Source: Saccoglossus kowalevskii
Lineage: Eukaryota > Hemichordata > Enteropneusta > Harrimaniidae
Reading direction: 5' to 3'
NCBI RefSeq assembly: GCF_000003605.2
Contig: NW_003126884.1
Coordinates: forward strand, 295,645-354,931
Length of the DNA: 59,287 nucleotides
Part shown: positions 1-59,287 of the stretch, one piece after another
How positions within the stretch are numbered: the first letter of the stretch is position 1
How the letters are laid out: every line of letters starts with the position of its first letter
Made by a program: the position numbers and the translations under genes
The notes under the pieces: generated by a model
The model's input: the letters and a program-made list of their open reading frames with translations, nothing else
The model's database searches: none
What the model was told of the DNA's origin: nothing

Positions 1-357
1 TGACGATTTATTTCACAATTGGATCAAAGATGGTTGACTGGCAGGCATCTGTTTTGTTTTTTATGCGGTATCTTGGACGTGCTCTGTCAGTTTTCATTCA
101 AATTTGGCACATACATGTACTTTATACATGTTAGGATGCATGTCCATGACAATTTGTTTCAAAATCTGGTCAAGGATGGCCGATTGACAGCCATCTGACT
201 TTTTGGCCTTACTACTATATTTCCACAATTTATGTACCATTTTCATTCGTATTTGGCAACATCATACATATCAGTGTGTTTCATAATCAGATCAAAGATG
301 GCCGAATAACGGCTGTTTTTATTTTGGCCATATTACTATGACATGAAACACGTGTTT
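1..357 (+). repeat. Family C tandem-monomer repeat, truncated by window edge
   Basis: Two diverged units share 'GATCAAAGATGGCCGA', 'TTTTCATTC.AATTTGGCA' and an ATCTTGGACGTGC-like segment. The same units occur at 6270-7030, 11220-11640, 50330-50917, 55119-55216 and 56873-57040. The copy lies in the intron upstream of the first visible TMEM63 exon; 358-858 shows nothing recognisable. Confidence 0.6.
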
Positions 358-858
358 TGATGTAAATAAACAATCTGTTGTATACGCCACGTGGAACTCA
401 AGTTTCAAGGACAGACTCGCGACAACCCCTCCGCTTTAATATGACGAGCACAAAGAGAACTTAACGGGGACTGTGTCATTTTCAATGACTTGTGTTTATT
501 ATTGCCTCATCACTTTACCTTAATTGGTAGATTATATTTATCAAATGTGCATTTTGTTTTATGTACATTAATTACCATATGCTTGTGCAAATCTGATTCG
601 GCAGATGTTTTAGAAATGCTTCCAATCAGATCTATGAAAATTACCTAAGTTGAATGCACAACCTATCGATAGAAACATACGCAGGTTTGGTGTGGTGCGT
701 TTTGTATGATGACTGAACTGGTCTTTTAATGCTACCTGCATGTGATTTCTAATTGCAAGTAATGGTTCCAAAATTGCGGACAGAATTTTGGGCCATGTAA
801 CTGTACTCCTAATGCAGATTTGACTTAAATGTTGCTGTGTTTTACATTGTTATTTCAG

Positions 859-3800
859 TATTGTTTGTACTGCTCTTCTTTCTGACAACACCAGCTGTTA
901 TCTTAGCTGGTTTAGATGATATCAACTATCAGAAGGCGTTTGAAAACTTACATGTGAGTATATAGAGAAGAGAATAATACATTTACAAAATTATCGCCGT
1001 TTTTGCCAACCAGTTTTTTTTTTGAAATTTACAGATAATTTATGCTGTTGTAATAAGTAGTAACAAATATGAAGAAATTTCGCAAATGTTTGCAGTAATA
1101 TTAACACACCTTAGAAATTATGTCTTGAAACTTTTCTGATTTCTGCATTAAAGTATGCACTCTTTAATGATAACTTAATTAATACCTCCATTCAGTCGGC
1201 AGAAACTTGATACCCCCACATGATGTGCTCATGCATTCATTCTATGATCCGATTCAAGATGTGAGACTGAGAAATTTTAGTTCTAAAAGTTGCACCAAAA
1301 TCACTCATACCGATCGTTGTCTGTTACATGCCTGGCCCTGTTTTGCATTCACGCTTCAAAAGATGCATGAATTTTTTTTTATTGTAATCAACTTTATACA
1401 TAAATTTTATCCAGGAATACCAGAATATAATCATAAACTCACGTTTCTGTAATGCATGTAATACATACTGATATTTTACATTTTTTACAGTCACCATTTG
1501 TGTCTCAGTTCTTACCAACTCTGTTACTGTGGACGTTAGCTGCTCTCTTACCCGTGCTGGTATATTGGTCAAGCTCCTTTGAAGCACATTGGACTAAGAC
1601 AGATGAAAACCACATTGTCATGAGAAAAACGTTTTTCTTTCTTCTCTTTATGCTGCTTATTTTACCATCTCTAGGACTTACCAGGTGCAAATTATAATAA
1701 ATTATGCATTATGTTTCCATATAGGATATATTTTATTATCATAATATAAACCTCGGATATTTTATTTTAGTCTAAGTTCACCAATCATGAGTAATTTTTT
1801 TTTTGCATAAATATATGAGTAATGCGCTGAACTTGTATACTTAAATATGTATTTATGCAAATGTGCACTCTAGCATGTGAATGCTGTTTAGTGATTAATA
1901 TTGGTATTCAATAATGATATTTGTACCATTCTCAGATTATGGAATTTTTAATTTCAAGCAATGTTTTTGAACTACGAATAAACACACAAGCTTGCCAATA
2001 TGGAACATGTTAAGTATGTAGTTGTCTGACTGCATACACAAACCAGGAAGTTCTGGATAACCGTTTGGTAGCATGTACAATGAAAACAAGTTCACTGTTT
2101 GTCTTAGGGAAACCCCCAGTGAAATATTCATTTGCACAATCAAATGCATGTTCTGCAGTATTTATACTGATCGATTCATGTCATTGTTACTTTCTGATTA
2201 CAGTGCTCAAGCTTTTTTTGAATGGTCTCTGAGTAATGAAGAATCTATCAAAATGCGATGGAAGTAAGTGTTGTATTGCACACATTGGCCATCATTATCA
2301 TAAACAAAATTTATGTTGTTTTTGAATTGAATTTTTAGCTCCGCTGTCGACTTTGCCGAGCGGAGCTTATCATATGAGTGATTGTCCGTCGTCCGTGTCA
2401 ATGTTTTACTTTTTCGACTTCTTCTTGAAAACTACAAGCCTGAATGCTTTGATACTTGGTGTATATGCACCTTGGGTAAACCTCTCTTAGATTTGTTCAT
2501 TTCATAATGATATCTTCAATTCTCTAATTTTGGTGAATATTTTTGTCATTTTTGGTAAAAAGGGATATTTTCAACATTTTCAACTTCTTGTTAAAAACCA
2601 AAAGTCCAATTGCTTTGATATTACGGTACATATATAGGTACTACATGTGAACCTCTCTCAGATTTGTTCATTTTGTGATGATATCTTCAATTCTCTAATT
2701 TTGGTTAACATTTTTGGTAAAAAGTGATATTTTCGAATTCTTGTTGCTTTGATACCATGCATATTGTTCCTTTTCTAATGTTATCTTCAGTTTTTCAATT
2801 GAAATGTGCATTACTAACAGCGGAGCTATCTCAGCCAACAGTTATCTCTATTATAACATCTCTATTTACCAAGATGTAACATCCTCCTTTACTGAATAAA
2901 TTACAGTGCTTTACAATACCATGACTTGAAACTACTAAAAATTTATATGAATTATAAGAAACTGTAGAAATTCCCCTCTCCTTAATTAATGCTCTAAACT
3001 ATTTATGTTTGTGTTTCTAGTTGTATATTTTTACCCGACAATGGTGCATTCTTTGTCAACTATGTCATCACCTGTGCATTAGCTGGCACTGCTTTAGAAA
3101 TTATTAGACTGCCGGAATTGATCTATTATGGGTGCAATATGCTATGGACAAAGTCTGAAGCTGAGAAGATCACCAAACGAAGGGTGAGTTTATAATAATG
3201 ACAACTTCAACTAAAATATGTTCTGTGCATTGTATATGCTGCGATATAATTGCAAATATTCATCCTCCTAGCCAATCACCACCAGACTACATTCAAATGA
3301 ATGTCTAATGGAATTCTTTGCTGAAATTATGAGTAATAGACACTTTCTCCATTAACATCTATATCGTAGAGGTATAAAAAAAGATGCATGCATGATTTTG
3401 TATGTTTTCTCAGTGGAGTTCATGGAGTTTTTGACTCCCGTGTGCGAAGCACACAATGGGAGTCTTTGCAGTTACCCTGTCTGTATATGTGTATGTGTGT
3501 GTGTGTATGTGTGTCCTTCTTGTCCACTGATATCTCAAGAACCATACATCGTTTTTTGATGAAACTTGGTGTATAGATGCTCTGGGCCAATGCGCTGATT
3601 TGATTAGGTTTTGGTAGAAATCCATGCATATTAATTACCTAATTTGCATGATAATTAGCTCATTTTTAGCTGTTCCATGACTGTTCCACTGATATCTAAA
3701 GAACTACTTATTGGATTATGATGAAACTTGGTTCATAGATGCTTTGAACTAATGCCAGGTTTTGATTAGTTTTGGGTGAAAATCTGTGCACATTAATTAC

Positions 3801-6800
3801 CTAATTTGCATAATGATTAGTAAATTTTCGGCTTTTCCACTGATATCTCAACTACTAATCATCACATATCAATGAAACTTAGTACCTAGATGTCATAGGA
3901 CACTGCACAGACCTACCGGTAGTAGTTTTTAGGGTAATATCAGTACATACTAATTACCTAATTTGCATAATAAATTAATTTTCAACTTTTGATATTTCAA
4001 GTAGTAAGCATTACATTTCAATGAAACATGGTACATAGATACTCAAGGACTATGCAGAGATCGATTGTTTTGGGATAAATATTTGTGCATATGAATCACC
4101 TAATTTGCATAATTAGTTAATTTTCGGATTTTCACGTATATCTCAAGTACTAATCATCACATTTCAATGAAACTTGGTACATAGATCCTCTAGGACTATG
4201 CAGAGATCTGATTAGTTTTGGGGTAAATAATTATATATATTAATTAACTTATTTGCATAATTATTTAATTTTCAGCTTTTTCACTGATATCTCGAGTACC
4301 GGTACTTATCATCACCTTTAAATGAAACTTTGTACATAGATGCTCTAGAACAATGTACAAATATGATCAGTTTTGGGTTAAAATCTGTTCATATAAATTC
4401 CCTAATTAGCCTAATAATTCATAATTGTTCTGATCACATTTCAATGAAACTTGATACATAGATGGTCTGTTACATTGCGCAGACCTTATTAGTTTTACAC
4501 TCTGTTCATTTTAATTTTCTGATTTGCATAATTAGTTTTCAGTTTTTCCATCAATATCTCAAGTACAAGTAATTTTGAATTAATTTTTACTGTGTCTCTA
4601 ATACTCTCAGCACACAGAAGTTCTTTCTAAGCTTTCTTTGATTATTGCTGTTGTTTCTGTACAGGAGTTGGCTTATGAATTCCAGTTTGGTATACAGTAT
4701 GCCTGGATGTTGTGTATATTTACTATTGTAGTTGTCTATGGTATCACCTGTCCTCTCATTGTACCATTTGGTGAGTATATTTGTTTATCAGTTCTGACTT
4801 TAGTTTTTTTGCAGATTCCTCAATAGTTTTCTCATGTGTTATCTCCCTCCTGTCCACTAGAATTGCCATTTTCATTGAATCTCATGTCCACTGGCTGGGA
4901 CTGGTATACTTCCATAAAACCTTATGTTCATTGAGACTAGTACAAGAACCACCTGTTCACTGGGACTGACACCTTTCCCATATGTGTCATTTACCCTAGC
5001 TCCTATCTATTTTTCACACTTTTATTGTCCACTCAGACTGGCACTTTCATTATAAAAACCACCAGTCCCATATTTGGCGTTTGCCCTCCTGTCCCACATG
5101 TGGTATTCCTCCTCCTATCACCTTTGTGTTTGCGTCCTTTGTCCACTAGGGTACTGTAAAATCTGTATTAAAAGCCGCGGCTTCTATTAAAATGGTACAA
5201 TGCAACAGAGGGGATGCGGCTTCTATTAGAGCATCTACACATATGAGAAATGATGAATTTTTGGGTCTCAATTGTTAAAAAAGAATGGGTGTGGCTTCTA
5301 TTAGGGATGCGGCTTTTAGGTAGTACTTTTATAGAACTGTTCCTATGAGAATGCTAAGTAAAATAATTGCTTGATATTATTTACAGGTTTGCTGTATATG
5401 GTGTTGAAACATATGGTAGATAGATACAATATCTATTTTGCTTATGCGCCCTCTCGAATTGATAAAGGAATACACAATTCAGCTGTCAACTATGTCATCA
5501 TCTCGGCAGTATTTTTGCAATGTTCTATACTATTCTTCTCTGTCATCAGACTAGGTATGTTATTGCTTTCAGAGATAACGTCAGTTTTTTCTGGCTTAAT
5601 ATGCTTAACTGTGGATATGTAACAACCATATAAACCATTGCTACATACTGATACAAACTTGTATTTCTAAAGAAGCAATAATTTATATTATTATTATTTA
5701 TCTTGTCTTGAAATATATACCCTAAGCTGCTAAGATGAGATTTTTACATTCAGTGTTTGATATATTAAAATACCATGATAATATGTAAAAGTGCATTGTC
5801 AGATTTATTTGCATATGCAATTTTAAAAGAGCAAATTGTGTACATTAAGTATACTTTAATGCAACACAATTTGGTATAGAATGGGAAGTATTTGTGATTT
5901 AGAACATAGCAATAAGAACATTCAACTCAAAGGATTCTTTGTCAAGTTTTGTGTGTTAATAACATACAAATTTCTCTTATATGTGCTTTCAGGTTCTCTG
6001 GATCCAAGGACTATTGTATCTGCTGTTGTACTTATATTAATTTTAGGTCTGCTTATAGCAAAGACCTGTTTCAATCTGTGGATGGGTTTTATACCCCATG
6101 CATATGAGGAATTTACTAATCTAGAAGAACCAGTATCTCAAGAGGAGGAACCCACTGTGAGTAGTCTGTCTTGTTGTGACTGTATTCATTACTACAGTGT
6201 TTCAGATTGTAGTCTTGAAATAAGGAAATGTTGAGTTCAGTTGAATTGAAAAACAGTAGAGAAACCTACAGTGTCTTTATTAGTTCCATTTCGATTCAGT
6301 CCAAAAACAGAGACTTGTGTTTTGACCTCCATGTGTCCATCTATGCATCTCCGACTGTATCTTGGACATGCCTATAATCCGATCACATTCAAACTTCACA
6401 AATACATCATATATCTTGGGCGACATATGATTTTATTTCATGATCAAATTCAAGATGACCAAATAGCAGAAATGCTAGAAATTCATCAAAATCAAACATT
6501 TATGCCATTCCGGAACCAGACCTTCGTAGTGTATGGTCACATGTCATTCAAACTTACATTGAACATTATAGGGCTTTGTTGCATGTCATTTTGATCGGTT
6601 TCAAAATGGCTGACATTTTTATTTTAATGGAAGTTCTGGAACTTTATCTCAGACATGTCCTTACTGTGTTCATTCAAACTTTACATATACTACACATTGC
6701 ATGTGTGCGTATTTATTTGGTTATCGGATTCAAGTTGGTTGTATATTAAAAATTAGTCAAAAACAAGCATTAATTTCTGCAATTTTGGTTCCTGGTCATG

Positions 6801-7275
6801 CATAGACAGATTTTGTTCAATATTGGTAGATACATTGAACTTTATGGAACCTTAATGCATGTCACTTTGTTGTCAGATCAGACTCAAAATGGCCGACTGG
6901 TGTCTGACTGGTTTGTTTAGTAAATGCAATTTTGTCATATCTCAGGCATATCTCCGACATAATTCTGACTGTTCATGTTAAAACTTTATATATTTCTTAA
7001 GCTTGAGAACTCACAAGGACTATGTAATGTAATCTAGTTGAAATTCAACATATCATGTTTTTCCAGGGTAATAATTTTTTTTTCATCTTGCAGAATTTTG
7101 TACCGGGTGTACTTTACGACCGAATTCCAAAACTGAAGAAATTGATGATGGCCTTCGTCATGGTGCTCCACCCCGCCTTGCTTATGGTGCAACCTCCACT
7201 GCTGCCTCTGATTATGGGTCATCAGACATCTCCACAAAAGAAAAAGCCCCGCTGGCAGAGAATATTGAACAATGA
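859..7275 (+). CDS. TMEM63: TMEM63/CSC1-like mechanosensitive cation channel, C-terminal half (8 exons)
   Basis: Partial gene; the 5' part lies before the window. Coding exons placed by GT/AG borders and unbroken phase: 859-953, 1491-1684, 2204-2263, 3021-3183, 4665-4770, 5387-5554, 5993-6156 and 7094-7275. The peptide carries hallmarks of the OSCA/TMEM63 family (DUF221, RSN1_7TM): [64 protein letters not shown] and [13 protein letters not shown]. At least six hydrophobic segments are visible, matching the pore half of the channel. The family forms osmo- and stretch-activated cation channels of plasma membrane and endolysosomes. The tail after the last membrane segment is acidic ([13 protein letters not shown]), as in vertebrate paralogues. 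The A/B/C paralogue cannot be assigned. The last exon shows an apparent frameshift (separate entry). Family assignment is very secure; the final residues are less so. Confidence 0.93.
2335..2843 (+). mobile_element. Family A hairpin/tandem-monomer element (plus orientation)
   Basis: It starts TTTTTAGCTCCGCTGTCGAC, continues through a hairpin (AGCTCCGCT/AGCGGAGCT) and a GTCCGTCGTCC tract, then about 150-bp monomers containing TAGGTACTACATGTGGACC. It ends AACAGCGGAGCTATCTCAGC. The outer ends AGCTCCGCTGT and ACAGCGGAGCT are inverted. It sits in the TMEM63 intron between exons 2204-2263 and 3021-3183. No target duplication is seen. Five copies occur in the window. Confidence 0.75.
3428..4637 (+). 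mobile_element. Family B hairpin/tandem-monomer element
   Basis: It begins after a T run with the imperfect palindrome GACTCCCGTGTGC-GAA-GCACACAATGGGAGTC and a TG/TGTCC tract. Then come about eight monomers of roughly 140-150 bp, each with GATATCTCAAG, TGAAACTTGGTACATAGATG and TTAATTACCTAATTTGCAT. It ends CTCAGCACACAGAAGTTCTT. The right end lies only about 27 bp from the acceptor of TMEM63 exon 4665-4770, so the element contributes the sequence just upstream of that splice site. Related copies are at 46093-46706 and 58999 to the window end. Confidence 0.75.
4848..5150 (+). repeat. Degenerate tandem repeat (TGTCCACT..GACTGG units)
   Basis: Loose repeats of 'CTGTCCACTnGnACTGGnACnTTTC' fill most of this intronic stretch between exons 4665-4770 and 5387-5554. 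Units are too diverged to give an exact period. Confidence 0.4.
5154..5335. mobile_element. MITE-like repeat with AAAAGCCGC subterminal inverted repeats
   Basis: It starts TACTGTAAAATCTG, like the TA-type MITEs at 48680, 51261 and 55491, and has inverted AAAAGCCGC / GCGGCTTTT near the ends. GGCTTCTATTA is repeated three times inside. The terminal repeats are imperfect, so borders are approximate. Confidence 0.45.
6270..7030 (+). repeat. Family C tandem-monomer element
   Basis: It begins TTCAGTCCAAAAACAGAGAC, a decayed form of the hairpin end seen at 50900-50917 in the other orientation. Diverged monomers follow with CATTCAAACTT..CA and CAAGATGNCCGA. It fills the last TMEM63 intron and ends about 60 bp before the acceptor at 7093. 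Confidence 0.6.
7094..7275 (+). CDS. TMEM63: Last coding exon of the TMEM63-like gene, with apparent 1-nt frame break
   Basis: The acceptor TTGCAG ends at 7093. Entering in the phase set by the previous exon gives [13 protein letters not shown], which fits the (Y/F)V..VL motif of vertebrate TMEM63 tails. That frame then becomes non-family-like and runs on to 7507. From about 7133 the frame one step over reads [19 protein letters not shown] and then an S/T/D-rich tail ending ENIEQ at TGA 7273-7275. Vertebrate TMEM63A has a comparable P-rich then TYG stretch at this place. The switch falls at the A4 run 7129-7132, so one missing A in the assembly or allele would join the two halves. A real truncation or an unseen short exon is possible but less likely. 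Confidence 0.7.
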
Positions 7276-7789
7276 GAAAAAGAAACAATATAACAATGCT
7301 GGTACTAATTTCAGCATGGCATCAGCCAATCGAGATGCTGAAATGTTTGAGTTACAGACGTGTAGACGTTCAAAAATGTATCAAGTTACACAATTAGGGC
7401 GTGGTTTTGCAAAAGTGGGCGTGGTTTCTAAAATGTTCAATGTTTGTAACTCGATGCCCAAAACTCAAACCATTCAAAATCTCTTCAGTATCTGTTACAA
7501 CCACTGATTACTCATAAGTGATTGAACTTTTTAATTATATCCACAATGTTTATGCTCAGATGGTTTGTCTAGGAGCCACAAATTAAGGCTAACCTAAAAT
7601 TTAACAGGTTTAACAGATGGAGTAAGTATCAGTTTTCAAAAAAACATCAAATATAATTTTAAAAAAATATCAAAGACATGTATTATAAGTACAATGTAAT
7701 GCTTTTCTCAATACTATAATCAATGGAAATTAAATTTGTAGTGGGCTTCTGCAAATTAATAAAGAAGTATTTTGCGCAATATGACGCAT

Positions 7790-8190
7790 AAAATAATACC
7801 CATAATCCTTTATTCAATGTGGCTGTTTAAAATATTACCCATAATCCTGGCTCAGTATTCAATATGGCTGCATCAAGTAATACCCATAATTTTTTGTTTA
7901 ATATTCAATATGGCTGTATAGAATAATACCCATAATCCTTTGCTTGATACTCAATATGGCCACATGAAATGAAACTCGCATTCCTTTGCTCAGTATTCAA
8001 TATGGCCGCATAAATGAAACCCATAATTAATCAATCAATTAAATATATATAGCGCCAGTATGCATAACATAAAAGATGTTATAGCTAAGCCACACTAAAT
8101 GCATTTGAGACTAAGTAAGTCTATAGTTTGTCTTAATCCTTCGCTCAATGTTTCAATATGGCTGCATGAAAATTACATTTCTTTGCATGG
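7790..8190 (+). repeat. Degenerate minisatellite, about 57-bp unit
   Basis: Six to seven diverged units follow the pattern ACCCATAATCCTTTGCT, then CAATATTCAATATGGC, then TGCATNAAATAAT. The array is interrupted at about 8025-8130 by unrelated sequence containing TATATATAGCGCCAGTATGC. It lies in the presumed 3' UTR of the TMEM63-like gene. Confidence 0.65.
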
Positions 8191-9213
8191 TGTAAAATTT
8201 TAAAACAAAGCAATAGTAACTGATTTGATATTTGAGAATAGAAGTATGTTTGTATATTTGGAAGTATTTTAAATTGTGTGATGTGTATTACTTAACTTGT
8301 ATTTTACTATACACCATCACAGAGACAGAAACAAATCAGAACATAAATTTTGGAAGCATGCAGAATTACGTAAGAATTTTCCACCCATATCTGTCAGTGA
8401 AATTTACTCTTAATAAAAAATATGCTACTAGCACATACTGGCATCTATGTTCAATTCAGCAGGACTGAGAAATTTACTGCAGAACAGCTGTATGGTGATT
8501 GCTGAATACCGTTGACAGTCTTGCTGTGACTTGTTTCCAACTTGTAAAATATAATTGTTTACGTGAAGAATTTGAAAGCTTCCCTATAATATAGGCTACT
8601 TTATATCTGTGTGATTGTGTTTTGTGTATAGAAAAGTGATATATTTATGGAGTGACCGCGACAAATGAACTGAGTCTGTGGAAATTAGAGATATGTACAT
8701 ATATACAGTAATTATATATAGAAATATACAAGAGTTTATTTATTCCTGAAGACTTGTGTTTTGTGATATTATTTTGTATGTTTTTATTACATGTTGATTA
8801 TTTGAAACTTATCTTTTTAACAGCGGTATACTGTTCCCATTTGAGAAGCACAGAAGAAAGTCATTACTATTAACACGTTTATTTGTTTTTATGTCTATGC
8901 AATGTGTACGCCCACAACAATAATCTCATTCATTAACATGCTGTCCCACATTTTTACACGATTCTTTGTATCAAAAAACTTGAATCAACATTATTTGTTG
9001 TCAAATATCAACTATGTGTTTGTCATATTCAACTCAGTTGTTTGATTTAATCTGTGTACCGCATTGTACCTCCTTACATATGTTCGGCAGATTAACTTTG
9101 TACCTAATATGCTATATATATTTTGGTAAGGGCTCGTTGAAGAAAAGTTGATAATTTCTTCAATTTTGGTATCAAAGGTATTGATAATGGAACATTGGGA
9201 AAAATGTTCTGTT

Positions 9214-9897
9214 TTTAGCTCCGCTGTCGACTTTGTTGAACGGAGCTTATCATATGAGTGATTGTCTGTCGTCGTCCGTGTCAATGTTTTACTTTTTCAA
9301 CTTCTTCTTGAAAACTACAAGCCTGAATGCTTTGATACCTTGGGTGGACCTCTCTTAGATTTGTTCATTTCATGATGATATCTTCAATTCTCTAATTTTG
9401 GTGAATATGTTTGTCATTTTTGGTAAAAAGGGATATTTTCAACTTCTTGTTGAAAACCGCAAGTCCAATTGCTTTGATATTACATATATAGGTACTACAT
9501 GTGGACCTCTCTCAGATTTGTTCATTTTGTAATGATATCTTCAATTCTCTAATTTTGGTGAATATTTTTGTCATTTTTGGTAAAAAGTGATATTTTCGAC
9601 TTCTTGTTAAAAAGCACAAGTCCAACCGCAATTCTGATTGCTTTGATACTACATATATAGGTACTACATGTCGACCTCTTTCAGATTTGTTAATTTCGTG
9701 GTGATATCTTCAATTACTTAATTTTGATGATTATTTTTGTCATTTTTGGTGAAAAGTGATATTTTTGAATTCTTGTTGAAAACAGCAAGTCCCGTTGCTT
9801 TGATACTATACTTATTGTTCATTTTCTAATGATATCTTCTGTTCTTTAATTGAAATGTGCATTGCTAACAGCGAAGCTATCTCAGCCAACAGGCTGC
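9214..9897 (+). mobile_element. Family A hairpin/tandem-monomer element (plus orientation)
   Basis: It starts TTTTTAGCTCCGCTGTCGAC and has the terminal hairpin with two changes. A GTCGTCCGTG tract follows, then monomers at about 9340, 9500 and 9660, ending CTCAGCCAACAGGCTGCTTTT. Compared with the copy at 2335 it keeps the second terminal hairpin (CAGCC..GGCTG, partly decayed). Confidence 0.75.
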
Positions 9898-10480
9898 TTT
9901 TGTATCTTCATATACCCCTTGAAGTCAATTTCAGGCACCATTCACAAAATAGTTTCATTTATAGTCTGCTCTTTTCCGCATGCAGTGTTACGAAAATTTC
10001 AAATTTATTGATCAAATAGTAGAAGCAATTTTGTGCTTTTGGTCTGAAATTAACATTGAATTCAATAACTGGAAATGTGAACAAATTTATCCAAATTTTA
10101 GCAGCAAAAAAAATTTGGCACTCGAATAGTTCAGAGCCTGTTCAACTAAGGGAAAGTTCAAGATTCTCTGTCAGTATCTATTGGTGAGAGCTGAACTTGT
10201 CAGTTAACAAAGAACCATTTTTTTTTTTTATTTATTTATTTATTCATTTCTGTCAGTTCACAATGTGCAATAAATGTATTTACAGAAAGTGATGTTCAGT
10301 TTAGTGCATGAAACAGGATTATATACAGATTTGTTTGTGTATCTATTATATGACTATGTATGTTTTTGTGCCATGTACTTATTATTGACAGCATTTTGAA
10401 TATTTAATCAACTGAAATATTGTAATTGCATTTCGCATGAAGAGACTTGATTGTTCATAACTATCGTGTTTTGATGTAGG

Positions 10481-10605
10481 GTGGAGGCATAGTTCGGTGG
10501 ATGTGGGATGCATAGTTTGGTGGATGTGGGATGCATAGTTCGGTGGATGTGGGATGCATAGTTTGGTGGATGTGGGATGCATAGTTCGGTGGATGTGGGA
10601 TGCAC
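10481..10605 (+). repeat. 23-bp tandem array with alternating units
   Basis: Five near-identical copies of GGTGGATGTGGGATGCATAG plus TT and one variable base lie head to tail. The variable base alternates C, T, C, T, C, giving a 46-bp higher-order unit. It lies in the presumed TMEM63 3' UTR. Confidence 0.9.
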
Positions 10606-11219
10606 TGGTGGAGTCAATACACTTGATATATTCTATATAGATTTTTAAAGAAGATCATACAGTCTGCATTTGTTAAATCTGGAGAGGCTTATTATCCATG
10701 CTGATGTTATCCAGTTTCCTCCTCTAAATATATTTCTAGTCTAGCTACTAGAGATATAGGTGTCATGTCCATGCTCCCCTACACCCACTTCCTCCCCCCC
10801 CTACAGGAATACTGTGTAGATGGTAGTCAGTATTATGTATTATACTGTGAATAATGAGGAATGTAGAAATGTGTGCTGTCACAATAGGGAATTGTATTAA
10901 ACTTTGTGTTTAACTGTCAATAAAAGCAATTAAAAAGTAGGTTTCATTGTTTTGTTTATTTACAATACTACAGTCACATTTAGATGATCAGAGGGTGGCA
11001 CAATGGTGAAGCTTGTAATTATTGCAATGCCAGAAAAATAAATGAGTTTTTCAAAATAAAAGAAAATATTGGTTGCAGACTTTACTCCCAAAATTCATTT
11101 TGGCTGTAGTATTTATTGTGTTTCAGACACAGTAAAAAACTGGGATTTGTTAATTATCCCTTGTACAACCTCCATGTACCGAGACCAATCTCATTTTTTA
11201 CATTGTGCAAACATCATTC

Positions 11220-11640
11220 ATCTTTAGATACTTTTACACATTCATTTGTTTCAAAAATGCGTTAAAATCGAGCATTTTTGTCGAACTGGATTTTTGACAA
11301 ATTATACTTTGCACATCATTATTTTTGAGAACGGGTTAAACATGGCCATCTAGTGTCCATTTTTTTTTAATTAAAGTAGTTCCTGGGATACCTGTGACAT
11401 GCCGAGACTGCACATGTTCAAACTTCACATTTACATCACATATATGTACAAGCAATCGTTCATGATGAAATACAAAATGGCTTTTATTTTAGTTACAATA
11501 TTGCATCAAAATCGAGCATTTATGCGATTGTTCATGAACAGGTTTTGTTCAATCTTGGTATATGCATTGAACATGACGAAACCTTGGAGCACGTCAAAAA
11601 TATCCGCCAAAGCCAAATTGAAGATAAGAAAATCGAAGTT
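11220..11640 (+). repeat. Family C tandem-monomer repeat, decayed
   Basis: Two units share 'AAAATCGAGCATTT.TG', 'CACATGTTCAAACTTCACAT' and 'ATGATGAAATACAAAATGGC' with the other family C copies. This is the last interspersed copy of families A-C before the repeat-poor region. Confidence 0.55.
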
Positions 11641-13749
11641 GGAGTGAAAACGTCTGTAGTAAATGCTGGCGACCAACACATTTTGCTGGATCCGTCACTG
11701 AAGTAGATTGAGTCCAGTCCCAGTAGTTTGACGACAACGACGATGGTGTAATTCTAAATATTGAAGCAAACAAAAGCAAATTAGCTATTTAGAATACCCA
11801 TTTGTGCAATACAATGGAACTACTGACCACGTTCCATGGTAATACCATCCTCCAACTCTGTGTGGGATTGTTTGGCTGAGATAAATGGTACTTGACATTT
11901 ATTTGTTACCAAGTGTTTAGTGATTGTATAGTTGTTCAATCTCTTCGTTTATTCTCGCTAAGTTCTGTTGAATATGACAGTTTCATTTATATATCTTTGA
12001 CATTTTTATTAATTCCGAGCAATTTTGAGTGATCGTTGGTTATTACATGTCCGTAATGATACATGTACTATTATTCCCAACAAACAGTGTCAATGCAAGG
12101 AATGGGCGATTTTATAAGAAAGGTTGACTTTTGGAACTAGGTAATTTTAGATTCCATTCCGTTTTGTGACTCTAGGCGACTGTAAATGTTTGCGCTACCT
12201 GCTTTCATGCGTCTTGACACATTGTAATTGTACTATAATGCTGAATTTATTGTTCATTTACGTTCATGTCAGTTGATATCTCGTGCGCGCACGCTATATA
12301 TATATTTATACGAATACATTTAGTGATATTACCACACGAATCGCTCCTCTTTGTGTCGTTTCTTGTTGCGATTCCCTTGTTTGAGTTGGGGTCAACGGAA
12401 AGATTTGCGTCTGTCCGTCATCCGACTTTCGATTTAAACTCGGTCGTAACACGTATTATAGTACCACGTGTCATTCGGACACCGCAACACACTACATGAT
12501 CAACACTTTGATAACTACATAAAAAGTAAAGAAACAAAAAGCATAAAGAAAAAAATAAGATAAAAATGTTTATACAAGGAATGTGTTATATGCATATGTA
12601 TCAACAACACTCTGGTTAGGTTGTATTCGGGTCACGGAATAATATAAAATACTTGATTTGATTTTTTAATTTTGGAACGCTGGGTCGTTTCCTCCTTTTG
12701 ATTCGGTCTCGCGGGAGTACAATGAAGAACCGAGATTTAAAAATCGAACCTAGTCTAGATCTTGTCATGTAAACTTGAATAACTTTCTGGTCGGTGAATT
12801 GTAACCGCAGCGATTCATTATGCGCCATTGAAACTATTTCCCTGTGGCGAAACGAAATGAAACCAATCAGTTCCAATTCTTTTCTTTTTTTCCAATTCAA
12901 ATCCATACTCGTTTTAGACGGTATCCTATACATAAATGGCGTTACCCTACAACTGTGATAAATGAAAACCCACATGTCCCCAATCACGACAAATTCGCAA
13001 CCTGTGTAATACATTTGCATAATTTAACCATGAAAAATTACATCAAATTAACACAGATAAAAATTAGAGCCCTGAGGGATATTCGTTATTGCTTGCAAAC
13101 AGATATGTTGTTTGTAACTGCACTGATACGAATCGTGGCATTTTCAGTTGAAAACTAACTAACAGTCGATAGAAATCCTCGGTGGCAAAAAGATTACCCT
13201 AAATTAGAGACTATATATACGCTGTTTCTTGACAGTTAGAAATAGTATATTAGTATCTTAATTTAGTTTTGTCCAATATCAATCGTAAGATGTTTCGATG
13301 CTTATCGGAGAATTCAACTCTCAATCCAATCCAAGTTCCATGCAATCTAGTATCCAATATCCATCTAAAACTTCGATAATTATTGGAGAATTCGAGAAAT
13401 TCGTTGTCAGGCTAGATTTCTATGCTATCTAATATCGATCTACTAAACTTTGATTAAATGTGGCAATGTGAAATGTCTCCCTCTATCCGCTGTAAACAGT
13501 TTTATCTTAACTCTAGGGCCAATCTGTATTACTGTTTTATTCTCTCGCTTATGACCATACCACAATAGTCCGGCCGTAGATTGTTAAAGGTGAATAGAGA
13601 CCCTATGTAAAATCACATAAAAACGTTACATACTATAGTAAATAGTAATTTCAAATGTTTTTATGTAAAAGACATAGCGTTGTGTATACCATACTTTCCT
13701 CAATGATCACGAGTCTATACTGCCCTCAGCGATACACTTCAACCATATC

Positions 13750-13757
13750 TGACGTCA
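13750..13757. promoter_or_regulatory. CRE octamer TGACGTCA
   Basis: Perfect palindromic CREB/ATF site in repeat-poor intergenic DNA about 5 kb upstream of the orphan membrane-protein start codon. Function is inferred from the motif alone. Confidence 0.35.
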
Positions 13758-16227
13758 GTTGTGCACATAGGATGTCCACAGGCCTCATTCCACAAACGAT
13801 TGATCAAAGTTGCTTTCACAAATATGTGAAACATCACTCGCAGAATAAAATAAAAACCTATAATTGTTTATCATTGTTTTCGTGAAATGTGAAATATTAA
13901 AAGTAGATATTCTTTCCTGGCCTTTTCATATACTTTATTTTGAGAGTCCTGGAAGTTCTTATCCCTAGGACAAACTTACCTGCAACCGACTGACCTTCAA
14001 CTTCTAACTTGGTCAGTGTTCATTGTTCACAATTTCAACTTAATTTAAGAGGCTCATTTAAATTCATATTCTAAAGTAGATTTATCTCCCCAGTCTCAAC
14101 ATTTACGGAGAAAGTTGGTTAGAGGTTGGTATATAATTGTAATAAATGCAAAAGAATTCCCCACAGATATACGCACACTTTGTCTTGAAAACATCATTTT
14201 TATGAATGTCAATATACAGTTGCCCTCTGGAGAAATCTGTTGTTTAGTTTGGGAAAACCATTAAAATTAATAAATCCACCACGTAGAATATATGATACTC
14301 TCAGATCCAGATGAATCACTGTAGTGAATTTTATTGGTCTACTAACACGAAAACATATTTATCATTGTAAAATGAATGACATGAAACCCAACTTTAAGGG
14401 TTTGCTACCATATGTAAAAAGAGTATACCAATGTGAAAACTTCATTGCAAATACAAACAAAATGCTACAACACCTGAAAAAAATGGAACCTACTACATTT
14501 ATAACATAAATTGAAAAAAAGCAAACTGAAAACAAATATAAAGAAATGTAACTTTTATAAACTCCGATAAAAAGTCAATGCAAAAAAAAAGTGTGAATGA
14601 AACTTTAACTCCGACTCATCGCGAATTACGATGTCCCTGTTCACTACATACATAACGCGCCTTACATGTTCAAACTGTTCTTGTCGCTATTTACTTAAAT
14701 TTAGACTTTAGCATGCTGTCACCAAATGTTTTTTTTTTGTCATCATGATGACACTCATTGCACTCAATTGTCGCTAATCAAAATACATATTAATCACCGT
14801 TTCAAATATATGTGTCTATGTTCGATACTCTCAAATGTTTTACGTTATTGCAGATGAAAACGTTCACAGTGTTACAGTGCGTTGAATGGAAATTTAACAA
14901 TATATTTATTCGTAATTAAAAATCAAAAGTTACGCTTATGTATGCTTTTGAGTGAGTACATTTCACTCCGTCACATTAGGGTTCTATTGAAATTCGGGGA
15001 ACACTTCATTTATTTTATTTTCGGACCCGTATTTTTAGTTTACGTAAAAAATGAAAAAACAACAACTGGTAACTTGATTAAAAAATACTGCCAACCAATT
15101 TCCTCGCAAGTTAAGAAAGTTTATACAGACTCCCAGGGATCGAATTGCCATTAACCGTTGCTATGGTAGTATCGATTTCCAGCTTGTGTCCTTGCCATCG
15201 CGTATTTTTATGTCGTTACAGGTATACTGTCACAGTAGTAGCCCAACGGCAAGTAGTTGGAATAGAATCTACGCTATGGCCTGGGATCGAGTTGTCATAA
15301 AACCGAATTTATAAAACAAGCCATGATATTAGATTTTTGGATTATTCAAGTTTGTCTAAAGGCAGCCATTCTTTATTGACCTACAAATGTTTTAAATAGC
15401 GTGAGCTTTTAAATAGTCCACAACGAAGACAGTCATAATTTTCCAGTATTCAACTACTAGTATAATAATATTAATCTTCTCGGTACAGAGGCAAGTAAAA
15501 ATAAAGTTAAAATAGTTAATTAATGCAGCATACATGGCTAACTGATTCAGTTGCCCGAGAAGCATACAGGAAGGAAGTTTCATCACAAATTGTAGCTTAA
15601 TTTACAATACACATTTCGAAAACATATAGTGATACAAATTTGTATTTTGTAGGTAGTGTAGTAAAGAATTCTGAAATATATTGACTTCGTACATCTCCGT
15701 AGAATGGACACACCTAAAAGAAATGAAATCTATCTTTAATTTGGTTACCGGTACATGATATATAAATCCAGTTTTGTAAATGTCTGTCCGTTTCGATTCT
15801 CAAATCGTGTACTGATATTCTATATCTACACAAACATTAAAAGTACACTTGGTATAGCCATGCCATGCAGTAAAACAAACTGTGTGCCCGTTTATTTCAC
15901 ACTTCTTCTTAAGAAGGCATTGAGCGTCAAAATGTAATTTTAAATGATTTAGTTTCGTCCCACTGTAGAATTCTTCGACAATGGCTAGATCACCATCTAT
16001 GCATAATTCCGCTATGTGATGACATCATCCAATGACCCTTTCTGTGTAACGGTTCAATTGAAATACACCACATGTTAAATGATGTGCACAAAGATGATTC
16101 AGTGGCAATGAGGCAATTTTGAATATTTCTGCTGAAATATCACCAATATCAGGGGTTTTATTTGCCTTCATATATCTACTGTAAATTAACTTGCATCTAT
16201 GACTTGTATTATCTTCGGACGACGCTA

Positions 16228-16235
16228 TGACGTCA
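16228..16235. promoter_or_regulatory. CRE octamer TGACGTCA
   Basis: Perfect CREB/ATF palindrome, 2.7 kb upstream of the orphan gene start. A related half-type site (TGACATCATCC) lies nearby at about 16021 and about 16452. Confidence 0.35.
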
Positions 16236-18675
16236 CAGTATACACGTATATACACATTGCATGTCGATCGTACAATTGTTTATTTGTACCGACTGCATTC
16301 ATTATCGAATTATTGTCTTATAATACGTCTTGTGGGTTTTGTTCATGTACATTTTATAACAGTTATAGCATCATAAACTAGATCTAGTTGCCTAATAAAA
16401 GCTTCGTCGATTTCTGCCTTCGTAGTAAATAGTGATACCGCGTACAGCCACTATGACATCATCCAAAAATTTAAAATACGACTTCCTGTCTTTAGAATTT
16501 TGTTTGCATTTGACATATTATCACGTCACGAATGAGTATTCGCACCAGCTTGTACAGATTAAGTTTTAATTGAAGGTTTGTTGATGATGATCTGACTATC
16601 TGTAATATTAAAGTCGCTGATTGGGCCAAAATCATCGAAACAAGTGTGCGATTACGTTGGGAATAGATAATGTTCGACATGACATTTAACACACTTCATT
16701 ACCGAATACTCATTTTTCGCAAAACACGGACTGCAGACACGTACCGGGTTTTCTTTCTCAACTATGAACTCGTATTTTATATGTTATCACATAGATAAAG
16801 GTATCTTTTTAACAGAAATAGTGCCTCTTGTTTTATCGGCCATTTATTGAATTATTCAAGTTGAATTCACCATATATTCGACATACGTTTTTAAAAGCAC
16901 GCCACTGTTCGTGGGTAAGAATGATCGTATCACTGTATTAACATTTAAACGCGAAAATTGATTTGGGTCAAAGTTTTCGTTATTTCAAAGGACCGCGTCG
17001 ACCGATGTGTTTTACGAACAGATTGTATCCGTGTGTAAGAATAATAAGAAGGGCGTTTCTGAAGCAAGCTGAGGGGGATTGAGGGTATCCTCATTGGTCT
17101 AGGGAGTTCATTGCGATATCGATTCAAAATGAAAACTGTGACAGGAGGAATGAACACGTTGATTTCAACTCACGTCGCTGTATACGGTTTTTACTCGTTT
17201 TAATCATACAGTCGGGTGCTTTTCCCGTACATGTGCTAGGCCGGCAAGTGCGGACACGACATCCTGTTTTTTTCCAGTAATTGCAGACCGTGATTAACGA
17301 CGTCTCCATCACACAAAGTGTAACGGGATTTCCAGGATAACATTATTAACGCCGTGTTTTACAATTTCGCTTTTTTAGATCATGCCAGCGTCGGTTTACT
17401 TCAAACGACTATTTTTTCGTCACTGAATTCACCAGTCGATAGAATAATACGTATAAACATTTTCACACGGCGCTATTCCGGAAAACAAAGACATCGTATA
17501 CTGTACTCGCTACCGCAAGGGGAACAGGATCATATAACGGACTCTCATCTGTGTGGGTGTTCACGCGCTTAGCTTGCATCTTCATTTCGAGAGAAATACA
17601 GTAAGCTTGCCTCCCGTGCCACTACTTTACATATAGGTGATGTCATCTGTATCATTCATCATTTAAACGACACGACGTGTTTCCATAACCAAACGGTAGC
17701 TACACAAAAACATATTAACACAGACAGGAGAAGATTATTTCCTCTTTTTTTTCACCCTAACTTTGCCACATATCCGACATCATCGAGCTTCTCGTTGGGT
17801 TTTTGTTTTGCCTCCCTGATTGGTTTCAGCGTAATCTAGGTGAGTGCATCGGTCGCTGGTCGTGACCATCTGCTAACTGTTTTTAATGTATTTTTTATAT
17901 TTTCATGATACGACGAGGTATTCACAGAGGATTATAAGTACAAATCAATGCCATAATCTCTCGGCGTTCTGTTATTATAATGATTGTCACCGTATTCAAT
18001 CTGCAAGCTGCGTCATCAGCCCCGTGACAATGACTGTCATTATTTCACGTTCTCGAACATTTTTCCTATTATTTACTTGGATACAATATCGAGAGGTGAA
18101 AAATGAAAAAAGTACCTGGGTTTTGAATTAACTTGAAGTAATCAACGCTTTCCATCTGTACTGGGGGCGGACCATTCATGCTTCTGTCACGGCTATGATG
18201 GTAATATACGAAACAGGTCGCTTTCAAAGATGGAGATTTCAGAAAAATGACTACAAAAAATGCTAGCAACCTAGGCGCAAAACTAAATATTTAAAATATG
18301 CAGTTGAAGAGAATCATCAATAAAAATGTTAGCACAGATAATTATGGACCCAGCTACCCTATCGAATATAATGACCGTCCCTTGTTCGTAGTATCGAATT
18401 CCTGCTACATTGAACTGCAAACATAAACTTAAATGTTCGGCGATAATTACACATATTGAAATTCAATTACATGTGTGCATTTCGGGAAATGTGATTCACA
18501 GTAGCGGGAATTGTAGTTCGCAAAAAGCATCGTGCACGCGTTCATTTTCATGACATGTATTTCTAATGGATCCTGCGTGAATTACTATGCCCGCGATGTG
18601 ACATAATCTTAAACTTATATTATCACGCATATCATAAATTGATTCACACCTTTTGATCTGTTGTGTTTGTTGCAG

Positions 18676-19012
18676 GCTTGACGCGGTATCCTAGAAAAAG
18701 ACAGTCACGTGGCGAAGAGCTTAATCTTGATTCATCGTGATTCGTGTAATGGCTGCTAGTATTAACATAATTAACACTACACTTACAGTGCATTGATTGA
18801 ATTTAATACCGATTACTGGATGTTTCACCCCTTGATGACCTAGAAAAGGAATTGAATAATATCTGCCCGCCTTGTTTCTGTAGCAGTGCCGATCGCTTCT
18901 TTTGTGTTCATGGAACGAGGAAGACAATGAATCTGAGCGGGGCTATTGTGGGTGGCATATTTGCGTTCATCTTCTTATTGATTTGCATATATTCCGGATA
19001 TAAGGCTATCAA
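18676..19012 (+). other. Candidate first or second exon of the orphan gene, with 5' UTR
   Basis: A good acceptor (TTTGTTGCAG, AG at 18674-18675) precedes, and the strong donor AA|GTAAGT at 19013 ends it. The main start is the ATG at 18927 with A at -3. A six-codon upstream ORF (18910-18930) overlaps it. Whether the exon truly starts at 18676 or at a promoter nearby is open. Confidence 0.45.
18910..18930 (+). promoter_or_regulatory. Six-codon upstream ORF overlapping the main start (ATGA)
   Basis: ATG GAA CGA GGA AGA CAA TGA reads in another frame. Its stop TGA (18928-18930) shares bases with the main ATG (18927-18929) in the arrangement ATGA. Its own start has T at -3 but G at +4, so leaky scanning or stop-start reinitiation could tune translation. 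The overlap is seen in the sequence; the role is inferred. Confidence 0.5.
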
Positions 19013-19586
19013 GTAAGTCAATTCATTATTTCAATTTATCGTTTTCTTCCCTTCGTAGAATAACGCTATACTACATGTTTCCGGTCCACAGAGTGGACAC
19101 ACTCCTATTAGAGTAAGGGGATATCCAATTAAATCAGAGGAGTTGTTATTAAGTTTTCTATATATTTCTGTGACGCGAGACGGACCACGACATTCCAAGA
19201 GATGAGATCGGAGTACTTACCTACCAACCCACCTATCTACCTACAAAATGTAGGTTGGGAAACCTATCTACCTACGTACCTACGTACCTACCCACCTACC
19301 TATTTATACCCAACACCTACCAACTTCAAATGGAATTATTGTCGGGCACGCAAATACATGTGTGTCATTTATAAAACAAGAATATCCGGAATTTGTTCAA
19401 ATCAATGCTGTATTCTGGTATTCTGATAGGATAGAGACTTTAAAATGAAACACTGTTTTGTCCTCAAAATAATAAATAACAAAAATATTGTTTTGTATCT
19501 TTATCTTTAACAAATATCCTAAATGAACAGTTATATGGCATTTTTGACCATTTTTATAATATGTATATATATATATATACATATAC

Positions 19587-19648
<62 letters not shown>

Positions 19649-22600
19649 GCTAAGTATATGAAGTAACTATGTTTCTACCTCAATGAACAGTGATTAATAA
19701 CTGAATTTCTGTGTGGGGCTTCATCTGTGACAAAGCAATAAAAACAACCTGCTTGTCAGGGTTTCTTTTCCAAGCAACGAAAGCCGCTTCCCGGAACATA
19801 TGAACATACTATAATAATACAAGAATTATTCAAAGTTGTTTATCGGCGTACATACAGACTTGGTGATGTTCATAATTTCCGTGAGGCTGGTATATATAGC
19901 TCAGTCATGGATGGCGGTGTAAACGACGCCGGGCACGTCAGTAACCTCCCTCTGATAATTTAATGGTTGTTTTCAAGGATTGAAAAAAAAACATTTAGCC
20001 GGTTTTGTTGCCATAGTTACCACACGTAAGTTACACCAGCATGAGAAGCGTGTACATGTGAGCGACGTTCAGAGAAGCCATCTCCAACCATGTACAGCAT
20101 TTCGGCGTATGCTTCGGTTTCCACTTAATTCAAAAAAAAAATTAGTACATTTTCACGTACAAAGTCCGAATAAATCTCGTTTCCAGCAACAACTGTCTCA
20201 ACCATGCCGTTTAATTTTAAACATGTTAAAGAGAAAACGCAGTTTGGTGAAATTAACTGTATCTAATGCGAAATTCCTATCTAATGGACGGGAACGAACA
20301 ATTATGGCGAACAAGTTGTAACATACAATATTGTTGAACAGTCGCGTTGATTTATGCTGATATTATGCTAATTTGTTCACGAAGTTCAGACACCGTGACT
20401 GGGAGACTAAATTGCATATTACCTTTAATTAATTCGATTCAACATGTATTGCGACGACAAAGTGGCTTATTACAGAACCATACGCATCAAGCAATTGCCC
20501 AATTTGCATAACAGCTGGATGAGTTGTACTGTTTATTCTAGAATATGGTACACGCGGAACAATAACCGACCTGTATAGTGTACTATATCGTATGTAACCC
20601 GAAGTTTCTGGAAATATGTTTTTTCATAAGAATAATTAATTCCCACATGCGACTTTCAATAAAACGCGATACTAGTAATTAACTTAGTTATCGTCTGGAA
20701 ATAACACGACTATAAATTTCTAACAGTTCCCCGGTTACCTGACATTACTTCGGCACACTCCGTTGGCCCGAATTTTTATTGTGATTCGGTCTGCCTCAAA
20801 TCGTCACTTGAAAACATGTGACAAAATGGTCTTTGATTTCTACAGAATTATAATAAACCGTGAAGAAATAACCAACAATCACACAATTGGCTTGTCATAA
20901 GTGCATCTGTCAGCGACCTCGGGGCCCACTACTTAAAGAAATCTGAAAAAAAAACAGATGGCAGATAAATGTACAGGTACATGATATATATCTACATTCG
21001 AAAACAGAATCGTTGAAACACAAAGTGCTCTTTATATCATCAATAAAATGAGGGCTATTATGTATAATTCATCGCATTGTATGACCCCTGCAAACTATGT
21101 CTTGTTATATCGACAGCAAAAATCGTTCATTTAGGCGACTTATAAAAAAATCCTAGAAACTAGGTTAGCTTGTTACCGGAGGGATGGATGGATTTTTTAC
21201 TTAGCATACAAGAAAGTCTGTTAATACGACAAGGGAAACCACCTGTTCTAGATATATCTCCTCGTACGCGAGAAACCCGATATCGCTTCCTCCATGCTAA
21301 ATGTTACAATTTCTAGTCCTCATTTGTTAGAAGACGCACAGCACCACGTGTATTCTTCGAGTGAACTTAGGCGCAGTGTTTTGGTAATGCAGTTCGGGCC
21401 ATTAGGAAGCATCTTTTGGATTCACAGCTTTAGTACTAACATTTGGTTTGCTTGAACCGTCATTTAAATGTGACGATTCATTTATTACACAAGTTGATGT
21501 TAATAGAAGTCGGCAATCGAATTTTAAAATGCACACTTCTCAAGGAATCGAAGTATTAACTTCAACTCTGATGGCATTTCAAATAAATGTTTTTGTGTAA
21601 AAAGAAGAAGAGCGTTTCCAGATTTGTACACGGAACCTACACGAGTTCCGTCCAAGTTCATATATAAATTTTTATTCACGCCCACGTGCACGATACTAAT
21701 ATTTGCCTAAAGAAATATACGTATTAAATCTAGATTTAAAAAAAATCCCCCCGGGAAAGAGAGGAAGTTAATTGTGTGGACATCAATGCATGAGATAGTG
21801 AAATCTGTATACAATCTTAGTCATGTAAAAACACAATTGAAAGAGATAGCGACATAGTCAGAAGGATTGTCAACGTTATTGCACCTATTCCGGTGCAGTT
21901 ACAACGACATGCGTTACCATGACAACACCACTAGTTACGGTTGATATATTGAAAAATGCCTCTATTTGGAAAGAATCATCCTGTTGTTCCTTATCATCCC
22001 GCTCCTCACAGAGTGGTGGATTTATATTTTCGATGTATGCACTCTCTACAAATGCGTCGCTATGGTAACGTGTCAGGACTTGGGGTAACATCAATAACAT
22101 CAAACTTAAAATTAAGGTATAAGCCTGATAATAGTTTTTGAAAATGTTAGTCATGTTTATTCAGAGCTATTGTCCCACTGTGACAGCGTTCTTTTGTGTG
22201 ACACAGTGTTTCTAATATTGAAACTAATAATGGCCTCCATCGCTACCGATATAGAACAATCAACATATTTTCGAACACGAAATTTTGTAAGTCAACATAT
22301 TTACAGTAATAACCGAGAGTACTATTTATGGCAAAATGGATAAATGTTGGGTATTTTATTCATGAGTAGACTTCTACGTTAGGTCATTACTGACTTTAAT
22401 ATAAACCATTGCAGTCGTCACGTCGCACGAGACGCACATCGAACGCGACGCGGTGCGGCGACGCTTTAACATAAGACGACAAATTTATTGATACAACCTT
22501 TCCACTTAGAATTCTTAATAGGTTAAACAAACGTTTTTCTACTTTATTCTCTGTGTCATTATTAATATCATTCTATTTTATAATCCGGTTATTCCACAGA

Positions 22601-23737
22601 GATCGCAAACGCATCATTGCGAAAAATGCCAGAATCAGAGCAGAACGACTTAAAGAACAACTGGAGGAGGAGGAAGAAGCTGTCAAGAAGCAAAACGAAG
22701 AACAGAAACTTCAGGACCCGGGTCACGTCCATGATATTGTGCAATGCACGGGAGTCGAGTTCTCGAACGAGGGTAAAGTGCCGAATGGAAAAACTCGATC
22801 GGCTTTGTCCGATCCCTCTCATGCTAGCGTCGACAAAAACGGACCTAACATGAGTGTGACAACTGTAACGATAGAAACAAACCGCACTGGATCTCGCTCA
22901 AATTTGTTGGATCACGCCGACGGGAAGGAGTCGAGTGAAAATGACAGCGGCATTTCAAACGGCGACTCGAAACGGAGAAGCTCAAAATTCAGGAAAAGAA
23001 AGAGCGGTTCCGCAGTAGATGAGAAGAGTCCCGAATATGAAGGTCGCGTCAACCCATCATTAACTCCGGAAGAAACGACCGACGTTGCCATGGAGATGCA
23101 ACTTGTGTCGGCACTCTCGGGAGTCGAGGACGACGTCCACGTATCAAGGGAGGCGCAAACTAATATCACGGCCGTAAAACGACCGCTTCATTTACGTAAT
23201 CGATGTGGTGAGACGTCATCAGTGGCGACCTCCACGAACACTGACGTCAGTGACAAATATGTGTCGGAAAATGTAGGGCATATCAGACCTAAACCTTTTA
23301 GTACAGGAATAAATGGTGCAGATAACAACGTGCGATCGGTGACAAACCAAAACAATGAAGATACAGCTGTTGTCACATCTGATCATCATACGAAAATGAA
23401 TTGCCAACATGATGACGTCACCGATAGGCATCTTGATGACGAGGTTATAACACATTATTCCAGCGGAGATACGTCTGGGACACAAAAGAACCACCCGAGA
23501 GTAAACAGAGAAGGTAGCGGCGGGAATATTTGGGGAAATAATAATAAGAGCATTATCAACGATTATGAAAACGGGAATATTCATAATGAAGAATCTAGTA
23601 CATCACATGTGAGAACGCATACTACTAATTGGGTCGTTCAGAAACAAAACGACGATCTGGATCTTATCGGGAACGGCGTTTCCATGGAAACCCCTGGAAA
23701 ATCCACATCAATTGAAGAGATAGTGGTTAACATATAG
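18927..23737 (+). CDS. Unrecognised single-pass membrane protein with long disordered cytoplasmic tail
   Basis: Two coding exons, 18927-19012 and 22600-23737, are joined across a 3.6-kb intron with a GTAAGT donor and a TTCCACAG acceptor. Phase is kept, giving 407 residues. Residues 1-10 (MNLSGAIVGG) are short and uncharged, about 11-27 are a membrane helix, and KAIKDRKR follows, so the tail should be cytoplasmic (N-out, no cleaved signal). Residues about 38-68 are a highly charged, E/K/R-rich helix. A basic patch KRRSSKFRKRK lies near 153-163. The remainder is rich in S, T, N, D and E and looks disordered. The C-terminus EEIVVNI fits a class II PDZ ligand (hydrophobic at 0 and -2). I recognise no family. 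The long open frame, clean splice sites and coding-like composition argue for a real gene, perhaps an adaptor at the membrane. Confidence 0.72.
19217..19305 (+). repeat. (CCTA/CGTA)n tetranucleotide tract
   Basis: Runs of CTACCTAC and CTACGTAC with a short inverted segment (CTACAAAATGTAG) in the middle. Simple sequence in the orphan-gene intron. Confidence 0.75.
19561..19646. repeat. (TA)n microsatellite with TAC interruptions
   Basis: Alternating TA over about 85 bp, with the ATACATATACATATAC variant near the left end. Confidence 0.9.
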
Positions 23738-24972
23738 AACCGTGCGCAGACTATGGTTACACATTAGATTGATGTAAATAAGGGACTGGATAGGGGGGGG
23801 GGTTAACCATCATGTGCTTTATTGGTGATCCAATAACATTTCATTAGTGCGAGTGACTCAGTCTGTGAATCATTTGAAAGCTATTTATACCTGTTTTTTT
23901 CTCTTGTTATTCGTTTTTGTCCTCTACGCTGACACTATCGGTACTACCATTTGCATGGAACTCACTTAGCTTTCAAACACCCAGGAATCTAACTGTGCAT
24001 ATTAATGGTCAAGCTTTACATGAGATCGAATTTTTAAACGGGGCATGATCTAACTGTATTCCCATGCAGGGTGACGCACGGAATAAGACTTTTATGTCCC
24101 GTCGCCGTCGTAATTGAAGCCGAGTCTGAGTACGCTCGAGAACATGGCATGCTCTGTTTGCATAATAGTCATGGGTATTTAATGATGGTGGACCCACCAT
24201 GCTACTGAGAACCGCGATACGACAAAGTAATGTCCTTTTTGTTGCGAGAATTGCATAAAAAAAAAACAGAAACAAATTTTACATAAATACGTTTTGAAAG
24301 TGAGAAGGACTACTGACTGTCAACCGTACCATTATAAATTCTCGATTGGGCGCAGCGTAATTAGTCCACGCACATGTGATATGTGAAAACAACTATGCTA
24401 TGTAACCTATTTATTTGACCTCTTTTTCAGTTTGTATTTCTTAAAAAACAAAAACAAAAAAACACACAAAAACACTCAATTCTGTGAAACATCACTTTGT
24501 ATAGATTATGCACACGCGCAATCGATTCTGCTTCGACTAATAGTGAATACCCCGGATGTGAATGTTATTGATATTCCCACGATACAGTTCGTACACAATT
24601 CGTAGTTGTTTACGCAATTATTTTAATTAGTATGTGTACAGAGTGGCAATGTTTTTACGAATATTTATACATTGTATTTTATCGCCACCACCGAGAAATA
24701 ACGCGAGTGAAATTTTTCTGTTATTTTCACCCCCACACAGAATATTAAATTATGTTACCGTGATATCACTTCGATTGTACGTTTCAGTATTTTATATTCG
24801 ATCTGAAGAGTATCATTTATGACAGAGTATGTTGTCATGGATACGGTGTTACAGTGTGTGGTAATATACATTACATTACATTCGTTAATTTGACAGATAA
24901 CTTTATAGAAACGAGTACCGAACACTCTAACAATCATAATACTCATAACTGAAATGAAACATGAAATGGTAT

Positions 24973-25010
24973 ATGTTTTTCATCGCGAGCATAAACGCGA
25001 TGAAAAACAT
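24973..25010. other. Perfect 15-bp stem, 8-nt loop
   Basis: ATGTTTTTCATCGCG (24973-24987) and its exact reverse complement (24996-25010) flank AGCATAAA. No target duplication is seen, and it is too short for a typical microRNA precursor. It could be a regulatory or structural site; function unknown. Confidence 0.6.
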
Positions 25011-25113
25011 CGTTATTTGGACCAATAACCAATCACGACAATCTGAACCAAACCTGCGGTCAAGCATACCCCAATAAATGCGCAATGCACCAAGAAGAAA
25101 TGTTTTAACACAT

Positions 25114-25127
25114 GTTTCCATGGTAAC
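25114..25127. promoter_or_regulatory. X-box-like palindrome GTTTCCATGGTAAC
   Basis: Fits the RFX-site layout of two half-sites around a central AT. Downstream of the orphan gene, in repeat-poor DNA. Function inferred from the motif. Confidence 0.35.
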
Positions 25128-28100
25128 AATAATATGGATGTACCATATACCTTGTGACACAAAGTTATGATCTATGTGGTACACACCACGCCACACCTTA
25201 CTATAATAACGTAACACAAGACCCAATCTGTCAAGTGAACACTTGCCTGTGTGACATTATTTTGTAATCCGACATGAGCGACGCTAGCCGAATAAGAGCA
25301 TTAAAACAGTGACTCTAAAACGCACACACGTGTTGTAATTAGTTTAGAAATAGAAAACAGTCACGCGGTGCATTCTTCTGTACAATTTATAATACGAGAG
25401 AGTCAGTCCTGTTTCGTCATTTACATCGCCAACCGTGCCAATTGCTGCTTCTTCCAATAGAAGCATTGCGACTGTCAGCAAACCACTCACAGTCACGGTA
25501 ACGTCATTATGATGGGCACGTAACTGAGAATCATAGGAAAACGTGATGATAAACTGCGATATGATTGTATTCACTACAATGGATCGACTTATTGTGTCAA
25601 TCAAATAGTTTGCCGTCATCGTGACAGCACTAGGATACCATTCACTGTACTACGAGGGATTCGAATGAGGTAATATTTGTTACATGACCTCGCCATGTTG
25701 TTGGAGCTGGTACTAATAGTTTGTATGTATGTATGTGTGCGTTTGTGTGTTTCCACTCAGTCCACTGTATTTTGCGGCGGGTGTAATCGCTGTATATATG
25801 GATGGTGGACAATTAATATTAAATTGTAGCAGGGTATTTATACAATTTATAAAATTAGGCTTCTCTAAACAAATTAAAGATGGAATATGCATGAGAACAT
25901 TGGCCTATGAGATAAAAACATTCTCGTAGTTCACAGCTAAGGATTCGTTTGGTAGAAATATGACATTCTCTAATACATGTACTCGTGTACGCTGATTGGT
26001 ACGTACAATAACTGCACATGCGTATTAATGTTTATCATTTTTTTTACCAAACCAATACTGTATATACATTGAACAGTATGCTGCAAAAACAACATTTTTA
26101 TTTTACAGCCCATTTACAATTTAAATCAAAATCCAATTTAATTCAGTCGCAATAACATTTGTGTGTTTGTTACTAAAACACGATTTATACCAGCCCCTTA
26201 ATATGGATATATGTACAGTATTATAAATCATACCTTAATGCAAATAAAAAAATAACAATACGGGACACGATCAAGGGAATCGTAAACGTGGTGATGACAT
26301 TTACCACGGTTGGTACGTGGGCCAATGAAAACATTACTCCGTTAATTAGGGATTTATTATGAGTGATGTTATGTTGTTTCGACTTGCTATGATATTCAGC
26401 CATTAAACCTTTGGCTATATTTCTCCAGAGTGCAACCTAAAACGGTCTTTCCGTAAATCAATATATCAAAACCTATAAAGAATAACGCATGATAACTATT
26501 CATACTACTTTGGAACGCAATAACAGCGTTCGTTGTGCATCATATACTGGTAACTAGAAAACTAAATATAATCAATGTATATTATACAAATAACATTTTT
26601 ATGTCGCCGTGAAGTCGCCTTTCTTTAATTGCTAGACACAGAGAATACTACCATAGATTTAGCAATATCCAATTTCCATGGTAACACCGGAAAAGACCCC
26701 CTAGTTACTAGTAACTCGCGACAGTTTATAACAAGTAAACGCCCCAATTCTTTCACCCTACATTGTTAATAAGATATCATCAAATATAATGTCAATGTTT
26801 CCCGCATACTAATAAGCTCATTAGCATGATAAGTTTGACGGCAGCCATCCATATACGTAGGGGTCGGACTAACAGATTGATTTGTCGGACTTATTATTAT
26901 CACATTTGCACTGATGTACGTGATTGATGTTCATTTCAATGCCATGCATGGTGCCTAGTTTATTTTGATTGTCATTTGGGTGTGATACATCCATCAAATC
27001 CGCGACGGTTATATAACCAATTACATAGTATGTATTTGGGTCATCTCGGCAAACACGTCGAATTTGCCACTGGGCCAATTCATCGAATTCTAATTCTATT
27101 TTTTCGTGCTGATTTGTTTTTACTCGTGTCTTTTCTTTTCTCAAAAATATTATCTCGCGTTACTTGAGACAAGAGATGAATACGAATTTATGACTCACAA
27201 CAATCGTACTTGTATGCTCACCGTGGTATGGCGTACACATAGACTTGACCTGTAGGGTTATATATTCGGGCATAGAATCCATTATTGATGTCGAGGTTAC
27301 TAACCAGATTTAATGACACACACTCGTCGCTTCAATTGCTCTCAGAAATCTTTTTAATTGAATCTCACGGGAACAGAAAACACTTCAATTGCCCGCACTT
27401 GTCGGATACAGGTGACACAGCGTAATAACCAATGGGAATATATTATATTATGCGAGACTAAGCAATATAATATCCACCCATACTTGCAACAACTTATCCT
27501 TTGGCAATATTCAATACTTTAATAAAGCAATGATGACGATTTAACACGATATTACTGGTTTACTGTAATTCGGCAGTGTTAGCATAATTATTCGGCGATA
27601 AACATAGTTCGCAATGCCGGATATTAAACTTTTAATTACATACAAGTTTTTAATTTAAATTCAACCGCGGCATGGTGTACGAGTCTTTCATTTCGAATAT
27701 TAGATCCCAAATACGATGAATCCATTTTATATAGTTTGGCAAGAATTTCGAACCACCACACAATTGATTGAACTCGTTTCAATAACGAGGTAGTTGCTTA
27801 CAATTTAAACTGACACGAAAATCACTGTCTCGCTCTATATAAATCACATATTTATCACTATCGCAATTTCCCCGTTTGTGTAGATTATAAACACAAGGAA
27901 TACTGCATTCGTCGCAGAGACCATGGGTCTTTTATCACTAAGCTAGGTAGTCACCTGTGACAGCGTCTAGTTGCGGCTCTCTGTGGTTCCCTAAGTCAAG
28001 AAGACTCTGCAAGGGAGAGTGGGAATACAGTAATTTCTCCGCGAATGAGCTGATCTTCATATTCCGTGTTAATTGATCTAAGTGGTTCATTTCCAGGGTG

Positions 28101-28183
28101 AATATCAATTACTAGAGTTTTTCCAGATGTGGAATTATTTCCAAATTAGCGTAGCATTCAAGTTTCCCGTGCAAAGTATAGGA

Positions 28184-28193
28184 ATGACGTCAT
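28184..28193. promoter_or_regulatory. CRE palindrome ATGACGTCAT
   Basis: Ten-base palindrome holding a perfect CRE octamer, about 4.4 kb downstream of the orphan gene's stop. Confidence 0.35.
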
Positions 28194-29376
28194 CATAAAT
28201 AAAATATAAATAGTAAAGCAAGCGACAATAGCAATTTATCTCAAGCGATGCTAGGCTTATATTGTTTATATAAACGTGCTAATAGCTCGAGTTTATTTCC
28301 GTTTGACCCGCTTTAGTAAATCCTTGTATTATTATAGCAAATTGAAGTACGCCATTTAGCTTATTAATTATATTACTAGTACGTCGAAGCACGCATGGCT
28401 TGGTCCAGCTAAAGCTCAAAATAACTTACACACGACTGGGTTGATGTACCTTGTTTGATATTGCTATGTATTTTAAAAATCCACAGTTCTTTTCATATTT
28501 ATTGGTCCGAATATATATAATTCTGTTTGCAAAGGTGAGGGGACAAAACAATGGATCAATCGAAAATAAAGAGCGATTTTGTTTTTAACTGACGACCATG
28601 TTTGTTTTCAATTTCATCTCCATTAAAACATTGTTCTCTTATTCGACACAATGACATTCTTCGAAGTTGTCGCAACCACACGACAGAACGGAACATTACA
28701 TTTGTAGGTCCTGCTTGTAGATTGAAAGCCATCAGATAAATTCGATGCCCTGTTGCTGTGACTTGTTTGTTCTGTAATTATGCAACGTTTTATATAACGA
28801 TTTACGATTTGATATGTTATTTTCTAAGGTATATAGTTATTCCCACTTTACATTGGCACTACATGAATTACCGAAGGAATAAGCATTTACAGTTTGTAAA
28901 TAGCTTTGCATTATTAAATGTACTTAATTTGAAATTCTCGCTAAACTGTATCGACGTCACAATGCACGTTTGGGCGGAAACACGTGGGCAGCACGACGCT
29001 GATAAAGTAAATTTATGTGTTTGTTATCACAGATTGTGTGATTTGAATTCGAAAATTCTACTTTTATTTTAGTTTTCGTAAATATGAATTTTCCATCGGC
29101 AATCGAAGCATATCGAACAAGCGCATGTATTATTGATCGAATTGCGTTAATTCGGATGGACTGTTAAGCGATTGACTGCTCGATTCGTACGCCGGTACAT
29201 TTCCAGATACGGTCAACATCTAAATTCTAAGTAGTTCGGGAAGACTCCCACAGAACAATTGATATATTCAAATTATATGTAGATGTGTATTAAGCAAAAA
29301 CATTATTGATTCTCCTTCAGAATCTTGTACAATCCATTTACGTAAATTACGATACAAATACGATATACATAATAGG

Positions 29377-30026
29377 TAAGGCCGGCCTTAGGCTTTCCTG
29401 AATTTTAGGCCGGAGTAAATAAGTCACGCCTGGATAGGAATGGCAGGGCAGTTACGCCGGCCTTACTACTGTTAATATGAAAAGAAAATCATCAATCGTT
29501 ATATGGACGGAAGTTCAAATAAAACACGAAAGAAAGACACGAACAGATCGCAGCCCGCTTAAAGTATATTGAAATAAAGAGAACGGTAGCACAAGTGAAA
29601 AGAAAGTTGAGACATCTGTGGGTGGATTTTAAAGCGATCATTGACAACAACAATCGTAGTGGCAGAAAAACTGAGAAAGTCTTGTAATTTTTATTTATCG
29701 TGTCCTCAAAACTATCTGTGTGTACCAATTATTGTCCCGTTCTAGTGTTAAGTCAGGCCACTGCCGCCGAGTTCCCGTTTAACAGTTCAAAAAAACAAAA
29801 AAACATATCCCAAATCAAAATGAACATTTCGTTTGTGCCCACATCTCCCGCCATCTACAAGTCAAATGAGTTGGTAGAACTCGATGATACAAACTACGTC
29901 TTCGTCGAGATTTGCTACGTAAATACAGAAAAACTCAAAGAAACACGTTGAGCTCCGCCATGTTGGACACTTCTGACGTAACTTGAACAAATCCTCATTC
30001 CAAAGAAAAATGGGCCGGCCTTAGGC
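29377..30026 (+). mobile_element. Decayed insertion bounded by GCCGGCCTTA repeats, carrying a Myb/SANT-like relic
   Basis: The 14-bp palindrome TAAGGCCGGCCTTA (29377-29390), GCCGGCCTTA at 29456-29465, and GCCGGCCTTAGGC at 30014-30026 mark the two sides. Between them lies a broken Myb/SANT-like coding stretch. Such genes occur alone and as accessory genes of PIF/Harbinger transposons. No clear terminal inverted repeats or target duplication could be fixed, so borders are tentative. Confidence 0.4.
29523..29687 (+). pseudogene. Myb/SANT-like DNA-binding domain fragment
   Basis: The frame beginning at 29523, right after a TAA, reads IAARLKYIEIKRTVAQVK, then RKLRHLWVDFKAIIDNNN, then RSGRKTEKVL to a TAA. 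This matches the middle and last helix pattern of Myb/SANT-like domains (IA..LN..RT..QV+.K...L...YK.I...N..SG). No start codon, first helix or intact downstream domain remains. The same frame reopens after the stop (to 29951) without clear homology. I read it as a dead copy; a split exon of a living gene is less likely. Confidence 0.5.
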
Positions 30027-30335
30027 AAGCTAAATGTGAAAGCGGCTAAAAGCACAGAGCAATTGCACTAGAGAAATCTCTCGAGTGTCTTTGCGCAGAG
30101 TAAACACAATCTACTCACAGTTCCTGTCTCAATTATGTATGTGCATTATACAATTCAGTCTCGATTAATTATCATATAAACTATTTAGTGAGTGTTACAT
30201 TATTGAGTTTCCTTTAGTTACACCACTATTTGACTCGTCGTTATTGGTCAATGTATGCCATTTATTTTACGTAACCGACACTTCAAATCTATTCATAGTC
30301 GTCTACTCGCAGATAAGAATAACGTATTGTTATCT

Positions 30336-30358
30336 CACAGTCCCTCAGAGGGACTGTG
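30336..30358. mobile_element. Mini-hairpin insertion, copy 1 (23 bp, 7-bp target duplication)
   Basis: Arms CACAGTCCCTC (30336-30346) and GAGGGACTGTG (30348-30358) are exact reverse complements around one A. Identical GTTATCT repeats flank it directly (30329-30335 and 30359-30365). Same pattern as copies 2 and 3. Confidence 0.75.
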
Positions 30359-30365
30359 GTTATCT

Positions 30366-32997
30366 GTAATAAAGTATAAAACAAAGTATTGTTATCTGAC
30401 CGATTACTACTATGGATACCGCGTTTCGTCTTGAGATCAGATTCAGAAAATAACATGCAACTGTAGCTAGCTACGGTACAATATTGTAGTCAGTACAATC
30501 CGGATACACAACTGCAAATACATGCGACCATAGCGTTTAGTTATCAATAACAGCGAATGTGATTTCGGATGACACATCGGTTTCCGATACAATAACGTGC
30601 TCGTTCGTTCGTTAATTATTTAAAAGTTTGGATACGATGCCATCACGTTGAGCTCACTCATTCCAACTCATCATCATCATCCGCGTTGTCTGAATGGCTT
30701 TATACGTGTACCAAACAAATTCACACATGCTCGAACAAAAGATAATAGTAATCATTACTTCCGAATACAATCAACACGCATTTCGGTAATTACATTACAT
30801 ATTAATGACTGACAGTACTGACATGACAGGTGGCAAGGAGAAAATAGTTCAGAGACTGTGGAGTTGAATATTTGCCATAGTACAGCTTCATTGACCTCGT
30901 ATCTTTATTAGGATGTTGGTTTCTGGTGTACAATAAAGTACATATGTACACGTGCAGTATAAATATGCACATAAATGTACGTGTATCGAAAAGGTCACGA
31001 ACTGTACGTATTTTTGAAGCATTCATACCACGACAAAATGCCTGTTGGTATATAGTTTCAAATGAATAAACAAGACTCAAATTTCGGACAATATTATCCA
31101 GATTTTTTTTATTATTGAAACATGCTGGTCTATATTAGACACATTAGATGTAAAAGAAAAGCAATACGAATGACGCAGTATCCATATATAATGTAAGCGT
31201 TCAAATTATATTAGGTCACTGAAATTACGCTTGAAAGTAAAAATTTAACACTTTCGATCTACATACGAGTACACAAAATGTCCGCCATATTTATTGTATA
31301 TTAAATCCAAATTGATGAGCAAATTCATTCTTTGCACAAAGTTCGACACAATTTGGCCAATATATCTCAACTGGAAAGAGCCAGAAATAAGTCACTTGTT
31401 TTCAGGCTTAATAGTGGAAAAAAATCCTTGCCTGTCGATGCAAATGTTAAAGGGGTTTCCGAGAAGTAGTTACCCTTTATACACAGAATGACCTATATTA
31501 CTTCGTTAGACAACGTAATTAACAAGGTCGTATCGATATTCTGAACTTATTATGGACGGGCAGCTGTAAAATAATAATTGATTTTGTCAGGATATATAAA
31601 AATTGGACAAATAAGCATTTTTTTTGTTTTGTTTAGTTATAACACAAAGGCAGCAACTCGTTATCAAATTGATGAGGATTTAAAGATACAATCGTGAAAA
31701 ACAGTTGTTATAATTACGACCAAAGAATGAATACAATAAAAACACACACACGCTAGCATTTTTATTATCTAGGGAATTTTTTTTTTTATTTCAGTAATAT
31801 TTTCTCATCGACCTCTAAAAAATAAAACACTCCAATAGCCATCAAGATTATATTACAGTCACACTGTTTAGAAAGTGCAAACATGTTGTAATTTTTTCCA
31901 ATCTGTCAATTAATATCGTTAATAATTAAACACATTAATCAGATCAGTGTTTTTATTTGAAACAACAAAACTGAGGTTTGCAGTCAGAAAAACCAAAAAC
32001 TACAATTGCCAGAAGAAAAAAAAAAAGTATTCAGAAACATAATAATTACAGCACTTGAAAATGTTAAAAATCAAAACAGATGAAATCTGATCTCTTCTCT
32101 TTATCAGCAAGGAAATCAGGTTAAAAATAAAAATAGTAGTAATAAGTAATAACCACACCCAACACATATTATAATTTCTAACACAGTCATACAGTGTGTA
32201 GTGCAGAAAAATTAGAAATTATTTTAGTAAATCAAAGCAACAAATGTATTCCCATAAAAATACAGTACTTGTCACTCAGTGACATATACAAGTCACGTTT
32301 TACGGCTGATCATTAAGTAAATTGCAACCTATTTGAATAGCGGTGTACAATAGACAGTACATTATTGAAGAAGTAAATTAGAAACCTGTTCATGATCGCG
32401 TGTGTCATGTGCCGGATTCATGAAAGCATGTGAATATTAAATGGCAGAAGCCAACTTCAAGATTAAATAGGATGAGACTTGCTGAAAAGAGCAAGCCTTT
32501 TAGTTTTATTGAGCGAAATGAACGGGCTTAATTTACATATATGAGAATTGCTTTACACCTATGGGCTTGCTAGCTTGACTTAGGGGTATACCGGGGTATT
32601 TATTTGATAAATATAAGTCAACTGACTGTGTTAGATTGGAAGTTAACATATTGTAACACATGTGATGCAGCAGCTGCATCCCGAGACAACAATTTCTGCC
32701 TTCCATCAGAGCCTTTTTCCATGCTTTGTTGAAAATTGATTTATCCATGACCCTTTCAAAGCTCTATCAAAAATTGATTTATCCAAGTTTTGAGAATGTC
32801 TGCCGTCAAATACATCATATGCCGATAATTTGAAATGTTTTAAATGACATCAAACCAAAGGATATTCTAATTCAATTATTCCCACAAGTTAATAAAGTAA
32901 ATTTAGTAGACATGACAAAATTCCCAAATTTGACAATAATTTATAATGAGGTTATGAAAATAGGTAGCTGAGATTTAATTTAAAAAAAAAAAAAGTA
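30366..32997. other. Intergenic AT-rich stretch
   Basis: No exon, RNA gene or repeat family was recognised. Poly-T/A runs occur at about 31100, 31618 and 31777. TTTATT on the plus strand at several sites (for example about 31108) could be poly(A) signals of the minus-strand PSME4 gene, but nothing singles one out. Confidence 0.3.
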
Positions 32998-33090
32998 CTG
33001 TATTTGCTCTATTAGTAGTATATGCGCTTAAGTAATGGCAAATGTATGTCAAATGTCATATTTTATTATTCCAGTATACAACAAGCAGCC

Positions 33091-34370
33091 TATCGGCTGA
33101 GATAGCTCCGCTGTTAGCAATGCACATTTCAATTAAAGAACTGAAGACATCATTAGAAAATGAACAATATGAATAGTATCAAAGCAATCGGACTTACAGT
33201 TTTTAACAAGAAGTCGAAAATATCACTTTTTACCAAAAATTACAAAAATATTCACCAAAATAAATTAATTAGAGAATTGAAGATATCATCACAAAACGAA
33301 CAAATCTGAGAGAGGTCCACATGTAGTACCTATATATGTAATATCAAAGCAATCGGACTTACAGTTTTCAACAAGAAGTCGAAAATATCACTTTTTACCA
33401 AAAATGACAAAAATATTCACCAAAATTAGAGAATTAAAGATATCATTACAAAATGAACAAATCTGAGNNNNNNNNNNNNNNNNNNNNNNNNNNNNNNNNN
33501 NNNNNNNNNNNNNNNNNNNNNNNNNNNNNNNNNNNNNNNNNNNNNNNNNNNNNNNNNNNNNNNNNNNNNNNNNNNNNNNNNNNNNNNNNNNNNNNNNNNN
33601 NNNNNNNNNNNNNNNNNNNNNNNNNNNNNNNNNNNNNNNNNNNNNNNNNNNNNNNNNNNNNNNNNNNNNNNNNNNNNNNNNNNNNNNNNNNNNNNNNNNN
33701 NNNNNNNNNNNNNNNNNNNNNNNNNNNNNNNNNNNNNNNNNNNNNNNNNNNNNNNNNNNNNNNNNNNNNNNNNNNNNNNNNNNNNNNNNNNNNNNNNNNN
33801 NNNNNNNNNNNNNNNNNNNNNNNNNNNNNNNNNNNNNNNNNNNNNNNNNNNNNNNNNNNNNNNNNNNNNNNNNNNNNNNNNNNNNNNNNNNNNNNNNNNN
33901 NNNNNNNNNNNNNNNNNNNNNNNNNNNNNNNNNNNNNNNTTTTCAACAAGAAGTCGAAAATATCAGTTTTTACCAAAAATGACAAAAATATTCACCAAAA
34001 TTAGAGAATTAAAGATATCATTACAAAATGAACAAAACTGAGAGAGGTCCACATGTAGTACCTATATATGTAATATCAAAGCAATTGCACTTGCGGTTTT
34101 TAACAAGAAGTCGAAAATATCAGTTTTTACCAAAAATGACAAAAATATTCACCAAAATTAGAGAATTAAAGATATCAACATGAAATGAACAAACCTAAGA
34201 GAGGTCTAACCAAGGTACATATACACCAAGTATCAAAGCATTTAGGCTTGTAGTTTTCAAGAAGAAGTCGAAAAAGTAAAACATTGACACGGACGACGGA
34301 GACGGATGACGACGACGACGGACAATCACTCATATGATAAGCTCCGCTCGACAAAGTCGACAGCGGAGCT
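33091..34370 (-). mobile_element. Family A hairpin/tandem-monomer element with assembly gap
   Basis: It begins AACAAGCAGCCTATCGGCTG (a hairpin), then GATAGCTCCGCTGTTAGCAA, then monomers, and ends in the GCTCCGCTCGACAAAGTCGA hairpin. Minus-orientation copy of the element at 2335. It lies inside the family E MITE. The unresolved bases at 33468-33939 fall in the monomer array. Confidence 0.75.
33468..33939. other. Assembly gap (472 N)
   Basis: Run of N inside a tandem array, with monomer sequence on both sides. The gap size may be an estimate, since collapsed monomers are the likely cause. Confidence 0.98.
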
Positions 34371-34436
34371 AATAAAAGCAATTTGGATTACATGCACGTC
34401 TATAAGAAGAGTGCTTTTAATAGAGCAAATACAATA

Positions 34437-36391
34437 CTGTTGCCATGATAAAAAACTAACACCTGAAAAATTATATTGTCACCTACTGCAAACCAGTCTT
34501 TTTTTTACTAATGTGCATTGTAATGGCTTTTGTTTGGTAATGTTTTAGAAATTGTCACATTGTTTAAAAAATTGCAGCAATATGACATTTTTTTTTAAAT
34601 AGAAGTAACAACAGTCTGTGATTATGAGAATTTTCCCGCAAATGTAGGTAAATGTACCAGAGAAACCAAATTTATAAAAAGGCTATCTTCACTCTGGAAT
34701 TTAATAAGGTCAGATTGATTGATTGAATGAATGAATATATTCTACACATTGGTTGCCTGCTGATAATTTTGAAAAGAAACATTTCTTTTTTTTCTTAATT
34801 ACAGAATTTTATAGTCAAAATGTCAACAAATCATAGTTAAGATATAATAGGCGATACAAAGCCACAGTGATTGGGTTTGCTCTATATTGGTATGTTAGTC
34901 TGATGGCCTAATGTTCAACTCGCTGAATTCAACCTGCAAAGTAGTTTGCTCACCATATATACTTTTAGATCTGATTTGCATGTTGTTCAGGTAAAACTTG
35001 AATATTTAAATTAATTAATTTATATATCAATGTGCCCAAATAGTTGATTTAAATTTTCTAGAAAAACGCAAAATACAGAGGAAAATGTAATAAAAAATAT
35101 AATAAGTGGCCTTACAAATATTAGGTAATTTGTAAATTCATTATTTGGAAAAACCACAAGACATTTCCAGCACATCATTTCATGCCATGTATTTTCATTC
35201 AGGTAGCTTTAAAGATTCTTATCACTGCACTGACAGTCACAAAAATGAGTTCATTAATTTAGAAAAAAAAAAAAAATTGGACAATCCTAATATCTCATTA
35301 CATTACCTGATTTGGGTTTGTCCAAACGTCTCTTTTTATCTTTTGTTACAAAGTACTAATTATCAAGAAAAAGCATTGAACACAGTTTAGAAATATTCTT
35401 CCAAAGTTAATCCTACTGAAAGACTGGTTTGCACTATTTAAAGGGCAGTCGCATGCAAAACACATGGTCTAATAAATTGAAACCTTTTTATGCAAACTAT
35501 TAATCCACATTTTGTAAATGCAATTTAGAATACATGCATTCAATTTGTCGGAGATTCGTGTTGACGTGAAACGAGAATACAGTTTTTCAGTATAAAGCAT
35601 TATCCAAGACTGACTAGTAGTTAAAATTAGCTATACAACTAAATTGGCTTCAAATCCTAGAACCGATCTGATTAGCGCTTTGGAAAATTGAAGAGAATCT
35701 ATTTTCATCTTTTTAACCTGTGCCGTATACTTATTCCCATCCAAAATTAAGTAGATAATATTTTCACATTTTTCAATATTGTCACTTAAATTCATCATCA
35801 TTTTGGATCATACAGACAATTTGAGATTGCTTTTAGATTTTTGAACAAAAGGTTTTGCCAGTTTTCAACAACATTTAATGTGGGGGTGGGGGTGGTCGAG
35901 AGCAGACTATACAAAATCATTTTGTAGATTGTGCCAAAAGTTGACAATGTATGCGCTCAAAAAGTTAAAGTTAATTAATCAGTTTGAAAAATGAATTGGC
36001 AGATGACAAATCAAGTGATAATAAACATTTGATGGGTTATACGAATATGCAGACAAATAATACGACATAAGAGAATAGACTAGATGCAAATGAATGCCCA
36101 GATCTGATTGAGAGCAAGCAAACCATGTGACTTACTTCCTCCCCTCAAATAGTGTTCTATTCTCTCCCATGATCGTTTCTACAAATTAAAACCAAGTGAC
36201 AGTGAATGTAATGATAGGAGAGAATGGAGCCTTTTTTGAAGGGCAGAAACATGCTTTAATACCTTTGCCGTCCATTGGGTTAATTATAGCTGTAGTTGCA
36301 GTCACTAGTACGGACAATGATTTTATCGCAATAAATTGCAAGAAATTTAAATTTGCTTTTTTTTTTTTCGATGACAAGCAGGCAATCTATA
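34437..36391 (-). other. Region downstream of PSME4 stop; probable 3' UTR or intergenic
   Basis: No conserved coding signal. Minus-strand ATTAAA (plus TTTAAT, 36255-36260) and others exist, but no convincing poly(A) site can be named. A G-rich tract GGGGGTGGGGGTGG lies at about 35883. Confidence 0.35.
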
Positions 36392-36526
36392 CTATGCGTA
36401 ATAACATGGTGATACGAGAAGGTCAGTTAACACAACCAGCTGATCATCCGTGAACTGTTGTTTGTGTTCCTGCCAGTTGTCGTGGTGCGTTCTCTTGAAA
36501 TCGGACAGCGTCTTCTTAACTGTCAT
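36392..36526 (-). CDS. PSME4: PSME4 terminal exon with YYA gate-opening C-terminus
   Basis: The 45-codon last exon starts [20 protein letters not shown] in phase 0 after TTTCTACAG and ends LVSPCYYA then TAG (36394-36392). The ending matches the proteasome-binding tail of PA200/Blm10 proteins. The preceding intron is the largest in the visible gene (5.6 kb). Confidence 0.95.
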
Positions 36527-39500
36527 CTGTAGAAACAAAACATGGCATGTATAAATTATCTGTGTTGAATACTTGTTGCACAGTGTTTCTGATTGGATGT
36601 ATTGTTATTGGAGTATGTCGTCATGGTGACAGCGAATGAGATCATCAGGGGTGCTTTTCTGAAAGAGATGAAGAGGTTAATGAAGTATGGGTAGATGAGA
36701 AGCATCTTCTCAAAATCAATTGAGCGTCATTGGTTTTTGAGAGTGTTCAAATAATCTACTGCCTTAACCTCTTTACCTATTTCACAAACACATCAAAATT
36801 CTGATTGCGCAAACACAGTAAAAAAAACCTGACAATTTCTAATCAGTCCTAAATACAACATGAATATAAATCAAATGATCAGCGCAAATAAATTGTTGCA
36901 CAACTAAGTAAGCCTTGCATCTTTAGTATTCATATTTAGAGGTCTGAAAAGTATCAGAGTTTACACAGAGCGTGTACAGATCCAGGGCTAAAAAACTAGA
37001 TAAATCCAGTTGTGGTTCAATCTTGGCAAGAACTCAACTGAGCTTGATATTCCCAGCTGAAGGAACCAATACAAAGGTTGGCTCACAGTCTAATCTGATC
37101 TGACAGTGGGCAGCAAACTGTATGTCTGATTAGACTTTCAATCCTGACATGTTGGATTTCATGAGATTGAGAAAACGGCGCCACAAGAAGCAATATGAAC
37201 CATCTTTAAGATTGCAAGCAGGAGTTTTCGTTTTCACAATGCAGTTGCGTTGAAGATTTTTGCATACATTTTCCAAAAAACCTGAATATTGTTGTAACTT
37301 TCTTACTTTATGTGACAATCAGTCAGCCAGCTTGTCAAAATATCTAACAATCACGATTACAAGAAGCTGCGATTCTATTTGAAGCATTATGGGTGTCATG
37401 AAAGTCTAAGAAAATGAAACTCTTTCGTTTCCATAAATCATTCATTTGTTTACAGAGAAGGTTTTTCCTGCCTGGTAATTCAATACAGGATAATGCTTTT
37501 AAGTTGATTGGCTGTAATTCTGTGTCTGAGCATTTTCTTTTTAAAACTCCAGACGCATTTCCCCCCGTGTCGTTGACCTGTAAGTTGTCTAAGCATTAAA
37601 AGTAAGTCAATTGAAGACTTAGTTTGAATTTGCAATTTTGTTTATCAAAAATTTGTGAGTTCTATGAGAGGAAATCTGGTTCAAGATAAAACACTCCGTA
37701 TTCATGAGTTTATTTATTCTGTGATGCTGCATATACATATTCAGTCGCAGTCGAAAATAAACCATGAAATCTGAGAATACGAAAAAACGCAAAGTCAAAT
37801 TAGTCTTGTTGAATCACGGAGAGATGAAAGATCAAGCAAATTGAGTATCACCATGGAAAGATTAAATGAAACCAGAACCTAGATGACATATCAACTTGAT
37901 AGGAGTATTCAATTACTAATTCTAAATTGAATATCACTTTTCAATATATTAAAAAAAAACACACACTACAGTTCAAGATGATCGTTGATGAACTCGCTAG
38001 TTGAACATAAAAGCAGACTTCAAATTAGCTGCATTGTTAATGATGCTAATGACTCTCATTGTTACAGCGGTGTCCATTTCACTAACATTCTAATCTCAAT
38101 TCTGATTTTTTGAATACTGTATTAAAAGGTTTATAATTTAGATATCACAGAGGATATAGAAGCCTGACATTTGCAATTCCAAAAATAGGCATGACCTCAA
38201 GTTCAACTCGCATAACGTCACCAACAAAGTAAATTAACTTGGCACAGTATTGGAATAAACTGACTGATTAGGAGTCCAATACTAGATCTTGGAGAATGGC
38301 TTTCATTACAGTTGAATCATTAGTTCCTTATTCTTATTCTATTTAATATGCAAATAGACTTGTAACAATATCAATATCACTGATTTTACCTGTATTGGAT
38401 GATTGCACGGTTCTATAACTGTGGCACAACAAAGACAGACAGCAAATGACAAAAACCATTGGGGGTGGTGAGCCACAAATTGAAAGGACTACTTTTAGCA
38501 ATGTGAAAAGATGTTTACTACCCGGTAGTAATTTATTACGCGGCTATAAACATTCTTAAGATTAAAGTAGCATTACGGCAAACTAAATCCAAGTGATATA
38601 ATGCATCAAAGGATAATGTGGTTTTCAAAGCAGAGTAAAATGACTGGCAGTCATTAAAGCAAACCATGGTCTCTATTGTAAAGATATTTAATCACATTTC
38701 TATTGTCGTAAATTATTGTTATAAAATGGTACTGGACGAACAGAATAACAAATATGTGATAAATACTGACAACCTGTCGCCACTTATCCATAAACTCTCG
38801 TTGCTTATAATAGGCTTTTCCATGGAAACCGTCATTTCATGTGAAATTTCTTTCATTCTGGCACTTGTTTTTCATTCCAACAACATGTTTTTTACAAAAC
38901 ATAATTTTGTTTTTGAATCATTTTTATGGGTGCTAGGCAACAGCTCGAGATATTGATTGGATGTGTTCACTGTCTCTCCTGTGGTAATTGCAGGTGTATT
39001 TTGCATTACGGTCTACGTGTTTCATTACAAATTGAAATTGTACGGCATCGGTAGTAATTACAAGTCAATTGTCGTATAAAACTAAAAATGATCGGTTGCA
39101 GATGATGTGCAATCGTATAGCATTGCTTACTGAGAATTTGGCGTAGTGTGGAGGGTAGATTATCACAACAAGTAAGGTAGGTATTACTATCATTGGCACA
39201 GAATATTAAATAACAAAAACAAAAAAAAAAATCAGAAGAAAATATTAACATGGTCACAAAATCAACCATGACTGCAGACACAAATTATTCAAAATAGAGG
39301 AGTAGATTCAGTCTGAGCCATTAGAACAATTTCATTAAACGCATCAATGCATGTTGCCTAGGAAACTAGTTTCATCCGCCTCTATACTCTGAGACATATG
39401 TATGCATCATACTGTAAATGTAATACACAACGATAAATTGTTTCGTGATTCATTGTAAAATCTGAAAGGGGATAAAAGCAGTACTCTAGCACTCCACTGT

Positions 39501-42500
39501 ACCATATTTCAAGTACTCAGTATTAAATACCCGATTAAAAAAAAACCAAAAAAAACCTTGCTATTCATCTACAACTAATCATCAGCGATGGAGGACATTT
39601 CTGGTTGCCATGGCAACAAAATAAGCGATAACAGCAGCATTACCTGATATATCCTTCTCATAGTATAAAGTAATATTAATGAAGCTAATAAAAAAACAAG
39701 CAGCCAGTCGGCTGAGATAGATATATGTATAGTGTCAAAGCAGTGGGACTTGCTGTTTTCAACAAGAATTCAAAAATATCACTTTTCACCAAAAATGACA
39801 AAAACAATCATCAAAATTAGATACTTGAAGATATCACCATGAAATTAACAAATCTGAAAGAGGTCCACATGTAGTACCTATATATGTAATATAAAAACAA
39901 TCAGACTTGCGATTTTTAACAAGAAGTCGTAAATATCACTTTTTACCAAAATGAATTAATCTGAGAGTGGTCCACATGTAGTACCTATATATATAATATC
40001 AAAGCAATTGGACTTTTAGTTTTTAACAAGAAGTCGAAAATATCACTTTTTACCAAAAATGACAAAAATATTCACCAAAATTAGAAAATTAAAGATATCA
40101 ATACAAAATGAATTAATCTGAGAGTGATCCACATGTAGTACCTATATATGTAATATCAAAGCAATTGGACTTGCGGTTTTCAACAAGAAGTTGAAAATAT
40201 CACTTTTTACCAAAAATGACAAAAATATTCACCAAAATTAGAGAATTGAAGATATCATTACAAAATGAACAAATCTGAGAGAGGTCTACCCAAGGTATCA
40301 AAGCATTCAGGCTTATAGTTTTCAAGGAGAAGTCAAAAAAGTAAAACATTGACACGGACGACGACGGACAATTACTCATATGATAAGCTCGCTCGACAAA
40401 GTCGACAGCGGAGCTAAAAAGGTGATTTCTGGCTACCCACCCTAAATATAAACCAGTCAATACTGAGAAGTCAAAGTTGGAGGAGAAGTATTTGGAAAAA
40501 CTATTTTCTCAATTGATGACAACTTTTAGATGACTTCTTGATTTATGTGTTGAGCTGAGCAATACTCTTACCACCGTGACTCGATCAATGAGAATTCAAT
40601 GAGTTGTTCATTAAAAGCAATCTCACAAATAATAAATCTACTTTATAGAGTTGATAGATCAGAAGGAAGGAATACACTGAATATTATGAACCTAAAAAGC
40701 TTGAAAACTAACTCTTCTGGGAATAAAACCTAATTTTAAACAGTGCTCATACAGCTGTATGTAAGCATGTACACTTGTGTCGCATTATAACTAAAAGCCA
40801 GAATGTAGGAAACGATGTAGTATAAAGTGTCTTAGAGATATAGTGAAGACATATGCCAGGGTTAGCAAGACAAATATCATTATCACACAACTGTATCCTA
40901 TCAAGAAGATGTTGCTAAAAATAAAATTGATTAAAAATTGGTCTGGAATTCAAATACCATCTAAAGATTCTGTAAACACCAAAATTGAGTGTCACAGGCT
41001 TGATAGGAAGGGTCAAAGTCATTATCCAGGATTCAATCTCTAGATGTATGTTGGAGGGGGGTGGTGTATGTGTGTGTTGACTTGCGCAAGTTCCCATGGT
41101 GATAGTGTTTATCCATGCTTGGTTGAATCTATGATAGCACATTATGATAGGCATATTCATTAATGTCTTGTTGTCTTAATCATGTAATGATGGTTTCTCT
41201 GGCAAAACACATAGCATGTGCGGCCATATAAAACAGGGATATCTAACTTCCTGTGTGCAATGTGCGTTATAATCTCCAGGATAGTGAAGACCATTAATGC
41301 ATATACCGGTAACAGTTTTTATGTTTTTTTTTTATATATATATTTTTAGTTATAAAGTGTCAATATTCATATATGGAAAAGAGAGGATGTGACTAAGATT
41401 ACATGATAGGAATATCTACAGTTGCACGTCCCCATTGTAATACCAAGGTCTATGGTACGCCGCACACACAAGAGACATCAGAGACATTCAAAGTCTGTCT
41501 GTCCGTTTTTTCAATTATTTTACAAAACAACAATACAGCCATACACAGGATGTTGATTTGTTTCTGGACCACAGATTCACAACTTGTGAAAGCAATAAAA
41601 ATATAATGTATTTATATGCCTAATTAAACCACGCAAACTGGATTCCGGAAAGACGTATACTTGATGAGTCTGAGTTCGATGGTGATTGCTTAAAACAAGC
41701 GGAAAACTTAAAAGCTGTGTCGTTTTGCAACAGATCATTAGACCCAAGAAAAAGCACTTTTATTCTTTGGAAAATGTCAATGGAGGCTGAAATGATTGCC
41801 ACAGGGCACAAGAATACATGTGACGTATATAAAAGCGTACAGAGAAAGATCACGTTTTAATGTCATATTTAATTGTTTAGATACACTTGATTGAAGTTCA
41901 ATACTCTTAGTGAAATGAAGTCCTCCTCATGGAATTTAAATGTTACTAGTAGTTTGAAAAAAAGGATTACTTGCAAATGTCACTGTAAGCAAACATATTG
42001 AATAATTAAAAAAAAAAAAAATGTGTTGTCAAAGAACATTGCTATTATACGAGTTCAGTATAAAAAGCAGGATCACAAACATCATCAATTGTAAGTGGTT
42101 TCGTTTCATCGATTATAAAAAAGCCCACCCACAGATTATTGCTTCAAGCTTACCTCGATGGGTTGAGGATCATGTAAATGATTACCAAGATCCATTAGTA
42201 CTTGCGGCATCCACTGCGGTACGTCGTACGGATATGCTTGAATGCACGCACTTAGTCCCAGTACGCCAGCATGTCTTTGAATGAGTGCTGAAAAAAAGGA
42301 GATTAAAAAGGTAAGTAAACAATACAATACCATGATACATGTATTGGCTCCTTCAACTCCATGAAGGTCCAGAAGACGGTGGAACTACAACAGGTGGTTT
42401 TATGACTTGTATGCAAACCTCTTTGCTGCGTATACAATACGTGTAGAAAAAACATTGTTCGCATGATTGTGTGTTGCATGATGTTTTAAACTGAGGAATA

Positions 42501-45500
42501 TTCTAAGCATCTCCCCCAGCCAAGGTCCATTTATCCGGCCACCACCCTCACTTTTATACCTTGCCAGAATTCACACTATAAACCTCTATTCGCTGATGAC
42601 GAAATTAAACACAACAGCAGATGCCCTGATGTATTTTTATGGCAAAAAAGAACATAAAGTCAAGTGTTGTGGGAAATCAAATGCAAAGTCATGTTTTTTT
42701 GTCAGTTATACTGTGACTTGATATACAGCACTATATATTGGTTAAAATTTCAAATTGATCTGAGATGTTACAGGAACAGTGATTGATGAATCCAATTTAA
42801 CTGAGGTCAAATACAGTTTTCCTGACATGATCATGGTTCATAGAGACAGCTATGGATGGCGAACTTCAGCAAAATAATGTGAATCGGGCAATGTTATTTT
42901 ATTTATTGGCCCAAGCATAAAGCTATATTGGCCCTCATTCTTGCCTTGTTTGTCAACACGAGCCAAACTAGAATGGACAATCTATAATAGAACAGCCCTG
43001 CTCGACTTCATTGATAGTAGAGCTAAAAAGTTTATGCCGGAATCAACAACAATATCAACAAAGGCAGATATTAACCTTCATCTATGATGATACTAGAAAA
43101 AAAAGCAGACCATTTGATAGTGCAGATTATTACATCATACATAATTACAGCAAGATGGTCAATAAACAAAATTTATTGAAGGCAGCACACCTGCTCTGCT
43201 GCCTTCAACATTTCCTCAACACATTCTATTTCCTCAACACATTCTGTTTCTAAGAATTCTTAGCGGCAGGATGATAAGATTCTAAGGATCACAGTCATAA
43301 AACTGAGAATGCTGATAAACGCCATCAATTCATTACTAGAGAGTTTTACAAATTGTGGTGAAGGAAAAAAAAGCTTTTACGGGATTATTAGACGACAGGA
43401 ATGATAACTCATCTAGTTCGGAATCATCGGAGAGCATTGCATCTTGAAATCCGAAATACCAAAGCATCAACACGTTCATTTAGGCGTGCATAATCCCAGT
43501 CAGTTCCTAGGGTTACAAGGGGTTTTCTCAAATTGTTAAGATAAGCCAAAAAAATGCCAGATATTCAAGTAACCTATGGTGCCCTCCCCCATTTGATAGT
43601 AGAACTGAGAGTTGTTTATGTTGGTGTAAAAAACAGTTAAAAAATTGAATCTGTTAAAAATACCAAAAATTCCCAATGAATGAAAAACAATTTAATATGT
43701 CAATATAATGATGTCATATTAACATATTTAAATACAGCTAATAAGATGATTTTACATGACTGATTATATTTTATGTATGACTTATTCTACTAGGTTCTTT
43801 TTTAGCACCCTCCCCCTTGAGGACAAATAAATAAATATCAGTCTGACTACTGTTCTTTGTACCTAGAGGTCATTATTATGTGTAGCTTTCCACAAACAGC
43901 TTTGGGTCGTCATGGCAGCACACAAAAACATCGCCATAACAACAGAATTAAAATTCAAAACATTCTGTACATATGTGTCAGTTGCAAGATTTTGATCACA
44001 CACCTTTAACGTTCCTGAGTTTGTTTTAATCTTGTGGTGGTATTTAAATCGCTAATGACAAAACCATGTTTTTTTTTTTTGTACAGTGAGTAATAAGTAA
44101 TCCCAGCTACATTACATTCACTTCAATGTATAAAATTTTGCTAATTTGCATATCAATAAATTAAATGATCCAAGTCCACATGTTTGTGTGTGTGTGTGTG
44201 TGGGGGGGGGGATTGGCGGGGCTGTGTGTCAATATACGACAGCCATATAAAATAGTGTATATAACTTTTTGTTTTGACCTATTTGTTTTATTTCATTCAA
44301 TCTTCACATTTTGTGAATGATATACTAACAATACATGACGATTGGCAACATCCTTGTAGAGATGGGCTTACATTTTTGTATCCTATGTTCAGAAACCTAC
44401 CCCTTCAAATTGTGTATCTTATGTTCACAAACCAGTCGCCTCAAATTGAAATATTTAGATATAATGTAATATGTGAATGGAATATAACGATGACAAAAAA
44501 CGTGACATGAGGTTCTTATCTAACACGAGTGGCAGCTGTTACGCCTGTATACAAAGATGATAACGCAAGTTTGAAAGATGAATAAAAAAACAGACTGTTG
44601 TCTAACCTTCCATCCCTACGCCTGCTTTGCGGGGTAGCTTTGTCTTGCATAATCCTTCAAAATGACTCTGCAGGTCGTCGTTCATCTTCATAAAACCACA
44701 GTGTAGAAATCCGCTTAATGTGGTGCCAGCCATTTCTCTCACCTAGAAGAATGTGTTCAAAGAATTGTAAGTGATTGCGTCTGGATGATGTACCAAATAT
44801 TGTGGTGAGATCAGCATGAAATTAAAGGGCGGCACTCGTTGTGCCGCGTCCTGTTCGATATGGGACTCATAGCGACGTATACATCGCGTGTAAAATACAT
44901 TCTTTATTAACATGATATTCCAACCCATGCTGCGCGACGACCACCGGCTTTAAGGTACTTTAAATTACGCGAGTCAGGAGAGTTTGTGAAATTCACAACA
45001 ATGCATCTTCAGGAATATACTCAAATGATGATAATCTCTAGAAATGAGAATGTAATGATTTACATTATCATCAAGTAGCGTATTTGCTCTATTAGTAAGT
45101 AGCACATACACCTACATAAATGTGTGTATACAGTCAAAAGAAATAATATTTGAACAATGTAGTATACAACCGATGCAGTAGATGGTTTTATTGGAGATGC
45201 ACTTGTAATAGAGCAAATACGGTATATTAGAAAAGTTAATTGAAAATGTTTAAGGGTTTCTCGAGTCAAGGGAAAATTATAATATATTGTAGCAGTTAAT
45301 ATTTGACTAGACTACTTTAAATAAGACAGCTAGGAGGTCACCGCGACCTTTTGCATAATTTAATCTTTGTGAATTATGAATTTGTGTGAGAAAATGTTAG
45401 TTATGACAGTGACATTTTAAATGTAAATACATGAGAAAACAGTATCTAACGTGTACAGCACTTCTAGCTAGTTTTTGCTTGAAATTGTTAATAGTAATTT

Positions 45501-48500
45501 CAGATCTGTGTTATTTTTTCCCCTAGGGAAATAAAACACAATATGAGGAACATATTCACAAAATACATCAATGGATACAGTTAATTGCGTTTTTATTAAC
45601 ATTTTTATTTCACTATATACCCCAATAAAACACTGTATGTCGTAAGTAAGTATACATATCGCTATTTTTTGTGACGTGCATAAAACAGTTATCTATTAAT
45701 AAAGTCTGTTATTACAAAGGTTTAACAATGGTAAACCATAATCTGTGAAATTATGATTTATTGACCAAATTTCGGTAAGCAACATAGTAATCAGTAAATT
45801 GAAATATAATCACCATAGGAACCAACAGCAAACATTTTAAAATTTGACAAATTGATCAATTTTTAGTAAATTTTCGATAATTTCACTGTTTTTCTCTAAA
45901 CTAAAATTGTTTGGTGAAAGCAATTACATTGATTCAAGCATTACCGTAATTGGAATACAAAATGTCAATACAACTGACGGTTGGATGATAATTTATACAT
46001 TAAGACATACCATACTTATCGATATATAGAAATCTACAATTATACATCCAATCACCGCTTGTCAACTCAAAAATACAAATAATCAATCACAGGAAGCTTT
46101 AAAGAACTCCCGTGTGCTGAGATAATAACTAATAAGGTTTCATGGAAATGTTCATTAGACCCAAAAATATATAAATTATTATATGTAAATTTAGTAATTA
46201 ATATTAAAACAGATTTTAACCAAAAACTTACCAGGACTTTTGTTACATTGTCCTATGACATCTATGTACGAAGTTTCATTGAAATGGAATAATTAGTACT
46301 TGAAATATCAATGTAAAAGCCGAAAATTGACTAATTATGCAAATTAGTGTATTAGGTAATTAATATGCACAGATATTAACCCAAAACTAATCAGGTATGT
46401 ACATTGTTCCATGGCAACTATGTACCAGGTTTCATTGAATTGGAATAATTAGTACTTGAGACATTGGCGTAAAAGCAGAAAATTTAGTAATCATTAAGCA
46501 AACATCTGTGCATTAGTCCAGACATAGACCCTCCAGTAGAGGGTCTATGGTCCAGAGCATCTATGTACCAAGTTTCATCAAAATCCAATGAGTGGTTCTT
46601 CAGATATCAGTGAAACAGTCTTGGAACAGCTAAAAATTAGCCAATTATCATGCAAATTAGGTAATTAATATGCATTGTGTGCTTTGAACACACAGGAGTC
46701 AAAAAAGAACACAGCAATTTAATGAAGTATACACACACACCTCCAGTTGATCATCTGTTAGTAACTGGACTACAATATTCTGTATCTCGGTAGTGAAATC
46801 TTTATTTGACGTCATAATAAACATGTTGTAGAAGACCATAACCTGAGTGTAATTCAAGATGCTGACCCGACTGTGCCACGAACTGCTTGAAGCAATCTGT
46901 AAGCAATAAAACAAGTGAAATGAGATTCGTGATGCTCAAGGGATATTTACGACATGTGTGTGCGTGACTGAGTAACAGGGCTAACAAGTACGTGTGGCCT
47001 GGAATTCAAGAGCTAAAATTAACAAAGAAATTCACGTATTCATAGTAGCCAATTACTACGAAAGCATGATAATGCATTGTTTGGTTGGTTGATACATGAA
47101 CGACAAACATCAATTACGCATCAGGAGTATATCTGCTCTACTACATCATTTTATAATATTTCTATGGAAGTATACTTATTTATCAAGAGAAGCAGGTTAA
47201 GAAAAGATTTACTATGAATGCTGGCAAATTATTGACCATTGTTGATAATGTGGAGCTTTCATAGTGAAGAATAGTAGACCAATTTGTCAAGATTGGCTAT
47301 TCAAGTGTACATGTATGTTAGATCACGACACCCAGCAGTCAGTGAAACTGATACTAAACGTTAAAGCAAGTGTCCCCATTCACAGAAAGCTCAGTGAATG
47401 TTAAACAAGCATCAAATCAATTTGGGATTTCAATATTAAAGTGTAGGTGTCAAGCGCAGTGTTTAGAAATAAGAATAAAGCTGTCAGCAACGAATGACTC
47501 ACTAATAGTGAATGTCAAGTTTCTCATCTACATTGCTGACAGTTATGTTAATTATAGAATGCCAGGGAAACAATTCTTTTCCTTTTAAAGATTAATTGGA
47601 AAGGATTTTCAAAACTAACAAAGTGTCATTTGTGCAATGATCGAAATGTGCAATCGATACAGGTGGTTCTGTTTTCAAGAAAAAAAAAAAAAAAAAAATT
47701 AAACAAGTTGCATCCAATCACCATATTACCATAATTTCTATGAATTCAGAACAGGTTTTGTGCAGTAACAGACATTCCCAAAAACTTTTTTTTGATGTAT
47801 CTATTCTTGAATACGAACATCAGGCATCAAATAATCACTATTGCTACACTATGGCAAGTCAAGGCTAAATGTTTCGCCAATTTGAATTTGGCAGAAAAGG
47901 ATGTAAAAATAAGCCTAATATTGATAGATGAACAGTGATAAACATAGCACTGGGTAACTTGCATCAAATGCATTCACACGAAAAGATGAAAACTTAAATG
48001 ATTACAATGTATCACTTTAAAGAAACAATTATGCAAAAAAAAAACCCCATTAATGTGATGCAAGAGCTGTTGCAAAGAAAAGCACATTCAGGTAATTCAA
48101 ACACAAGATGTACCACTAATGCTGCAGTTGTGTATCCATTTCGTTCCAGTGATGATGAAATTTATCTAACCAAGATTTAAAAAAAGATTAATTATTAAAA
48201 GCATGGGATCAGGATTACCGGACACCCTAAATCCTAGGATTATGCCTAGCATAACATTGGCACACTACGCACAAGCGTGTTTTTTTTTTCTCGTTTAATT
48301 TTTGGGCCTAGAGGAGTCCGCTAAATGTCATGGCTTCAATCACATATCAGCTTTTGATGAATCTAATCCATTAATACTAAACTAGCACAAGGATAAAAAA
48401 TATGATATGCCTGGTAATGAATAATCTTTTCTTACACGCGGCCTACAAGGCAATCAAATGACTGGGGGGCAATATATGTTAATTATTGAACCTGTGTCTA

Positions 48501-51500
48501 CTGTCTGTGTAGACATTATTAAACAAGGCATATTGTTACAATCATTTTAGTGATGATTTCTAGTCCAAGGTATCATGACGCTGTTTAGTTCAGATGGGGG
48601 AAGGAAGAGTAACCTTTATTTCATCTATACCACATGCTAAGTGACCCCCATTTCAGAGTAACTTTTCTAATCAGACATACTGTAAAATAAAATATTTTTT
48701 GCTTGGGATTAATTTTCGTTGACGGGATGATTCAGTGAAAATAAAATCCGGCAAATATACCTTTTTTTCTTATATTTTTCATTCAAGTTGTCAAAAATCA
48801 GGCCAGACTTTTATTATCCCTTGTTTCGCGAACCCGCTGAATAAACAGGAACCGAAAATGAAATAAAAATACAATTTTATTTTAGCGTAATTTCTCACGC
48901 CCGCTGACTTGTAAGTGCAAAAAATTGCCCGCCACATAACAAACCCAAGTTGCATTTTCGTGGGAGTATCATGATCAAAGTACTGAAGTCTTGCGCAGAT
49001 GAGAAACAAAGTTATACATGGAATAAAATTTTATTTCATTTCTTCTCTCCGATCAATGATCTCACTTACAATTCTTTGAGAATCACACAAATCTAATGGA
49101 AAAAAAGAATTAATTTTAGTTTTTTTTCGCCCTCCTCAAAAAAAATTGCCTTATAAAAACTCAAGAAACAAGGAATAAAAAAAGTCTGGCCTCAGTGAAA
49201 ATAAATTCCATACAAAACACCCAAAAAGTATTTTCAGCAAAAATTAATTCCAGCTAAAATAAAGTATTTTACAGTAATGACTAACTGCTAGTACATTTGT
49301 AATAGTGATTTTGCCTTTCACCTCGCAGTGAGGTTCAGAAGGTCATACTTGCTTCTTTATCGTAATCTGGACTTTTACTGTGCTTATCCTGATTCATGAT
49401 TACATATAGTATCCAGGGACCGGATTCCTGTCTTATAGGTTACCCTGCTTTCTACTAACATCTAGAATGTCTACTAATAATTTACCCAGTGTTTAGTGAC
49501 TGTGATGTTGATTGGCCGATAAATATAGCATGCAACTAATCTGAATATGCTAATTTTCCAAACAATGGATGACAGTTGTATGTTTTCTCCAATATGCTAC
49601 ATTTGCGTACATCAATTGTCAGTTGTAACAGATAAAATGCAACCATTCCATGATTATATATAAAAATACAACATTCAATAGTTGTGATATAAACATCAAT
49701 ATTATTATAAAATTTTAATAGGTACTTGTGTACCTCAAAAAACAGTACAAAAGAAGATCAAAGACGAAAAAAGCTGAAGCTTAACAACATGCAAAGTATA
49801 AACTACAAATATCTTACTTGTTTTATAGCCTGCAAAGCTGCGGGTACTACATCTGGTTGAAGCAATGCCTGCGCCATACACGCCAATGTCACCTGCCCTT
49901 CCTGCCTTGACTCGTCGTCTGTCTCGCAGCTCTCCATCGGCACAAACTGAAAACACAAATAATACAATCATAGCATTGCTCTGAGCAGCAAATTGAAATC
50001 ACAGCGAATAATTGTCATGTACATGTATTTACAAATGAACCCAATGAATAATTTATTTAAAAGTCAATTACGAAATATCACCTCAGGGAGGTATTTCATC
50101 AAAATCTTGTTTTCTTTCCAGATCTAACCAGAATCCAGAAAACGATAAAAACAAGCCATGCATGGCACAGTCCCAGTTAGTTATCGAATTTAAGATATAT
50201 AGTTTTGTTTATATAGCTGGAATTTAAACAAGTCAGGAATATGATTATGATGATTGTTTAACATTTAAATGATTGACATTTGTATCTGATTGTCAAACGA
50301 GTATTGAGAGATATTGCTTTGGAACAGCATTAATTAAAACAAAATCAGCCATTTTGAATACATGTATAATGAATATATAAAATTTGAACATAGTCAATGC
50401 ATGTCAGAAATATGGCTCTAGAAGCCCATTCATTAAAACAAAATGGCCACTAGTCAGCCATTCTGAATCTGATCTAAAAAATAGAATAACGTGCATCAGG
50501 AACCCGTAATGTCTAATGTATGTACCAATAAATGCCAGAAATGCTTGATATTTGATGATTTTTTAGCACAAAAATGGCCGCTAGTCGCCATTTTGAATCT
50601 TATCCGAAAACAAACTGATGTGCATCAAGGTGCTATAATGTCCAACGTATATACCAAGTTTGAACAAAATCCATCTGTAAACAGCTGAGAAATGCTTGAT
50701 TTTGATGATTTTTAGAACAAAAATGGCCACTATTCGGCCATCTTGAATCAGATCGTGAAACAAATTGATGTGCATATGTATAATATCATGTATGATGTAT
50801 GTGTGAAGTTTGGTTGTGATTGGTCCAGGCATTTCTAAGATACAGGTTCGGACGCACAAATGGACGCACGAAAGCACAGAAGTCAAAACATAAGTCCCCG
50901 TTTTCGGACTAATCAAAGATAGATGCATATAAAAAACATGAAACCTGGTGATACATACTGAAATTCACATAATTTGCATTTTAGTGACTTACTACTGGTA
51001 ACAGTTGAAACAACTCTGGAGGTACTGCATAGAACATTCTGGACAAGCTACCCGTAACCCATTTCATAACTGAGGAAAAACCAAAAAAAAATACACATAG
51101 CACATTTGAAGCGAGATCATTGGAGATTTTGGCAGACCTATGTCAACATGCGCATATATTACAGAGTCAGAAATAAATTAAATCTGTATCTGATCAGAAA
51201 GTACATCAAAGTAGACTGCCCTCTGCAGGTGAATCGTCAAACAATAATGCCTCTAAGATACTGTAAAATAATTCTTTTTTGCTTGGAATTTATTTTTTCT
51301 GAACACCTGCAAGTCTTTTCAGCGAAAATTAATTCCAGCTAAAATAAAGTATTTTACAGTATTTGAAGACCCCAATATGTTATTGCAATAAACATTTCAT
51401 TAACTGTCAATAATTACGCCAACAATTTCTAGAAATACTTAACCAGACAATCTAACATTGAAAGCCTTTGGTTAACTTGCACACTAATTAGCATAAATTT

Positions 51501-54500
51501 ACATACTAACCTGAACTTGAGACTAATCATCTTTATTTAGATATAGCAAGAATGCATAAATTTTATGTATGTATATTTACGCTTATATCAACATAGCCGC
51601 AAGAAATTCAAAAAATTTCAATAATAAATTAAAAACAAGCAGCCTGTCGGCTGAGATAGCTCCGCTGTTAGCAATGCACATTTCAATTAAAGAACAGAAG
51701 ATATCATTAGAAAATGAACAATATGTATAGTATCAATGCAATGGGACTTGCTGTTTTTAACATAAATTCAAAAATATCACTTTTTACCAAAAATGACAAA
51801 AATATTCACCAAAATTAGAAAATAAAGATATCATTATGAAATGAACAAATCTGATAGAGGTCCACATGTAGTACCTATATATGTAATATTAGAGCAATTG
51901 GACTTGTGGTTTTTAACAAGAAGTCGAAAATATCACTTTTTACCAAAAATTACAAAAATATTCATCAAAATTAGAGAATTGATGATATCATTACAAAATG
52001 AACAAATCTGAGAAAGGTCCACATGTAGTACCTATATACGTAATATCAAAGCAATTGGACTTGCGGTTTTTAACAAGAAGTTGAAAATATCACTTTTTAC
52101 CAAAAATATTCACCAAAATTAGAGAATTGAAGATATCATTACAAAATGAACAAATCTGAGAGAGGTCCACATGTAGTACCTATATATGTAATATCAAAGC
52201 AATTGGACTAGCGGTTTTTAACAAGAAGTTGAAAATATCACTTTTTACCAAAAATGACAAAAATATTCACCAAAATTAGAGAATTGAAGATAAGATAATG
52301 AAATGAACAAATCCGAGAGAGGTCTACCCAAGGTACATACAATGTATACACCAAGTTTTCAAGAAGAAGTCGAAAAAGTAAAACATTGACACGGACGACG
52401 ACGGACAATCACTCGTATGATAAGCTCTGCTCGACAAAGTCGACAGCGGAGCTAAAAATGCATCACAATTACATTTGCTATGAATGTACAATACAACATA
52501 TAATTACCTGTTTTACATAACTTAATTGCATTCTTCCATTCCTCATTCTCCACATCCAAATGCTGCAGGTCGATATCACATAGCAATGACAGCCGTGGAA
52601 CGACTTTGTCAATGAACGGCTTTCTGCGTGGTGATTTGGTATGCGTACCATTCTTCACTGGGTAGTCGTATAAGAAAACGTTGACAAGCGTACTGTGAAA
52701 AAATAAGAAATCATGCATATAAATAAAGGCAATCTAGGAATGTATCTTAGTGACATCGTTTCATTTCACATTGAAATGCAAGGATACCAAGCAGTGATTA
52801 ATGTCACACTCTTGAAATACCTTCTATTTTGAATAAGTTAAATAATAACTACGACATATGTAGCACACAAGTGTATGTGTATACCTATTATATCGGCTTG
52901 TGTATTCGTTTTGACTATAGCAATATACTAACAGTATATGATCCACATTTGGCTTATCTTTTAATCCTGCTTTCCAAATCTGGAAAAATGCTACAGTTTT
53001 GGTAATTTAGTGGTACATTATTCACTATAGATTTCCATCCAATACCCAATATTTAGATCACTTTACTACTCCCATGTACACTGACTGTTGTGACATACCT
53101 GCCAATTCTATCTCTGACATTCTTATAACTATGCATAAGATGAGGTTCCACACAAGACAGTAATCTATGAAGTAAGTCATCTACTCTCCATTCTTGCTGA
53201 GCTAGACCACCTTGAAGAATAAACAGCAAGCTAGGGGTGACAAAATGAAAATTTTTATACTGAGTGTGGAGGTATGTATGGGGGTCAAAAAACTAACTCT
53301 GCGACGCGATTGTGCGACTCGCCGAATGTCGATTATTGCACTCTGCGACAGGATCGCAGTGTCACTCTGCAAAGAGCACGATTCCTATTGGTTGGTGGGT
53401 CGAACAGCGCGAATCTCAATGGTCGATGTTCACTGCATGACTTATAAAAAATTAATTTTTAAACGGTACGGTAAAAAAAAAGTGTGTAAACACTATGTAC
53501 TGGCGACATGCCGCACTGTTCGGTGATCGGCAAGCACATGAAGACAAATTGTGGGACCAAACAAATGACACATGGTTTACGGTGATTGGACACATCACAC
53601 CGCTGGCTAGAAAAATTAAATAGTATAACGTGCATGTTGGTCTTGGCTGCCTATTTACGGTGTAATGTTATCGCACAATCGCGTCGCAGAGTTAGTTTTT
53701 AGACCCCCATACATACATGGAGTGTGAATTGAATGTACTGGAAGCAAGGATTGAAATGCATGCAAGGGCAAAGCCAAGGTCCAAAATGCATTAGATAACA
53801 AAACTGGGTATATTAAATTAATTAAAACTCTACAATAGAATACCTGTTTTGACCAAGTAACATTTGGTCAAATAGTTGACAATCAAATAAACATTGAAGT
53901 AGAATTACAATTATGCAAAGAACTGACATTTGTTAATTTCTTCAGCTCAATATCAGTCTCTGAATGAAGTTTCAGTTTGGACAGACAGACAGACAGACAG
54001 ACTGACACACAGACACACAGACAGACAGACACATAGAACCCAATCAATGGCTGTCCAATCGAGACTGTCTTACCTGGAATCATTGAACGAGCCCACATCT
54101 CCACACAGCTGTTTTTCAAACAAGAGTTCGAACAACCAGTGGAGTTTGCGAGGATCCCGACTTTCGCAGGAGGTGGCTATTGACGTGGCCCAATCATTGA
54201 CAGTCTCTACTGACAGATTAGTCAAGGCAGTTTTCATCACAGGCACAAGAAATTCCCATAGCTTATCCAACTGTAATGAAAAGTGAGAGTTGAAAATCAG
54301 AAGATGGTTGAATGACAATAAAGATAGTACCGTAGTAGTGAGTGTATTGGTGGGATTCAGTTTGTTGGCTTAACCTAGTGTGCTACAGTCAGTGATGATG
54401 ACATGCCTAATTCGAAAATGAATATTTGCATACTTTTTTCATTTCAGAGATTTTAAAGTTACGTCACTCCCATAAAATGACCACAATAAAAATGTTCAGC

Positions 54501-57500
54501 TTTTAATAATCTGATATACTAATAGTTCTATATTCTAAAAAGATATCGGCAAATATGAACATCATTATTTCTTGACTTCAGATAAGGAATGTCTGAGAAA
54601 TACCTACACAAGTTGGAAAACAAATCAGTACTCAAAAGTAAAGAGAATCAGAACACAAAACAAACTGACATGCCACGGTTTATGCTAAAACAAACAACCA
54701 CAAGAAATGATTCTCAGAATCTACATTAAATAGTCATTGTCAATGTCAATGACATAGTCATGAAAAAGTGACATACTATTTTAGCGAATTGACGTAATAG
54801 CTAAATGTTGATTTAGCGAATCTCTCTCGTCTTTGTTGATTTCCTGTTTTCACAATACTTGTCTGTCGCCTGCTAAAACTAACGCGCAGTTATCACCGCC
54901 ATAAAAACGAAGATAAACTAGTAAGTGTAATAAGGAAGCGCTCCAGATTATTACGTTTTCTGTGTTTACAAAGTGTGTGTGTGGAGAAAAAGATGTTGTT
55001 TGGTTGCCATTTTGAATTTATAATAAAGTCATTAGCGATATTTTAAATTAGCGAAATTGTTCTCTCGCCAAATTCGCGAAAAAGACATGTTTTACAGTGT
55101 ATATATATATATGACCTAATAATGCGATGTATGTGTGAAGTTAGAACTTGATCGACCCATGCATGTGTGACATACGAATGCAAACACGCACAAGTCCCCA
55201 TTTTCAAACAGGGAGTAAAATAGGAAAATCAGTTATATTTGTAAATAAGTATGAATGTATTGTGATATTTACTTACTTTCTCAAATGGCCAATGTTTGGA
55301 GCCTCGTATAAGGCCGGCAGTGAGCTCCGACAGACAACGTTGACCACTTTCCTGAGAGTCAACAGCTAATCGCTGCATATGAGGTTTAAAACGTTCTAAG
55401 AACGTGTCATCAAAATTCCTGAAAAGACCCTGTGAGAAATGAAAAGATATCATACAGCTTGAAATAATTCACATAATATCATAGTTAATACTGTAGAATA
55501 CTTTATTTTCACTTGGAATTTATTTTCGCTGAAAGGATGATTCAGTGAAAATAAAATCCAGCGAATATACTTTTTTCCCTATATTTCACATTCAACTCGT
55601 CAAAAATCAGTGAAAATAAATTCCATACAAAACACTCAAAATGCCTTTTCAGCGAAAATTAATTCCACCTAAAATAAAGTATTTCACAGTAGTTGATTTT
55701 CAACTGTCACAAATTATTTTGATCATATTTGTTATTTGTATCATGACAAAAAAATGTGTCAGCTTTTAAATTTTGAAGCAGCATAAATTTTCACTTCAAG
55801 AAATTTTCAGAATTTCAAGATTTCTTGTAAAGACAAAATTCATGAGTTCACAATTTTCACTGACAATATGTCTCATGAAATTTAATAACAGTTTACAGTA
55901 ATTCGGAAAAGACACAAAGACATTGTAGAACTTCCTATCAGATAGATTTACAATGCACAAAAACACAACATCTACAGAAACATTCCTTGAAAATCTAGAG
56001 AAAATATTTTCATCATGTGAACCACCAAGTTGAATTAGCGGACAATAAATGAATATTAACATTACCTTGAAGAGAATAAATTTTCTATTATTAAATCTAT
56101 CTTTGCCTTTCTTTTCTTCTAATGATAAATAACCTATAAATTTATCCACAAAATCTTGATTAATAAAACAATCGTAAATCATCTGCTCTCCCTGAAAAAA
56201 AGAAAGAAAATACACCATATTATTGTTTTTGTTCTGAATGCCCCTAAACTATACATACGGATACTATCCCACTGATTAATACAGTGGATTAGGGTTGATC
56301 CAGTGTAAGTTTGACACATGAACAAGTTTGTCCAAAGCAGAGGATGCTAATAGAAAAACATGGTTGCAATTATGTTTTCTTGTCCAAATGAGTATACTTG
56401 ATGGGGAACAGTTACAAAGTAAAAACAGTACAATCCATGTGATGTTGCTGATTCAAGGCTAAGGTCATTTGTGGACATTATGGTCATGAGCGCTATTTAT
56501 AAAAGGTGTACAGAAGCACATATAAACCAAATATTGCATTTTGTTGTATATTGTTTCATTATTTTGACTGTAGAAACACCTGTTATGAACATGTGCATAC
56601 TTGCTACTAATAAAAGCAAACACAATACTATTAGCAGCTTTCCGAGACACTGACAAACCCAAGGCATCAGTTTGGATTACATATAACATATATTGTGATC
56701 TGCTAGTACCTGTGATAGTTCATCTCTGCTTCTTCCTAGTTTGGGTTGTTCACTTGGCGGTGCATACATGTACATTGGTCTGTGTGAACAAACAAAAACA
56801 CATGTGATTATAAGTTTAAATGAAACCAAGCTAGGTACACTCATAGACCCTCTAACAGGAGGGTCTATGGTACACTAGAGAAATGGTTGATGACATATTG
56901 ACATGCTTTTTGGGGACTAAAATGGCCACTAATCGATCAAAATGAAAAAGAAATTGATGACCTACTGTATATACCATTATGTGTTGACAGGGTAATATGT
57001 TTATATGCTAAGTTTGAATAAAATAGGCACAGGCATGTATAACAAAAGGTTGCAAACTACTGTTAGGTTTATCTGAGAAAGAGATATTCATCTTTAATAC
57101 ATGAAATGAATCCTAAAAGTTCCTCAATTCAAATCTTTGGTTATTTTTTATAACCAAAGAAGAGAGAAGAGCGAACTAAAAAATATCCTCAGTTTAAAAT
57201 AACGTGCTACCATTATGCTACAGTGAATAACATGAATACTGTATATCATGCTGTTAAAGCCGAGCTATTGAAGCATTGTACAATAGATGCGTGTAGGAAT
57301 TGAGTTATATAATATATCAAATGATACATTGGGTTCACTGAGCAGGATGTAACACAGAGACTCATCTATGAATGACAAACCACAACTTTTGATTGTGTAA
57401 CCTCATCTCTTGAAATATTTATAAATTGACAAATTACAAACTCGCACGAAAATGCGCCCACCCACTCGCACATACGGAAATACGCCCACCCACTCAAACA

Positions 57501-58562
57501 TATTATATTGAAGAGCTGATACTTACTTTGGCCATGTGTAATACCCCCAATGTGTTTTTTCAATCATAACGCACTTCTCCCATTGTTCCTTTGTCTTTGG
57601 AATATTTTTAGTGTCGTAGTGATTCCATGCATTGTCCAGCCTGTCGCCCTGGTGTATCTCGTTTCGGGACGGGTGGTTGTCTGGCAGATTGGCTTGTTTG
57701 TAAGGATCCACTTCCACCATTTTGTGTTTTCGCTTCTGTTGTTTCAGTATCGCTCCCAATCCGTTGATCGCTGTCTATATATAGAAAAATATTACAAGTA
57801 GAAAGTATTAAAACAAAAGACGCAAAACAAAAGGTGCCATACTGGATGAGTCAATTCTATATGCACATGATATAAAGGTAAGTACACTATCGAGTGTAGA
57901 ACAAAATGTGAATCCAGAATGGTGCCATGTGGAATTTAATATCATTATTTCTGATAAACCATTATTTAAACAATAATCAGAGTTTTGCCACTTGATTTAC
58001 GCTCAAAACTTGAATGGTACGTTGCCATGAACATTGTTGGTATCAATTGAGTAAAGAGTGGAAAATATAGCAGGTCAAATAACAGCATGGAGCTAGCAGC
58101 TGCTCAGCCTAGTCAGTGTATCTGTCAACTGACAAAAAATACAGTTCTCTCAACTGCAATACAATTTGGATCACTGAACCGGTAACCATACAACATGTGT
58201 GGAGATAAGTGTACTGCAAAGTACCAGACTTACCTTTCTCATGATGATAGAATCATGAACGAGACAGTTTACAAAGCAGGCCACAGCATTGGGTGGTATT
58301 GGGATATCACTCCGAATTAATAACAGCAATAATCCTATACCAATTTGAGAAAATTTCCACCTCCTATTGAAAGAAACAGTGAGAAAATAATGTTTTATTG
58401 TAACTTGTCCAGTCAAAAAATAATTTAAAAATTAAAAATGCGCTATATATTTAATTTTTCCCTTTTCCTGAGATATATACAATTCATACATATATTGGTG
58501 GTACTTACAAGTCACCTGAGTCTATCAACTTGACTAAAGTATCAACCAGTTTATGATATAGG
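36392..58562 (-). CDS. PSME4: Proteasome activator complex subunit 4 (PA200/Blm10 family), C-terminal third
   Basis: Fifteen coding exons on the minus strand, 5' to 3': 58562-58509, 58363-58234, 57774-57527, 56779-56710, 56191-56066, 55429-55277, 54270-54074, 53230-53099, 52692-52508, 51070-50994, 49946-49818, 46896-46741, 44742-44607, 42287-42154, 36526-36392. All borders are GT/AG and all phases agree, giving 686 residues plus stop; the upstream part is outside the window. Close family matches include [69 protein letters not shown] and [12 protein letters not shown]200 is a nuclear HEAT-repeat solenoid that caps the 20S proteasome and promotes breakdown of acetylated histones. The C-terminal YYA docks in the alpha-ring and opens the gate; it is intact. 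Assignment is near certain. Confidence 0.97.
36652..36792. mobile_element. Inverted-repeat element, MITE-like
   Basis: Imperfect arms of about 35 bp face each other. The left has GAAAGAGATGAAGAGGTTAA; the right has TTAACCTCTTTACCTATTTC. About 70 bp separate them. Intronic, 126 bp upstream of the last PSME4 exon in transcript sense. No target duplication determined. Confidence 0.5.
36793..39697 (-). other. PSME4 last intron, no recognised element
   Basis: AT-rich intron sequence. It has an X-box-like palindrome (38816-38829) and a perfect one at 39604-39617, but no exon or repeat family that I recognise. Confidence 0.4.
39604..39617. promoter_or_regulatory. Perfect X-box palindrome GTTGCCATGGCAAC
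   Basis: Ideal two-half-site RFX consensus with AT spacer, in the last PSME4 intron. Role inferred from the motif. Confidence 0.4.
39692..40417 (-). mobile_element. Family A element, left end deleted
   Basis: It starts AAACAAGCAGCCAGTCGGCT but lacks the GCTCCGCTGTTAGC segment. Five monomers follow, then the GACGACGACGG tract and the terminal hairpin GCTCGCTCGACAAAGTCGAC. Intronic in PSME4. Confidence 0.75.
40418..42153 (-). other. PSME4 intron between element and exon 14
   Basis: No exon or known repeat. GGCCATATAAAACAGGGATA at 41222 resembles a stretch near 44242 (GCCATATAAAATAGTGTATA), perhaps two relics of one repeat. Confidence 0.3.
42993..43028 (-). mobile_element. Solo terminal fragment of family A
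   Basis: CCTGCTCGACTTCATTGATA then GTAGAGCTAAAAAG resembles the decayed terminal hairpin end of family A (GCTCGACAAAGTCGACAGCG then GAGCTAAAAA) without any monomers. Weak but in the right order. Confidence 0.35.
43176..43208. other. Perfect 12-bp stem, 9-nt loop
   Basis: TTGAAGGCAGCA (43176-43187) and TGCTGCCTTCAA (43197-43208) flank CACCTGCTC. Directly after it, TTTCCTCAACACATTCT is repeated twice. Intron of PSME4. No target duplication noted. Confidence 0.6.
44188..44212 (+). repeat. (TG)n(G)n microsatellite
   Basis: GT repeats followed by a run of nine to ten G in a PSME4 intron. Confidence 0.8.
45078..45222. mobile_element. TA-type MITE, family E, intact (145 bp)
   Basis: Inverted ends GCGTATTTGCTCTATTA and TAATAGAGCAAATACGG, flanked by TA on each side (45076-45077, 45223-45224). 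No coding capacity. Serves as the uninterrupted reference for the split copy at 32998-34434. Confidence 0.8.
46093..46706 (-). mobile_element. Family B hairpin/tandem-monomer element
   Basis: It starts AAGAACTCCCGTGTGCTGAG, has four monomers with CCAAGTTTCAT.AAA and GCAAATTAG.TAATTAATATG, and ends ATTGTGTGCTTTGAACACAC then AGGAGTC. Minus-orientation relative of the 3428 copy. It ends 35 bp from PSME4 exon 46741-46896 and is interrupted by mini-hairpin copy 2. Confidence 0.75.
46523..46549. mobile_element. Mini-hairpin insertion, copy 2 (27 bp, 7-bp target duplication)
   Basis: Arms CATAGACCCTC (46523-46533) and GAGGGTCTATG (46539-46549) around CAGTA. Direct repeats GTCCAGA at 46516-46522 and 46550-46556. 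It interrupts a family B monomer. The paralogous monomer at about 3576-3600 (reverse strand CATTGGCCCAGAGCATCTAT) shows the uninterrupted site. Confidence 0.85.
46897..48679 (-). other. PSME4 intron, no recognised element
   Basis: AT-rich, with a poly-A run at 47679-47697. No exon or repeat family was recognised. Confidence 0.35.
48680..49274. mobile_element. TA-type MITE, family D, carrying a nested MITE
   Basis: Ends CTGTAAAATAAAATATTTTT and AAATAAAGTATTTTACAG with TA on both sides (48678-48679, 49275-49276). Related copies: 51261-51359 (internally deleted) and 55491-55689 (uninterrupted). The inner 391 bp at 48801-49191 are a second element. Confidence 0.8.
48801..49191. mobile_element. 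391-bp MITE nested in family D, 3-bp target duplication TCA
   Basis: Inverted ends GGCCAGACTTTTATTATCCC and GGAATAAAAAAAGTCTGGCC, with the match continuing into CTTGTTTC / GAAACAAG. TCA lies on both sides (48798-48800, 49192-49194) but only once in the empty family D copy at 55601-55610. No coding frame. The class is unclear; a 3-bp duplication fits PIF/Harbinger, CACTA or Academ types. Confidence 0.85.
50330..50917 (-). repeat. Family C tandem-monomer element (minus orientation)
   Basis: Three monomers contain AAAATGGCCACTAGTCGCCA, GTGCATCAGG, TACCAAGTTTGAACAAAATC and ATTTCTAAGATAC. It ends with a GGACGCACAAATGGACGCAC tract and the hairpin end AAGTCCCCGTTTTCGGACT. It sits 77 bp from PSME4 exon 50994-51070. 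Confidence 0.7.
51261..51359. mobile_element. TA-type MITE, family D, internally deleted (99 bp)
   Basis: Inverted ends CTGTAAAATA.TTCTTTTTTG and AAATAAAGTATTTTACAG, with TA flanks at 51259-51260 and 51360-51361. Confidence 0.75.
51632..52456 (-). mobile_element. Family A element, most complete copy
   Basis: It starts AAACAAGCAGCCTGTCGGCT (perfect CAGCC/GGCTG hairpin), then GAGATAGCTCCGCTGTTAGC. Five monomers of about 148-159 bp follow, with repeat starts at about 51900, 52059 and 52206. Then comes the ACGGACGACGACGGAC tract and the end hairpin GCTCGACAAAGTCGACAGCG. It is 52 bp from PSME4 exon 52508-52692. Confidence 0.8.
53272..53717. mobile_element. 446-bp non-autonomous element with 46-bp terminal inverted repeats
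   Basis: The left end GTATGTATGGGGGTC then AAAAAACTAACTCTGCGACG and the right end match as reverse complements over about 46 bp with one mismatch. TGGAG occurs beside both ends and may be the target duplication, offset by one base on the right. No coding capacity. It lies 42 bp upstream (transcript sense) of PSME4 exon 53230-53099. Confidence 0.85.
53978..54033 (+). repeat. (CAGA)n / (CACAGA)n microsatellite
   Basis: CAGACAGACAGACAGAC runs with ACACACAGAC variants in a PSME4 intron, about 40 bp downstream of exon 54270-54074 in transcript sense. Confidence 0.85.
54768..55098. mobile_element. Candidate MITE with TTTAGCGAA / TTCGCGAAAAA ends
   Basis: TACTATTTTAGCGAATTGAC on the left and AATTCGCGAAAAAGACATG then TTTTACAG on the right are loosely inverted. 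TTAGCGAA motifs recur inside on both strands. Borders and class are uncertain. Confidence 0.4.
55119..55216 (-). repeat. Family C end fragment
   Basis: ATGTATGTGTGAAGTTAGAA, GACCCATGCATGTGTGACAT and AAGTCCCCATTTTCAAACAG match the hairpin end of the 50330 copy. Confidence 0.55.
55491..55689. mobile_element. TA-type MITE, family D, uninterrupted (199 bp)
   Basis: Ends CTGTAGAATACTTTATTTTC and AAATAAAGTATTTCACAG with TA on both sides (55489-55490, 55690-55691). Contains the empty site for the nested MITE (AAAAATCAGTGAAAATAAAT). Confidence 0.8.
56842..56869. mobile_element. Mini-hairpin insertion, copy 3 (28 bp, 7-bp target duplication)
   Basis: Arms CATAGACCCTC (56842-56852) and GAGGGTCTATG (56859-56869) around TAACAG. 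Direct repeats GTACACT at 56835-56841 and 56870-56876. It lies in the PSME4 intron, 62 bp upstream of exon 56779-56710 in transcript sense. Confidence 0.85.
56873..57040 (-). repeat. Family C fragment
   Basis: AAAATGGCCACTAATCGATC and ATGCTAAGTTTGAATAAAAT follow the family C monomer order. Diverged. Confidence 0.4.
57134..57160. other. Perfect 11-bp stem, T5 loop
   Basis: TCTTTGGTTAT and ATAACCAAAGA flank TTTTT. No target duplication. PSME4 intron. Confidence 0.5.
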
Positions 58563-58998
58563 CTGAAAGAAAAAAAGAAAACACATTGGTTAACCAATCT
58601 GAAAATGTCTCACACAGAGTTTCGGCGGCTATATACTCATACTTATGCTAATAAGTTGCTACGCAATTAAAACAGCGGGCCCTTAGAATAACAAAAACAT
58701 TTCAAAAATTTTTTTTAATATGCTATTCATCTTAAACTCCAATGTCAAGTGTGAAAAACTCTAAGTACTCTAAGTAGAAAAAGAATTAAACATAAAAACT
58801 GCAAAGCATTTGTTTTAAATACCGACATTAAGAATTACATCACGTGATTAATTAATCGATTTCGACAAAAAAATGAGTAAGCAAAATCTAAAATAGTGAG
58901 ACGCATTTACAACTCTTGTGGCATTAAAATAATTCAGCAAGTACTATGACCAGGCAAAAAACTTCCTTGGCATTGGCAACAAATTATCAAATCAAAGA
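58563..58998 (-). other. PSME4 intron upstream of first visible exon
   Basis: No exon recognised between the acceptor at 58563-58565 and the family B copy. The next upstream PSME4 exon must lie beyond the window. Confidence 0.4.
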
Positions 58999-59287
58999 AA
59001 GCTTAGAAAGAACTCCCGTGTGCTGAGAGTATTGGAGACACATTAATTCAAAATTAATTGAACTTGAGATATTGATGGAAATGCAGAAAACTATCTATGC
59101 AAATAAGGTAACTAATATGAACACATTTAAGTGTAAAACTAATAAGGTCTGCGCAATGTAAAAGTAATAAGATCTGCGTAATGTAATATCTATGTACCAA
59201 GTTTCATTGAAATGTGATTAGAACCAAAAAATTATTAATTATTGTGCTAATTAAGAGAATTAATATGAACAGATTTTAACCCAAAAT
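58999..59287 (-). mobile_element. Family B element, truncated by window end
   Basis: It starts AAAGCTTAGAAAGAACTCCC then GTGTGCTGAGAGTATTGG. Monomers follow with TACCAAGTTTCATTGAAATG and TAATATGAACA. Same orientation as the 46093 copy. Confidence 0.7.

Follow-up and report, generated by a model that had tools for sequence, protein, structure and literature searches.

We consider it very likely that the 27-bp hairpin at positions 46523-46549 of the window (the whole 59,287-bp stretch of Saccoglossus kowalevskii DNA that was analyzed) is a site repaired after the excision of a P-superfamily DNA transposon, i.e., a scar in which the two ends of a departed element have been joined between its target duplications.

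A hairpin insert with an empty site in the same window

The insert is a near-palindrome (CATAGACCCTCCAGTAGAGGGTCTATG) with GTCCAGA on both sides (46516-46556; Table 1), its sequence being exactly as described in the original prediction. As had also been proposed, the paralogous repeat monomer on the reverse strand (~3600-3571) reads uninterrupted (..GCATTGGCCCAGAGCATC..) and is continuous without the insert; therefore, an empty site is present inside the window. The 27-mer matches itself alone in the window (once per strand) and had no match in 100 dinucleotide shuffles of the window (0/100). When the window was scanned without reference to the motif for 18-46 bp palindromes of the CA..TG type, bounded by identical 5-, 6-, 7-, 8-, or 9-bp repeats, exactly three came out, with 7-bp repeats each (46516-46556, 30329-30365, and 56835-56876), and none with 7-bp repeats appeared in 20 crude shuffles built from two-base blocks. 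The latter two were not mentioned in the original prediction. While the letters of the insert had been correctly given as 11 nt + CAGTA + 11 nt, it is better described as 17 nt of one element end and 10-11 nt of the other, overlapping in GAGGG.

The host repeat (window 3300-4415 and 46100-46700) comprises tandem ~150-bp monomers, a CA-rich microsatellite, and then a terminal hairpin (GACTCCC..GGGAGTC), a layout which we take to be reminiscent of Helentron-type HINE/Pearl elements.

Table 1. Positions in the window of the hairpin insert, its empty site, and the two further scars.
Feature	Position	Strand	Remarks
Left copy of target duplication	46516..46522	no strand	GTCCAGA, 7 bp
Left element end, 17 nt, family F2	46523..46539	+	CATAGACCCTCCAGTAG; matches both ends of the 1,829-bp element C4133:121974-123802 exactly
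Microhomology	46539..46543	no strand	GAGGG, common to both element ends; likeliest join point
Right element end	46539..46549	-	≤11 nt kept (GAGGGTCTATG)
Right copy of target duplication	46550..46556	no strand	GTCCAGA
Empty site	3571..3600	-	Paralogous repeat monomer without insert
Second scar	30329..30365	no strand	GTTATCT-CACAGTCCCTCAGAGGGACTGTG-GTTATCT
Third scar, family F1	56835..56876	no strand	GTACACT-CATAGACCCTCTAACAGGAGGGTCTATG-GTACACT

Genome-wide occurrence and target duplications

We scanned the whole 572-Mb assembly for the arm pattern CAYAGWCCCTC and found 333 places of 22-32 bp, 168 of 33-63 bp, and 7 of 64-94 bp, part of the last group being two adjacent scars. The reversed control of the pattern gave no places at 22-32 bp in the whole assembly. 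Flanks were compared at 40 places from the first 50 listed at 22-32 bp, 15 loci of 33-63 bp, and the 3 window copies (58 in total, or 57 once one place with a duplicated flank was removed). Among these 57 places, 42 displayed perfect 7-bp duplications and 9 had one mismatch (51/57), compared to 2 perfect and 29 one-mismatch pairs (31/3192) when the left flank of one place was set against the right flank of another. Perfect duplications at 6 bp or 8 bp were absent from the same 57 places (0/57), aside from which one TATATAT run was also perfect at 5 and 9 bp. L021, among the six places failing at 7 bp, has a duplication 8 nt farther out. The genome-wide arm search that had been suggested, scoring identical flanks against a control, thus came out in favor of a transposase-type insertion with a 7-bp duplication, which is strongly supported.

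A palindromic target with a 3+7+3 layout, T-N-N-[RTTNAAY]-N-N-A, is common to the 43 perfect sites (one with a duplicated flank), and 110 pooled sites, symmetrised computationally, show the same palindrome.

Three scars lie in the 59-kb window, where ~0.05 would be expected (501 arm-pattern places in 572 Mb). Across the F1 and F2 families, 14 pairs of places lie ≤30 kb apart (0.7 expected), of which three are the same scar, one represents the two ends of one element, and five share an identical context, leaving ~4 independent pairs. Scars may thus be clustered, through local hopping or an insertion preference.

End families and larger elements

The F2 end, CATAGACCCTCCAGTAG, occurs at 68 places in the genome. 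One convergent pair bounds a 1,829-bp element (C4133:121974-123802) with identical 33-bp inverted repeats (CATAGACCCTCCAGTAG AGGGATACGAAACTGC) and a GCGTATT duplication, and joining its ends at the 5-bp microhomology GAGGG gives the 27-bp hairpin exactly, letter by letter. The suggestion of joined ends left after the loss of a larger element is therefore supported, as same-ended elements exist and their ends predict, by microhomology, the very junction seen. The accompanying expectation of longer, same-ended elements with a 7-bp duplication and a transposase held in part; this F2 element has the ends and the duplication, but no transposase was read inside it, its interior being partly an assembly gap.

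In a further family, F4, the 17-mer end is found at 293 places genome-wide, and elements of 616 bp and 318 bp carry duplications of GATACAT and ATTTCAC, respectively. A 616-bp element with P-type ends (L123, C172:142500-143260) contains, at 115-162, a 34-bp scar of a further family (CATAGACCTTAGAAAGAGATTTCTAAGGTCTATG) with an ATTGTAC duplication, which is nested activity of two families. The motif-free scan for 7-bp duplications also yielded scars of more end families, at L055 1419-1470, L046 1453-1501, L047 2564-2604, and L015 412-443 (CACAGTCACTC, CATGGAACTATAAACCC, CATAGACCTTG, and CATGGAGCT, respectively). Several such end families have been active in this genome.

Two long elements with P transposase domains

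Searching with the profile of the RNase H domain of P transposases (PF21787) returned 13 places in the assembly and matches in none of 14 control genomes (0/14). Extended flanks were checked at 5 of the 13, with ends found at 2, and the other 8 were viewed with a 1.5-kb flank. The best place (1.1e-27) lies inside C1630:10113-18054, a 7.9-kb element with perfect 30-bp ends (CACCGTCCCTCAACACCCGGTTAAGAAACG), and the second best (3.5e-27) inside C2039:386836-395726, an 8,891-bp element (50 of these N) with perfect 30-bp repeats (CATAGACCCTCAACAAAGGGATAGGAAACA) and CTTTGAC on both sides; the inverted ends of the F2 element are 33 bp. The C2039 ends have CATAGACCCTC and GGGATAGGAAAC in common with F1, with one base fewer between them, and F2 has GGGATACGAAAC.

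The C1630 frames match, in order, PF21787 (RNaseH_N, 1.1e-27), PF21788 (GTP-binding insertion, 3.7e-6), and PF21789 (RNaseH_C, 1.2e-6), with PF21788 matched again in a second frame at 6.7e-5, slightly under its cut-off. For the 610-aa C1630 frame, the best PDB sequence match is the Drosophila P transposase (6p5a, E 0.0048). C2039 displayed PF21787 alone of the three P-transposase domains, and its frame had no PDB sequence match. A THAP domain was absent from the 14 open frames scanned, where small exons could escape detection. Judged by their predicted domains, the two elements appear to belong to the P superfamily, yet not to canonical P.

This has a bearing on the hAT and Dada leads of the original prediction, which we set aside given that the transposase domains inside the two long elements, whose ends are near-identical, are of the P superfamily. 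Excision by a transposase from outside this superfamily (hAT, Dada, or one not yet described), also leaving long tails, is very unlikely: the C2039 ends that share CATAGACCCTC and GGGATAGGAAAC with F1 flank a P transposase domain, even though the link to P goes via near-identical, not identical, ends (C2039 and C1630) and a transposase was seen in no element with F1 or F2 ends. hAT elements make 8-bp duplications and are not known to leave their own ends behind. When hAT was considered by its 8-bp duplication, 0/57 places were perfect.

Several observations count against the P-type excision scar here. Besides the THAP domain not found and the C2039 frame that had no PDB match, the flanks of the C1630 element differ (AGTGGGT / GCAATAC), and a complete F1 element was found nowhere among the F1 contexts examined. 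In the stretches examined of C4066, C3768, and C662, a complete end pair was absent.

Scars and intact ends among the places examined

The F1 17-mer occurs at 51 places genome-wide, 48 of which were examined with context, all distinct. Of these, 45 are scars with a 7-bp duplication ≤40 nt away (39 perfect, 6 one-mismatch), where a one-mismatch 7-mer within 40 positions arises by chance in ~1 context in 20 (assuming equal base frequencies). One is an element end (L102), continuing into the inner repeat AGGGATAGGAAAC, and two (L096 and L098, two mismatches each) fall clearly into neither group. For F2, 46 of the 68 places were examined with context, 41 being distinct; 35 are scars (33 perfect, 2 one-mismatch), four are element ends (two at L143 and one each at L149 and L163), and L145 and L160 fall clearly into neither group. 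L102, L149, and L163 were read at one element end each. With 16 F4 ends chosen outside the hairpin listings, 9 had a nearby duplication with ≤1 mismatch, 2 (L139 and L141) continue as element ends, and 5 fall clearly into neither group, including L142, whose one-mismatch match at 2 nt was left out of the count of duplications.

Scars thus greatly outnumber intact ends among the places examined, which is unusual, as is the size of this natural record, although the excess is possibly inflated since assemblies can break at long elements (there is a gap within the F2 element, too) and the end searches require exact 17-mers. Because scars so outnumber intact ends (45 vs. 1 in F1; 35 vs. 4 in F2), it is conceivable, if improbable, that excision was directed rather than incidental, e.g., by a host-used transposase that is proficient in excision and poor in insertion, or by systematic removal in the lineage or the sequenced tissue, with a readable scar left at each former site.

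Some scars (L176, L173, L101, and L084) keep little or none of one element end, as in L176 (ATTTCAC-CATAGACCCTCCAGTAG-ATTTCAC), where the duplications are nonetheless kept. Scars that keep one end only therefore cannot be mobile units.

Junctions

Among the 45 F1 junctions, 25 display microhomology (6 bp in 16 of them), 6 are blunt, and 14 contain filler; the 35 F2 junctions comprise 25 with microhomology (5 bp in 17 of them), 3 blunt, and 7 with filler. There are 24 distinct inserts in the F1 scars and 16 in the F2 scars. We enumerated the microhomologies between the two ends of each family (for F1, the single end L102 was used for both sides) and obtained CATAGACCCTCTAACAGAGGGTCTATG as the top predicted product for F1 and CATAGACCCTCCAGTAGAGGGTCTATG for F2, each tied with its own reverse complement. 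These predicted products are also the commonest scars (16/45 in F1 and 17/35 in F2), that of F2 being the 46523-46549 insert itself. The recurrence of an identical insert at this frequency counts against an excision scar, as it is what would be expected of a mobile unit; we read it as recurrent microhomology joining.

The mobile unit in question would be a stand-alone, ultra-short hairpin MITE, a 23-36 bp palindrome moved by a transposase in trans, which the original prediction had offered as a self-sufficient alternative. The places do number in the hundreds, and the same 27-bp insert stands between 7-bp duplications in both families at the frequencies above. We nevertheless regard this explanation as extremely unlikely: the elements' own microhomology predicts the repeated insert, for F1 and F2 separately, the remaining inserts are varied, one-ended scars still carry duplications, and sizes drop off at 34-36 bp plus filler. 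MITE copies would have two intact ends and a common core, where we found one-ended scars, cores that vary between copies, and arms that end at 17-21 nt.

A few junctions are more complex. In L025 (C310:60580-61610, ~485-530), a 46-bp scar between CGCCAAT repeats has the first 14 nt of the end repeated, like templated filler. The scar at L014/L093 (C139:143850-147000) adjoins a tandem repeat (~395 bp) made from the scar's right flank and terminating in another element end, which looks as though either a templated repair had taken a complex course or the assembler had fused two haplotypes. A scar within a scar occurs at C17:24916-24983, where a hairpin of the CATGGAAGGT type, placed between repeats of GATAGAG, splits a CACAGTCCCTC hairpin, and at C3085:28371-28457 a repeated 7-mer, CTCTGAG, is common to two hairpins.

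Arm-length ceiling

Compared against the 33-nt ends, all 80 F1 and F2 scars (80/80) have a right arm of ≤18 nt and a left arm of ≤21 nt, where the left arm was anchored at 17 nt by the search and inserts of ≤56 nt were countable. None of these 80 scars retains the inner third of the repeat at its ends, and left arms of up to 21 nt occur mostly where an extra AGGG is common to both ends. The single partial exception, for which an excision scar is no simple fit, is L100 (C3235:161330-161520), in which the right side corresponds to repeat positions 15-35 with the terminal 14 nt gone. The insert in L100 is 49 bp long, between ATTACGC repeats, and its filler (GAGATCTTTAC) matches the flank inverted.

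A third family with unrelated ends (CATGGARCT) occurs at 340 places genome-wide, and among the 50 matches listed of these 340, none exceeded 36 bp (0/50), with 42 bp allowed. Of the 20 copies examined for duplications, 15 were perfect and 1 had one mismatch (16/20), while swapped flanks gave no perfect and 3 one-mismatch matches in 380 pairs. The limit in this third family corresponds to 18+18 nt, and joins of 17+17 nt occur in F4 and F5 (CACAGTCCCTCAACACC); therefore, the inner cut would lie at 17-18 nt. Against its exact placement stand the 17+17 joins of some families, the 18+18 joins of others, and the left arms of ≤21 nt in F1 and F2.

Internal deletion via replication slippage or aborted gap repair, unconnected to excision, is hardly credible, as it predicts breakpoints throughout the interior where 80/80 scars have both ≤21 nt from an end, and the range of 64-94 bp holds just 7 places, a few of which are pairs of neighboring scars; deletions of this kind are known for P elements, and many of the junctions do show microhomology.

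Proposed sequence of events

From what was observed (the duplications, the arm-length ceiling, the junction spectrum, and elements whose ends are the same or nearly so), we infer an excision event, its cut position, and a repair pathway. As the 7-bp duplication suggests, GTCCAGA would first have received an element whose ends read CATAGACCCTCCAGTAG... The transposase would then have excised it with a long stagger, cleaving one strand at the end of the element and its partner ~17-18 nt inside, as the arm-length ceiling and Drosophila P biochemistry suggest, such that the host would keep both 7-bp duplications and a 17-18 nt tail per end. Finally, to judge by the junctions, end joining would have closed the break, at 46539-46543 by annealing GAGGG and at other loci through joins that are blunt, use 1-2 bp of microhomology, or contain filler. 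A point against this reading is that duplications are 7 bp here vs. 8 bp in canonical P.

Significance and comparison with known systems

The chemistry of P excision is known from Drosophila laboratory work; the scars described here form a natural, genome-wide set. No earlier report of genome-wide P scars was found among the matches listed from the open-licence literature (one may exist beyond these), where the titles listed for the end letters also included no transposon study. Such a set lets sequence alone reveal the likely cleavage stagger, end-joining preferences, and past sites of P-type insertion, even for families in which intact copies are scarce or were not seen. Caution is advised as well, as hairpins of 20-36 bp with target duplications are not necessarily mobile elements. 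Taken together, the scars hint at the cutting position of the enzyme, and the combination of a 17-18 nt ceiling with a 7-bp duplication, seen in families that differ in sequence, can be tested in Galileo-like transposases, for which the portions of the literature searched gave no statement of the cut site.

According to excerpts of the respective papers, two P-type systems share limited features with the scars. The ends of zebrafish Pdre2/THAP9 likewise start with CATA, and THAP9 excises, with integration absent in those assays, whereas its duplications are 8 bp and its ends 13 bp (PMC10983969). In the P-MITEs of Anopheles gambiae, which are non-autonomous and derived from P, two inverted ends and duplications are likewise present; however, these elements keep internal sequence, have 8-bp duplications, and are described as mobile copies rather than joined ends (PMC1562414).

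Galileo, a member of the P superfamily in Drosophila, is similar in its 7-bp duplications and in a palindromic target that extends past the duplication, the Galileo-like feature found here being a 7-bp target duplication at a GT..AC palindrome. The target consensus is GTANTAC in Galileo and RTTNAAY here, with T and A three bases outside (excerpts of PMC4168063 and PMC2775673). Its ends are long and internally repetitive, unlike the 30-33 bp ends seen here, and the excerpts of the same two papers make no mention of a scar population. The putative placement beside Galileo is based on duplication and target.

A parallel in mechanism is offered by Drosophila P. According to excerpts of the published work, the P transposase cleaves one strand at the end of the element and its partner 17 nt further in (PMC7776569), and the P{wa} excision products include both duplications intact with the 17-nt tails joined, as well as products with one or both tails lost (PMC2895639, Table 1). 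Some P{wa} junctions are blunt and others contain templated filler, while microhomology, where present, spans 1-3 bp or 5-10 bp, the latter in 29% of junctions in spn-A mutants (PMC2895639). The scars resemble these products in the duplications kept, the tails joined, and the types of junction, and the ends of both systems begin with CAT (PMC2895639). They differ in that the Drosophila duplications are 8 bp and the products were scored in the laboratory, whereas the scars here are natural, number in the hundreds, and have 7-bp duplications and a 17-18 nt ceiling. The sum of ceiling and duplication is 25 in both the third family (18+7) and, from the same partial sources, Drosophila P (17+8), possibly a coincidence or possibly a fixed geometry of the complex. 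By analogy, then, the process that made the scars appears to work like P excision, matching it in the tested features, with the exception of duplication length.
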